Positions 1 through 49,286 of a DNA stretch of 49,286 nt are shown here, piece by piece; positions within the stretch are counted from its first letter, which is position 1, and each line of letters begins with the position of its first letter. The stretch spans positions 1 to 49,286 of the forward strand of contig JAKLEC010000006.1 in the NCBI GenBank assembly GCA_022711715.1, in the 5' to 3' direction. Below the pieces are notes generated by a model, which made no database searches, was not told the DNA's origin, and saw nothing but the letters and a program-made list of their open reading frames with translations. Position numbers and translations under genes: made by a program. Source of the DNA: Acidobacteriota bacterium (GTDB lineage: Bacteria > Acidobacteriota > Aminicenantia > UBA2199).

Positions 1-943
1 TCAGCCCGGCGCTGTCGCCGTGGTCGTAGCGCAGCTCGCCGTTGGTGAGCGACGGGCACGCTTCGGGCTCCACGGCGATGAACTCGGTCTTTTTCTTCTC
101 CAGCAGCCTCCGGCGCAGGAAGGGAAAACCGAGGCCGGCGAAGTTGGAGCCGCCCCCCACGCAGCCGATGACCGTGTCGGGATCGAGCCCCAGGCCGGCC
201 ATCTGCTTTTCCGCCTCGAGCCCGATGACCGACTGGTGTAGCAGCACGGCGTCCAGCACCGAGCCGAGGGCGTATTTGCTCCCCGGGTTCTTCAGGACCG
301 TCTCCACCGCCTCGGCGATGGCGATGCCCAAGCTGCCGGGATGGTCCGGATCACGTTGGTAATAGGCCAGGCCGGCCTCTGTATTCGGACCGGGGCTCTC
401 CTCCACCCTGCCTCCCGACAGGTGCATCAGGATGCGCCGCCCCGGCTTCTGGCGGAAGCTGGCCCGCACCATGAAGACGCGCACCCCGACGCGGAAGCGC
501 GCGCCGGCATAGGCCAGGGCCGAGCCCCACTGGCCGGCGCCGGTCTCGGTGACGAGTTCGCGCACCCCCTCCTGGGAGGCGAGGTAGGCCTGCATCAGCG
601 CCGTGTTGAGCTTGTGGCTGCCCACGGGGCTGACCCCCTCGTACTTGTAAAAAATGTGCGCCGGCGTGTCCAGCGCCTTCCTCAGCACGCCGGCGTAGAC
701 CAGCGGCGTGGGGCGGTATTGGGAATACGCGGCGAACACCGCGGCCGGGATCGGCACGAAGCGCTCGCGGCTGGCCTCCTGGGCGATGAAGCCCTTGGGG
801 AAGATCGCCTCCAGCGCCGCCGGCTGCAGCGGCTCGCCGGTTCCGGGATGCAGGGGCGGCTTGGGCTGTTCCTGCAGGTCGGCCTTGATGTTGTAAAAGT
901 GGGTCGGCAAATGCTCATGTTTCCGCTCTGAAAACCGTTCCAT
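1..943 (-). CDS. trpB: TrpB2-type tryptophan synthase beta chain-like PLP enzyme (3' end cut by window)
   Basis: PLP enzyme expected to condense indole with serine to make tryptophan. The first 314 residues are present; the C-terminal part lies outside the window. The Schiff-base lysine is in the motif GSHKLN (K111). A catalytic glutamate sits in ETGAGQWG (E133) and the PLP phosphate-binding loop is GGGSN (263-267). The long N-terminus and the form of these motifs match the TrpB2 subfamily, which is usually not next to trpA, rather than classical TrpB1. The ATG at 941-943 has a strong AAGGAG ribosome site five bases upstream. The 330-base region upstream holds a Trp-rich leader ORF and a possible attenuator, which supports a role in tryptophan metabolism over another beta-replacement reaction. 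The family call is firm; substrate use is inferred. Confidence 0.93.
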   Translation of the reverse strand, partial: MERFSERKHEHLPTHFYNIKADLQEQPKPPLHPGTGEPLQPAALEAIFPKGFIAQEASRERFVPIPAAVFAAYSQYRPTPLVYAGVLRKALDTPAHIFYKYEGVSPVGSHKLNTALMQAYLASQEGVRELVTETGAGQWGSALAYAGARFRVGVRVFMVRASFRQKPGRRILMHLSGGRVEESPGPNTEAGLAYYQRDPDHPGSLGIAIAEAVETVLKNPGSKYALGSVLDAVLLHQSVIGLEAEKQMAGLGLDPDTVIGCVGGGSNFAGLGFPFLRRRLLEKKKTEFIAVEPEACPSLTNGELRYDHGDSAGL

Positions 944-982
944 GTTTTTCTCCTTGAAAATGTAGTTTTTTACGAAAAGGGG

Positions 983-1032
983 AAAAATGGGGATGAAGTT
1001 AGATTTTCAGGCGGACGGGGCCGCCCACCACC
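983..1032 (-). terminator. Possible trp attenuator hairpin
   Basis: Read on the minus strand, GGCGG (1021-1025) can pair with CCGCC (1010-1014) around a 6-base loop. GGTGGTG (1026-1032), which covers the tandem Trp codons, can pair at six of seven positions with CATCCCC (989-995). A then TTTTT (983-987) follow directly. This gives a terminator-like shape whose 5' arm would be covered by a ribosome stalled on the Trp codons. Folding energies were not computed. Confidence 0.4.
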
Positions 1033-1084
1033 AGGCGCGGAGCCAGGCAGAAGCGAGCGGCAGGAAACCCATGTCCATGCTCAT
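1007..1084 (-). CDS. Putative Trp-codon leader peptide upstream of trpB (trpL-like)
   Basis: A 25-codon ORF ending 63 bases before the trpB start. It contains four Trp codons, three of them consecutive (segment AWLRAWWWAA; W14, W18, W19, W20), and ends in TGA. Tandem Trp codons just ahead of a tryptophan synthase gene are the hallmark of ribosome-mediated attenuation leaders. The Trp codons overlap the 5' arm of a hairpin that precedes a T5 run. There is no convincing Shine-Dalgarno, but a possible promoter places the transcript start about two bases before the ATG. GGTGGTGGG can arise by chance in GC-rich DNA, so the case rests on the combination of position, Trp codons and the downstream structure. 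Confidence 0.6.
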   Translation of the reverse strand: MSMDMGFLPLASAWLRAWWWAAPSA

Positions 1085-1092
1085 GCGCACCA

Positions 1093-1121
1093 TCCATAAC
1101 ATAATCCGAGGTTCGGGTCAA
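1093..1121 (-). promoter_or_regulatory. Possible promoter for the trp leader/trpB
   Basis: TTGACC (1116-1121), a 17-base spacer, then TATGGA (1093-1098) on the minus strand. The -10 is weak. The predicted start near 1086 would put the leader ATG almost at the 5' end of the RNA. Confidence 0.3.
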
Positions 1122-1161
1122 GGCATGAAAGAGCTTCAGATTCGTGGAGATCCATGATCTT

Positions 1162-1257
1162 CGTAATTCGTGATTCGTAATTTGTAATTCGGAAGAAAAG
1201 CCGCACGCGTACGGCCTATGGCTGTTGCTAATTACGAATTACGTCTTACGAATCACG
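1162..1257. repeat. Inverted heptamer-unit element, CGTAATT type, copy 1
   Basis: The left arm has four 7-bp units (CGTAATT, CGTGATT, CGTAATT, TGTAATT; 1162-1189). The right arm has four inverse units (AATTACG, AATTACG, TCTTACG, AATCACG; 1230-1257). A 40-base centre separates them. The centre begins CGGAAGAAAAGCC, which on the other strand reads GGCTTTTCTTCCG, a core shared with the elements at 26027 and 45815. The copy lies just after the corA stop codon. The rest of the gap from 1122 to 1161 shows nothing recognisable. Confidence 0.8.
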
Positions 1258-1273
1258 ATCGCTCGTCAACGAT

Positions 1274-2341
1274 CTACAGCCAGTTTTTCTTTTTGAAGTA
1301 ACGCACCATGGCCGCGGCGGCGGCGACGATGATCAGCCAGAACAGCGGGTAGCTCCAGCGCCAGGGGATCTCGGGCATGTGCCGGAAGTTCATGCCGTAG
1401 ACGCCGGCCAGGAAGGTCAGGGGCATGAAGATGGTGGCGATGATCGTCAGCACCTTCATCACCTGGTTCATGCGGTTGCTGACCGAGGAGAGGTAGATGT
1501 CGAGCATGCCCGAGAGCATCTCGCGGTGGGTCTCGATGCTGTCGACGATGTGGATGGCATGGTCGTACAGGTCGCGCAGGAAGAGCTTGGTCGCCGGGCG
1601 GATCAGCTCCGACTCGCTCTTTTCCAGGGTGTTGATCACCTCGCGCAGCGGCCAGGCCGCCTTGCGCAGGAAGATCATTTCCCGCTTCAGGCGGTGGATC
1701 TGGTGCAGCGTCTCGGGCCCGGGATCGCTGACCAGCTCGTCCTCGAGCGCCTCGATGCGCTCGGCGAACTTCTCCATGATGGCGAAGTAATGGTCGATGA
1801 TGGTGTCGAGCAGCGAGTAGGCCAGGTAGTCGGGCCCCAGGCGGCGCAGTCGTCCCTTGCCGCTGCGGATGCGCTCGCGCAGGGGCTCGAACAGGTCGCC
1901 CTCGCGCCCCTCCTGCAGCGAGATCACGTAGCGGCGGCCGAAGATGAGGCTGACCTGCTCGGAGACGACCTCGAGCGTCCGGGGATCGAAGTCGAGCATC
2001 TTCAGCACGACGTAGATGTAGCCCTCCATGTCGTCGGTCTTGGGCCGCTGGTCGGTGTTGAGGATGTCCTCCAGGATCAGCGGGTGCAGGCCGTAGCACT
2101 GGCCGAGCCCCTCCAGCAGGGGGATGTCCTGCAGCCCCTCGATGTCGATCCAGGTCACCGACTCGGTGTCGCGGAAGGGGGCACAGTCGTCCAGCTTCGC
2201 CGGCGCCTTCTCGCGCACGCCGCCCTCGTCGTAGTCCATGATATGCACGCGCGTCTCGCCAACCCGGCGCGTGCCGACGTGCATCAGCGTCCCTGGCGGC
2301 AACCCCGCCTTGGCCGACCGTTTCTTTACCCGCTCCGCCAT
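1274..2341 (-). CDS. corA: CorA family magnesium/cobalt transporter
   Basis: Inner-membrane Mg2+/Co2+ channel, 355 residues. It has a large cytoplasmic N-terminal domain and two C-terminal membrane helices. The signature YGMNF lies at the end of the first helix, and the second helix ends in the usual basic tail (KKKNWL). ATG at 2339-2341 is preferred: GAGG lies five bases upstream. An in-frame GTG at 2347 would add two residues and overlap the upstream acetyltransferase stop. Only two bases separate it from that gene, so it is probably the last gene of the kamA operon, although no functional link to those enzymes is obvious. Confidence 0.95.
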   Translation of the reverse strand: MAERVKKRSAKAGLPPGTLMHVGTRRVGETRVHIMDYDEGGVREKAPAKLDDCAPFRDTESVTWIDIEGLQDIPLLEGLGQCYGLHPLILEDILNTDQRPKTDDMEGYIYVVLKMLDFDPRTLEVVSEQVSLIFGRRYVISLQEGREGDLFEPLRERIRSGKGRLRRLGPDYLAYSLLDTIIDHYFAIMEKFAERIEALEDELVSDPGPETLHQIHRLKREMIFLRKAAWPLREVINTLEKSESELIRPATKLFLRDLYDHAIHIVDSIETHREMLSGMLDIYLSSVSNRMNQVMKVLTIIATIFMPLTFLAGVYGMNFRHMPEIPWRWSYPLFWLIIVAAAAAMVRYFKKKNWL

Positions 2342-2343
2342 GG

Positions 2344-2838
2344 TCACCTCAGCCGCTTGACGTAGAGCACCTTGTCGTCGCCGGCGTCGTAGAAGTCCCT
2401 CATGACCGCCTCCTGGGCGTAGCCGCTGCGCAGGTAGAACTCGCGCGTCGGCCGGTACTGAGGCCGCCCCGACGTCTCCACCCAGACGGCGCGGCCGCCG
2501 GCGGCGGCGATGCGCTCCTCGGTGGCCCGCAGCAGCCGTCCGCCGATGCCCTGGCCGCGGCAGTCTTGGTGCACGACGATCCAGTACAGGTCGTAGCTGC
2601 CGCGGGTGCAGGCGATCTCGCCGTAGCAGCTGTAGCCCACGGCCAGGCCGTCCCGCTCGGCGAAGAGGAATAGGTAGCCGCTCCCCATTCCGTCGCGCAG
2701 CCGTTCCTCCACCAGCTCCACGGCCACGGCGACCTCATGATCGTGGAAGAATCCCGTCGAGGAGACGATCTCGCCGACGCGGGCGGCGTCGCCGGGGCGC
2801 ACCTCCTCGCGGAACGTCAGCGCGTCCGGCCGGGTCAT
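2344..2838 (-). CDS. GNAT family N-acetyltransferase
   Basis: 164-residue acetyl-CoA-dependent acetyltransferase. The acetyl-CoA pyrophosphate loop is visible as CRGQGIGGRLL (R/Q-x-x-G-x-G/A motif), followed by the usual helix. The C-terminal part has REFYLRSGY, typical of motif B. Its ATG overlaps the stop of the upstream ATP-grasp gene (ATGA), so the two are translationally coupled. In the N-epsilon-acetyl-beta-lysine pathway a lysine 2,3-aminomutase (AblA) works with a GNAT enzyme (AblB). By analogy this enzyme may acetylate the product of KamA and the two ligases. The family call is firm; the substrate is inference from context. Confidence 0.88.
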   Translation of the reverse strand: MTRPDALTFREEVRPGDAARVGEIVSSTGFFHDHEVAVAVELVEERLRDGMGSGYLFLFAERDGLAVGYSCYGEIACTRGSYDLYWIVVHQDCRGQGIGGRLLRATEERIAAAGGRAVWVETSGRPQYRPTREFYLRSGYAQEAVMRDFYDAGDDKVLYVKRLR

Positions 2839-3836
2839 GGGTTCCTCCCGGCACCGCCGGGCCGCGCCAGGCAGTCGGCGACGATGCGCTCCACCATCCG
2901 CGTGTACGAGAGGCCGGCGCGCCCGGCGGCGGCGAAGAAGCCGCTGTCGGGCGAGAGACAGGGGTTGCTGTTGATCTCCAGCACCCAGGGGCGCCCGTGA
3001 ACGTCGACGCGGAAGTCGACGCGGGCGTAGCCGCCCAGGCCGAAGCGCTCCCAGCAGCGGCGCGCGACCGCGCCCAGCTCCTCGACCAGGGGCCGGTCGG
3101 AGGCGGCGAAGTCGAAGCCGCGCTGGGTGTGGGCGTACTCGAACGAGTCCTCCTCCCACTTGGCGCGGAAGTCGACGATGCGCAGCTTGCCCTCGGGATA
3201 GTCGACGAAGCGCATCTCCGCCGGCGGCAGCAGCTCGCCGGCCAGCAGCGCCTGGTTGAACTCGCGCCCCTCGACGTAGAGCTCGGCGAAGAAGCCGCCG
3301 CGGCCGAGGTTTTTGCCCGCCAGCGCCGCGGCCAGGGCGGCGGCGTCGGCGGCACGGACGACGGAATCCTCGGCGAACCAGTTGGAGGCGTGTTCCCAGG
3401 CCGACTTGAGGATGTAGGTGCCGGCGGCGAACTCCCCCGCCGGCTCGCCGCCGGGCTCCTGCCAGGGCGGCGTGGCCACGCCCGCCTGCTGGAACAGCCG
3501 TTTGCTCAGCAGCTTGTTGGAGGTGACGAACACGGCCTCCTGGCCGCTGCCGGTGTAGCGCAGCCCCAGGTGGTCGAGCAGCGCCGGCGCCAGGTGCACC
3601 AGGCGGCCGTCGCCGGCGACCGACTCCACCAGGTTGAAGACGAAGAGCGGCCGCAGCCGGCGCAGGACGCGCAGCGCCCGCTCCACGTCGAGCGAGAAGG
3701 GGACGACGCGCACGCGGTAGCCCAGCTCGGCGAGCGAACGGCGCACCGCCTCCACCTGGACCAGCACGTCCAACTCGTCCTTGGGCGAGTCCGGGCCGAC
3801 CTGGTTGTGCAGGATGACCGCGCTGGCGCCGCTCAC
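2835..3836 (-). CDS. ATP-grasp ligase, D-Ala-D-Ala ligase-like (second of two)
   Basis: 333-residue member of the ATP-grasp superfamily, which forms amide bonds through an acyl-phosphate. Supporting motifs are an ATP-binding lysine in YILKSAW, the REFNQALL strand, ARVDFRVD, and the metal-binding ending LEINSNPCLSP. The usual Ddl ATP-grasp P-loop is replaced by WEHASNWF, so this is a divergent member and probably not a cell-wall Ddl. The start is GTG at 3834-3836, overlapping the previous stop (GTGA), with GGGAGG eight bases upstream. Together with its partner ligase it could join a beta-amino acid to another amino acid. Substrates cannot be read from the sequence. Confidence 0.85.
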   Translation of the reverse strand: MSGASAVILHNQVGPDSPKDELDVLVQVEAVRRSLAELGYRVRVVPFSLDVERALRVLRRLRPLFVFNLVESVAGDGRLVHLAPALLDHLGLRYTGSGQEAVFVTSNKLLSKRLFQQAGVATPPWQEPGGEPAGEFAAGTYILKSAWEHASNWFAEDSVVRAADAAALAAALAGKNLGRGGFFAELYVEGREFNQALLAGELLPPAEMRFVDYPEGKLRIVDFRAKWEEDSFEYAHTQRGFDFAASDRPLVEELGAVARRCWERFGLGGYARVDFRVDVHGRPWVLEINSNPCLSPDSGFFAAAGRAGLSYTRMVERIVADCLARPGGAGRNP

Positions 3837-4810
3837 CGGGGCAGCCTCCCGAGCGCCGAGGCCATGATGCGCCCGATCAGCTCGTCGTAGGGGATGCCGC
3901 GCAGCCGGCAGATGATGGGCAAGTCGGAATGGCTGGGGTTCAGGCCGGCCAGCGGGTTGACCTCGATGAAGTTCACCGCGCCGCGGCCGTCCATCTTGAC
4001 GTCGACGCGGCCGCCGTCCAGGCAGCCCAGCCCGCGCCAGGCGCGCAGGGCGACGTCGGCACAGGCGGCGGCCTCCCGACCGGAGGCCAGGGCGTACTGC
4101 ACCCGCTCCTCGTACTGCTCCTTGTTGACGTAGGAGTAGGCGTTGGCCTCGGCCTCGTCGTTCAGCAGGACCTCCATCGTGCCCACCACCTCGGCGTCGG
4201 CGCCGCTGCCGGTGATGCCCACGGTGAACTCGCGCCCCGGCAGGTAGGTCTCCACCAGCACCGGCTGGCGGAAGCGCTCCAGCAGCGCGGCGCACACCTC
4301 GACGAGCTGCGGGCGGGAATCGACCTTCGAGCGGGCGTCGATGCCCTTGCCCGTCCCCTCGGCCAGGGGCTTGGCGAACAGGGGAAAGGGCAGGTCGACG
4401 CGGCCGGCGTCCCCGGGCGCGGCGACGACGGCGAAGTCGGGCGTGGGCACGCCGAAGGCGCGCACCACCGTCTTGGTCAGGGCTTTGTCCAGGGCCAGGG
4501 CCAGGATGAGCGGCCCGGAGAAGGTATAGGGGATCTGGTAGGCGTCGAGCAGGGCCGGCACCTGCGCCTCGCGGCCCAGGCCGAACATGCCCTCGCAGAT
4601 GTTGAAGACCATGCCCCAGCGCTCGCCGGCGGCCAGCCGCCCCACCAGGGCCTTGACGTTGCCGATGCGCCGCGTCTCGTGCCCCAGCGCGCGCAGCGCC
4701 GTCTCGATGCCCTCGACGGTGTCGGGGCGGTCGAACTCCGCCGTCTCCTCGCGGCCGTAGCCGGCGTCGAGATAGTCCTGCCTCAGGTCGTAGGTCATGC
4801 CGATGATCAT
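3833..4810 (-). CDS. ATP-grasp ligase, D-Ala-D-Ala ligase-like (first of two)
   Basis: 325-residue ATP-grasp ligase closer to Ddl than its neighbour. It shows the glycine-rich ATP loop FAKPLAEGTGKGI, REFTVGITG, GRVDVKMD and the Mg-binding segment IEVNPLAGLNPSHSDLP. N-terminally it has an NICEG motif like that of Ddl enzymes. ATG at 4808-4810 has GGAG five bases upstream. It lies 82 bases after kamA and overlaps the next ligase by four bases. Two tandem ligases beside an aminomutase and an acetyltransferase point to a small non-ribosomal peptide or modified amino acid rather than peptidoglycan. Cell-wall synthesis cannot be excluded from sequence alone. Confidence 0.87.
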   Translation of the reverse strand: MIIGMTYDLRQDYLDAGYGREETAEFDRPDTVEGIETALRALGHETRRIGNVKALVGRLAAGERWGMVFNICEGMFGLGREAQVPALLDAYQIPYTFSGPLILALALDKALTKTVVRAFGVPTPDFAVVAAPGDAGRVDLPFPLFAKPLAEGTGKGIDARSKVDSRPQLVEVCAALLERFRQPVLVETYLPGREFTVGITGSGADAEVVGTMEVLLNDEAEANAYSYVNKEQYEERVQYALASGREAAACADVALRAWRGLGCLDGGRVDVKMDGRGAVNFIEVNPLAGLNPSHSDLPIICRLRGIPYDELIGRIMASALGRLPR

Positions 4811-4892
4811 GTTCGTTTGCTCCGCTTCGCGGCCAGGTAGATTGTATGCCGGGACGGCCCGGGATGCAAGCGGGGGGGCCTTCCGGTGACGG

Positions 4893-6218
<1,326 letters not shown>

Positions 6219-6243
6219 TTTGCGTTCCTCCGCTTCGATTCCG

Positions 6244-6271
6244 ATTATAATCCAGTTTTCACCCCTGTCAA
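6244..6271 (-). promoter_or_regulatory. Consensus sigma-70-type promoter for the kamA operon
   Basis: TTGACA (6266-6271), a 16-base spacer and TATAAT (6244-6249), both hexamers perfect, on the minus strand. The predicted start near 6237 leaves a leader of about 19 bases that contains the GGAGG of kamA. Confidence 0.8.
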
Positions 6272-6315
6272 GAGAAAATATTTTCGCGGGGAATTTTTTC
6301 CGGTTCGCGGCGCCT

Positions 6316-8052
6316 TCAGTCCCCGGCTGCCGGCGGTAGGGTGACGGTGAACTCCGTGCCCTCCCCCGGCGCGCTGGTCACGTCGATGCGGCCGCCGTGC
6401 AGGCGCACGATATGCTTGACGATGGACAGGCCCAGGCCGGTGCCGCCGCTCCGGCGCGATCGGGCCTTGTCCACCACGAAGAAGCGCTCGAAGATCCGCG
6501 GCAGATCCTCGGCGGGGATGCCGATGCCGCTGTCGCGGACCGTGATGGCCAGGCCGCCCTCGTCGCGGCGCAGGCGGACGAAGGCCCCGCCCTGCTCCGT
6601 GTAGCGCAGAGCGTTGTCCAGCAGGTTGATCAACATCTGCTCCAGGCGGTAGCGGTCGCCCATGAAATCCATGGCGGCGAGATCAGCGGGGAGGGACACC
6701 TGCAGGCTCAGGTTCTTCCCGGCGAACTTTCTCTCGAACAGCACGCGGACGCCGGTCAGCAGCTCCTGCCAGTCGATGACCTCCCGGCGCAGGGCGATGC
6801 CTTTTTCCTCCAGCTCCGCCAGCGCCAGCAGGTCCTGGGTGAGCTCGATCAGGCGATCGGCGTGGCGCAGGATGATGTCCAGGTATTTCCTGGCGTCGCC
6901 GCTGGCCTCCTCGGCCAGGGTCTCGGCGAAGCCCTTGATGGCGGTGAGCGGGGTGCGCAGCTCGTGCGACACGTTGGCCACGAAGTCCTTCTTCTCCTTT
7001 TCCAGGTGCCTGGAGGCGGACAGGTCGTGGAAAGTGACCACGGTGCCGCCGGGGGCGGGCAGCGGCGACAGCGAGGCCAGGTAGGTCCGACCGTTGATCT
7101 CCACCTCGCTGCGGATGTCCTGCTTCGCCGCCCGGCGGACCAGGTCGGCGAATTCGGCGCTGCGCAGCATTTCCCAATAGGGGCGGCCGAGCGGATCCGC
7201 CACTCCGACCAACTGGCTGAACCTCGGCCCGGCGCGCGCCACGCGCTCCTGGGCGTCGATCACCAGCAGGCCGTCCGATGCCGACCCCAGAATGGCCTCC
7301 AGCTCGTGCTGGCTGCGCTCCAGGCCGTTCAAGGCGGCCAGCTGGCGGTCGGCCATGGCGTTGAACTCGGCGGCCAGCTCCCCCAACTCGTCGCGTCGGC
7401 GCACCGGCACGTGGCCGCGCCAGCGGCCGCCGCCGAAGTCGCGGGCCGCCCGCGCCAGCTCGCGGATGGGGCGGGTCAGGTTGCGCGACAGGGCGAGCGA
7501 GGCCAGGAAGGAGACGGCCAGCAGCGCCAGCAGCAGCACGAAAACCCGCTGGCGCCAGAAGACGAACATCTGGTCGATGTCGCGGGCGAACAGGCTCAGG
7601 CGCAGGGCGGCGACGGTCGCGCCGCCGGTCCGCAGCGGCAGGGCGTGGTACAGCATGCGCTCGCGCAGGGTGAAGCTGAAGTGGGTCTCGGAGCGGGGCC
7701 TTCCCGAGAGGGCGGCGGCGATCTCGGGGCGGTCGGCATGGTTCTGCATGGCGGCGGGATCCTTCTGCGAATCGGCCAGGACGCGCCCGCGCGGGTCGAT
7801 GACGGTCAGGCGCAGCCCTGCCTGGCGCCCTTTTTCCTTGATGAAGTCGTCCAGCGTCCCCTCGCCGCCGAACGGCCAGGCAGCGGCCAGCTCGGCGCCG
7901 AGCAGGCCGCCCATCCGCGCCAGCGCCTCCTGCTGGCTGCGCAGGTAGAAGGTGCGGGCGCGGCCCACGACCAGGGCGTAGAAGGCCAGGCTCAGCAGCA
8001 CGCTGAGCAGGAAGAACCCGGCGAAAAACTTCCAGAATATCCTGTGCTTCAT
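6316..8052 (-). CDS. phoR: Phosphate-type sensor histidine kinase PhoR
   Basis: 578-residue membrane histidine kinase. TM1 is at about 9-30, a periplasmic region at 31-168, and TM2 at about 169-188. A HAMP domain, a PAS domain (about 245-345), a HisKA domain with VSHELRTPLT (H363) and an HATPase_c domain follow. The N box (INLLDNALRY), G1 box (DSGIGIP) and G2 box (GGTGLGLS) are all intact. Its ATG overlaps the phoB stop (ATGA). The place at the end of a porin-pst-phoU-phoB operon identifies it as the PhoR partner that controls PhoB in response to phosphate, working through the Pst transporter and PhoU. Confidence 0.93.
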   Translation of the reverse strand: MKHRIFWKFFAGFFLLSVLLSLAFYALVVGRARTFYLRSQQEALARMGGLLGAELAAAWPFGGEGTLDDFIKEKGRQAGLRLTVIDPRGRVLADSQKDPAAMQNHADRPEIAAALSGRPRSETHFSFTLRERMLYHALPLRTGGATVAALRLSLFARDIDQMFVFWRQRVFVLLLALLAVSFLASLALSRNLTRPIRELARAARDFGGGRWRGHVPVRRRDELGELAAEFNAMADRQLAALNGLERSQHELEAILGSASDGLLVIDAQERVARAGPRFSQLVGVADPLGRPYWEMLRSAEFADLVRRAAKQDIRSEVEINGRTYLASLSPLPAPGGTVVTFHDLSASRHLEKEKKDFVANVSHELRTPLTAIKGFAETLAEEASGDARKYLDIILRHADRLIELTQDLLALAELEEKGIALRREVIDWQELLTGVRVLFERKFAGKNLSLQVSLPADLAAMDFMGDRYRLEQMLINLLDNALRYTEQGGAFVRLRRDEGGLAITVRDSGIGIPAEDLPRIFERFFVVDKARSRRSGGTGLGLSIVKHIVRLHGGRIDVTSAPGEGTEFTVTLPPAAGD

Positions 8053-8762
8053 GGTTCGACCTTGTAGCCCACTCCGCGGATGTTCTTGATCAGCGCGCCC
8101 GCCGGCCCGAGCTTCTCGCGCAGGTGGCGAATATGGACGTCGACGGTGCGGTCGATGACGTCCTTTTCGTCGCCCCACAGGGTGTCGAGGATCTTCTCGC
8201 GGGTGAACACCCAGCCGGGGTTGCGGCTGAGGATGAGCAGGATGGAGAACTCGGTGGCCGTCAGCGGCGCCGGCTGGCCGTTCACCAGCGCCGCGTGGCG
8301 CGCCGGGTCGATCGCCAGCGCGTCGCCGACGCGGATCAAGCCCTCGGCGCCGTCGCCGGACGCGTGCGAGCGGCGCAGAATGGCCTTGACCCGTGCCACC
8401 AGTTCGGCCGGTGAAAAGGGCTTGACCAGGTAGTCGTCGCCGCCGTATTCCAGCCCGAGCACGATGTCGGCCTTTTCTCCCCGCGCCGTCAGGATCAGGA
8501 TCGGCAGCGCGTTGGTGCGCGCGTCGCGCTTCAGTTCCTTGCAGATTTCCAGCCCGTCGCCGTCGGGCAGCATCAAATCCAGGACCAGCAGGTCGGGGAG
8601 CTGCTTGCCCAGGTACTGCAGCAGCGGCCGGGCAGCGGGGAAGGCGCGCACGGCGAAGCCGGCGCGCGTCAGGTGCAGGGCGATCAGGTCGCGGATGTCG
8701 GTCTCGTCGTCGACGACGGCGACTACGCCCTTGGCCGGCGGCGCCTTCCTCGTCTCGCTCAT
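8049..8762 (-). CDS. phoB: Phosphate regulon response regulator PhoB
   Basis: 237-residue OmpR/PhoB-type regulator. The receiver has an acidic pocket (VVDDE), the phosphoacceptor D62 in VLDLMLPDGDG, and the conserved lysine in YLVKPFSPAEL. A winged-helix DNA-binding domain follows (recognition region VIDRTVDVHIRHLREKLG). It is expected to bind the 11-bp TTAAC direct repeats found upstream of the porin operon, the arsenate reductase gene and pstS2. It lies 41 bases after phoU and overlaps phoR by four bases. Confidence 0.95.
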   Translation of the reverse strand: MSETRKAPPAKGVVAVVDDETDIRDLIALHLTRAGFAVRAFPAARPLLQYLGKQLPDLLVLDLMLPDGDGLEICKELKRDARTNALPILILTARGEKADIVLGLEYGGDDYLVKPFSPAELVARVKAILRRSHASGDGAEGLIRVGDALAIDPARHAALVNGQPAPLTATEFSILLILSRNPGWVFTREKILDTLWGDEKDVIDRTVDVHIRHLREKLGPAGALIKNIRGVGYKVEP

Positions 8763-8803
8763 GCGCTCCTCACTCCCCTGCGGCCGGACAAGGGGCGGCC
8801 GGC

Positions 8804-9466
8804 TCAGATCGCCTCATGGCGGTGGCGGACGATACTGCCCTCGATCATGTAGATAACGTCCTCGGCGATGTTGGTGGCATGGTCGGCGATGCGTTCCAGG
8901 TGGCGGCTGACGCGCAGGTATTCGATCAGCTGGTCGGCCTGGTCCGGGTGCTTCTTGATCTCATCCTTCAGGCGCACGAACAGGTTATGGACCATCTCGT
9001 CGATGGCGTCGTCGGAGTGGCACACCTTGTGCGCCAACGGCGCATCCAGGCGCACCAGGGCGTCCAGGGAGGAGCGCAGGGCCTCCTGCACGAGCCGGCA
9101 CAGGGGCGCAAAGTCGACGGGATCGCCGGGCAGGGCCAGCGGCGAGACGCGCAGCGAGCGCTCGGCGATATTGACCGCCTCGTCGCCGATGCGCTCCAGG
9201 TCGTTGTTGATCTTCAGCACGGCGATGATGAAACGCAGGTCGACGGCCACCGGCTGGTGCAGGGCCAGGATCTTGAGGCACTCCTCCTCGGTGTCGACCT
9301 CCCACTGATCGGCCTGGTCGTCGACCCCCAGCACCTGGCGGGCCAGGTCGGCATCCCTGGCCTGGATGGAGCGGATGGCGTCCCCCAGGTTCTTCTCGAT
9401 CATGCCGCCGTATAGGGTGATGCGCTTCTTCAGCTTCTCGATCTCGGTCTGCAGGTGCACAGCCAT
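8804..9466 (-). CDS. phoU: Phosphate signalling protein PhoU
   Basis: 220-residue two-domain helical bundle. Each half carries a PhoU metal-binding-type motif: NNDLERIGDEAVNIAE in the first domain and SRHLERIADHATNIAEDV in the second. PhoU links the Pst transporter to PhoR and represses the Pho response when phosphate is plentiful. It sits 14 bases after pstB1. The length is normal. Two other proteins in this block, the DUF47 protein and the C-terminus of the Na/Pi cotransporter, carry related helical motifs. Confidence 0.96.
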   Translation of the reverse strand: MAVHLQTEIEKLKKRITLYGGMIEKNLGDAIRSIQARDADLARQVLGVDDQADQWEVDTEEECLKILALHQPVAVDLRFIIAVLKINNDLERIGDEAVNIAERSLRVSPLALPGDPVDFAPLCRLVQEALRSSLDALVRLDAPLAHKVCHSDDAIDEMVHNLFVRLKDEIKKHPDQADQLIEYLRVSRHLERIADHATNIAEDVIYMIEGSIVRHRHEAI

Positions 9467-9480
9467 GGTGACCTCCTTGC

Positions 9481-10287
9481 TCAGCCGAAACGGCCGGTCA
9501 TGTAATCCTCAGTGCGCTTTTCGCGCGGCTGGGTGAACATGCGCGCCGTCGGCCCGTATTCTACCAAGTTGCCCTCGTAAAGGAAAGCGGTGTGGTCGGA
9601 AACTCGCGCCGCCTGCTGCATGTTGTGGGTGACGATGATGATCGTATAGCGGCCGCGCAGCTCGGCGATCAGATCCTCGACGCGAGCCGTGGCGCGAGGG
9701 TCCAGGGCCGAGGTCGGCTCATCCATGAGCAGCACCTCGGGGTCGACCGCCAGGGCGCGGGCGATGCACAGCCGCTGCTGCTGGCCCCCCGACAGGCTCA
9801 GGGCGTTGTCGTCCAGACGGTCCTTGACCTCCTCCCACAGCCCGGCCCGCTGCAGGCTGGTCTCCACCACCGCCTGCAGCTCCCGCCGCTCCAGGCTGTC
9901 GTACAACCGGCGGCCATAGGCAATGTTATTGAAGATGGACTTGGGAAAGGGGTTGGGCTTCTGAAAGACCATGCCGATGCGCCGGCGCAGGGCGACGACG
10001 TCCAGGCGCGGGCCGTAGACGTCCTGGCCGTCGAACACCAACCTGCCGGTGGTGCGCCGGCCCGGGATCAGGTCGTTCATGCGGTTGATCGAGCGCAGCA
10101 GGGTGCTCTTGCCGCAGCCGCTGGGGCCGATGATGGCCGTCACCTGGAAGCTGGGGAAGTCCAGCGTCACGTCCGTCACCGCCTGGTTGTCGCCGTAATA
10201 AAAGGAGAATTCCTGGCAATTGACATGGGCAGCGCCGGCGGCAGCGGTTGCTTCCAGGCTGGGGTTCGCGATTGGGATCTGGGTCAT
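9481..10287 (-). CDS. pstB: Phosphate ABC transporter ATPase PstB (system 1)
   Basis: 268-residue ATPase that powers phosphate import by PstSCA. All nucleotide-binding motifs are canonical: Walker [11 protein letters not shown]-loop VFQKPNPFP, signature LSGGQQQR, Walker B with [12 protein letters not shown], and H-loop VTHN. This intact set contrasts with the two PstB proteins of the second operon. It lies three bases after pstA1 and 14 before phoU. It is expected to act as a homodimer on the cytoplasmic face of the PstC1/PstA1 channel. Confidence 0.97.
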
Positions 10288-10290
10288 GGG

Positions 10291-11637
10291 TCAACCTCTC
10301 ATTTTTTTGCTGATGCGGGCGCGGATCAGTATGGCCGCCAGGTTGAGCAGCAGGACCAGCAGCACCAGCGTCAGCACCATGCCGAACTGCACGTGGCGGA
10401 TCTCGTCGACCGCCTGGTGTTCGGTGGCCAGGTTGTAGATGTTCCAGGGCAGGGCCGGCGTGGGCTGGCTCAGCGTCTCCCACAGCTTCAGCGGCTGGCC
10501 GACGCTGACAGCGGCGGTGAAGATGATGGGGGCGGTCTCGCCGGCGGCGCGGCCCATGCTGATGATGATGCCCGTTAAAATTCCGGGCAAGGCCGCGGGC
10601 AGCAGCACGGTCAGCACCATGCGCAGCGGGCTGGCGCCCAGGCTGAGCGCCGCCTCCTTGTAGGACCTCGGCACGGCCTTCAAGGCCTCCTCGGAGGCGC
10701 GGATGATGGTGGGCAGGATCAGCAGTGCCAGCGTCGCCGAGCCGGCCAGCACGCTCTTGGAGCGCGACAGGTGCAGGGTGTTGATGAAGAAGGCCAGTCC
10801 GAACAGGCCGAAAACGATGCTGGGCACGCCGGCCAGGGTGCTGATGCACACGCGCAGCAGGCTCACCACGCGGCCGGCGGCGGCGAACTCGCTCAAGTAG
10901 ACGGCGGCGATAACGCCGAAGGGGATGGCCAGCAGCATGGCGCCCAGCGTCAGGTAGACGGTGCCGAGGATCTCGGGCCAGATGCCGCCGAAGAAATGCG
11001 AGTCCAGCGAGCGGTCGGCCAGGAAGCGCCAGTAGAAGACGGGCCGCGGCCGCAGCATGGCCTTCAGGTTCCGCTCCAGGTAGGGGAACAACGGCTCCAG
11101 GCGCGTACCGGCGAAGGCGCTGCGGCGGGGCACCAGGACTTTTCTCCCCATGCGGCTGGGGTCGGAGTAGTCCCACTTCACCGCGAACAGGATGCCGGCA
11201 AGCTTGCCCCGCGCCCGGTCCCAGCGCGTCTGGCCGTACTGCTGTCGCAGCATCACGGCCGCAATCTCTCCCGGGGGCGGTCCCAGGAGCTCGACAAGCC
11301 CCTCCTTGACCTCCCGCAACTGCTTGCGCAGGGCCGGGCGGCGGGAGGTGTCCAGCTCCGCCAGCTCGTCCTCGAAGGCGGCCAGCATGTCGTAGACCGG
11401 CCGGCGTGCCGCGGCGACGGCCCGGGTCTCGGCGGCGACTGCCCGCGGGTCGCCGCGGTCGAACTGTTCGAGGTTGAAGCGGCGGAATTCGCTGGTGGCG
11501 CGGAAGAAGAAGGCGCCCAGTCCGCGGGCGACGATGGGGGCGAGCAGGATCGCCAGGGCCAGCGCCATCAGTGCGACGGCCATGACGCTGACACCGGTCA
11601 GCGAGCGGTCGAACAACTTGCGGGTGCGCAGGTCCAT
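10291..11637 (-). CDS. pstA: Phosphate ABC transporter permease PstA (system 1), with extra N-terminal domain
   Basis: 448-residue inner-membrane permease, about 150 residues longer than usual PstA (compare 281 residues for PstA2 here). TM1 at about 14-42 is followed by a long non-membrane stretch to about residue 225, rich in charged residues and probably periplasmic. The standard permease core then begins (ILGTVYLTLGAMLLAIPFG). The EAA coupling loop is visible around EAALSLGASPLRMVLTVLLP, followed by GRAAGETAPI. The gene starts one base after pstC1 ends. The extra domain has no motif I recognise. Confidence 0.93.
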   Translation of the reverse strand: MDLRTRKLFDRSLTGVSVMAVALMALALAILLAPIVARGLGAFFFRATSEFRRFNLEQFDRGDPRAVAAETRAVAAARRPVYDMLAAFEDELAELDTSRRPALRKQLREVKEGLVELLGPPPGEIAAVMLRQQYGQTRWDRARGKLAGILFAVKWDYSDPSRMGRKVLVPRRSAFAGTRLEPLFPYLERNLKAMLRPRPVFYWRFLADRSLDSHFFGGIWPEILGTVYLTLGAMLLAIPFGVIAAVYLSEFAAAGRVVSLLRVCISTLAGVPSIVFGLFGLAFFINTLHLSRSKSVLAGSATLALLILPTIIRASEEALKAVPRSYKEAALSLGASPLRMVLTVLLPAALPGILTGIIISMGRAAGETAPIIFTAAVSVGQPLKLWETLSQPTPALPWNIYNLATEHQAVDEIRHVQFGMVLTLVLLVLLLNLAAILIRARISKKMRG

Positions 11638-11638
11638 G

Positions 11639-12754
11639 CTATTTGGCCCCCCCCAGCCGGCGCTGCTTGCGGCGCAGGATCCACTCGCTGCCCAGGTTGG
11701 CCAGCAGCGAAATGACCAGCAGGCAAAGGGCCAGGGCGAACAGCACGTGGTAGCGCGACGAGCCCAGCACCTGGTCGGCTTCGCCCATGTCGCCGGCGAT
11801 GGTGGCGGTCAGGGTGCGCACCGGGCTCAGCAGGTTGTACCAGGGCTGGGGCACCTGGGCGGCGTTCCCCGAGGCCATCCACACCACCATGGTCTCGCCG
11901 ATGGCGCGCATCACCCCCAGGATGACGGCGGCGATGATGCCGCTGCCGGCGGCCGGCATCACCGCCTTGAACAGGGTCTCGGCGCGGGTGGCGCCCAGTG
12001 CATAGCTGCCTTCGCGCAACTCGCGGCCGGCCGCCTGCAGCGAGTCCTCGGCGACGCTGACGATGGTCGGCAGGGCCATGACGCCCAGCACCACCGACAC
12101 ATTGAGGGCGTTGGTGCCGCTGGCGACGGTGAGCGAGGCCAGCAGCGAGCCAAGGGCCAGCAGGCCGCGCAGCAGGATCGCCGCCAGCGCCGCGGCCAGG
12201 ATCCAGCGGGCGGCCGGGGCCACGTCGGGGCGGACCGAGCGGGTGGCGGCGCCGCTCACGATCAGGATGAGCAGCAGCCCCAGCGGCAGCAGCACCAGCC
12301 AGGCGGCGACGGCCAGCAGCGAGCCGCCGCGCTGCTGCAGCAGCGGCGCGAAGATGACCAGGGCGAAGAAGCCGTAGGCCACCGACGGCAATGCGGCCAG
12401 GACCTCGATCACCGGCTTGACCGCCTGGCGCAGGCGGTAAGGCAGGATGTCGCTGAGCGCGATCGCCGCCGCCACGCCCAGGGGCACGGCCACCACGACG
12501 GCGCCGGCGGTGACCAGGGCGCTGCCGACGAAGATGGCCCAGGCGCCGAATTCGGGCGGGGTGCCGCTGGGGAACCAGGCGGCGCTGGCGAAGAGCTCCT
12601 TCAGCCCGTGCAGCTTGAAGAACGGAATGGCGTCGCGGGCGATGTAGACGATGATCAGCAGCACGGCCACCAGCGACATGGCCGTGGCCATGAGCAGTAG
12701 CGACTTGGAAAGGAAGGCGGCCAGCCGCCGCAGGCGGCTGGCCGCGTCGCTCAT
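11639..12754 (-). CDS. pstC: Phosphate ABC transporter permease PstC (system 1)
   Basis: 371-residue inner-membrane permease. The core has the PstC motif EVLAALPSVAYGFFAL, the EAA loop GATRAETLFKAVMPAAGSG and RAIGETMVV. Between LPSVAYG and the conserved MALPTIVSVAEDSL there are about 60 more residues than in PstC2, including two extra hydrophobic stretches (about 145-165 and 180-203) that could be added helices. ATG at 12754 was chosen. A GTG nine codons upstream is also possible, and neither has a good ribosome site. It lies 43 bases after pstS1 and one base before pstA1. Confidence 0.92.
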   Translation of the reverse strand: MSDAASRLRRLAAFLSKSLLLMATAMSLVAVLLIIVYIARDAIPFFKLHGLKELFASAAWFPSGTPPEFGAWAIFVGSALVTAGAVVVAVPLGVAAAIALSDILPYRLRQAVKPVIEVLAALPSVAYGFFALVIFAPLLQQRGGSLLAVAAWLVLLPLGLLLILIVSGAATRSVRPDVAPAARWILAAALAAILLRGLLALGSLLASLTVASGTNALNVSVVLGVMALPTIVSVAEDSLQAAGRELREGSYALGATRAETLFKAVMPAAGSGIIAAVILGVMRAIGETMVVWMASGNAAQVPQPWYNLLSPVRTLTATIAGDMGEADQVLGSSRYHVLFALALCLLVISLLANLGSEWILRRKQRRLGGAK

Positions 12755-12797
12755 GACCAGGGTTCGCTGTCTTCTATTCACGTTGCGGGGACGGCTC

Positions 12798-13622
12798 TCA
12801 GTAACTGGTGACCGGGATGAAGCCGATCTCCTCGATCATCGACTGGCCCTTCTTGCTCAGGTACAGGTTGACGTAGCGGTAGAGGTGCGAGCCCATCTTG
12901 GGGTAGTCGTTGGTGACCAGGTACAGCGGACGGGCGATCGGGTAGCTGCCGTTCTTCACCGTCTCCGGGGTGGGCATGACGTTGTCGACAGCCAGGGCCT
13001 TGACAGTGTCGTCCAGGAAGCCGATGCCCACGTAGCCCAGGGCCGCCGGCGTGCTCTGCACCCGCTGGCGGATGGCGCCGTTGGAGCCTACGTATTCACA
13101 GTTCTTGACGATCTTCTCGCCCTTCATCACCTTGCCCTCGAAGGTCTCGTAGGTGCCGCTGTTGGTGTCGCGCGAGATGATGACGATCGGGGCGTTGGGC
13201 CCGCCCAGCTGGCTCCAGTTGCGGATCTTGCCCAGGTAGGCGTCCTTCACCTGAGCCAGCGTCAGCTTGGCCACCGGGTTGCCGGGATGGACGACCATGG
13301 CGATGCCGTCCAGGGCCACCACGTGCACCACCGGCAGGATCTCGGAGTGCACCGCGGCCTCGAACTCGTTCAGCTTGAGCAGGCGCGACATGCTGGCCAC
13401 CTGGCACGACTTGTTCACCAGGCTCTTGGCGCCGTTGCCGGAGCCCGACTCGGAGACGGTGATGTTCACCCTTGGGTTCAGCTTCATGTAGTATTCGGCG
13501 AAGGCCTTGGCGATGGGGCCCACGGTGGTTGAGCCGTCGACCACGATCCTGTTGGCATCGGCGGCGAAGCCGACTCCGCCGGCCAGCAGGGCCAGCGTCA
13601 GTAAAATGGTTGCGATCTTCAT
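12798..13622 (-). CDS. pstS: Phosphate-binding protein PstS (system 1)
   Basis: 274-residue periplasmic binding protein with a cleavable signal peptide of about 20 residues (cleavage likely after GVGFA) and no lipobox. Phosphate-contact motifs of the PstS family are present: DGSTTVGPI, ESGSGNGAKS and SRDTNSGTYETF. The length is typical for the short PstS group. It follows the porin gene by 24 bases, so phosphate passing the porin would be captured here and given to PstC1/PstA1. Confidence 0.95.
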   Translation of the reverse strand: MKIATILLTLALLAGGVGFAADANRIVVDGSTTVGPIAKAFAEYYMKLNPRVNITVSESGSGNGAKSLVNKSCQVASMSRLLKLNEFEAAVHSEILPVVHVVALDGIAMVVHPGNPVAKLTLAQVKDAYLGKIRNWSQLGGPNAPIVIISRDTNSGTYETFEGKVMKGEKIVKNCEYVGSNGAIRQRVQSTPAALGYVGIGFLDDTVKALAVDNVMPTPETVKNGSYPIARPLYLVTNDYPKMGSHLYRYVNLYLSKKGQSMIEEIGFIPVTSY

Positions 13623-13646
13623 AATACTCTCCTTACTTGCCCAAGA

Positions 13647-14657
13647 TTAGAACTGGTAATAGAACGTCACGTTGAAGTAGGTGTCGCTGCCAGGCTTGAC
13701 GCCCTTATTTTCCTTATACGACACCATCTTGATGTTGGGCATGATCTGGAACTTGGGGTGCAGGTTCCAAGCCAGGCCCAGGATGGCCAGGTTGGATTTG
13801 TAGCCCTTCTCGATGGGCAGGTAGTCGCCCTGGCCGTACGGCTGCGGATCGACGCTCATGTCGTAGCGGGCGACGGCCTCGAGCTTCTTGCCGATCTTGG
13901 CCACAGCGAAAGCGGAAAAGATGCCGAAATCCACATCGTCCTTGCCGTCTTCCTTGACCGTTTCCTGGCCGTAATTCACTCCCAGACGGCCCCATTCGTC
14001 CTTGTAGCCCACGAAGCCCTGGACCAGGAAGGAGGTCTTTACGCCGGACACGACACTGACGTCGCCATTGACCTCAACCAGCAGCTTGGGAGTGACGTTG
14101 ACGAACAGGCGGGCGCCGACCTGCTTGTACTTGTCGGTCTCGTTCTTGTTGCCCGAGTAGTTTCCGAACTGCACGCCGTAGTTGAACTTCTTCTCCTTGT
14201 CGAAGGCGCCGTTGAAGTCGATGGCGAAGTCGCGCGAGGAGCGTACCTTGTAGAGGTCGAACATGGTCTTTTCCAGATGGCGATAGCCGTAGAACTTCTC
14301 GATGTTGCCGTAGGCCAGGCTGTCCTGGATGCCGGCGGTCACCTTGTGCAGGGGAGCGTACTGGAAGGAGATGTAGGCGTCCTTCAGGTAGGGGGTGATG
14401 TTTGCGGCCGAGGTGCTGAAGTTGCCAGTGCTGTTGAACTCCAGACGGGCGCGGGCCTTGAGTTTGTCGGAGATGTCCGACTCGTAGGTGATGTAGACCC
14501 GGCGCAGCCATAGCCCATGCTGGCCGTCCACCGCCTCCTTGTGGTTCTTGAACACGAGATAGTAGTCGCCGAAGGCGTAGGCCGAGATGGCGGCCGGCAG
14601 CTTCAAGGCGCTCAGGGAGAGCAGGGCCAGCAGGACAAGGAGCAGGATGCGTTTCAT
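13647..14657 (-). CDS. Outer-membrane porin, probably phosphate-selective type
   Basis: 336 residues with a signal peptide of about 22 residues, many alternating beta strands, and a C-terminal aromatic residue (FYYQF), as in OMP barrels. Similarity in style to the OprO/OprP porin family shows in the N-terminal segment (GLWLRRVYITYESDISDKLKARARLEF). It is the first gene of the pst-pho operon, has a strong GGAGG ribosome site and lies downstream of Pho-box-like repeats. Selectivity for phosphate is inferred from context. Confidence 0.8.
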   Translation of the reverse strand: MKRILLLVLLALLSLSALKLPAAISAYAFGDYYLVFKNHKEAVDGQHGLWLRRVYITYESDISDKLKARARLEFNSTGNFSTSAANITPYLKDAYISFQYAPLHKVTAGIQDSLAYGNIEKFYGYRHLEKTMFDLYKVRSSRDFAIDFNGAFDKEKKFNYGVQFGNYSGNKNETDKYKQVGARLFVNVTPKLLVEVNGDVSVVSGVKTSFLVQGFVGYKDEWGRLGVNYGQETVKEDGKDDVDFGIFSAFAVAKIGKKLEAVARYDMSVDPQPYGQGDYLPIEKGYKSNLAILGLAWNLHPKFQIMPNIKMVSYKENKGVKPGSDTYFNVTFYYQF

Positions 14658-14707
14658 TTTTTCCTCCAGGAAAAATTTGCTTTCCGCGGCGATTGTCGCC
14701 GGCGGCG

Positions 14708-14745
14708 ATTAATCGGGGATGAAAAAGCGGTTAATTTGCAGTTAA
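14708..14745 (-). promoter_or_regulatory. Pho-box-like direct repeat for the porin-pst-pho operon
   Basis: On the minus strand two TTAAC units lie at 14741-14745 and 14730-14734, exactly 11 bp apart, the spacing of PhoB half-sites. A possible -10 (ATTAAT, 14708-14713) follows 16 bases later, a little further than in classical Pho promoters. Confidence 0.6.
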
Positions 14746-14761
14746 GCCTTTTTCCCCGCCC

Positions 14762-14795
14762 TTAACTAGTTATTAACTGCCGCTTCGCATAAAAT
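14762..14795 (+). promoter_or_regulatory. Pho-box-like direct repeat for the arsenate reductase gene
   Basis: TTAAC at 14762-14766 and 14773-14777, 11 bp apart and in the plus orientation, followed after 12 bases by TAAAAT (14790-14795) as a -10. The predicted start near 14802 gives a 33-base leader with a good ribosome site. Confidence 0.62.
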
Positions 14796-14834
14796 GAACC
14801 GTGCACGTCCAGTATGCTCGCAGGAGCGCCAATT

Positions 14835-15278
14835 ATGGAAAAAACAAGGGTTCTGTTCATCTGCGTGCACAATTCGGCCCGCAGCCAGATGGCCGAGGCG
14901 TTTTTAAACCGGCACGGGGGCGGGCATTTCGCGGCCGAGAGCGCCGGCCTGGAGCCGGGGGCGCTGAACCCGCTGGCGGTCCGCGCCCTGGCCGAGAAGG
15001 GCATCGACATCGCCGGCAAGCCGACACGCGGCATCTTCGAGCTGCTGCGCCGGGGAGAGCTCTTCGCCTGGGTCATCACCGTCTGCGACGAAAGCCAGGC
15101 CGCGGGCTGCCCCATCTTTCCCGGCATCGTCCGCCGCGAGCACTGGAGCTTCCCCGATCCCGCCGCCTTCAGCGGTTCCGAGGAGGACAGGATGGAGCAG
15201 GTGCGCCGGCTGCGCGACCGCATCGAGGCCCGGGTGCGCGAATGGCTGCGCTCGCGAGGGGAAGAGCCATCGGCCTAG
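14835..15278 (+). CDS. arsC: Thioredoxin-type arsenate reductase (ArsC, LMW phosphatase fold)
   Basis: 147-residue enzyme expected to reduce arsenate to arsenite in the cytoplasm. The P-loop CVHNSARS (C-x5-R) is followed by QMAEAF. Two further cysteines in [16 protein letters not shown] match the relay cysteines of Bacillus-type ArsC (Cys82/Cys89), and [10 protein letters not shown] supplies the general-acid aspartate. These cysteines favour arsenate reductase over a plain low-molecular-weight tyrosine phosphatase. ATG at 14835 has GGAG eight bases upstream; an in-frame ATG at 14814 lacks one. It is divergent from the porin-pst operon behind its own Pho-box-like repeat, so it may be induced together with phosphate uptake. 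Confidence 0.88.
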
Positions 15279-15368
15279 GCGGCACTCCCCCGTTTCCGGC
15301 AGCGGCGGAGCGGGAAAGGCGGGCGGGGCGGTGGCGTTTGGCCGATGACAGGCAGATCCGGGGGCGCG

Positions 15369-16133
15369 TCAGCCGAAGCGGCCGCGGATGTAATTCTCGG
15401 TCAGCTCCTGGCGCGGGTGGGTGAAGATTCGGGCCGTTTCGCCGAACTCGACCAGCTTGCCCAAGTACATGAAGCCGGTGCGGTCCGAGGCCCGCGCCGC
15501 CTGCTGCATGTTGTGGGTGACGATGACGATGGTGTAATCGCGCTTCAGCTGGCGCATCAGCTCCTCGATGTGCAGGGTGGCGATGGGGTCGAGGGCCGAG
15601 CAGGGCTCGTCCATGAGCAGCACCCGCGGCTTGAGCGGCAGCACGCGGGCGATGCACAGCCGCTGCTGCTGCTCCAGCGACAGCGCCAGCGCCGAGCGCT
15701 GCAGGCGGTCCTTGAGGTCGTCCCACAGCAGCACGTCGCGCAGCGCCTGCTCGACGATCATGTCGTGCTCGCGGCGCGGCGCCAGCCGGTGCACGGAGAG
15801 GCCGAAGGCGATGTTCTCGTACACCGAGAGCGGGAAGGGATTGGGGCGCTGGAAGACCATGCCCACCCGCTCGCGCAGGCGCAGCAGGTCGGCGCCGGGG
15901 GCGTAGATGTCCTCGCCGCCCACCAGCACCGTGCCGCCGACGCGCGCGCCCTCGATCAGGTCGTTCATGCGGTTGAAGACGCGCAGCAGCGTGCTCTTGC
16001 CGCAGCCGCTGGGCCCGATCAGCGCCGTCACCTCGCGCTCGGGCACCTGCAGCTCGACCCGGGTCAGGGCCTGGAAATCCCCATAGAAGAGGTCGAGCCC
16101 CCGCGTCTCGATGGCGACTCCCGGCGCGCTCAT
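15369..16133 (-). CDS. pstB: PstB-like ATPase with altered ABC signature (system 2, distal)
   Basis: 254-residue PstB homologue. Walker [10 protein letters not shown] (40-48), Q-loop glutamine Q95 in VFQRPNPFP, Walker B with catalytic E176 in LLMDEPCSALDP and H-loop H207 in VTHNMQQ are intact. The ABC signature, normally LSGGQ, reads LSLEQ (151-155; bases 15669-15683). Its ATG overlaps the stop of the preceding pstB gene (ATGA), so the two are made together. In a heterodimer its good Walker A and H-loop would face the intact LSGGQ of the partner. The poor signature would face the degenerate partner site. Confidence 0.93.
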   Translation of the reverse strand: MSAPGVAIETRGLDLFYGDFQALTRVELQVPEREVTALIGPSGCGKSTLLRVFNRMNDLIEGARVGGTVLVGGEDIYAPGADLLRLRERVGMVFQRPNPFPLSVYENIAFGLSVHRLAPRREHDMIVEQALRDVLLWDDLKDRLQRSALALSLEQQQRLCIARVLPLKPRVLLMDEPCSALDPIATLHIEELMRQLKRDYTIVIVTHNMQQAARASDRTGFMYLGKLVEFGETARIFTHPRQELTENYIRGRFG

Positions 16134-16891
16134 CCGAACTTCCCCGTGATGTAGTCGCTGGTGCGCGGGTCGGCCGGCGCCGTGAACATCCTGCCGGTTT
16201 CGCTGACCTCGACCATCTCCCCCATCAGGAAGAACGCGGTGCGGTCGCCGACGCGGGCCGCCTGGGCCACGTTGTTGGTCACCAGCACGATGGTGTAGCG
16301 CTCCTTCAGCTCCAGCAGGGTCTCCTCGATGCGCGCCGTGGAGATGGGGTCCAGCCCCGAGGTGGGCTCGTCGAAGAGCAGGACGTCGGGACGGCCGGCG
16401 AGGATGCGCGCCATGCACAGCCGCTGCTGCTGCCCGCCGGAGAGGTTCATGGCCGGCGAGCGCAGGCGGTCCTTCACCTCCTCCCAGAGGTAGGACTCGC
16501 GCAGGCTGCGCTCCACCGCCTCGTCCAGGACGGCGCGGTCGCGGACGCCCTGCATGCGCAGGCCGTAGACAATGTTCTCGTAGATGGACAGCGGCAGCGG
16601 CAGCGGCAGGGCGAAGACGATGCCCACCTTGCGGCGCAGGTTCTCCTTCTCCAGCCGGAGGCGGATGTCATCGCCGTCGAGCAGGATGCGGCCGCTCACG
16701 CGGCTGCCGGGCGCCAGGTCGATCAGGCGGTTGAGCGAGTGCAGGAACGTGGTCTTGCCCGAGTTGGCCGGACCGATGACGGTGAAGATCTCGTTGGCCA
16801 GTATCTCCAAGCTCAGCTCGCGGAGCACGCACAGTTCCCCGTAGTGGACGTGCAGCCCCTGGATCGAGAATTTGACGGGGCGGCTTACCAT
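16130..16891 (-). CDS. pstB: PstB-like ATPase with altered Q- and H-loops (system 2, proximal)
   Basis: 253-residue PstB homologue. The Walker A is GPANSGKTT (40-48), the signature LSGGQ (150-154) is canonical and Walker B with E175 is intact. The Q-loop glutamine is replaced by alanine (VFALPLPLP, A94) and the H-loop histidine by asparagine (VTNNVAQ, N206). Both changes sit on the same ATP site and complement the LSLEQ change of the next gene. It overlaps the end of pstA2 by seven bases. Tandem pstB genes in one pst operon are known from Firmicutes such as Bacillus subtilis (pstBA, pstBB). Confidence 0.93.
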   Translation of the reverse strand: MVSRPVKFSIQGLHVHYGELCVLRELSLEILANEIFTVIGPANSGKTTFLHSLNRLIDLAPGSRVSGRILLDGDDIRLRLEKENLRRKVGIVFALPLPLPLSIYENIVYGLRMQGVRDRAVLDEAVERSLRESYLWEEVKDRLRSPAMNLSGGQQQRLCMARILAGRPDVLLFDEPTSGLDPISTARIEETLLELKERYTIVLVTNNVAQAARVGDRTAFFLMGEMVEVSETGRMFTAPADPRTSDYITGKFG

Positions 16892-17730
16892 TTCTTCTTG
16901 CGGCGGAAACGCGCGCGCAGGACGATCGCCGCCAGGTTCAGCAGCAGCACCAGCGCCAGCAGCACCAGCCCCGTGCCGTAGCGCACGTTCTCGGGGATGC
17001 CCGGCACCTGGGTGGAGATGACGTACAGGTGGTAGGGCAGGGCCATGGTCTGGTCGAACAGCGACTGCGGCAGCCGCGGCAGGTAGAAGGCGGCCACGGT
17101 GAACAGGATGGGCGCCGTCTCGCCGGCGGCGCGCCCCAGCCCCAGGATCATGCCGGTCATGATCCCCGGCAGGGCGTGGGGCAGCACCGCGTGGCGGACG
17201 GTCTGCCAGCGGCTGGCGCCCAGCGACAGGCTGACGGTGCGGAAATGACGGGGCACGCTCTCCAGCGCCTCGCGCGCGGAGGTGATGATCACCGGCAGGA
17301 TCATGATGCCCAGGGTGAGGGCGCCCGACAGGATGGAGGCGCCGAAGCGGAAGAAAGTGACGAAAATGCCCAGGCCGAACAGGCCGTACACCACCGAGGG
17401 CACGCCGGCCAGGTTGACGATGGCCAGCTTGACCAGGCGCGAGAAGCGGTTGTCGCTGGAGTACTCGACCAGGTAGACGGCGGCGGCGACGCCCAGCGGC
17501 ACGGCAAAGAGCACCGCGCCCAGCACCAGGTAGAGGGTGCCGAGGATGGCCGGCAGGATGCCGCCGGCGGTCATGCCGTCGCGGGGCATGGTGAGCAGGA
17601 AGTCCCAGCTGAGGGCGCTGGCGCCCTTGGCCACGATGATGAACAGGATGACCGCCACCGGCAGCACCACCAGCAGCGTGGCCAGGAACAGCAGCGCGAA
17701 GGCGATCTTCTGCGACAGGCGCGGGCTCAT
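16885..17730 (-). CDS. pstA: Phosphate ABC transporter permease PstA (system 2)
   Basis: 281-residue permease of standard length, with about six membrane helices. Core motifs are NLAGVPSVVYGLFGL and the EAA loop VSLSLGASRWQTVRHAVLPHALPG, followed by GRAAGETAPILF. The basic C-terminus RRKKKW is cytoplasmic. ATG at 17728-17730 lies two bases after the pstC2 stop. It lacks the large extra domain seen in PstA1, so the two Pst systems are structurally distinct paralogues. Confidence 0.95.
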   Translation of the reverse strand: MSPRLSQKIAFALLFLATLLVVLPVAVILFIIVAKGASALSWDFLLTMPRDGMTAGGILPAILGTLYLVLGAVLFAVPLGVAAAVYLVEYSSDNRFSRLVKLAIVNLAGVPSVVYGLFGLGIFVTFFRFGASILSGALTLGIMILPVIITSAREALESVPRHFRTVSLSLGASRWQTVRHAVLPHALPGIMTGMILGLGRAAGETAPILFTVAAFYLPRLPQSLFDQTMALPYHLYVISTQVPGIPENVRYGTGLVLLALVLLLNLAAIVLRARFRRKKKW

Positions 17731-17732
17731 GG

Positions 17733-18614
17733 CTACTTGCGCGAGCGGTGCAGGTAGAGGTCCGCCACGCCGTTGATCAGGAAGGTGATGACGAACAGCA
17801 CGATGCCGATGGCGAACAGGGCGGCGTAGTGGGAGCCGCCCTGCACCGACTCGCCCATCTCGGCGGCGATGGTCGCCGTCAGCGTGCGCACCGGCTGCAG
17901 CATGCCGCTGGGGATGACGGCGGCGTTGCCGGTGACCATCATCACTGCCATGGTCTCGCCGATGACGCGGCCGATGCCCAGCATGACGGCGGCGACCATG
18001 CCCGGCCGGGCGGCGCGGGCCACGATGCGCCAGGTGGTCTGCCACTTCGTCGCCCCCATGGCGATGGCCGCCTCGCGGTACTGCCGCGGCACGGCGGTGA
18101 TGGCGTCCTCGGCGATGGAGACGATGGTGGGCATGGCCATGAAGGCCAGCGTCACTGAGCCGGTCAGGGCCGTCAGCCCGGTGGGGACGGCGAACAGCTT
18201 CTTGATAAACGGCCCGAGGGTGATCATGCCGATGAAGCCGATCACCACCGACGGGATGGCCGCCAGCAGCTCGATGCCGGCCTTCAGCCCCTCCTTCAGC
18301 CTACCCGGCGCGATCTCGGCGATGAACAGGGCTGCGGCCAGTCCGATGGGCACGGAGATGGCGGCGGCGCCCAGCGTTACCAGCAGCGAGCCCAGGATCA
18401 GCGGCAGGATCCCGAAGCGCGGCGGCTCGGAGATGGGGTACCAGCTCTTGCCGAAAAGGAAATCGAGCACGCTCTCGCCGCGGAACAGCGAGAGCCCTTC
18501 GCGCAGCAGGAAGAGGAAGATCAGGACGACGAACACGACGGAAAAGACGCCGCTGAGCAGGATAGCCCGCTCGATCAGCCACTCCTTGAGCTTGCGCAGC
18601 CGCGCCGGATTCAT
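17733..18614 (-). CDS. pstC: Phosphate ABC transporter permease PstC (system 2)
   Basis: 293-residue permease of standard length. Motifs are ELLAAIPSVVIGFIGM, AFMAMPTIVSIAEDAI, the EAA loop IAMGATKWQTTWRIVARAA and GRVIGETMAVMMVTGN. It begins 13 bases after pstS2. It forms the membrane channel with PstA2 and is expected to be driven by the two unlike PstB subunits encoded further down the operon. Confidence 0.95.
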   Translation of the reverse strand: MNPARLRKLKEWLIERAILLSGVFSVVFVVLIFLFLLREGLSLFRGESVLDFLFGKSWYPISEPPRFGILPLILGSLLVTLGAAAISVPIGLAAALFIAEIAPGRLKEGLKAGIELLAAIPSVVIGFIGMITLGPFIKKLFAVPTGLTALTGSVTLAFMAMPTIVSIAEDAITAVPRQYREAAIAMGATKWQTTWRIVARAARPGMVAAVMLGIGRVIGETMAVMMVTGNAAVIPSGMLQPVRTLTATIAAEMGESVQGGSHYAALFAIGIVLFVITFLINGVADLYLHRSRK

Positions 18615-18627
18615 GGCGGGACCCGGC

Positions 18628-19500
18628 TTATTTCACCGGCACGAAATCGATCCGGGCGACGATGCCCTGCCCGGCCGGGCTGAGGACGTACTCGAGGAAC
18701 CTGGCCGCCAGCCCCTGCGCCTCGCCGCGGGTGACCATCAGCAGCGGCCGCGAGATGGGATAGGCCTGGCTGACCACGTTCTCGATCGTCGGCGCTACGA
18801 AGGGCGAGGCGGCGTCCTTGGCCACGGCCAGCGCCTTCTCCTTGGCGCTGATGTAGCCCATGCCGAAGTAGCCGATGGCGCCGGGGTTCTGCGCCACTTC
18901 GTCGGCGATGGCCTGCGAGCTGGGCAGCATCAGGGCATTGGCGGCGAATTCGACGTGGCTGTCCTTCTGGTTGCCGCGCAGCACGTGCTCCTTGAAGTAG
19001 ACGTGGGTGCCCGAGTTGACCTCGCGCGACAGCACGACGATGGGCAGATCCGCGCCGCCGATCTCCTTCCAGTTCGTCACCGCGCCGGAAAAGACCGCGG
19101 CCAGCTGGTCCATGGTGAGCTGCGCGATGGGATTGGCCGGGTGGACCACCACGGCCAGGCCGTCCAGGGCCACCGAGACCTGTCTGGGCTCAAAACCTTT
19201 CCGTTTGGCCAGGGCGATCTCCTCGGGCTTGAGCTCGCGCGAAAGCTCGGCGATGTCGCAGGTCCCGGACAGCAGGGCGGCGATGCCCGTGCCCGAGCCG
19301 CCGCCGGTGACGGCCACCGACACGCTGGGGTCGGCCTTCATGAACTCCTCGGCCCACGCCTGCCCCAGGTTCACCATGGTGTCCGAGCCCTTGATCTGCA
19401 GCGAATTGGCCTGCTGCGCCTGGCGGCTGCAGCCGGCCAGGAGCAGGACAATAAGGATCCCGGCGATCGTTCCCAGAAACGGCTTGACGTTTTTTCCCAC
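18628..19500 (-). CDS. pstS: Phosphate-binding lipoprotein PstS (system 2)
   Basis: 290-residue binding protein with a lipoprotein signal (hydrophobic stretch ending in LLLAGC, acylated cysteine at about residue 23). Phosphate-site motifs are KGSDTMVNLG, TGGGSGTGIAAL and SREVNSGTHVYF. The GTG at 19498-19500 was chosen over an ORF start 15 codons upstream because AGGAGG lies five bases before it and it gives a clean lipoprotein signal. It is anchored in the membrane, unlike the soluble PstS1. A four-unit Pho-box-like array lies upstream. Confidence 0.95.
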   Translation of the reverse strand: MGKNVKPFLGTIAGILIVLLLAGCSRQAQQANSLQIKGSDTMVNLGQAWAEEFMKADPSVSVAVTGGGSGTGIAALLSGTCDIAELSRELKPEEIALAKRKGFEPRQVSVALDGLAVVVHPANPIAQLTMDQLAAVFSGAVTNWKEIGGADLPIVVLSREVNSGTHVYFKEHVLRGNQKDSHVEFAANALMLPSSQAIADEVAQNPGAIGYFGMGYISAKEKALAVAKDAASPFVAPTIENVVSQAYPISRPLLMVTRGEAQGLAARFLEYVLSPAGQGIVARIDFVPVK

Positions 19501-19581
19501 TGCATCCTCCTGATCCCGGCTTACGGCACGGCGCTGCCGTTTCATCCGGCAGCGATATACCTTTCGTGCATCACGGAGTCC

Positions 19582-19635
19582 ATTGTCAGGAGAATCCGTT
19601 AAGGAAAGATTAATGGATTGTTAAGAATCGGTTAA
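19582..19635 (-). promoter_or_regulatory. Four-unit Pho-box-like array and -10 for the second pst operon
   Basis: On the minus strand TTAAC, TTAAC, TTAAT and TTAAC units lie at 19631-19635, 19620-19624, 19609-19613 and 19598-19602, each exactly 11 bp from the next. GACAAT (19582-19587) follows the last unit after 10 bases and fits a -10. This is the geometry of a PhoB-activated promoter, where the box replaces the -35. Confidence 0.75.
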
Positions 19636-19669
19636 TTCCGCGCATCCGCCATGCCGGGCCGCAACCGCT

Positions 19670-20668
19670 TCAACCGGGAAGACCAAGCAGCGAAACGGCG
19701 TACCAGCTCAACGCCGAGATCAGCGCCGAGCCGGGGATGGTCAGGATCCAGGCCCAGACGATGCGCACCGCCAGTCCCCAGCGGATGGCCGAGAGCCGCG
19801 TGGTGGCGCCGACGCCGATGATCGAGCCGGTGATGGTATGGGTGGTCGAGACCGGCACGCCCAGGAAGGTCGAGAACAGGATCGACGAGGCGGCGGCGGT
19901 CTCGGCGCTGAAGCCGTGCACCGGCCGGAGCTTGGTAAGCTTCATGCCCATGGTCTCGATCACCTTCCAGCCGCCGCTGAGCGTGCCCAGGGAGATGGCC
20001 AGGTAGCAGCTGATGATCACCCAGCTGGGGACGTAAAATGTCGACCCCAGCTTGCCGGTGGAGAAGAGCAGCATGGCGATGATGCCCATGGTCTTCTGGG
20101 CGTCGTTGGTGCCGTGGCCAATGCTGTACAGCGCCGCTGAGAGAAGCTGCAGGCGGCGGAACCAGCGGTCGACGGTCTGCGGGGTCCGCCTGCGGCAGGT
20201 CCAGAGCACGGCGAGCATGATCAGGTAGCCCAGGATCAAGCCGATCAGCGGCGCCAGTACGATGAACAGCGAGATCTTCAGCAGGCCGGGCACGACCAGC
20301 GCCTTCACGCCGCTCTTGGCCACGGCCGAGCCGATCAAGCCGCCGACCAGGGCATGGGAAACGCTGATGGGAAATCCATAATGGGTGCACAGATAGGACC
20401 AGACGATGGCGCCGACTAGGGCGGCCAGGATCATGGGCGCAGTGACGATCCGCGTGTCGATCACGCCCTTGCCGATGGTGTTGGCCACGTGCACGCCGAA
20501 CAGGAAGGCGGCGGCGAAATTGAAGAAGGCGGCCCACAGGACGGCCTGGCGCGGCGACAGCACGCGGGTGGAGACGACGGTGGCCACCGAGTTGGCGGCA
20601 TCGTTCATGCCGTTGATGAAGTCGAACAACAGCGCCAGGAAGATGATGACGACGATGAGGACCATCAT
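19670..20668 (-). CDS. pit: Low-affinity inorganic phosphate transporter Pit
   Basis: 332-residue polytopic membrane protein of the PiT family, which moves (metal-)phosphate with protons or sodium. Two inverted family signatures are present: FDFINGMNDAANSVATVVSTRVL near the N-terminus and GHGTNDAQKTMGIIA in the second half. PVSTTHTITGSIIGVG is also typical. It begins 13 bases after the DUF47 gene, and this pairing is common for Pit. No Pho box precedes the pair, so it is probably the constitutive uptake route. Confidence 0.95.
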   Translation of the reverse strand: MMVLIVVIIFLALLFDFINGMNDAANSVATVVSTRVLSPRQAVLWAAFFNFAAAFLFGVHVANTIGKGVIDTRIVTAPMILAALVGAIVWSYLCTHYGFPISVSHALVGGLIGSAVAKSGVKALVVPGLLKISLFIVLAPLIGLILGYLIMLAVLWTCRRRTPQTVDRWFRRLQLLSAALYSIGHGTNDAQKTMGIIAMLLFSTGKLGSTFYVPSWVIISCYLAISLGTLSGGWKVIETMGMKLTKLRPVHGFSAETAAASSILFSTFLGVPVSTTHTITGSIIGVGATTRLSAIRWGLAVRIVWAWILTIPGSALISALSWYAVSLLGLPG

Positions 20669-20681
20669 GGCGGCGACCCGC

Positions 20682-21308
20682 TCAGCTGTTTTCCAGGACG
20701 ATGCCCTCGGTGATGTCGGCCACGTCCTCGCAGCGGTCGGTGGCGCGCTCGATGTACTCCAGGATGTCCTTCCACTTGATCAGCTCGAAGGGGTCCCGCT
20801 CCTCGCGGAAAAGCCGCGCCAAAGTGCTGCGGCGGATATAGTCGGCCTGGTCCTCCAGGCGGTTGATCTCCACGGTCAGCTCCATGATGCGCGCCCGTTT
20901 CTTCATGTCCGGGAGCAGGCTGACCATCTCCTTCACCAGTTTGACGCTTTCGAGAAGCACATGGCCCAGCTCGAGCGCCTCGCGCGGCACGGCGCAGGGG
21001 CGGTAGAGGTCGATGCGCGAGCTCGCCGCTTCGGCCAGGTCGAGGATGTCGTCGAGGCGGCCGGCGAGCTGGTGGATGTCCTCGCGCTCGATGGGGGTGA
21101 TGAAGGTCTTGTGCAGGTGCGACATGACGCTATGCACCAGCTGGTCGGTTTGGTGTTCCAGCGACTTGAGGCGGACGGCATGTTCGTCATAGCCGCCGCA
21201 TTCGTTGAGCATGGCGACCAACGTCTGCACCCCCTCGACGATATTGACGCTGATCTGGTCGAAAAGATCGTAGAAGACATTGTTCTTCGGCACCAGGGAC
21301 TTGAACAT
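20682..21308 (-). CDS. DUF47 family (PhoU-like) Pit accessory protein
   Basis: 208-residue all-helical protein of the DUF47/PhoU-related family. Motifs are LEHQTDQLVHSVMSHL, FITPIEREDIHQLAGRLDDILDLAE and IERATDRCEDVADITEGIV, the last similar to the PhoU metal-site helices. The family is almost always encoded with Pit transporters and is thought to regulate them. It is the first gene of the DUF47-pit pair and has a good promoter of its own. Confidence 0.92.
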   Translation of the reverse strand: MFKSLVPKNNVFYDLFDQISVNIVEGVQTLVAMLNECGGYDEHAVRLKSLEHQTDQLVHSVMSHLHKTFITPIEREDIHQLAGRLDDILDLAEAASSRIDLYRPCAVPREALELGHVLLESVKLVKEMVSLLPDMKKRARIMELTVEINRLEDQADYIRRSTLARLFREERDPFELIKWKDILEYIERATDRCEDVADITEGIVLENS

Positions 21309-21357
21309 CGCTCACCTCGGCTGGCCTGGATGCGGCTGGAGCGCCGCGGGAAACGGG

Positions 21358-21386
21358 ACTATAGCATAGCCTTTTTCGCAAGTCAA
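21358..21386 (-). promoter_or_regulatory. Promoter for DUF47-pit
   Basis: TTGACT (21381-21386), 17-base spacer, TATAGT (21358-21363) on the minus strand. The predicted start near 21351 leaves a leader of about 43 bases. There is no TTAAC repeat here. Confidence 0.75.
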
Positions 21387-21402
21387 AGCCGGGCCGGCTC
21401 GG

Positions 21403-23013
21403 TCAGGCGGGGAACGAGCGGGCGACACTGACGCCGATGTTGTCGGCGTGGTCGCTGATGCGCTCCAGGGCGCGCATGGCCTCGGTGAAGATGACGTCGG
21501 CCCGCGGGTGGCAGGAGCCGGCCGCCAGCCGGTCGATGTGGTTCTGGCGGAACTGCCAGTAGAGGCGGTCGAACTCGTTCTCCAGGCGGCAGGCCGCCCG
21601 GGAAAGCTCGCGGTCGCCGGCGGCGAAGGCCCGCAGGGAGAGGGCGAAGACCTCGTGGGCCTTGGCCGCCGCCTCGCGCAGCTCCTGCAGCGCCGCCGGG
21701 GTGAAGGGGACGTCGTCCTGGATGCGCTCCAGCGCGAATTGGGACATGTCCTCGGAAAGGTCGGCCACGCGCTCGACGTCCATCAGCAGGTTCTTGATCT
21801 GGAAGCAGCGCTGGCTCTGCCGGCGGGTCAGGTCAACCTGGATCAGCTGGTTGACGAAATCCGACGTCAGCTTGAACACCGGGTCGACGAAGTGCTCCTC
21901 CCGGGCGATCACCGCTTCCGCCGTCGCCCGGTCCTTCTCGATCAGCGCCCGGCAGCTGTCGGCGACCATGCCGGCGGTCACCTCGCCGAGGTTCGTCAGC
22001 TCCCGGGCCGCTTCGTTCAGCGCCACCGCCGGCGCACTCAGCTGCATGGCGTCGATGAAGCGGGTCAGCCTCGGCTTCTCGCGGCCGGGCTTCTCCGGCG
22101 CCAGCTTCGTGGCCAGCCAGGCGATCTGGCGGACAAAGGGAAAGCACAGCGCGCTGACCGCCAGGTTGAATATCGTGTGGGCGTTGGCGATCTGGCGGGC
22201 CAGCTCCGCGGAGGTGCCGCTGACCAGCGCGGCGTAGGGGCGGATGAAGGGCAGGAACAGCAGGACGCCGAAGATGTTGATGACGATCTGCGCCAGCGAG
22301 GCCTGGCGCGCCGCGCGCGACAGGCGCAGCGAGGCGACGAGTCCGGTGATGCAGGAGCCGATGTTGGCGCCGAGGATGATCCCCACCGCGCCCTCGATGG
22401 TGATCGCGCGGCTCAACCCCATGGCGACGGTCATGCTGGTGACGGCCGTGCTGCTCTGGGTGAGGGCGGTGACGACCAGGCCCGCCAGGACGCCGAGCAG
22501 CGGCAGGCGGCCGATGACGCCCAGGCCGCCGGCGAACCAGGGGATGGTCATCAGCGCCTTCAGCGCCGACGACATGAACCCCATGGCCGTGAAGATGAGG
22601 CCGATGCCCAGGGCGATCTCGCCGTATTTCTTCCAGTCGCGCTCCTCGACGAACTCCAGGATGACGACCCCCAGGACGATAAAGAGCAGGTTGAACTTGC
22701 CGATGTCGAAGGCCACGATCTGGGCGGTAAGGGTGGTGCCGATCTCCTGGCCAAGCATGACGCCGATCGCCTGCTGGACCGACATCAGGTTGGCGTTGAT
22801 CAGCCCGATCATGGTGACCATCAGCAGGCCGCTGCTCTGGATCATGGCGGTGGCCAGCGCGCCGAAGCCGGCGCTCTTGAAGCGGTTGCGGGTGACGCGG
22901 TCGAGCCAGCGCTGGATCTGGCCGCCGGTCAGTTTCTCCATTCCCGAACTCAGCAGGCGGATGCCGTACAGCAGCAGGGCCAGCCCGCCCAGGATCTGTA
23001 CAAAGCCGATCAT
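21403..23013 (-). CDS. Na+/phosphate cotransporter family protein with PhoU-like C-terminus
   Basis: 536-residue member of the NptA/PNaS family. The membrane part (about 1-320) holds two QSS-type motifs, MIQSSGLLM and LTQSSTAVTS, which line the transport site. The C-terminal cytoplasmic part (about 340-536) is a PhoU-like helical bundle, with DVERVADLSEDMSQFA and ALERISDHADNIGVS. ATG at 23011-23013 has GGAG five bases upstream. It is a third phosphate uptake route in this block. The substrate is assumed from the family and neighbours. Confidence 0.92.
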   Translation of the reverse strand: MIGFVQILGGLALLLYGIRLLSSGMEKLTGGQIQRWLDRVTRNRFKSAGFGALATAMIQSSGLLMVTMIGLINANLMSVQQAIGVMLGQEIGTTLTAQIVAFDIGKFNLLFIVLGVVILEFVEERDWKKYGEIALGIGLIFTAMGFMSSALKALMTIPWFAGGLGVIGRLPLLGVLAGLVVTALTQSSTAVTSMTVAMGLSRAITIEGAVGIILGANIGSCITGLVASLRLSRAARQASLAQIVINIFGVLLFLPFIRPYAALVSGTSAELARQIANAHTIFNLAVSALCFPFVRQIAWLATKLAPEKPGREKPRLTRFIDAMQLSAPAVALNEAARELTNLGEVTAGMVADSCRALIEKDRATAEAVIAREEHFVDPVFKLTSDFVNQLIQVDLTRRQSQRCFQIKNLLMDVERVADLSEDMSQFALERIQDDVPFTPAALQELREAAAKAHEVFALSLRAFAAGDRELSRAACRLENEFDRLYWQFRQNHIDRLAAGSCHPRADVIFTEAMRALERISDHADNIGVSVARSFPA

Positions 23014-23071
23014 GTCATCTCCGGATTAGTGGCATCCTCTGCGAAACAGTCGATTTTTCACGCCAGCGGCT

Positions 23072-23087
23072 GGAGGAACGATCCTCC
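23072..23087 (-). other. Small hairpin at the 5' end of the Na/Pi cotransporter transcript
   Basis: GGAGGA and TCCTCC around a 4-base loop, on the minus strand. It would lie 3 to 18 bases from the predicted transcript start at about 23090, which suggests an RNA-stabilising role. No T run follows, so it is not an obvious terminator for mutY. Confidence 0.35.
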
Positions 23088-23096
23088 ATAAGGTTC

Positions 23097-23125
23097 ATTG
23101 TGCCCGGTTTCGGCCGGTCTGTCAA
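23097..23125 (-). promoter_or_regulatory. Promoter for the Na/Pi cotransporter gene
   Basis: TTGACA (23120-23125), 17-base spacer, CACAAT (23097-23102) on the minus strand. The -35 overlaps the last codons of mutY. Confidence 0.6.
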
Positions 23126-24261
23126 TAGCCGCGAGCGAAGCGAGCCCGGAACCCCTGCCGTTCTTCCGCATAACCGGCGACCCGCGGCAGGAACCTGTGG
23201 TTCGCGGCGGGGAAAGGATACGCCCCCAGGTCAGCGGCCGGCACCCAGGCGTGGGGGCGGCGGGGGCGGATGCGCCCCCGCCGCCGCCGGCAGGCAAACA
23301 CGTGCAGGCGCACCTTGAAATGGCTGTAGGCGTGGCGCACGACAGCCAGCTCGCGCAGCGCCTCCACCTCCGCCCCCAGCTCCTCGCGGCATTCGCGCAC
23401 GACCGCGTCCCCGGGCCGCTCCCCCGGCCGGCACTTGCCGCCGGGGAACTCCCACAGGCCGCCCAAATGCCCATCCTCAGGCCGCTGCTGGATGTAGATC
23501 CTGCCCCGGCGGACGATCACGGCCAGCGCCACCTCGTGCTCGGGGACGGGCCTTTTCTTGCCCTTGACCGGCAGCGAGCCGGTCCGCCCACGGTCCCGGG
23601 CGAAGCAGCCGGATCGCAGGGGGCAGACCGGGCAGCGCGGCGAACGGGGCAGGCATACCAGGGCGCCGAGCTCCATCAGGGCCTCGTTGAAGCGGCCCGG
23701 CGCGGCGGCGGGGATGATCCCCTCCAGGAACGCGCGGACGCGGCGCCGCGTGGCCGGCAGGCGGACGTCGCCGGCGAAGCCCTGCCAGCGGCAGACGACG
23801 CGCAGGACGTTGCCGTCAACCACCGGCAGGACCGCCCCGGCGCCGATGCTGAGCACGGCGGCGGCGATGTACTCCCCCACCCCCGGCAGGGAGCGGAACT
23901 CGGCGCCGCCGGCGGGGACGCGGCCGCCATGCCGGTCCACGACGATGCGCGCGGCGTGGAGCAGGTTACGGGCGCGGGAATAGTAGCCTAGCCCCTCCCA
24001 GGCCTTCAGCACCTCCTGCAGGGGGGCGGCGGCGAGCGCCTTCAGGGTGGGGAAGCGCTCCAGGAAACGCCGGTAATAGGGAACGACCGTCTGCACCCGC
24101 GTCTGCTGCAGCATGACCTCCGATACCCAGATGCCGTAGAGGTCGCGGCGCCGGCGCCAGGGCAGGTCGCGGCGCCGGCGGCCGAACCAGCGCAGCAGCG
24201 GCGCCACCCGGGCGGCAGGGCCGCCGCTGGTGTAGCCGGGTCCGGGTTTCCCGCCGCTCAA
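23122..24261 (-). CDS. mutY: A/G-specific adenine glycosylase MutY with intact Nudix box
   Basis: 379-residue base-excision enzyme that removes adenine opposite 8-oxoguanine. The helix-hairpin-helix domain has catalytic E48 (SEVMLQQT) and D149 (VVDGNVLR). The iron-sulfur cysteines are C203, C210, C213 and C219 (C-x6-C-x2-C-x5-C). The C-terminal domain is of MutT type. Unlike many MutY proteins, it keeps a complete Nudix box (GX5EX7REUXEEXGU at 275-297, with REC-REELG), so it might also hydrolyse oxidised nucleotides. The start is TTG at 24259-24261 overlapping the mutL stop; a GTG 18 codons later is possible. Confidence 0.93.
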   Translation of the reverse strand: MSGGKPGPGYTSGGPAARVAPLLRWFGRRRRDLPWRRRRDLYGIWVSEVMLQQTRVQTVVPYYRRFLERFPTLKALAAAPLQEVLKAWEGLGYYSRARNLLHAARIVVDRHGGRVPAGGAEFRSLPGVGEYIAAAVLSIGAGAVLPVVDGNVLRVVCRWQGFAGDVRLPATRRRVRAFLEGIIPAAAPGRFNEALMELGALVCLPRSPRCPVCPLRSGCFARDRGRTGSLPVKGKKRPVPEHEVALAVIVRRGRIYIQQRPEDGHLGGLWEFPGGKCRPGERPGDAVVRECREELGAEVEALRELAVVRHAYSHFKVRLHVFACRRRRGRIRPRRPHAWVPAADLGAYPFPAANHRFLPRVAGYAEERQGFRARFARGY

Positions 24262-25961
24262 CGGCGCTTCAGAAGCCTCTCGATGTCATCCAGGGTGAGG
24301 GTGACGACGATCGGCCGGCGGTGCGGGCAGACGTGGGGGTTGGCGCAGGCGAACAGGTCGCGCACCAGGGCGCGCATCTCCTCGGGATGGAGGCGCTGGT
24401 TGACCTTGACGGCATCGTGGCAGGCCAGCGAGGCCAGCAGGCGCTCGCTGCGGGCGGCGTGGTCCCGCTCCCCGGCCGACTCGCGCAGCGCGGCGCGCAC
24501 GCTCTCGCGGATGCGGCCCTCGCTCAGGAACGGGGGAAAGGCCTTGATCTCGACGGTGCCGCCGCTGAGCCGGCGGATGTCGAAGCCGGCGCGGCGGAAC
24601 GCCTCGAGTCGCTCGTCGTCCAGCTCCGCCTCCTCGGCGGGGGTCAGGTCGAGCAGCAGCGGGAAGAGGGCCTGGGCCGAGGGGGGGGCACCGGCGCCGA
24701 AGCCGGCCTGCAGCTTCTCGAACAGCACGCGCTCGCGGGCGTTGTGCTGGTCGATGACCAGGAGCTCACCCTTGCGTTCGATGACGATGTAGGAGTCGAG
24801 GTACTGCCCCAGCACGCGGAAATCGTCCTCCGCCGCCGCCTGTTCCGGGGCGAACAGCCGCCCGGCGCCGGCCGACTCCCGGTCCGGCATCACGGCCGCC
24901 ACGTCGCTCCCCGGCCCCGCGGCGGCCGAGCCGCGGGCCGCCTGGGCCGCGGACCCGGGCGCCAGGGGGCGGGCCGGGGCGCCGATGGCCGCATGGACGG
25001 CCTGCTGCATGAACTGGTAGGCCCGCTGCGAGTCCTGGAAGCGGATCTCCAGCTTCATGGGATGGATGTTGACGTCGACCTGGGCCGGCGGCAGCGTCAG
25101 GTCGACCACACCGGCGGGGCTGAGCGACTTCTCCAGGAAAGGCTGGAAAGCGTTGTTGAAGGCGGCCTGCAGGGTCTTCTCGCGGACGGGCCGGCCGTTG
25201 ACCGTGAAGAACTGCCGGCTGCGGCCGCTGACCCCGGCGGGGGGCGCCGATACCCAGCCGCTGGCGCGCAGGGCGCCGGCAGCGAAGTCGAGGGGGCGCA
25301 GCGAATCCAGGAACTCCTTGCCGAAGACCTGGTAGATGCGGGCGCCCAGGTCGGCCGCCGCCGGGTAGTGGAAGACGGTGCGGCCGTTGTGGCGCAGGGT
25401 GAAGGCGACGGCCGGCCGCGAGAGGGCGGCGGTCTCCAGGTAGGCGCTGACCGGACGCATCTCTCCCGGATCGCTCTTCAGGAACTTGCGGCGCACGGGA
25501 AAATTGGCGAACAGCCGGCGCACGGTCACGGCGCTGCCGCGCCGCCGCGCGGCGTGCTCCCGGCGCTCCAGCCGCCCGTCGCGGAACAGGCAGCGCCAGC
25601 CCCGGCCTTCGTCGTTGTCGGCCGTCTCCAGATCGACGTCGGCCACCTCCAGGATCGACGGCAGGGCCTCGCCGCGGAAACCCAGCGAGCGCAGGCGGTC
25701 AAGGTCTTCCAGCTCGGCCAGCTTGGAGGTGCTGTGACGCCGGAAGGCGACCTCGATGTCGTCGGCGGCGAAGCCGCAGCCGTCGTCCTCGACGCGCACC
25801 ATCTCCTTGCCGCCGGCGGCGAGATCGACGGCGACGGCGGCGGCGCCGGCGTCCAGGGCGTTCTCCACCAGCTCCTTGACCACCGAGAGCGGCCGCTCGA
25901 TCACCTCGCCGGCGGCGATCTTCCTATATACGTTCTCTGATAATACCTTGATATTGCCCAT
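24258..25961 (-). CDS. mutL: DNA mismatch repair protein MutL
   Basis: 567-residue mismatch repair ATPase. GHKL motifs are ELVENALDAGA, VEDDGCGF and RSLGFRGEALPSI. The C-terminal domain carries endonuclease motifs of MutL proteins from bacteria lacking MutH: a DQHNARERVLFE variant of DQHA(X)2E(X)4E, ACHDAVKVNQRL, and CPHRRP. An alanine-rich linker of about 70 residues separates the domains. ATG at 25959-25961 starts the standard N-terminus (NIKVLSENVYRKIAAGEVIERP); earlier in-frame starts add sequence with no match. It is coupled to mutY by a TTGA overlap, so both repair genes are one unit. Confidence 0.95.
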   Translation of the reverse strand: MGNIKVLSENVYRKIAAGEVIERPLSVVKELVENALDAGAAAVAVDLAAGGKEMVRVEDDGCGFAADDIEVAFRRHSTSKLAELEDLDRLRSLGFRGEALPSILEVADVDLETADNDEGRGWRCLFRDGRLERREHAARRRGSAVTVRRLFANFPVRRKFLKSDPGEMRPVSAYLETAALSRPAVAFTLRHNGRTVFHYPAAADLGARIYQVFGKEFLDSLRPLDFAAGALRASGWVSAPPAGVSGRSRQFFTVNGRPVREKTLQAAFNNAFQPFLEKSLSPAGVVDLTLPPAQVDVNIHPMKLEIRFQDSQRAYQFMQQAVHAAIGAPARPLAPGSAAQAARGSAAAGPGSDVAAVMPDRESAGAGRLFAPEQAAAEDDFRVLGQYLDSYIVIERKGELLVIDQHNARERVLFEKLQAGFGAGAPPSAQALFPLLLDLTPAEEAELDDERLEAFRRAGFDIRRLSGGTVEIKAFPPFLSEGRIRESVRAALRESAGERDHAARSERLLASLACHDAVKVNQRLHPEEMRALVRDLFACANPHVCPHRRPIVVTLTLDDIERLLKRR

Positions 25962-26026
25962 GAATGACCGTGAGGCGAACATAACACAAGGAACCGGGGA
26001 ACGCAACCAGCCCGGCAACGAACAAT

Positions 26027-26114
26027 CGTAATTCGTAAGTCGTAATTCGTTTTTCGAAACCGCAATTGCTCGAAACATTGCCTTTTTCTTCCGAATCACG
26101 AATTACGAACCACG
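26027..26114. repeat. Inverted heptamer-unit element, CGTAATT type, copy 2
   Basis: The left arm has units CGTAATT, CGTAAGT, CGTAATT and CGTTTTT (26027-26054). The right arm has AATCACG, AATTACG and AACCACG (26094-26114). A 39-base centre ends GCCTTTTTCTTCCG (26080-26093). Read in reverse complement it resembles the element at 1162-1257: same unit, same CGTAAGW variant next to CGTAATT, same TTCCG core and near-equal centre length. It lies in the divergent gap between mutL and def. Confidence 0.8.
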
Positions 26115-26139
26115 ATAGCGCGTTCCGGAGCTGTTCCTT

Positions 26140-26167
26140 GTCACGCGTCACGCGTTACGCGTCACGG
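26140..26167. repeat. Heptamer array, GTCACGC type, copy 1
   Basis: Four units: GTCACGC, GTCACGC, GTTACGC, GTCACGG. The T-variant third unit is shared with copies at 28960 (inverted) and 29168. The array ends seven bases before the def -35. Confidence 0.8.
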
Positions 26168-26173
26168 CGTTCA

Positions 26174-26202
26174 TTGACAGCCCGGGCCCGCTCCCCTATA
26201 AT
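26174..26202 (+). promoter_or_regulatory. Perfect consensus promoter for def-fmt-rsmB
   Basis: TTGACA (26174-26179), 17-base spacer, TATAAT (26197-26202). The predicted start is 26209, the first base of the def GTG codon, so the transcript would be leaderless. Confidence 0.85.
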
Positions 26203-26208
26203 GCCCAC

Positions 26209-26727
26209 GTGGAACCCGAATCCCTGAAGATCTGCAAATACGGCGAAGAGGTGCTGAAGGCGCGCGCCGCCGAGGTGCGCGACATCGACCAGCGCCTCCT
26301 CGACCTCGCCGCCGCCATGGCCCGCACCATGCACCAGGCGCCGGGCATCGGCCTGGCCGCGCCGCAGGTGGGCGAGTCGCTGCGCCTGATCACCGTCGAC
26401 CTTTCGCTGGGCGAGGATCCCGGCGAACTGCTGGTCGTGATCAACCCGCGCGTCGTCGAGGCCGAGGGCCACGAGACCAGCGAGGAGGGCTGCCTGTCGG
26501 TGCCGGGATACTCGCTGCCCATCAAGCGCAGCGCCCGCCTGCTGCTGCTGGGCACGCTGCCGGACGGCCGCGAGCTGCGCGCCGAGTTCGACGGCCTCAA
26601 GGCGCGGGTGCTGCAGCACGAGATCGACCACCTGGACGGCGTGACCATCGTCGACCGCGTCTCGACCCTCAAGCGCTCGCTGATCCGCAAGGAGATCAGC
26701 CAGAAGAGGAAAAGTGGCGAATGGTGA
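26209..26727 (+). CDS. def: Peptide deformylase
   Basis: 172-residue metalloenzyme that removes the formyl group from nascent proteins. The three family motifs are intact: GIGLAAPQVG, EEGCLSVPG (metal-binding Cys) and QHEIDHLDG (metal-binding histidines and catalytic Glu). The start is GTG at 26209; no ribosome site precedes it. The consensus promoter places the transcript start at this base, which suggests leaderless translation. It overlaps fmt by 14 bases, the classic def-fmt pairing. Confidence 0.95.
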   Translation: MEPESLKICKYGEEVLKARAAEVRDIDQRLLDLAAAMARTMHQAPGIGLAAPQVGESLRLITVDLSLGEDPGELLVVINPRVVEAEGHETSEEGCLSVPGYSLPIKRSARLLLLGTLPDGRELRAEFDGLKARVLQHEIDHLDGVTIVDRVSTLKRSLIRKEISQKRKSGEW

Positions 26728-27646
26728 CGTGGTCTTTTTCGGCACGGCGGCCGTCGGCCTGCCCATCGCCAAGGAGCTGAGCAAGTCCTTCCGCCTGCGC
26801 CTGGTGGTCACCCAGCCCGACCGCCGCGGCGGCCGCAACCGCCAGCTGCTCGTTCCACCGGTGAAGCAGTTCGCCCTGGAGAACCGCCTGGCGCTGCTGC
26901 AGCCGCCTGACCTGCGCGAGCCCGAGCTGGAGCTGGCCCTGCGGCGCATCGGGCCCGACGCCGCCGTGGTGGTGGCCTACGGCCAGTTCATCCCCCGCGA
27001 CATCCGCGACCTGCCGCGCTTCCGCTCGCTGAACGTCCACTTCTCCCTGCTCCCGGCCTACCGCGGCGCCGCCCCGGTGCAGCGGGCCATCCAGAACGGC
27101 GAGACCCGCAGCGGCATCACCATCTTCCAGCTGAGCGGCCGCATGGACGCCGGTCCGGTCTGGGCGCGCGAGGAGATCGCCATCCGCCCCGACGACACCA
27201 GCGCCTCCTTCCAGCAGCGGCTGGGGGAGCGCGCCGCTCCCTTCCTGCGCCAGACGCTGGAGAAGATCCTCGCCGGGGCGATCCAGCCCGTCCCCCAGGA
27301 TGAGGCGCAGGCCAGCCAGGCTCCCGCCATCGAGAAAGGCGAGGGGCGCGCCAGCTGGCAGCTGCCCGCCCGCCGCCTCTACGACACCCTGCGCGCCTTC
27401 ACCCCCTGGCCCGGGCTCTTCTTCCTCCTGGAAGGGCAGCAGGTCAAGGTCCTGTCCGCGGCAGTCTCCCCGCGGGAGCACGCCGCCCGCCCCGGAGACG
27501 TCCTGGGGCTCTCCCCAGCCGCGCTGCAGGTCGCCTGCGGCCTGGGAACGATCCTGGAAGTCGCCTCCATCCAGCCCGAGGGCCGCAAGGCGATGACCCC
27601 CTGGCAGTATTCCCTGGGCCACCGCTTCCCGGAGAGGCTGGATTGA
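26714..27646 (+). CDS. fmt: Methionyl-tRNA formyltransferase
   Basis: 310-residue enzyme that formylates initiator Met-tRNA. The formyl-transfer core has NVHFSLLPAYRGAAP, with the catalytic Asn and His and the SLLPxYRG loop, and the catalytic Asp in SGRMDAGPV. A C-terminal OB-fold-type domain (about 205-310) carries the tRNA-contact segment YDTLRAFTPWPG. The start is GTG at 26714 with GAGG just upstream, inside the end of def. It overlaps rsmB by four bases. Confidence 0.95.
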   Translation: MANGDVVFFGTAAVGLPIAKELSKSFRLRLVVTQPDRRGGRNRQLLVPPVKQFALENRLALLQPPDLREPELELALRRIGPDAAVVVAYGQFIPRDIRDLPRFRSLNVHFSLLPAYRGAAPVQRAIQNGETRSGITIFQLSGRMDAGPVWAREEIAIRPDDTSASFQQRLGERAAPFLRQTLEKILAGAIQPVPQDEAQASQAPAIEKGEGRASWQLPARRLYDTLRAFTPWPGLFFLLEGQQVKVLSAAVSPREHAARPGDVLGLSPAALQVACGLGTILEVASIQPEGRKAMTPWQYSLGHRFPERLD

Positions 27647-28935
27647 ACTTCCTCGCCCCCGCCGTCTCCGTGCTGGTCGACTACTACCGCCGGCCGCAGG
27701 ACAACCTGCGCCTGGTCTTGGCGCGCTTCCTGCGCGGCTACGGCGGCGGCGACAAGGGCGCGCTGACGCGGACGGTCTACGGCGTGGTGCGCAAGGAGAT
27801 CGCCCTCGACCGGGTCGTGTCCCTCTTCCAGAGCAAGCCCGGCCAGCAGCCGCCGTTGCCCACGCGGGTGCTGCTGCGTATCGCCGTCTTCCTGCTGCTC
27901 TACTCCGACTCCTATCCCGAGTACGCCGTAGTCAATGAGGCGGTCGGGGCCGCCGCCAGGCGGGAGAAGCCGTTCGTCAACGCCGTGCTGCGCCAGCTGC
28001 TGCGGCGCAAGAACGAGGTCGTCGAGCGCATCCGCCGCGGGGACGACCCCGTCCTCGCCTACTCCATCTCGCCGCTGCTGCTGGCGGGGCTGCGGCGCCT
28101 GGGCGCCGCCGGCGACGCCGACCTGGAGTACCTGGACCGCGAGCCGGTCTTTCACCTGCGCTACCATCCCGGACGCTTGACCGCGGAGGAGGCCCGGAAG
28201 CTCTTGGAGCGCGCGGCCATCCCCTGCCGCGAGCTGCCGGCGCTGGGCTGCTTCGAGACCGCCGCCGCCGGACGCTTCCTGGAAGAGACGGAACGCCTGG
28301 GCGCCTTCTACATCCAGAACAGCGGCTCGCAGGCGGTGGCCTTCGCGGCCGCCGCCCGCTCCCGCCGCGAGGTCTGCGACGTGGCCGCGGCGCCGGGAGG
28401 CAAGTCGCTGACCCTGGCCTGCCTGCGGCCCGAGCTGCGCATCTGCGCCAGCGACGTCTCCGCCGCGCGCCTGCGCCTGCTGGAGCAGAACCTGCGCCGC
28501 CTGCGCCTGGACAATGTCCGCGTCTTCGCCGCCGATGCCCTGGACTACCCGGCCGCCGAGGCCCGGGCCGACCTGGTCATCCTCGACGCCCCCTGCACTT
28601 CGAGCGGCACGCTGCGCAAGAACCCGGACCTGAAGGGCAAGATCACCCCCGAGGCCCTCCGCGACAGCGCCTCCCTGCAGCGCCGCCTGCTTGACGCCGT
28701 GGCCGTCCGCTTCCCCCGCTCTCTCCTCCTCTACGCCGTGTGCTCGTTCCTGAGCGAGGAAGGCGAGGAGGCCGTGGCCCGTGCCGCCGTCCCCCGCGGC
28801 TTCCGTCCCGTCCCCCTGGCGCCGTTGCTGGAACGGTACGGCTTCCGGGTGAAACAGGAGGAATTCGGGGTGTATTTGCTGCCCTCGGACCTGAACAACG
28901 ATTTATTCTACATATCCTTGCTTGAGCCTAAGTAA
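27643..28935 (+). CDS. rsmB: 16S rRNA (cytosine-967 C5)-methyltransferase RsmB
   Basis: 430-residue RNA methyltransferase. The N-terminal NusB-like domain (about 1-130) contains EYAVVNEAV and KPFVNAVLR. The SAM-binding motif is DVAAAPGGKS. The two cysteines of the m5C enzymes are in DAPCTSSGTLRKNPD and YAVCSFLSEEGEE. The start is TTG at 27643 overlapping the fmt stop, with GAGAGG five bases upstream. The def-fmt-rsmB order is a common bacterial arrangement. Confidence 0.94.
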   Translation: MNFLAPAVSVLVDYYRRPQDNLRLVLARFLRGYGGGDKGALTRTVYGVVRKEIALDRVVSLFQSKPGQQPPLPTRVLLRIAVFLLLYSDSYPEYAVVNEAVGAAARREKPFVNAVLRQLLRRKNEVVERIRRGDDPVLAYSISPLLLAGLRRLGAAGDADLEYLDREPVFHLRYHPGRLTAEEARKLLERAAIPCRELPALGCFETAAAGRFLEETERLGAFYIQNSGSQAVAFAAAARSRREVCDVAAAPGGKSLTLACLRPELRICASDVSAARLRLLEQNLRRLRLDNVRVFAADALDYPAAEARADLVILDAPCTSSGTLRKNPDLKGKITPEALRDSASLQRRLLDAVAVRFPRSLLLYAVCSFLSEEGEEAVARAAVPRGFRPVPLAPLLERYGFRVKQEEFGVYLLPSDLNNDLFYISLLEPK

Positions 28936-28959
28936 CCCGGTTGATCTGAGATGATCTCT

Positions 28960-28988
28960 CGTGACGCGTAACGCGTGACGCGTGACGC
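28960..28988. repeat. Heptamer array, GTCACGC type, inverted copy 2
   Basis: Units GTGACGC, GTAACGC, GTGACGC, GTGACGC. In reverse complement, 27 bases (28960-28986) are identical to 26140-26166, including the position of the variant unit. It lies 24 bases after the rsmB stop. Confidence 0.8.
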
Positions 28989-29167
28989 GGAACGGCATTC
29001 GCCGAACTTCTGACCGATCATGCTGAATCGTTTTCCAAGCTGCAATCTGATCCCTGGAAACGTTCCTTCCGAAATCGGCAGATAGAATTGGGGTGAGTGA
29101 TGCTTACTGTCACGCGCCATTCGTCAAGGTCTTCCAGCCAGTTGGGTTCGTGGGAGTGCTGCTACTC

Positions 29168-29188
29168 GTCACGCGTTACGCGTCACGG
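29168..29188. repeat. Heptamer array, GTCACGC type, copy 3
   Basis: Units GTCACGC, GTTACGC, GTCACGG, identical to the last three units of copy 1 and inverted relative to copy 2. It ends seven bases before the glgP stop. The 179 bases between copies 2 and 3 show no gene or clear terminator; a partial GTCACGC lies near 29109. Confidence 0.75.
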
Positions 29189-29195
29189 TTGTTGG

Positions 29196-31739
29196 CTAGC
29201 CCCAGAGCACCAGTCCCATCTCGTAGGGGTCGAGCAACAGCGGGTGCCGGGGGGTGACGCGCAGCCGGAAGCCGAAGCGGCCGGTGCGGCCGCAGGGGAT
29301 GAGGCCGTGGAAGCGGTAACGCCCGTCGCCGGCCTTCTCCACCCCATCCAGCGGCGCCAGCGCCGAGTGCTGCAGCACGTCCTCGCCGACGATGGTGCCG
29401 AAGTAAGCGTCGACGCGCACGTCGTCGGGGGCCAGACGGCCCAGGAAGAGCTGGGCCTGGACCTGCAGGCTCTCGCCGCTCTTGTAGGTGCGCGCCGTGT
29501 CGGCCTGGACATCCTCGATGCGCACGGCGGGGAACTCGGCGGCCAGCCGCGCCTTCCACTTCGCCAGCTCGCGCAGCGGCGCGAAGTCGTCGGCGCCCAG
29601 CCGGGCGTAGTGATCGGCGGCGGGCTTGTAGAAGCGGTTGTAGTACTCCTTGACCATGCGGTTGGTGTTGTAGCGCGAGGCGATGGTCACCAGCGAGCGC
29701 TTCATCATGCGGATCCACTCGCGCGGCAGGCCGTCGGAGCCGCGCTGGTAGAACAGGGGGATGATGTCCTTCTCCAGGATGGAATAGACGGCCTTGCTCT
29801 CGACCTCGTCCTGGTAGGCCTTGTCGTCGTAGGTCTCGCGGTTGCCGATGGCCCAGCCGTTCGTCCGGTCATAGGCCTCGTCCCACCAGCCGTCGAGGAC
29901 GCTGAAATTGAGCACGCCGTTGCAGGCGGCCTTCATGCCCGACGTGCCGCAGGCCTCCAGCGGCCGCAGCGGCGTGTTCAGCCACAGGTCCACACCCGAG
30001 ACCAGGTAGCGGGCCACGTTGATGTCGTAGTCCTCGATGAAGGCGATCTTGGCGCGCAGGTGCTCGCTGGACATGAAGGAGATGATGTCCTTGATCAGCT
30101 CCTTGCCGGCCTGGTCCTGGGGGTGGGCCTTGCCGGCGAAGATGAGCTGCACCGGGCGCTCCGGGTCGTTGAGGATGCGCAGCAGGCGCTCGCGGTCCTT
30201 GAAGATGAGGTAGGCGCGTTTGTAGGTGGCGAAGCGGCGGGCGAAGCCGATGGTCAGGGCGGTCGGGTTCAGCGCCTCCTGCGACTCGCTGATCAGCAGG
30301 TTCGAGGCGCCCTTGGCCGCCAGCTGCCGGCGCAGGCGCTCGCGGGTGAAGGAGATCAGCCGCCGGCGGCGGATCTCGTGGACGCTCCACAGCTCGGGGT
30401 CGGGGATGTTCTGCACCTTCTCCCAGGCATCGACGTAGTCCTGCTTCTCCCGCCACTTGCCGCCCAGGTAGCGCTCGAAGAGCTCGTTCATCTCGAACGA
30501 GACCCAGGAGGGGATGTGAATGCCGTTGGTGATGGCCTGGACGGGCACGTGCTCGGTGGGCAGCGCCGGCCACAGGTTCTGCAGCAGGCGGCGCGACACG
30601 CCGGCCTGCAGCGCCGAGACGCCGTTGACGTAGGCCGAGTTCCGGACGGCGGCCACGGTCATGGAGAAGCCCTCCTGGTTGTCGTCGGGGCGGACGCGGC
30701 CGCGGGCCAGGAAATCGTGCAGCGGCACGTTGAGCTCCTTCAGGTAGGGGGCGAAGTATGTGCGGATCATCTCCGGGCTGAAGACGTCGAACGCCGCCGG
30801 CACGTTGGTGTGGCTGGTGAACACGCTTGACTGGCGCACGGCCTCCAGCGCCTCGGCGAACGACAGTCCCTTCGCCTTCATCAGCGTCCGGGCGCGCTCG
30901 AAGGCGGTGAAGGCCGAGTGCCCCTCGTTCATGTGCACGGCCGAGACGTGGATGCCGAGGGCATCGAGCAGGCGCACGCCGCCGATGCCCAGGATAATCT
31001 CCTGCTGCAGGCGCATCTCGGAGTTGCCGCCGTAGAGCTGGGCGGTGAGGCGGCGGTCGGCGTCGCCGTTCTTCTCATGGTTCGAATCGAGCATGTGCAG
31101 GGACACGCGGCCGACTTGGATGCGCCACGCCTTGAGGAAGACGCGGCGGCCGGGGAACTCCAGCTCGATCTGCAGCGGCGTCCCGTCGGCTGCGCGGACC
31201 TCCTGCACCTGCATGTTGTGGAAATCGTTGACCTGGTAGAAATCCTGCTGCCAGCCGTCCATGTTCAGGTACTGCTGGAAGTAGCCCTGCTGGTAAAGCA
31301 GGCCCACGCCGTGGAAGTCCAGGTTCAGGTCGCTGGCGGCCTTGACGTGGTCGCCGGAGAGGATGCCCAGCCCGCCGGAGTAAATGGGCAGGGTGTCGCT
31401 CAGTCCGTATTCCGCCGAGAAATAGGCAATGCTCGTCTGGCGCTCGTGGTTGATGCTGCGCGGCGAGTGCAGGTACTGCTGCAGCTGCTCGCCGACCCGC
31501 TGCACCTCGCTGAGGAAGCCCTCATCGCGGGCGAGCTCGTCCAGCTTGTCCTGGCCGATCTCGCCCAGCATGCGCACCGGGTTGTGCTGGCAGCGGTCCC
31601 ACAGGTCGCCGTCCAGGTTGATGAACAGCTTGATGGCGTCGGGATTCCACGTCAGCCACAGGTTGCCGGCGATCTCCAGCAGCGGCCGCAGCTTGTCCGG
31701 CAGGTCGGGAACGACCCGGAATTTCCTAAAGTTCTCCAT
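29196..31739 (-). CDS. glgP: Alpha-glucan phosphorylase (GT35 family)
   Basis: 847-residue PLP enzyme that releases glucose 1-phosphate from glycogen or maltodextrin. It belongs to the short alpha-glucan phosphorylase group with an N-terminal DUF3417-type domain (PLLEIAGNLWLTWNPDAIKLF). The PLP lysine is in EACGTSGMKAACNG. Active-site segments YSGGLGILSGDH, NEGHSAF and AITNGIHIPSW are present. It lies 33 bases after the Roadblock gene and probably shares its transcript. Linkage to Roadblock and TPR proteins downstream of pilus genes is unusual. Confidence 0.94.
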   Translation of the reverse strand: MENFRKFRVVPDLPDKLRPLLEIAGNLWLTWNPDAIKLFINLDGDLWDRCQHNPVRMLGEIGQDKLDELARDEGFLSEVQRVGEQLQQYLHSPRSINHERQTSIAYFSAEYGLSDTLPIYSGGLGILSGDHVKAASDLNLDFHGVGLLYQQGYFQQYLNMDGWQQDFYQVNDFHNMQVQEVRAADGTPLQIELEFPGRRVFLKAWRIQVGRVSLHMLDSNHEKNGDADRRLTAQLYGGNSEMRLQQEIILGIGGVRLLDALGIHVSAVHMNEGHSAFTAFERARTLMKAKGLSFAEALEAVRQSSVFTSHTNVPAAFDVFSPEMIRTYFAPYLKELNVPLHDFLARGRVRPDDNQEGFSMTVAAVRNSAYVNGVSALQAGVSRRLLQNLWPALPTEHVPVQAITNGIHIPSWVSFEMNELFERYLGGKWREKQDYVDAWEKVQNIPDPELWSVHEIRRRRLISFTRERLRRQLAAKGASNLLISESQEALNPTALTIGFARRFATYKRAYLIFKDRERLLRILNDPERPVQLIFAGKAHPQDQAGKELIKDIISFMSSEHLRAKIAFIEDYDINVARYLVSGVDLWLNTPLRPLEACGTSGMKAACNGVLNFSVLDGWWDEAYDRTNGWAIGNRETYDDKAYQDEVESKAVYSILEKDIIPLFYQRGSDGLPREWIRMMKRSLVTIASRYNTNRMVKEYYNRFYKPAADHYARLGADDFAPLRELAKWKARLAAEFPAVRIEDVQADTARTYKSGESLQVQAQLFLGRLAPDDVRVDAYFGTIVGEDVLQHSALAPLDGVEKAGDGRYRFHGLIPCGRTGRFGFRLRVTPRHPLLLDPYEMGLVLWG

Positions 31740-31772
31740 CGTGCGTCGCTCCTCAGGGGACGGACGCCGGCA

Positions 31773-32120
31773 TCACAGCATGGCCAGGATGTCGTCCCGC
31801 TTCAGCTCCAGGTAGAATTTAAGCTTCCCGGAGATCAGGTTGCGCCCCGATACCAGCAGCAGGAAATAGCCGCTGTTCAGGGAGAGGACCATGATCTTGA
31901 ACTTGCCCGAGACGTACTCGATCTGGAAGCCGGCGCGGTCGAGGTCCAGGTTGTCGAGCTTGCCCACCACGTCGGCCAGCTCGGCCCCGATCAGGTCCAT
32001 GTCGGCGTCGGGGGGAAGGTAGACCGACTTTTCCAGCTCCAGGCCGTCCTTGCCCCAGATGCCGATCAGGTAGGTCTCCGGGTTATGGGCGTGAATCTCG
32101 TCGAATATCTCTTTAAACAA
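31773..32120 (-). CDS. Roadblock/LC7 domain protein (MglB-like)
   Basis: 115 residues that fit one Roadblock/LC7 fold: the N-terminal helix, then LIGIWGKDGLELEK, a helix with IGAELADVVGKL, the strands FQIEYVSGKFKIMVLSLNSGYFLLLV, and a final GKLKFYLELKRDDI. Such proteins dimerise and often regulate small Ras-like GTPases, for example MglB acting on MglA in polarity and pilus motility. No GTPase is visible in this window. The start is TTG at 32118-32120 with AGGGG eight bases upstream. It overlaps the TPR gene by eight bases. The fold assignment is by eye. Confidence 0.75.
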   Translation of the reverse strand: MFKEIFDEIHAHNPETYLIGIWGKDGLELEKSVYLPPDADMDLIGAELADVVGKLDNLDLDRAGFQIEYVSGKFKIMVLSLNSGYFLLLVSGRNLISGKLKFYLELKRDDILAML

Positions 32121-32964
32121 ATTGTTTTCCCCTGGCCTGCAGCAGCTCCAGGAAGCGCAGCAGGCGCTGGCTGATCCGCTGGGAGCGGTCGGCGCGCAGC
32201 AGCTGCAGGATGGCCTGGATTTTGTGGAAATGATCGCTGCGGCCGCTTTTCTCGAACAGGCCCTTGTAGATGGCCAGGGCCTCGTGGTACATTCCCTGCT
32301 TTAAATAAAGCTCGGCCGCGCTCTCAGTCTGGTAGTCGAGACCGCCCGTTGCGCCGGCGGGCGCGGGCTCCGCCTCGGGGGCTTCCCGGACCTGCCGGTC
32401 GGCCGTTTCGCCGGCGGGCACGAATTCGATCTCCCCTGAAGCCAGGGTCGGCGGCTCGTCCAGTGAGATGGTGAACTGGGGTTCGTTGACCGGGGCGGTC
32501 TTTTCCGGGACCGGCTCGGGGGCCGGCTCCGCGGCAGGCGGCGGCTCGGGGCGGAACTCGGGGCGCGTATCGGCCAGGCGGTCATAGACGCTGCTCTCGA
32601 GCATGCCTTGCAGCTGTTTGACCCGCTCCTGGGCCTGGCTGTTGAACGAATCGAGGAAGAGGAGCTTTTTGTAATACACCAGGCTTTCCGCCGGCTGTTT
32701 CTGCTGGTAGAGCTGGTCGGCCAGCTCGCGCACCACCAGGATGTTGTCCCCCGACATGGCGTGCAGCTCGCGCAGCAGCTGCAGCGCCGGCGCGTTCTGC
32801 TGCAACTGGCGCAGGAAGCGATAGCGCAGGAATTTCAGGTGGAACGAGGCGGGGAACTCGCGCAGGGCCGTCTCGGTGCGCGCCAGCCCCTCGGCGTACT
32901 TCTGCTGCTGGAACAGCCACTCGAGCTGCGCCAGCTGGTCCCGCTCATTCTGAAAACTCGCCAC
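32113..32964 (-). CDS. TPR-repeat protein with proline-rich linker
   Basis: 283 residues, no signal peptide. Residues 1-130 form TPR-like helical pairs (KYAEGLARTETALREFP, LADQLYQQKQPAESLVYYKKLLFLD). Residues about 135-225 are Pro/Ala/Glu-rich and probably disordered. A last TPR-like pair (AAELYLKQGMYHEALAIYKGLFEK) and a basic C-terminal helix follow. The GTG at 32962-32964 has GAGG five bases upstream; a GTG two codons earlier overlaps that site. It is probably a scaffold for the Roadblock protein that follows, perhaps linked to pili. No specific function can be assigned. Confidence 0.8.
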   Translation of the reverse strand: MASFQNERDQLAQLEWLFQQQKYAEGLARTETALREFPASFHLKFLRYRFLRQLQQNAPALQLLRELHAMSGDNILVVRELADQLYQQKQPAESLVYYKKLLFLDSFNSQAQERVKQLQGMLESSVYDRLADTRPEFRPEPPPAAEPAPEPVPEKTAPVNEPQFTISLDEPPTLASGEIEFVPAGETADRQVREAPEAEPAPAGATGGLDYQTESAAELYLKQGMYHEALAIYKGLFEKSGRSDHFHKIQAILQLLRADRSQRISQRLLRFLELLQARGKQFV

Positions 32965-33039
32965 CTTCACCTCGATCGCAGGTTGTTTTCCCTTTCATAC
33001 CACAACGCGTGGCGGCTGGCAACCGCCCCTTCGCCGCTC

Positions 33040-33063
33040 CCGCCGGGATCTCCTTCCCGGCGG
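33040..33063 (-). other. GC-rich intergenic hairpin
   Basis: A perfect 9-bp stem (CCGCCGGGA / TCCCGGCGG) with a 6-base loop lies between the lipoprotein gene and the TPR gene. No T run follows on either strand. It may be a processing or stability element, or a weak terminator separating the pilus genes from the TPR-Roadblock-glgP genes. Confidence 0.4.
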
Positions 33064-33098
33064 TGCGGCGGCGGCCCGCGGCCCGGACTTCCGGACCG

Positions 33099-33575
33099 TC
33101 ACGGATGGTACATGGCGAGCGCGATGTAGTCCTGGGGGATGTTGCCGTCCGGGTAGGCGCTGCCGTTGACCACCATCTGGGCGTGGATGTACATCATGTA
33201 CTGGTGGTACTTCAGCGGCCAGTAGAAGGTCGCCCAGGCCTCGCCGTTGGCGTTGGTCACGCGGTCGATGGTGCACAGGCCGTTGGCGAACTTGCCCCAG
33301 TTCACCTTATCATCCAGAAAGGCGCTGCCCAGCTGCTGGAAGTGGATGGTCTTGTTGGCCAGAGGCTTGTGGCTGGAGTCGGTGACTTTGACGTAGATCT
33401 CGGTGGTGTGCTCCTTGCCGTCGATCAGCTGCATGGCCGGGTTGGCCGAGCCCTTCAACAGGACATAGAAGCCGGCGGGGCCGTCCCAGTCCGGATCGTC
33501 GATCTCGCTGCGCTTGCACGAAGAGAAGGTCAGCACCAGGCCCGCCATGATCAAAAGGAACAATAGCTTTTTCAT
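33099..33575 (-). CDS. Small lipoprotein with Ig-like (Big-1-type) fold
   Basis: 158 residues. The lipoprotein signal ends in LVLTFSSC (Cys20). The mature part resembles a single bacterial Ig-like domain: TEIYVKVTDSSHKPLANKTIHF, then TNANGEAWATFYWP, the typical 'next-strand with NxxGxA' pattern of Big-1 repeats. ATG at 33573-33575 has a GGAGG upstream. It follows a second lipoprotein and pilQ on the same strand, so it may associate with the pilus secretin or the outer membrane. This role is inference only. Confidence 0.75.
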   Translation of the reverse strand: MKKLLFLLIMAGLVLTFSSCKRSEIDDPDWDGPAGFYVLLKGSANPAMQLIDGKEHTTEIYVKVTDSSHKPLANKTIHFQQLGSAFLDDKVNWGKFANGLCTIDRVTNANGEAWATFYWPLKYHQYMMYIHAQMVVNGSAYPDGNIPQDYIALAMYHP

Positions 33576-33597
33576 GTTCTACCTCCCGCTTCCCTTC

Positions 33598-34206
33598 TCA
33601 GGGCGCCGGCGTCGGTTCGGAATCGGCGAAGTTGGCGCACCAGACGCTCATGTAGCCGCTCACCGGGGCGACGCGGTGGCCGCCCAGGTCCTTGCCGTGC
33701 AGGGTGACCTTGGCCACCAGCTGCAGCACGAATTCCTCGCTGGGGACGTCGCGCAGCTCGATGAGCGGCGACTCCATCTTGGCCGCGTGGCGGATGAGCA
33801 CGAAGGGGATCTCGACCTCCTCGTCGACGGGCACCAGCATGTTCACCGGCTGCGAGAAGTGGTAGGGAACGTCGACCCCCTCCACGTTCTTGCCGTCGGT
33901 GCGCATGAACTCCACGTCGACCTGGTCGACGATGACGTTCATGTAGTAGGTGATGTCGTGCTCTTCGGAGTCCTCGGTGGGGTTGTAGGTGAGCGTCGAG
34001 ACGGCCGCCACGCCGTTGTCGTTGATGATGCCGCCTTCGGTGATCACGTCGGAGAAGACGGTGGTCGAGCCGACGTTCCCCTCCAGGTCGTTGCCGGTCA
34101 GGGAGTTGATGACCAGGAAGCTGGCCGACGTGCTGTCGTCCTCCTTGGCCAGGCAGCTGCCCAGGACCAGCGCCGCTATGATCAGCACCAGTAGTTTCAG
34201 TTTCAT
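33598..34206 (-). CDS. Lipoprotein of unknown function downstream of pilQ
   Basis: 202 residues. The lipoprotein signal ends in AALVLGSC (Cys18). The mature part is acidic and beta-rich, and I do not recognise a family. It ends in a short proline-containing tail. ATG at 34204-34206 has AGGAGG six bases upstream. It is nine bases after pilQ and 22 before the Ig-like lipoprotein, so it is probably co-transcribed with the pilus assembly genes. Confidence 0.8.
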   Translation of the reverse strand: MKLKLLVLIIAALVLGSCLAKEDDSTSASFLVINSLTGNDLEGNVGSTTVFSDVITEGGIINDNGVAAVSTLTYNPTEDSEEHDITYYMNVIVDQVDVEFMRTDGKNVEGVDVPYHFSQPVNMLVPVDEEVEIPFVLIRHAAKMESPLIELRDVPSEEFVLQLVAKVTLHGKDLGGHRVAPVSGYMSVWCANFADSEPTPAP

Positions 34207-34215
34207 CCTTGCCTC

Positions 34216-36516
34216 CTACTTGATGATGCGCGGAGTGACGAATATCATCAGCTCCTGCGTCTTGCCGTAGCGCCGCGAATTCTTGAACAGCGAGCCGAGC
34301 AGCGGGATCTTGCTCAGGATCGGCACTCCGGTGTTGCTGCGGTCCTCGTTGACCTTGTACAGCCCGCCGATGACGATGGTGCCGCCGTCGTTGGCCATGA
34401 CCGTGGTCTTGGCCGTCTCGGTCTTGATGGTGGGCATGCCGTTGACCGGCTTGGAGAAGTCGGCGATGTCGTTCTTGATGTCGACCAGCATGATCACCGA
34501 GCCGCGGGCGGTGATCTGCGGGGTGATCTTCAGCTCCAGGGCGGCGTTGATGTACTGGGTGGTGATGGTGTTGTTCTGGTTGGTCTGGATGGGGATGCGC
34601 TCGCCCTGGGTGATCTCGGCCGGCATGTTGTTCTGGGTGACGGTCCGCGGCGAGGAGATGATGCGCGCCTTGCCCTTGGAGCTCAAGGCGCTCAGGGCCA
34701 CGTCGAGGTTGAAGGTGCCGGCGATGTTGCCCAGGTTGAGCTTGGGGAAGACCACGCTGTCGGCCGTCGGCACGTTGACGACGTAGCCCATGGGGTTGTT
34801 CGTTGAATCGACGACGCCGCCGAACTTGACCGAACTGGGGAAAATCAGGTTGGTCTGGTTGCCGTAGGAGGAGTTGGCCACGCCGCTCATGCCCCACTGG
34901 ATGCCGAAGGTGTTCAGCGCTTCGCTGGAGGTCTCCACGATGCGCGCCTCGATCTGCACCTGCGGGTTGGCCGCGTCCAGGGTGTCGATCAGGCCGTCGA
35001 TGACCTTGATGCGCTCGGGGACCTCGGAGATGATCAGGGTGTTGGTCCGGGCGTCAATGACCAGCTCGCCGCGCGGGCTCATCTGCTTCTTGAGGATGGC
35101 CTGCACGTCACCGACCTTGGCGTAACTCAGCGTACGGGTGGAAACCTCGAGGTTCCCCTCCTGCTCGCGGGCCTCGCGCAGCTCCTGGCGGCGCTTGGCC
35201 TCCTGGGCCAGGTCCTCGACCCGGCCGATGCGCAGGATGTTGCCCTCCTGGATCATGTCCAGGCCATTGACCTTGAGCATGATCTCCAGCGCCTGGTCCC
35301 AGGGGACCTGCACCAGCTCGCAGGTGAACTTGCCCGTGACGTTGGGGTTGATCACCATGTTCAGGCCCGAAACCTTGGCGATGAACTTGAGGATGTTGCT
35401 GATGTCGGCGTTCTTGAAGGAGAAATCGTAGGGCTCGCCCGAGTACTGGGGCCGGCCTTCGTCCACGGTCTTCTTCTGGAAATCAACCTCGGCCGCAGGC
35501 TTCTCCGCCGCAGGAGCCGTCTGGGCGGTCTCTTCCTCGGCCCTGGACTTCTCGGGGCCGAAGAAGGCGCGCGCCGGCTGCAGCCGCACCGGGTTCTCGG
35601 CAGCCGGGGCAGGCGCCGCGACCTCCTGGGCCGCCGGCTGCGGCTGGGGTTCGCCGGCGGCAACGGGCGGATCGCTCTCCGTCGCCGCGGCCGTGACCGG
35701 CGCCGCGGCGGCGGCCAGGGCCGGCGGGGCGGCTTCCGGCTGCGGGCCGTCGAAGAACTCGACCTGCAGCATGCTGCCCTTGGCCTGGACGGCGAAGTGC
35801 TTGAGGTAGCTCAGGTCGAAGACGACGCGGTAGATGCCGTTGGAGTTGTTGCCGCCGCGGATGCCCTTGACGTTCTGCAGGTTCACCGCCTTGCTGATGC
35901 GCCGCGACTGGGCGTTCTTCAGGTCGATGGCCAGGCGCACCGGCTCCTGCTCGATGGGGATGACGTGGTAGTCGGTCTCGCGCGAGAGCGCCAGCTCGAA
36001 GCGGATGCGGCCCGGCTCCTGGGAGGCCAGGCGCACGTCGCGCAGGCTGACCGGCTCGCCGGCGGCGGGCTGGGCGGCGCGGGGCGCCGGCGCCGGCAGG
36101 ACCGGCGGCGCCGGGGCGGCGGCCAGCCCCTTGAGCACCGGGAACTCGATGTACAAGCCGGTCTGGTTGGTGAACACGCGGTAGTTGGCTTCGCCCTTGA
36201 GGAGGATCTCGACATCGGCGTAGTCAGCGCCGGCCTGCACCTTGAGTCCTTGGACCACCGGCGAGTCAAAGGTCATGACCGGGCTGGCGACCTGGAACTG
36301 GGCGTCCTTGACGCGCATGACCAGGCGCTTGAGGTTGTCCTTCTCCGGGTAGAAGATGTCGGGGATGGGCAGGATCTTGTCGGTCTGCATGTGCAGCTGC
36401 ACGAAATCCTCGCCCGGGAAGTACTCGATCTTGCTGATGGTCACCTTGGCATCGAGTCCCAGGCCGAAGGCAATCAGCAGCAGGATCAATACCGTCCTAG
36501 TTATCGCTTTGCTCAT
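34216..36516 (-). CDS. pilQ: Type IV pilus secretin PilQ
   Basis: 766-residue outer-membrane secretin through which the pilus exits. After a signal peptide come two AMIN-type domains (about 25-120 and 155-260) that bind peptidoglycan, and a Pro/Ala-rich linker. The N0 domain (YDFSFKNADISNILKFIA) and an N1 domain (ARTNTLIISEVPERIKVID) follow, then the secretin core with KARIISSPRTVTQNN and the closing VPILSKIPLLGSLF. ATG at 36514-36516 overlaps pilP by 20 bases. All features expected for PilQ are present. Confidence 0.96.
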   Translation of the reverse strand: MSKAITRTVLILLLIAFGLGLDAKVTISKIEYFPGEDFVQLHMQTDKILPIPDIFYPEKDNLKRLVMRVKDAQFQVASPVMTFDSPVVQGLKVQAGADYADVEILLKGEANYRVFTNQTGLYIEFPVLKGLAAAPAPPVLPAPAPRAAQPAAGEPVSLRDVRLASQEPGRIRFELALSRETDYHVIPIEQEPVRLAIDLKNAQSRRISKAVNLQNVKGIRGGNNSNGIYRVVFDLSYLKHFAVQAKGSMLQVEFFDGPQPEAAPPALAAAAAPVTAAATESDPPVAAGEPQPQPAAQEVAAPAPAAENPVRLQPARAFFGPEKSRAEEETAQTAPAAEKPAAEVDFQKKTVDEGRPQYSGEPYDFSFKNADISNILKFIAKVSGLNMVINPNVTGKFTCELVQVPWDQALEIMLKVNGLDMIQEGNILRIGRVEDLAQEAKRRQELREAREQEGNLEVSTRTLSYAKVGDVQAILKKQMSPRGELVIDARTNTLIISEVPERIKVIDGLIDTLDAANPQVQIEARIVETSSEALNTFGIQWGMSGVANSSYGNQTNLIFPSSVKFGGVVDSTNNPMGYVVNVPTADSVVFPKLNLGNIAGTFNLDVALSALSSKGKARIISSPRTVTQNNMPAEITQGERIPIQTNQNNTITTQYINAALELKITPQITARGSVIMLVDIKNDIADFSKPVNGMPTIKTETAKTTVMANDGGTIVIGGLYKVNEDRSNTGVPILSKIPLLGSLFKNSRRYGKTQELMIFVTPRIIK

Positions 36517-36982
36517 GCGACTCCTCCTCTTCGGGATTTAAGGTCTTTATAATAACGCGGTCCTTCTGTCCGGCCAGGGCCACGGTGAGGCTCTTCCTGA
36601 AGCTGACCGAGTTCTTGTCCATGGCCACGACCTCGCCGTCGTAGACCTTATCGCCGATGCCCACCACGTAGGGGCGGGTGTCGGGCCCCTTGAGCAGCGC
36701 CTTGAACTCCCCCGCCGCAAAGACGATGCCCTCGAGCTCCAGCTCGTCGATCATCAGGCCGGCGATGCCTTCGATGGCCTCGCGGTTCTCCTTGACGCTC
36801 TTGCCCTGCAGCAGGTTCCAGAACGGGTCGCGACGGCCTTCGGGGTTGTAGACGAACTCGCCGGGCTGGACGTTGATCATCTCCACCTCATCCTCGCCCT
36901 CGGCCGGGGAGACTTCAACCGGCACCTCCTGCCCCGGCAGGAGCCATGGGAACAATAAAAGCAGTACCAGCAGGCTTTTCAT
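36497..36982 (-). CDS. pilP: Type IV pilus assembly lipoprotein-like PilP
   Basis: 161 residues with an N-terminal signal. The mature part contains the PilP hallmark YNPEGRRDPFWNLL and a small beta domain (LEGIVFAAGEFKALLKGPD, YVVGIGDKVYDGEVVAM). PilP links PilN/PilO in the inner membrane to PilQ. No lipobox cysteine is seen, so it may be a periplasmic rather than lipid-anchored form. It follows pilO with no gap, with GGGAGG upstream of its ATG. Confidence 0.92.
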   Translation of the reverse strand: MKSLLVLLLLFPWLLPGQEVPVEVSPAEGEDEVEMINVQPGEFVYNPEGRRDPFWNLLQGKSVKENREAIEGIAGLMIDELELEGIVFAAGEFKALLKGPDTRPYVVGIGDKVYDGEVVAMDKNSVSFRKSLTVALAGQKDRVIIKTLNPEEEESHEQSDN

Positions 36983-37618
36983 TTAAATACCTCCCGTATC
37001 GTCCCCTTCGAGCCTGGCGCCCCGCGAAGGAACCGGGCGCCTGCCTGCCGGGGGTCCGGCAGGGGCCGTCTCGCGGTAAATGTAGGTGGTGGCGACGAAG
37101 CTGGCTTGAATCGTGTAATCGAAGTTCATGCTGCCGAGGGGTGAGATATTCAAGCTGTCGATGGTGAAGATTTTTTTCAATCGCGAGACCTGGTCGAAGA
37201 AAATGCCCAGATTGTGGTAGTTGCCCTCCAGGCTGATGACGATCGGCCTCTCGAAGTAGTAATCACGGGGAGTTTCATTGTTGAAATTGAAGGTGGAGGT
37301 GCGCAGCCGGGCATTGGAGGCGATGGCCTGGATCTTGCGCAGGTGCTGGGCGAACTCCATCTTCTCGGGCAGGATGCCCTTGAGCTCCTCCAGGACCTTC
37401 TCGTTGGCCGCCTTCTCCTCCTTCAGCTTTTCCAGCTTGGCTTCGCTCTTCTCCGCCTTGCGGATCTCCTCCTGCAGCTGGTCGCTCTGCGCGACGATGG
37501 AGCGGATCTCGTCCTGGGTCGGCGAATAGACGAGGAAGTAGAAGATGCCGAACAGGACGACGCCCACCAGCAGGAAGACCAGGAACTGCCCGTACCAGGG
37601 TAGGTTTTGGATATCCAT
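36983..37618 (-). CDS. pilO: Type IV pilus inner-membrane protein PilO
   Basis: 211 residues: a short cytoplasmic N-terminus, one TM helix (about 11-30), a coiled coil (about 35-82, rich in E/K/L) and a periplasmic ferredoxin-like domain. Segments RDYYFERPIVISLEGNYHNL and FFDQVSRLKKIFTIDSLNI are typical of PilO. ATG at 37616-37618 was chosen; it begins MDIQNLPWYGQ, as in PilO proteins. It sits two bases after pilN. PilO and PilN form the heterodimeric alignment subcomplex. Confidence 0.93.
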   Translation of the reverse strand: MDIQNLPWYGQFLVFLLVGVVLFGIFYFLVYSPTQDEIRSIVAQSDQLQEEIRKAEKSEAKLEKLKEEKAANEKVLEELKGILPEKMEFAQHLRKIQAIASNARLRTSTFNFNNETPRDYYFERPIVISLEGNYHNLGIFFDQVSRLKKIFTIDSLNISPLGSMNFDYTIQASFVATTYIYRETAPAGPPAGRRPVPSRGARLEGDDTGGI

Positions 37619-37620
37619 GC

Positions 37621-38223
37621 TTACACCGCCTTCTTGGTTTCGGCGCGCGGGAGGAACTGGCAGGTGATGCGGAACTCGAAAATGTCGATGCCCGATTCCT
37701 TCCGGCGGGACGTGGAGCTGATCTGGACATTGGCGAAGTAACTCGAATTCTGCAGGTTGTTGATCAGGTCGGCGATGAGGTTGTTGGAGAGGGCCTTGCC
37801 GGTGATGTTGACCGCCCCACCCGTGAAGGACAGGTTGGTCAACCAGACCCATTCCGGGAGGGCGCGCGACATCTTGTCCATCATCAGCACGGCGTCCTTC
37901 TGCTTTAGCTTCAGCTCGCCGATGATTTTGATCTTGTTGTCCAGCTCTTTCTTGGTCAGCTCGATCTGCTCCAGCTCCTTGAGGACCTTCTCCAGCTCGG
38001 CCTTGCGCAGCGTCCGCTCCTCGAAGATCCGCTTCTGCTTGGCCAGCTCACCCGACTGCAGGAAGTACATCAACCCGATGCCGACCAGCGTGAGGGCCAG
38101 GGCCCCGACGATGGCCGGGATGCTCAGCTTGCTGGGCTTGGCCTCCTCGGTGAAGCTGACGGCCGCCGCTCCCCCGGCGGCGACCTCTTTCTTTTCCGGC
38201 CGCAATAGGTTGATCTTGATCAT
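37621..38223 (-). CDS. pilN: Type IV pilus inner-membrane protein PilN
   Basis: 200 residues. The N-terminus MIKINLLRPEKK carries the INLL motif that docks into PilM. One TM helix (about 36-56), a coiled coil (about 60-105) and a periplasmic ferredoxin-like domain (LPEWVWLTNLSFTGGAVNITGKA) follow. Its ATG overlaps the pilM stop (ATGA), which suggests co-translation with its binding partner. Confidence 0.95.
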   Translation of the reverse strand: MIKINLLRPEKKEVAAGGAAAVSFTEEAKPSKLSIPAIVGALALTLVGIGLMYFLQSGELAKQKRIFEERTLRKAELEKVLKELEQIELTKKELDNKIKIIGELKLKQKDAVLMMDKMSRALPEWVWLTNLSFTGGAVNITGKALSNNLIADLINNLQNSSYFANVQISSTSRRKESGIDIFEFRITCQFLPRAETKKAV

Positions 38224-39302
38224 TTCGCATCCCCCACGGCCCGCAGCGCCAGGCCGACGGCGACCGTGTACACTGGGGCCATGTCTTTGATGAAGTTCAG
38301 ATCAAACTTTTTATAGTTGACATCGATGTTGTTGAACGGGTTGACCACCTCGACCGGGATGTCGAACTCCTGGGAGAAAAAGTCGGTAATGGCCTCCAGG
38401 TTGGCGCTGCCGCCGCTGAGCAGGATGTTGTCAATGCGCCCCTCGGTGGTGTTGGAGCGGTAGAACTCGAAGGTCTTCTTGATCTCGTTGCGCAGGTCGT
38501 TGAGCACGATGTTGATGATCGGCTTGACGGCGGCGGTGGAGATGCCCTCGACCGGACGCCCCTTCTTGACCGCCTCGGCCTTCTCATACTTCAGGTTCAA
38601 CTCCTTCTGCAGCAGGTCGGTGAACTGGTTTCCGCCGAAGGCGATGTCGCGGACGAAGACCGGGTGGCCGGCCCTGGAAATGATCACGTTGGAGATGGAG
38701 GCGCCGATGTTGATGATGGCCAGGACCTTGTCACGGTAGAGCTCATAGTTGAGCAGAACGCTGTTCAGGGCGGCGAAGGAGTCCAGGTCGACGATGTCGG
38801 CCGCCTTGCTGGCGCTGGTGATCACATTGAGGTAGTCGTTCAGCTTCTCCTTGCGCACCGCCGAGAGCACGACCCCCACCCGGTCCGGGGGCGAGTCGGA
38901 GGATTCGATGACCTCGTAGTCGATGTTGACCTCGTCGGGGGTGAAGGGAATGTGCGGCCGCGCCTCCCAGAGGATATGCTCGTGCATCTCGTCGGGGTTC
39001 AGGCGCTGGACCTCGATGCGCTTGACGATCACCGAGCTGCCCGAAACGGAGAAGGCGATGCGGTTGGTCTTGGCCTTGCTGTCATAGAAGACGTGCTGGA
39101 TGGCCTCGGCCACCGCGGTGGAATCCATGATGCTTCCCTCGACGATGGCCTGGTAGGGAACAGGCTCGTAGCCGATGGATACCAGCTCATAACGGGTTTC
39201 CGGCCCTTTCTTTTTCGGCTTCAGTTCCACCAGCTTCAGCGCGAAGGATCCAATGTCGAGACCGACGATGGGCTTGGATTTTTTAAAACTGACTAAAGCC
39301 AT
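38220..39302 (-). CDS. pilM: Type IV pilus cytoplasmic actin-like protein PilM
   Basis: 360-residue actin-fold protein. The phosphate-binding loop VGLDIGSFALKLVEL, the second loop AIINIGASISNVII and the adenosine motif NILLSGGSANLEAI are visible. PilM sits on the inner face of the membrane and binds PilN. It starts the pilMNOPQ operon. ATG at 39300-39302 has GGAG upstream. Confidence 0.95.
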   Translation of the reverse strand: MALVSFKKSKPIVGLDIGSFALKLVELKPKKKGPETRYELVSIGYEPVPYQAIVEGSIMDSTAVAEAIQHVFYDSKAKTNRIAFSVSGSSVIVKRIEVQRLNPDEMHEHILWEARPHIPFTPDEVNIDYEVIESSDSPPDRVGVVLSAVRKEKLNDYLNVITSASKAADIVDLDSFAALNSVLLNYELYRDKVLAIINIGASISNVIISRAGHPVFVRDIAFGGNQFTDLLQKELNLKYEKAEAVKKGRPVEGISTAAVKPIINIVLNDLRNEIKKTFEFYRSNTTEGRIDNILLSGGSANLEAITDFFSQEFDIPVEVVNPFNNIDVNYKKFDLNFIKDMAPVYTVAVGLALRAVGDAK

Positions 39303-39339
39303 GGCACTCTCCGCTGCGAGTAATTTTCATACTGAAAAA

Positions 39340-39368
39340 TTCTTAACATAGGAAAAAATAAAAGTCAA
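39340..39368 (-). promoter_or_regulatory. Possible promoter for the pil operon
   Basis: TTGACT (39363-39368), 17-base spacer, TAAGAA (39340-39345) on the minus strand, within an AT-rich stretch. The -10 is poor. The other bases of the gap 39303-39565 show only a CCCC/GGGG hairpin after fabD without a T run. Confidence 0.4.
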
Positions 39369-39565
39369 GTCATCATTTGTTTTTTTTATAGGTTTATCGG
39401 CGATATGGAAATGCACACACCCCCGACAGCCAAAACAGGCCTTGATTAGCGAGTTTTTTCGTTGCAGAATGCCATTATTGCTTGATTTTTTGCATGGAGG
39501 CCGACAAGGTCATTCAGGGGGGAAGTTTCCCGATTTTTCCCCTTCCATAGGGCTCCGGGGAAAGA

Positions 39566-40516
39566 TCAGGGGGTTTTCTCGATATCGGCCAGGCTCTCGA
39601 TGTTGACGATCTCAAGAGGGCGGTTCCGTTCCCGGGCGGCGCGCTTCAGGAGACCGGCCAGTACCTTGCCGCTGCCGATCTCGGCGAACCGGGAGGCGGC
39701 CGCCTCGGACAGCATGGCCTCCATGGTCTCGTGCCAGCGGACGGGGCGGGAAACCTGGCGCTTGAGCCCTTCGCGGGCGGCGGCGGCTTGGGTCACCTTC
39801 TGCACCTGCCAGTTGTTGATGACCGGGAAGCGGGGATCGGCGAATTCGACCCGGTCGAGGTCCAGGGAAAGCTTTTCCTCGGCCGGCAGCATCAGTTCCG
39901 AATGGAAGGGGGCCGAGACCGGCAAAAAAACCGTCCTGACGCCGATGCGCCGGGCCGCCTCCTCCACCGCCCCCTTCTCGCCCGAGATCACCACCTGGCC
40001 GGCGCTGTTCCAGTTGGCCAGGTTGACCACCGGGCGCACCCCTCCGGGAGCGGCGGGGCGCGCAGCATTCTCGGCGTTCACCGCCTCGACGACGGCGCGC
40101 AGGACGTCGATATCGGCGCCGATCAGGGCAGCCATCGCCCCCAGGCCCACCGGCACCGCCTCCTGCATGTAGCGGCCGCGCTTGTGCACCAGCAGCACGG
40201 CGTCCTCGTAGCGGAGCACGCCGGCGCAGAGCAGGGCGGAATACTCGCCGAGGCTGTGGCCGGCGGCCAGCATGGGCTCCTTCTCCCACAGGGTGAACAG
40301 GATGTAGGAGACGGTGAGCAGGGCGGGCTGGGTGTTCGAGGTCAGTTTCAGCTCCTCCTCCGGCCCCTCGAAGCAGACGCGGGAGAGGGGAAAGCCGAGG
40401 ATGTCGTCGGCCAGGCGGAAGATCTTGCGGGCGAAATCGCTTTTCTCGCTGAGGTCCTTGCCCATGCCGACGGCCTGGGAGCCCTGGCCGGGAAACAGGA
40501 ATGCGCGGTCGTTCAT
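39566..40516 (-). CDS. fabD: Malonyl-CoA:ACP transacylase FabD
   Basis: 316-residue acyltransferase that loads malonate onto acyl carrier protein. The oxyanion motif FLFPGQGSQAVGMG, the nucleophile in GHSLGEYSAL and the catalytic His in VSAPFHSELM are intact. ATG at 40514-40516 has AAGGAGG seven bases upstream and overlaps the previous stop. It lies about 6 kb from the plsX-fabG-acpP-fabF cluster, where fabD is more often found. Confidence 0.95.
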   Translation of the reverse strand: MNDRAFLFPGQGSQAVGMGKDLSEKSDFARKIFRLADDILGFPLSRVCFEGPEEELKLTSNTQPALLTVSYILFTLWEKEPMLAAGHSLGEYSALLCAGVLRYEDAVLLVHKRGRYMQEAVPVGLGAMAALIGADIDVLRAVVEAVNAENAARPAAPGGVRPVVNLANWNSAGQVVISGEKGAVEEAARRIGVRTVFLPVSAPFHSELMLPAEEKLSLDLDRVEFADPRFPVINNWQVQKVTQAAAAREGLKRQVSRPVRWHETMEAMLSEAAASRFAEIGSGKVLAGLLKRAARERNRPLEIVNIESLADIEKTP

Positions 40517-41550
40517 CGCGGGTCCTCCTTGGGGGGTATCAGAGTGAGCTGCAGGCGGCCCGAGCCGCCCTGCCCCTTCTTGTTGCGGATCTCCATGCGG
40601 AACTCCTCGCTGAGCAGCTGGCGATCGCCGGGCCGCAGCCGGATGCGGCGGTGCACCTCGCGAAGCTGGAATCCCTTCCAAAGCGGCACGTCGGGGCGCG
40701 CTTCGCCGAGGATCTCGACCGCCTCGCCATCGCGGGCCGCCACGCGGAAGCGCATGCGGAAGGGGAACTTCTGGCGCACCGTGACCAGCGACTCGACCGC
40801 CGCCTCGATCTGCCGGGCCAGGAAGTTCAGATCGGCGGAAAAATCCAGGCTGTCGCCCTCCCAGGAGGCCGGCAGGGGCCCGATCTCCTCCCTGCCGGCC
40901 TCGGCGGCGGCGGGGAGGAAGGGATGGTTGAGGAGCTTCAGCAGGCCGGCCAGGGTGGGAAAGACGCGGAAATAGATGCCCGTGCGCGCCGGATAATAGA
41001 CGTAACGCGGTTCCAGGTGAACCGAAACGTCGCGATAGAGCCCGGCGGCATCGCGCGTGAACCCGAACGGCCGCGGCCCGGTGGCCAGGAGCCGGTGCGA
41101 GAATTTCTTGACTTTCCTGACCCGGTCGGCGAACTCGGGGGCGCGGGCCTGCCATTGGGACAGCAGCTCGCCGCGAAACGTCTCGCTTGCCTGGAGGTCA
41201 GACTCCTCGTCCAGCGTCAGCAGGGCCATCGTCTTGCCCGAGAAGCCCAGGGTGCGCATCACGTAGGCGGCATGGGGCAGGCCGGCGAAGGAGAACGCCA
41301 CGGCGCCGCTTCCGGCCGGCACGGCCGTCAGGTCCAACGCCGCCGCCGCTTCATAGTACACGCGCAGGGGAAAGAGCAGCAGCAGCCGCGAGATGGCGCC
41401 GCCGCGGATCTCGTACTCCAGGCGGTAGCGCGCCGCCGGCAACGGCGCGTCGTCCGGCCGCTGGGCCGGCCGCGCAGGCGGCGCGACGGCGGCGGGGCAG
41501 AAAGCGGCCGCGAGAAGGAGGAAGGCCGCCGTCCGGCGCACCCCCCTCAT
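40513..41550 (-). CDS. Secreted DUF3108-like protein
   Basis: 345 residues with a signal peptide (about 1-22) and a beta-rich mature part (ARYRLEYEIRGGAISRLLLLFPLRVYYEAAA). The layout, two similar halves each describing a lipid-binding-like beta sheet, fits DUF3108-type periplasmic proteins, but this is a visual match only. It overlaps fabD and the aldolase gene by four bases each (ATGA), so the three genes are co-translated. Function unknown. Confidence 0.6.
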   Translation of the reverse strand: MRGVRRTAAFLLLAAAFCPAAVAPPARPAQRPDDAPLPAARYRLEYEIRGGAISRLLLLFPLRVYYEAAAALDLTAVPAGSGAVAFSFAGLPHAAYVMRTLGFSGKTMALLTLDEESDLQASETFRGELLSQWQARAPEFADRVRKVKKFSHRLLATGPRPFGFTRDAAGLYRDVSVHLEPRYVYYPARTGIYFRVFPTLAGLLKLLNHPFLPAAAEAGREEIGPLPASWEGDSLDFSADLNFLARQIEAAVESLVTVRQKFPFRMRFRVAARDGEAVEILGEARPDVPLWKGFQLREVHRRIRLRPGDRQLLSEEFRMEIRNKKGQGGSGRLQLTLIPPKEDPR

Positions 41551-42302
41551 TTTCCCACCCGCCGCAGGGTGGCGGCGACCTGCTCGTCGCTCAGTCCGGC
41601 AGGCTCCAGCCCGGCGCCCTTCAGGAGCAGGTAGACGGCCGCCGCCTTCTCCACCATCTCGACCCGGTCCAGAGCCTGGTCCAGGGTCTCGCCGCCGGCG
41701 ATGACGCCATGCTTTTCCCAGAGGGCCAGGCGGTGCTTCTTCAGCGCCTCGCGGCTGGCCTTGGCCAGCTCGCCCGAGCCGGTGACGGCGTAGGGGATCA
41801 GCCCGAGCATCTCCGGGACGAACAGGCGGGTCTCGTGGTGCATGCGGAACAGGCGGTCGTTCATCTCCCGCTCCGAGTCGAATAGGTGGCTCAGCGCGAT
41901 CAGGTTCAGGGGGTGGCAATGCAGGACGGCGCGCTCGCGGCTGCGTCTCTCCTTGAACAGCGCGTGCAGGCCGGCGTGGGTCGGCCATTCGCTGGTCAGC
42001 GGCCCGGCGCCGTCGATGAGGCGGAGGCGGCGGCGGTCGAGTACCTCGACCAGGCACAGGCAGGCGGCCGGCGCTTCGGCCAGGTCGCGCATGCGGCTGC
42101 CGCTGGCGGTGACCAGGAAACGGTCGCCGATCAGGTCGGTCAGGTCCGTTGCCGACTCCATCTCCGTCCCGGCGGCCTCGGGAGCGTTCTCCCGGGGCAG
42201 CCGCAGCGACAGGTTGCCGGCGCTGGCCTCGGCCCAGCCCCTGGCGGCAAGGACGGCGGCCACGCGCATGAACTCACGGGTTTCCGGCAGCTGGGCGATC
42301 AT
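41547..42302 (-). CDS. Class II aldolase, rhamnulose-1-phosphate aldolase-like
   Basis: 251-residue zinc aldolase of the AraD/FucA/RhaD superfamily. The metal motif AVLHCHPLNLIALSHL (H-x-H) and the third His in WEKHGVIAGG are present. The segments GLIPYAVTGSGELAKAS and ALDRVEMVEKAAAVYL resemble E. coli RhaD more than FucA. No other rhamnose genes are nearby, so its true substrate is open. ATG at 42300-42302 was chosen over a GTG five codons earlier; neither has a strong ribosome site. Confidence 0.85.
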   Translation of the reverse strand: MIAQLPETREFMRVAAVLAARGWAEASAGNLSLRLPRENAPEAAGTEMESATDLTDLIGDRFLVTASGSRMRDLAEAPAACLCLVEVLDRRRLRLIDGAGPLTSEWPTHAGLHALFKERRSRERAVLHCHPLNLIALSHLFDSEREMNDRLFRMHHETRLFVPEMLGLIPYAVTGSGELAKASREALKKHRLALWEKHGVIAGGETLDQALDRVEMVEKAAAVYLLLKGAGLEPAGLSDEQVAATLRRVGK

Positions 42303-42367
42303 GACGGTTTCTCGCACGCGCCAGTGTAGCGTGTTTGCCGGGCGCCGTCAAGGACGGCCGGCGCCGT

Positions 42368-44020
42368 TCAGCGGCAGAAGCGGTAGAGCACGTAGTTGGC
42401 CCAGAGGAACGGATGGGCCAGCGCCAGGCGGGCGCCGTTGTCCAGGGCGATGGTCCTGTCCAGGAGCGCCAGCTTGGCGCGGCGCAGCGCCCCGGCGTCG
42501 TCGCCGCTCTTCAGGTACTCGCGGCACAGGAGCGGCACGACTTCCGAGCTGAACTCGTCGACCGGCCACAGGCTGGCGACCAGGCTCCGGGAGCCCGCGC
42601 GCCGGAAGGCGGCCGTCATGCCGCTGACCAGCCTGAATCCCAGCAGGCCCTTTTCCGACGTCTCGCAGGCGCTGAGGACCACCAGCTCCGCCGGCAGCGT
42701 CAGCCCCAAAACCTCCCGGGCGTCGCAATAGGACGGCCGGCCCTTCTCGGCGGAGAAGAAAAAGGCCGAATGCAGCGGCTCGCGGGCATCGCCCCGGAAA
42801 TGGGTGGCCAGATGGAGGATGCGCGCCTGGGGGGCGTAGCGGCGGAAGTTCTCGCGGTTGAAGTCGGGGCCGAGGAAGACCCGCCGCCGCGACCCACTGA
42901 ACAGCTTGTCCAGGCGGAGCACCTCCCGGCGGGTGGAGGGGATGTCGGCCAGGAGGCCGGCGCCCCTTGCCGGCGAAGCCGCGGCGGGGTCCGCCGCCGC
43001 CGGCAGCGGGTAGCCGAAGGCCGCCAGCTGGAGGGGATACTCGCCGGGTCCCTGGAAACGGCGCAGGAAATCGGCCAGGGAGAAGCAGTAGGACACCTTG
43101 AAGTCCTGGATCACGTACGCGGCGGCGCTGTACTCCGAGAAGAGGGCGTCGTCGAGCTGGAATCCCTCGCGGAATCCCATCACCAGCGCCTCGAACGGCA
43201 GCAGGTACAGTTCGCCGTCCGGGATGATGACGATCTCGTCGGCCTGCGGGCAGCGCTCCACGGCCCGCCGCAGCAACAGGTCGTAGAGCCGCTTGGCCAG
43301 GTCCAGGTCGAAATGGATGCGCAGGTAGTCGACCCGGCCGTCGGCGAAGTCTTCCAGGGGCTCCGCCAGGCGTTGCACCATGGAGGCGGCCTGGGGCCTG
43401 CTCGCGGGCAGGAACTCGTAGCCGGCGATGTCGGCGCCGATGAAGAAGACCAGGACCTGCTCCTCGAGCAGCACGTATTTCAGCAGGAGCTGGGACGGCT
43501 GGAGATGCTCCTGCAGGCGCTCGAGCCCGCAGGGGGTGGGCAGGCCGAGACCAGCCCGGCGGGAAAGGGCCGGCTGCGGGTCGTTGGCCCGGATGTATTC
43601 CTGAGCCATGAGGAGAAAACGGCGCCCGGCGTCGCCCGGCGGGCGCGCTTCACCGACCTCCAGGCGGAGCCGCTCCGCCTCGCGCACCAGCCGGGTTTCG
43701 CTGCCGGCGTTCCCGCGCCGCCTCCCCCACACCAGGCCGAAGATCGGGTGGGTGCGCACCTCGGCGAACTCCAGGGCCAAACCCAGGTAGCTGGCATCCT
43801 GCCGCCCTTCATACAGGGCGAGGCAGCCGCGGATGATCCCGGCCAGGTCGCGCTGCAGAAGCGGCAGACCTCCCTCCGCTCCGGCGCCGCGGCCAGCGGA
43901 GACCGGGAGCCCGGCCACCGAGCGGCCCTGCCGGCCGTCCGCGTGGAGCGGCGTCACGCGGGCCGAGGCCGAAACGGCGTGCAGGCAGACAAGGAGAGCG
44001 ATCCCCCACGGCATCCTCAT
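42368..44020 (-). CDS. Secreted CHAT-domain (caspase-like) protein
   Basis: 550 residues with a signal peptide (about 1-20), a helical middle region (about 50-180) and a C-terminal CHAT peptidase domain (about 165-550). The catalytic pair is visible: H407 in ILHLATHF and C452 in VVLSACETS. IPDGELYLLPFEAL and LPAELVVLSACETSEKGLLG are typical of CHAT. If the signal peptide works, this caspase-like domain acts outside the cytoplasm. ATG at 44018-44020 was chosen: the first ATG lies inside the -10 hexamer, and the predicted transcript start is one base before this codon. It is divergent from the CARDB-ECF-anti-sigma genes. Confidence 0.88.
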   Translation of the reverse strand: MRMPWGIALLVCLHAVSASARVTPLHADGRQGRSVAGLPVSAGRGAGAEGGLPLLQRDLAGIIRGCLALYEGRQDASYLGLALEFAEVRTHPIFGLVWGRRRGNAGSETRLVREAERLRLEVGEARPPGDAGRRFLLMAQEYIRANDPQPALSRRAGLGLPTPCGLERLQEHLQPSQLLLKYVLLEEQVLVFFIGADIAGYEFLPASRPQAASMVQRLAEPLEDFADGRVDYLRIHFDLDLAKRLYDLLLRRAVERCPQADEIVIIPDGELYLLPFEALVMGFREGFQLDDALFSEYSAAAYVIQDFKVSYCFSLADFLRRFQGPGEYPLQLAAFGYPLPAAADPAAASPARGAGLLADIPSTRREVLRLDKLFSGSRRRVFLGPDFNRENFRRYAPQARILHLATHFRGDAREPLHSAFFFSAEKGRPSYCDAREVLGLTLPAELVVLSACETSEKGLLGFRLVSGMTAAFRRAGSRSLVASLWPVDEFSSEVVPLLCREYLKSGDDAGALRRAKLALLDRTIALDNGARLALAHPFLWANYVLYRFCR

Positions 44021-44027
44021 TCTCTCC

Positions 44028-44055
44028 ATTATAAAAAAACGTCTTTTTTTTGCAA
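44028..44055 (-). promoter_or_regulatory. Promoter for the CHAT gene
   Basis: TTGCAA (44050-44055), 16-base A- and T-rich spacer, TATAAT (44028-44033) on the minus strand. The predicted start is 44021. Confidence 0.55.
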
Positions 44056-44063
44056 CCGCTTGC

Positions 44064-44069
44064 GGAAAC
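44064..44069 (+). promoter_or_regulatory. Possible ECF-type -35 (GGAAAC) for the CARDB-sigma-anti-sigma genes
   Basis: GGAAAC is the usual AAC-type -35 of ECF sigma promoters and lies 48 bases before the CARDB-like gene. The -10 cannot be fixed by eye. It would fit autoregulation by the sigma factor encoded downstream. Confidence 0.3.
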
Positions 44070-44116
44070 GGAGACAAAAGCCTACCATTTCTATTGTAAA
44101 AGGAGGGAAGAAGGAC

Positions 44117-44503
44117 ATGAAGCGTTCCTTGCTGCTGCTGCTGCTCCCCATGCTCCTGCCGGCCGGCGACCTTCCCGACTTCCACGCCGGCGTCCTGGTG
44201 CTCCCGGACGGCTTCATCGCCCTGAGGATCGAGAATGCCGCCTCGCGCGACTGGCTGCCGCCGGCGGAGCTTCACGACAGGGTCTTCATCAGCCTGGCGA
44301 TCAACGGCATCAAGCGGGCCGAGTACCTGGTCAAGGCGGTCGACCCGGCCATCTTCCGCCGGCAGGCCCGGATCGTCTTCAAAACGAACTTCCGCGCCGT
44401 CCAGCGCCTGCGCATGAGGGTCGAGCTCAATCCCGAGCGGGTCATACCCGAGTCCGACTTCAGCAACAACATCTGCGAGACCGAGCTGCCCCCGGCGCCC
44501 TGA
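44117..44503 (+). CDS. Small secreted CARDB-like protein
   Basis: 128 residues with a signal peptide of about 17 residues and one beta-sandwich domain. The ending LRMRVELNPERVIPESDFSNN has the 'Asp/Asn-x-x-x-x-I-x-E-x-D-x-x-NN' pattern that closes CARDB (cell adhesion related) domains. AGGAGG lies upstream of the ATG. It is three bases before the ECF sigma gene, so the three plus-strand genes look like one operon. Probably an extracytoplasmic binding or sensing partner; exact role unknown. Confidence 0.75.
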   Translation: MKRSLLLLLLPMLLPAGDLPDFHAGVLVLPDGFIALRIENAASRDWLPPAELHDRVFISLAINGIKRAEYLVKAVDPAIFRRQARIVFKTNFRAVQRLRMRVELNPERVIPESDFSNNICETELPPAP

Positions 44504-44506
44504 TCC

Positions 44507-45058
44507 ATGGATGACGAGCAACTCTTCGCCCGGCTGCGCGCCGGCGATCCCCTGGCGCAGCGGGAGATGATCCGCCTCTACACGCCGCGCATCTTCGTCT
44601 ACTTCCGCAACCGCATCAAGGGCGAGGACCATTACGAGGACCTCGTCCAGGACGTCTTCGCCGCCTTCTTCAACGGCCTGGACCAGGGCAAGCTGGCCGG
44701 CCCGGCCTGGATCGCGCCCTACTTGTTCGGCATCGCCAAGCGCGTCCTGTACAATTATTACTACCGGCAGAGGAAGAACAGCGATATTCAGCGCAACATC
44801 GGCGCCGTCAGCGACCTGTGCAGCAACTTCACCGAGCTGGAGCGCCTGGAGACGGAGTCGCTGCGCGGGATGCTGAACGCCGTCATCGCCGGCCTGCCGC
44901 GCATCGACCGCCAGATCCTGAGGGGTTTCTACCTGCTGGAGCGGAAGATCGGCGAGATCTCCGAACAGACGGGACGATCGCGCCATTACATCAGCGTGCG
45001 CAAGGAGCGGGCGCTGAAGAGGATCCGCGCTGAGATTCTGCGCCGGAACTCGTATTGA
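44507..45058 (+). CDS. ECF-type RNA polymerase sigma factor
   Basis: 183 residues. Region 2 (about 20-85) includes LYTPRIFVYFRNRI and DLVQDVFAAFF, which bind core polymerase and the -10. Region 4 (about 125-180) includes IDRQILRGFYLLERKIGEISEQTGRSRHYISVRKERALKRI, a helix-turn-helix for the -35. There is no region 1 or 3, as expected for group 4 sigma factors. The start has no clear ribosome site and lies three bases after the CARDB-like gene, so coupling is likely. Confidence 0.93.
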   Translation: MDDEQLFARLRAGDPLAQREMIRLYTPRIFVYFRNRIKGEDHYEDLVQDVFAAFFNGLDQGKLAGPAWIAPYLFGIAKRVLYNYYYRQRKNSDIQRNIGAVSDLCSNFTELERLETESLRGMLNAVIAGLPRIDRQILRGFYLLERKIGEISEQTGRSRHYISVRKERALKRIRAEILRRNSY

Positions 45059-45077
45059 ATGAATGAGGAAACATACC

Positions 45078-45797
45078 ATGCGCTGCCATGAATTCCAAGC
45101 CCTGATCGAGGCCTACCTGGGGGAGGAAATCCCCGAGGCCCTGCGCGAACCGTTCGAGGAGCACTTTTTCCGGTGCCGCCCGTGCTTCCTAAGCCTGAAG
45201 ATCAACGAATCCCTGCGCAACAAGGACGTGGCCATCGCCCTCGAGGAGGGAAGGCGCCCCTTCGCCCTGCGGGTGATGAGGCCGGTCCTGGGCATGGCGG
45301 CCCTCTTCCTCCTGATCCTGGCCTCCGGGCTGCTGCTCTGGCAGGCGCGCCAGGCCGGCCGGCTGAGGGCGATCTCCCGCTTCGACCTGCCCTTTTATCA
45401 CGAAGGCGAGCTGCGCGGCCCCCGGGAGGACGGCCCCCGGCTGGAGGAGGGCTTCTCCAGGGCCATGCGCGCATTCCAGGCCCGCGACTTCCGCGCGGCC
45501 CTGCAGATCCTCGACCAACCCGAATTCGCCGCCGCCGGATCCCCCAAGTATGATTTCTTCCGCGCCATCAGCCTTCTCGGCACGGGAAAGGCCGGCCAGG
45601 CGGGAAGAATCCTGGACGGCATCATCGCCTCGATGGACCCGGCTTACTTCGACGAGTCCCATTACTACAAGGGATTCGTCCTTCTGCGCCAGCGCCGGCC
45701 GGCCGAGGCCCGCGCCCAGTTCGCCAGGCTGGCCGCCATGCTCAGCCCCATGGCCGGCAAGGCGAAGGAAATGGTCCAGAAGATAGACCAGCTCTAA
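45078..45797 (+). CDS. Membrane anti-sigma factor with zinc finger and TPR-like periplasmic domain
   Basis: 239 residues. The cytoplasmic part has C3/H4 and H29-x3-C33-x2-C36 (EEHFFRCRPC), the zf-HC2 anti-sigma signature. One TM helix lies at about 66-90. The periplasmic part (about 110-239) has two or three TPR-like helix pairs (FQARDFRAALQILDQP, YYKGFVLLRQRRPAEARAQFARLA). The second ATG of the ORF was chosen because GAGGA lies nine bases before it. It should hold the adjacent ECF sigma factor inactive until a periplasmic signal arrives. Confidence 0.9.
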   Translation: MRCHEFQALIEAYLGEEIPEALREPFEEHFFRCRPCFLSLKINESLRNKDVAIALEEGRRPFALRVMRPVLGMAALFLLILASGLLLWQARQAGRLRAISRFDLPFYHEGELRGPREDGPRLEEGFSRAMRAFQARDFRAALQILDQPEFAAAGSPKYDFFRAISLLGTGKAGQAGRILDGIIASMDPAYFDESHYYKGFVLLRQRRPAEARAQFARLAAMLSPMAGKAKEMVQKIDQL

Positions 45798-45814
45798 GAA
45801 CCAACATAAAACCT

Positions 45815-46026
45815 CGGCATACGGCACACGGCATACGGCGGACGGTGGGAAAGGCACTTGGCGAAAGGCGTGAGGCTCAAGGTGCAGGAAAAGAAGGCTC
45901 CAAAAGCACGATCTTTGCTACTCCGGCCTTAGGCTGCCCACCGAGGGCTTTTCTCCACTTTTGCCTTTTTCCTTTTGCCTTTTGCCTTTTTTCTTCCGTA
46001 CGCCGTCTGCCGTGCGCCGTACGCCG
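45815..46026. repeat. Nested heptamer-unit inverted element, CGGCATA outer / GGC-AAAA inner
   Basis: The outer left arm has units CGGCATA, CGGCACA, CGGCATA, CGGCGGA, CGGTGGG (45815-45849). The outer right arm has TACGCCG, TCTGCCG, TGCGCCG, TACGCCG (45999-46026). Inside, a left stretch has GG every seven bases (45853, 45860, 45867, 45874, 45881). A right stretch has units TTTTGCC, TTTTTCC, TTTTGCC, TTTTGCC, TTTTTTC (45959-45993). The core GCC-T6-CTTCCG (45984-45998) precedes the outer right arm, as in the other two elements. It fills most of the 323-base gap between the anti-sigma gene and yceD. Confidence 0.78.
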
Positions 46027-46056
46027 ATGTGCTGAAAGCTCTGAAAGCCCTGTCGG

Positions 46057-46085
46057 TTGACAGGGTGGGAAAACTGTGCTAAATT
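46057..46085 (+). promoter_or_regulatory. Promoter for yceD-rpmF-plsX-fab operon
   Basis: TTGACA (46057-46062), 17-base spacer, TAAATT (46080-46085). The predicted start near 46092 gives a 29-base leader. Confidence 0.7.
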
Positions 46086-46120
46086 GCATCTTGCCAGGGA
46101 AACCGGCCTAAGGGCAATTC

Positions 46121-46630
46121 ATGATCATACATGTCAGCAAAATATCCGACAAAGGCTACTCGCTGAGCGATTCCATCGACATCGACAACGCCCAGCTGCT
46201 CGAGGAAGGGAGTTATTTCCTCGAAGGCGTCGACTTCCAGGTTCGTTTCAAGCGCCAGGACAAGCGCATCCAGGCCCAGGGAACCATCCAGACCGCCATC
46301 TCGCTGGCCTGTGTCCGCTGCCTGGAGCCGTTCGAGCTCAAGATCCACTCGCGCTTCGACATCATCCTCTTCCCCAAGGAGATGATGGAGACCCGCAGCG
46401 CCGCCCTCGACGAGGAGGACCTGGAATACATCTTCTTCGAGAAGGACGAGATCGACCTGGAAAAGATCCTCGTCGAGCAGATCAACCTGTTCGTTCCCTT
46501 CAAGCCCGTTTGCCAGGCCGGATGCAAGGGCATTTGCCCTGGCTGCGGCGCCAATCTGAACCGCGGCGCCTGTCCCTGCGACCCGTCCAAGAACGAGATA
46601 AAATTCCTGTTTGACAAAGTGAAGAGGTGA
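46121..46630 (+). CDS. yceD: YceD/DUF177 family protein
   Basis: 169 residues. The family core is present: a cysteine pair in SLACVRCLEPFEL, an acidic stretch, EIDLEKILVEQINLFVPFKPVC, then CKGICPGCGANLN and CPCDP. The cysteines probably bind zinc. DUF177 proteins are nearly always encoded just before rpmF and are linked to 23S rRNA accumulation. AAGGG lies six bases before the ATG. It is three bases before rpmF. Confidence 0.93.
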   Translation: MIIHVSKISDKGYSLSDSIDIDNAQLLEEGSYFLEGVDFQVRFKRQDKRIQAQGTIQTAISLACVRCLEPFELKIHSRFDIILFPKEMMETRSAALDEEDLEYIFFEKDEIDLEKILVEQINLFVPFKPVCQAGCKGICPGCGANLNRGACPCDPSKNEIKFLFDKVKR

Positions 46631-46633
46631 ACC

Positions 46634-46816
46634 ATGGCCCAGCCCAAGCGCAGGCACTCCCATTCCCGCAAGAATAAACGCCGTTCCCACGACGCCCTGA
46701 AGGTGGCCGGGCTCTCCGTCTGCCCCAAGTGCAGCGAACCCAAGCTTCCCCACCGCATCTGCGGCAACTGCGGCTATTACCAGGGCAAGCCGATCGTCAA
46801 GGGCAGCGAAGCCTAG
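46634..46816 (+). CDS. rpmF: Ribosomal protein L32
   Basis: 60 residues. The N-terminus AQPKRRHSHSRKNKRRSHDAL is typical of L32. The C-terminal half has a complete zinc ribbon (CPKC...CGNC), the C+ form of the protein. It sits between yceD and plsX, the standard arrangement. Confidence 0.97.
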   Translation: MAQPKRRHSHSRKNKRRSHDALKVAGLSVCPKCSEPKLPHRICGNCGYYQGKPIVKGSEA

Positions 46817-46823
46817 GAAGGAA

Positions 46824-47867
46824 ATGGACGCGGTCCGCATCGCCGTCGACGCCATGGGCGGCGACCACGCGCCCGGAGTGGTCATCGAGGGCGTGATCGA
46901 CTACCTGCGCGAGACCCACCGCACCGCCAACGTGCGCATCATCCTGGTCGGAAAGGAAAAGGAGATCCAGAAGGAGCTCAAGAAGTACCGGAACGTTCCG
47001 GCCGAGCGCCTGGAGATCGTCAACGCCCTGGAGGAGATCTCCATGAAGGAGCATTTCCTCTCCTATTGGCGCAAGCGCGAGCAGACCTCGATCAAGAAGG
47101 CCATCGACCTGGTGCAGAACGGCCAGGCGGCGGCCATGGTATCGGCCGGCAACACCGGCGCGGTGATGGCCCTGGCCAAGAGCGTGCTGGGCACCATGAA
47201 GAACATCGACCGCCCGGCGCTGGCCATCATGCTGCCCACCCTCAAGGGCAACTCGCTGCTGGTCGACGTCGGCGCCAACACCGAGTCCAAGCCGCACAAC
47301 CTGGTCGAGTTCGCCCTGATGGGCAAGATTTACCTGGAGAACATCTTCGAGGTGCGCAACCCGCGCATCGGCCTGATGAACATCGGCGAGGAGGAGGTCA
47401 AGGGCAACGAGCTGACCAAGACCACCCACAACCTGCTCAAGGGGCTGGACATCAACTTCATTGGCAACGTCGAGGGCCGCGACGTCTACATCGGCGAGGC
47501 CGACCTGATCGTCACCGACGGCTTCACCGGCAACGTCACGCTGAAAGTCTCCGAGGGCGTGGTCGAGGTGATGCTCTCCATGCTGAAGCGCGAGATCATG
47601 TCCAACGTCTTCTCCAAGATCGGCTTCTTCTTCCTGAAGAAATCGCTGAAGCGCATCAAGAAGAAGCTGGACTATTCGGAATACGGCGGCGCCCTGCTGC
47701 TGGGGGTCAACGGCATCGTCATCATCGGCCACGGCAGCTCCAGCCCCAAGGCCATCAAGAACGCCGTCCACCTCAGCTACAAGTTCGTCTCCGAGCGCGT
47801 GCTGGACAAGATCTCCAGCGAGATCGGCCGCATGAAGGACACCCTGAAGGAGCTGAAGAATGCCTGA
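46824..47867 (+). CDS. plsX: Phosphate acyltransferase PlsX
   Basis: 347-residue enzyme that makes acyl-phosphate from acyl-ACP for phospholipid synthesis. Family motifs are VDAMGGDHAPGVVIEG, SAGNTGAVMALA, LMNIGEEEVKGNEL and VTDGFTGNVTLK. ATG at 46824 is very close to GAAGGAA. It overlaps fabG by eight bases. A fabH gene, often found next, is absent here. Confidence 0.96.
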   Translation: MDAVRIAVDAMGGDHAPGVVIEGVIDYLRETHRTANVRIILVGKEKEIQKELKKYRNVPAERLEIVNALEEISMKEHFLSYWRKREQTSIKKAIDLVQNGQAAAMVSAGNTGAVMALAKSVLGTMKNIDRPALAIMLPTLKGNSLLVDVGANTESKPHNLVEFALMGKIYLENIFEVRNPRIGLMNIGEEEVKGNELTKTTHNLLKGLDINFIGNVEGRDVYIGEADLIVTDGFTGNVTLKVSEGVVEVMLSMLKREIMSNVFSKIGFFFLKKSLKRIKKKLDYSEYGGALLLGVNGIVIIGHGSSSPKAIKNAVHLSYKFVSERVLDKISSEIGRMKDTLKELKNA

Positions 47868-48600
47868 CGCCCCGCTGAACGCCATCGTCACCGGCGCCGC
47901 CCGCGGCATCGGCAAGGCCATCGCCCTGCGCCTGGCCAAGGGCGGCATGAACGTCGTCGTCTCGGACATCATGGGCGAGGAGGCGGACAAGACCGCCCGC
48001 GAGGTCGAGAAGCTGGGCGTGCGCGCCCTGGCCGCGCGCAGCGACGTCGCCAAGGCCGCCGACGCCGGGGAGCTGGTCAAGCGCACCGTCGCCGAGCTGG
48101 GCTCGGTCGACGTGCTGGTCAACAACGCCGGCATCACCCGCGACAACCTCTCCATCCGCATGGGCGAGGCCGACTGGGACCTGGTGCTGGGGGTCAACCT
48201 CAAGGGCACCTTCCTGTGCTCGCAGGCCGCCGCCAAGGAGATGATGCGCAAGCGCTTCGGGCGTATCGTCAACCTGGCCTCGGTCAGCGGCATCCTGGGC
48301 ACCGCCGGCCAGGCCAATTACGCCGCCTCCAAGGCCGGCGTCATCGCCCTGACCAAGTCCATGGCCCGCGAGCTCGGCGCCCGCAACATCACGGTCAACG
48401 CCGTCGCCCCGGGCTTCATCCTGACCGAAATGACCGAAAAGCTCCCCGACAGCGTCAAGGAAGCGTACGCCGCCCAAATCGCCCTCAAGCGCGCCGGCAC
48501 CCCGGAAGACGTGGCCGAAGCCGTGCATTTCCTGGTGTCGCCCGCTGCCCAATACATTACCGGGACCGTGCTGAACGTTTCCGGCGGACTTTTGATCTAA
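47860..48600 (+). CDS. fabG: 3-oxoacyl-ACP reductase FabG
   Basis: 246-residue short-chain dehydrogenase that reduces the beta-keto group in fatty acid elongation. The NADPH motif VTGAARGIGKAIAL, NNAG, the catalytic Ser (ASVSGI), and YAASKAG with Tyr and Lys are all present, as is the NITVNAVAPGFI segment. AAGGAG lies seven bases before the ATG. It precedes acpP by 18 bases. Confidence 0.96.
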   Translation: MPDAPLNAIVTGAARGIGKAIALRLAKGGMNVVVSDIMGEEADKTAREVEKLGVRALAARSDVAKAADAGELVKRTVAELGSVDVLVNNAGITRDNLSIRMGEADWDLVLGVNLKGTFLCSQAAAKEMMRKRFGRIVNLASVSGILGTAGQANYAASKAGVIALTKSMARELGARNITVNAVAPGFILTEMTEKLPDSVKEAYAAQIALKRAGTPEDVAEAVHFLVSPAAQYITGTVLNVSGGLLI

Positions 48601-48618
48601 AATTCCAAGGAGGAAAAC

Positions 48619-48861
48619 ATGAAGAAAGAGGAAATCCTGACCAAGGTTAAAGCCGTAGTGGCCGAGAAGCTGAACGTCGGCGAGGACCAGGTGACCGAGG
48701 AAGCCAAGTTCGTCGAGGACCTGGGCGCCGATTCCCTGGACCAGGTGGAGCTGATCATGGCCCTGGAGGACGAGTTCGAGCTCAAGATCCCCGAAGAGGA
48801 AGCCGAGAAGCTGACCACCGTGGGATCGGCGGTGGAGTACGTCCTGAAGAAAGCCCAGTAA
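48619..48861 (+). CDS. acpP: Acyl carrier protein
   Basis: 80-residue acidic carrier. The phosphopantetheine site is the serine in [19 protein letters not shown]. Length and charge are typical. A strong AAGGAGG lies upstream. It lies between fabG and fabF. Confidence 0.98.
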
Positions 48862-48877
48862 GCTCCCGTCCGCTCCC

Positions 48878-49286
48878 ATGGACCCCTTCATCAGCAAGAC
48901 AATACCCCTGCGCCGGGTGGTCATCACGGGCATCGGCCTGATCACCCCCGTCGGCAAGACCAAGGACGAGAACTGGGAGAACATCCGCAACGGCCGGGGC
49001 GGCATCGGTCCCATCACCCGCTTCGACGCCCAGCACCACGCCAGCCGCATCGCCGGCGAGGTCAAGAACTACGACGCCAACCAGTATTTCGACCGCAAGG
49101 AAGTCCGCAAATACGATCCCTTCATCCAGTTCGCCCTGATCGCCGCCGACGAGGCGGTCAAGGACGCGAGGCTGGACCCGGCCGCCGTGGACAGGGAACG
49201 GACCGGCGTGTACATCGGCTCGGGCATCGGCGGCATCCTGACCATCGAGGCCAACAAGGAAATCCTGATGCATAAGGGACCCGAGC
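48878..49286 (+). CDS. fabF: 3-oxoacyl-ACP synthase II FabF (3' end cut by window)
   Basis: The first 136 codons are present. The N-terminal thiolase-fold signature VVITGIGLITPVG, a GGIGPITRFDA segment and VYIGSGIGGI fit KAS II. The catalytic Cys and His lie beyond the window. The ATG at 48878 has no clear ribosome site and follows acpP by 16 bases, so translation may be coupled. The gene identity is safe from context and sequence; FabB is less likely. Confidence 0.93.
   Translation, partial: MDPFISKTIPLRRVVITGIGLITPVGKTKDENWENIRNGRGGIGPITRFDAQHHASRIAGEVKNYDANQYFDRKEVRKYDPFIQFALIAADEAVKDARLDPAAVDRERTGVYIGSGIGGILTIEANKEILMHKGPE

What the first reader, a model, noticed from the sequence alone, without database searches (positions are those of the whole stretch)
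1162..1257. Dispersed inverted element built from 7-bp units (CGTAATT type)
Two loci, here and at 26027-26114, carry four- and three-to-four-unit heptamer arms facing each other around a 39-40-base centre. The second locus is the reverse complement of the first in design. Both share a CGTAAGW variant unit and the core GSC-T4-5-CTTCCG beside one arm. Shared variants point to copying of an element rather than slippage at each site. Tandem heptamers (STRR) are known from cyanobacteria, but I know of no described family with inverted arms and this core.
Basis: partly seen in the sequence, partly recalled or inferred. Interest (0 to 1): 0.75.

Follow-up and report, generated by a model that had tools for sequence, protein, structure and literature searches.

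The report
Inverted short-repeat brackets between Aminicenantes genes

Summary
Confirmed, and much larger than reported. Both window loci are real inverted pairs of CGTRATT heptamer arms. The host is a Candidatus Aminicenantes MAG. In 433 kb of it I found 188 classified intergenic arrays, at periods 7 and 6 only, in about ten unit families. Within a gap, arms of one polarity precede arms of the other (1 exception in 178 pairs; shuffles average 44). Units of the main families have one free position; the others are nearly fixed. The block edge lies a median 18 bp from stop codons and over 100 bp from start codons; 25 of 27 convergent gaps of at least 100 bp are occupied.

A canonical ~92-bp element (CGTRATT array, SAACAGCA...TGCTGTTS hairpin core, AACACN hexamer array) has 58 copies here and 47 in the nearest relative; outside the genus only one marginal match. 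Between species most gaps stay occupied while arm families are swapped; left and right arms change together. Reverse transcriptases are absent from most genomes of the genus, and no RAYT gene examined is flanked by arrays.

Best reading: a non-autonomous palindromic repeat family spread by copying, renewed at the centre of older copies and tolerated or used at gene 3' ends. Enzyme and function unknown. Geobacter's paired short-repeat sites are the closest described kind.

The parts
1160..1191 (+). left (+) arm, CGTRATT family, four units, locus 1
1192..1229 (.). centre of locus 1 (GGAAGAAAAGCC...GGCTGTTGC inner flanks)
1230..1258 (-). right (-) arm, CGTRATT family, with the CGTAAGA variant unit; ends about 16 bp from the stop end (1274) of a minus-strand gene
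26026..26050 (+). left (+) arm, CGTRATT family with CGTAAGT unit, locus 2, between a mutL-like gene (-) and def (+)
26051..26091 (.). centre of locus 2
26092..26115 (-). right (-) arm, CGTRATT family, locus 2
26137..26166 (-). second, outer (-) arm of the same gap, CGTRACG family, just upstream of the def -35 box (26174)
28960..28994 (+). left (+) arm, CGTRACG family, 24 bp after a stop codon
29164..29187 (-). right (-) arm, CGTRACG family, 8 bp from the stop codon of the convergent gene
45815..45839 (+). left (+) arm, CGGCRTA family, 17 bp after a stop codon
45958..45995 (-). (-) arm, AAAAGGC family (CTTTTGC on the + strand)
45996..46026 (-). outer (-) arm, CGGCRTA family (CCGTACG on the + strand)

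Best explanation
A genus-wide family of non-autonomous, palindromic intergenic repeat elements. One element is: outer CGANCTAT-like edge, a + arm of about four 7-bp (or four to five 6-bp) units, an inner hairpin (SAACAGCA - loop - TGCTGTTS), and a - arm of opposite polarity. Copies spread by DNA copying from other loci, by an unidentified trans-acting enzyme or by gene conversion/template switching at the hairpin. New copies enter or replace the centre of existing ones, which yields + + ... - - stacks with no side-by-side elements. They persist in gaps free of promoters, directly behind stop codons, where they may also act as 3'-end hairpins. Shown: copies, grammar, polarity, position bias, swapping between species, paired change of arms. 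Inferred: nested or centre-directed insertion (direct support from one slot, plus the polarity rule). Unknown: the enzyme, and any function.
For: 58 copies of one 92-bp element in this genome, 47 in the nearest relative, at most 15 in other species of the genus, one marginal match outside it. Polarity: 1 of 178 pairs against a null of 44; 10 of 187 with a purely mechanical G-richness label. Shared inner motif across families, about half of arms against 9% background. In the syntenic C66 stretch against G004 (flanking anchors mostly 90-95% identical; two slots lower, 79-86%) the comparable array slots have different arm content; all but one are occupied in both genomes and one is cut down to a 70-bp remnant; slot 9222-9625 keeps the outer arms and swaps the inner element. 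The convergent slot is filled in all 13 relatives, with different families. Left and right halves of a species match each other better than those of other species (19.5 v 11.0 and 20.2 v 9.7; no permutation of 20,000 reached the observed mean). Same variant order in 13 of 22 CGTRACG arms.
Against: No mobilising gene identified. Interiors of simple CGTRACG pairs are unique, unlike a transposon that carries its interior. Target-site duplications were not established. Nearly invariant unit positions beside one saturated position point to a reader of the units, which plain selfish spread does not need. Near-complete occupancy of convergent gaps hints at function.
Confidence: 0.5

Rival explanations
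1. Functional 3'-end RNA hairpins (bidirectional terminators or mRNA stabilisers) under selection; family turnover is neutral because any stem will do.
For: Median 18 bp from stop codons, over 100 bp from starts; tandem gaps p 7e-5; 25 of 27 convergent gaps of at least 100 bp occupied. Arms covary between species. Inner stem shows some compensatory change. No excess of canonical terminators in two 20-kb stretches (9 v 12.8 and 12 v 12.5 in shuffles).
Against: Present in 16 of 37 divergent gaps of at least 100 bp, including mutL-def. Arms of one gap are often of different families and cannot pair well. No U-tract. The stop-codon position also follows if promoters simply exclude insertions.
Confidence: 0.22
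2. Binding sites for a DNA- or RNA-binding protein that reads NGTR-type units at 6-7 base steps, for example a nucleoid protein, as suggested for Geobacter's paired arrays.
For: One free position per unit beside 93-100% fixed ones in the three best-sampled families, in register over 13 copies; GT shared by most families.
Against: Two unit lengths and about ten families, at least one of them without GT, at the same kind of site; families differ between close species.
Confidence: 0.14
3. A telomerase-like or other repeat-adding polymerase extends 3' ends at breaks in the centre, making head-to-head arrays.
For: The G-rich strand usually runs 5'->3' towards the centre on both sides; periods 6 and 7; a bacterial RT that makes tandem repeats is known (DRT10, PMC12632851).
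Against: No RVT_1 match in 13 of 16 genus genomes including this one; some families (CCAAATT) have the opposite skew; arms have fairly fixed length and shared flanks.
Confidence: 0.05
4. REP/BIME elements moved by a RAYT (Y1) transposase.
For: Y1_Tnp genes in 15 of 16 genus genomes.
Against: The Y1 genes examined lack flanking arrays and have their own boundaries (GGGGTCAGGTCT, GGGGACGGAGG type); G004, with 47 canonical elements, has no Y1 match.
Confidence: 0.04
5. Independent replication slippage at each site, or an assembly artefact.
For: Tandem arrays can slip.
Against: Common cores, fixed variant orders, inverted pairing, occurrence in many independently assembled genomes.
Confidence: 0.02

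Closest known systems
Geobacter metallireducens 'putative global regulator binding sites' classes 1-3 (PMC2700814)
   Same: Short tandem arrays of 7-8 bp units, mostly in pairs on opposite strands at variable distance, multicopy, several classes in one genome.
   Different: Other unit sequences; no polarity rule, common core, free position, slot conservation or stop-codon hugging reported in the text read; the supplementary figures were not read.
Cyanobacterial STRR and TAACTGA heptamer repeats (PMC4679880)
   Same: Intergenic tandem heptamers.
   Different: Direct repeats, one unit, essentially no inverted pairs (one of 170 sets).
REP/BIME elements with RAYT transposases (PMC2817692, PMC3733652; abstracts only)
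   Same: Abundant extragenic palindromes, stacked mosaics.
   Different: Arms are tandem heptamers or hexamers; RAYT link not met here.
MITEs (own knowledge)
   Same: Non-autonomous, inverted ends, dispersed.
   Different: Tandem-array arms, variable or unique interior, no transposase partner or target duplication shown.
DNA uptake sequences of Neisseria/Haemophilus (own knowledge)
   Same: Inverted pairs behind genes, lineage-specific dialects.
   Different: Single 10-12-mers, also inside genes; here arrays are intergenic.

Membership tests
REP/BIME (RAYT-linked) | RAYT gene flanked by the repeats | tested here: not met
   Seven Y1 loci read, no CGTRATT-type arrays beside the genes; G004 has arrays but no Y1 match
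Geobacter paired short-repeat sites | short tandem arrays in opposite-strand pairs, multicopy | tested here: met
Geobacter paired short-repeat sites | unit consensus GTTGCTYN, TCTCCGTS or MTYCTGA | tested here: not met
   unit tables
STRR / TAACTGA repeats | direct tandem heptamers, no inverted partner | tested here: not met
   opposed arms are the rule
MITE | conserved interior between inverted ends | tested here: inconclusive
   yes for ATT-core-TT, no for CGTRACG pairs
MITE | target-site duplication | not tested
   element edges too variable to define by hand
Intrinsic terminator | GC hairpin followed by U-tract | tested here: not met
   terminator-like sites not above shuffles in two 20-kb stretches; arms are not followed by T-runs in the listed clusters
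RT-made repeats (DRT10/telomerase-like) | encoded reverse transcriptase | tested here: not met
   RVT_1 absent in 13 of 16 genus genomes, which are incomplete MAGs
Any Rfam family | match at gathering score | tested here: not met
   0 matches in the window

The most novel reading that the evidence does not exclude
A new class of self-renewing intergenic element: polarity-locked short-repeat brackets that grow or are exchanged only at their centre, with units that keep one position free, driven by an undescribed enzyme restricted to this lineage.
Probability: 0.25. Interest if true: 0.85.

Novelty: new variant of a known kind. Interest (0 to 1): 0.62.

Why it matters
It shows a bacterial genus in which about half of the longer gaps between genes are organised by a simple, testable grammar, and in which that DNA is replaced wholesale between species whose flanking genes are about 90-95% identical. 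If an enzyme drives it, it is an unknown DNA-copying activity; if selection holds it, it is an unknown kind of 3'-end or chromosome-structuring signal.

Tried and rejected
RAYT/Y1 linkage: not linked. Reverse transcriptase: mostly absent. Rfam: none. Canonical terminators: not above shuffles in G000; no clear contrast with two other genomes. Conserved interiors of CGTRACG pairs: none. Viral origin: no match of the core pattern in IMG/VR; nine stretches with direct CGTGATT arrays in other contexts. Literature: no paper in the library prints the repeat strings searched; none found on such repeats in Aminicenantes. My first gene calls picked antisense ORFs and were redone. A first Pfam query was out of frame and found nothing.

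Full report
Observation. They fold better than shuffles. The pattern has 133 matches in the genome and none for the reversed control.

Host. Records that encode the neighbouring peptide deformylase at 72-97% identity are titled Candidatus Aminicenantes or Acidobacteria/Acidobacteriota, one Chrysiogenales. G000 is a 2.09 Mb draft, 82% complete. CGTRATT arrays occur in 14 of the 16 genomes of the genus (this one included) and in none of the 44 other relatives searched.

Scale and grammar. I held 433 kb (largest contig, contigs chosen because they had hits, and the window; density is therefore somewhat inflated). Strong tandem runs occur at periods 7 (91) and 6 (48), with their doubles, and hardly elsewhere. 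A looser scan gives 141 period-7 arrays, 138 of them intergenic although gaps are only 14% of the sequence. Families include CGTRATT, CGTRACG, CGGCRTA, AAAAGGN, CGTRATG and the hexamers NGTGTT, AGTGTC, AGTGAT. Within a gap, + arms precede - arms: 1 exception in 178 pairs after family curation, null mean 44, minimum 21; with a mechanical G-richness label 10 of 187. Same-family opposed pairs are moderately enriched (18 v 10.4). Many families share an inner flank RACAGCA and, less often, an outer CTAT.

Unit structure. In CGTRATT, CGTRACG and NGTGTT units one position is free (A/G about half and half; A/G one to three; A/C/T) while the others are 93-100% fixed. In 13 aligned copies of the canonical element the variable columns of the arms fall at 7-bp steps in one arm and 6-bp steps in the other. 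Among 22 complete four-unit CGTRACG arms 13 have the order G-A-G-G (2.3 expected), so arms are copied whole.

Canonical element. ATT arm, core SAACAGCAATAGKTCGGCTCATGCTGTTSC, AACACN hexamer arm. Covariance model R1: 58 matches in G000, 47 in G004, 1-15 in twelve other species of the genus, none in G005 and G010, one marginal match outside the genus. The inner stem has modest covariation support (score 0.182 v 0.138 shuffled, 1 of 500; slid versions 0.02-0.07); the copies are related, so this is weak evidence.

Position. The block edge is a median 18 bp from a stop codon (60 of 74 within 40 bp) and 104 bp from a start codon (5 of 60 within 40 bp). Gaps of at least 100 bp with arrays: convergent 25/27, tandem 42/85, divergent 16/37. 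In tandem gaps the block lies nearer the stop in 34 of 42 (p 7e-5). Gene calls are from a simple codon-usage caller of my own, so single starts may be off.

Between species. In the convergent slot (window 28936-29195) inverted short-repeat DNA is present in all 13 relatives, with many unit types; in L089 it is chiefly a CCCCCCTT-type pair. In the mutL-def slot most relatives carry another family, L083 is empty and L087 is one-sided. Left and right halves match better within than between species in both slots. Against G004, the comparable array slots of the C66 stretch all differ in arm content; one is reduced in G004 to a 70-bp gap with a fused CGTGACGCGTCAC; slot 9222-9625 keeps outer arms and swaps the inner element, while an array-free gap stays alignable.

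Beyond CGTRATT. G005 and G010, which lack CGTRATT matches, still have period-7 inverted pairs (GGGTNTA, CGGTATA, CGTGACG). A sister genus (G020) has period-8 AGTTGGAA arrays and one class-level relative a GAGCATT pair; other samples of 40-80 kb have none of this kind.

Mechanism. Copying is shown; how is not. Side-by-side elements are almost absent, so new arms must arise inside old ones or replace them; one slot shows this directly. RAYT and reverse-transcriptase drivers were tested and are not supported. A role at gene 3' ends is plausible but does not explain divergent gaps or unpaired arm families. The free unit position suggests that something reads the units.

Known kinds. Geobacter metallireducens has opposite-strand pairs of short tandem arrays, annotated as possible IHF/HU sites. 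I file the present system as a new variant of that loosely defined kind, not as a member of the REP, STRR or MITE families.

Noticed in passing
L104, L113, L098, L099 (Y1_Tnp genes): RAYT-like genes of this genus are bounded by GGGGTCAGGTCTTACATTATTAC- or GGGGACGGAGGATTAA-type repeats, unrelated to the heptamer arms.
   Followed up: partly
L089, L090, L091, L094 near def; L054, L058: Some species carry a different inverted pair (CCCCCCTTAGTAAAGGGGG...CCCCCTTACTGAAGGGGGG) in the same gaps.
   Followed up: no
L201-L209 (IMG/VR contigs): Direct (not inverted) CGTGATT heptamer arrays occur at gene edges of unrelated viral contigs.
   Followed up: partly
L149:11670-11855 (G005): Inverted pair with GGGTTTA-like units that resemble plant-type telomere repeats.
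   Followed up: no
L199 (G004:C358), reverse strand about 250-1400: A gap bracketed by arrays holds an extra open reading frame in G004 that is absent from the same gap of G000.
   Followed up: no
L138 and L121 (G020): Sister genus has period-8 arrays (AGTTGGAA / TTCCAACT), one beside a duplicated tRNA-like stretch.
   Followed up: partly
L034:14029-14332 and L037:12250-12550: Larger tandem duplications (about 95 bp and 47 bp units) built from CTTTTGC and CCGTACG arrays.
   Followed up: no
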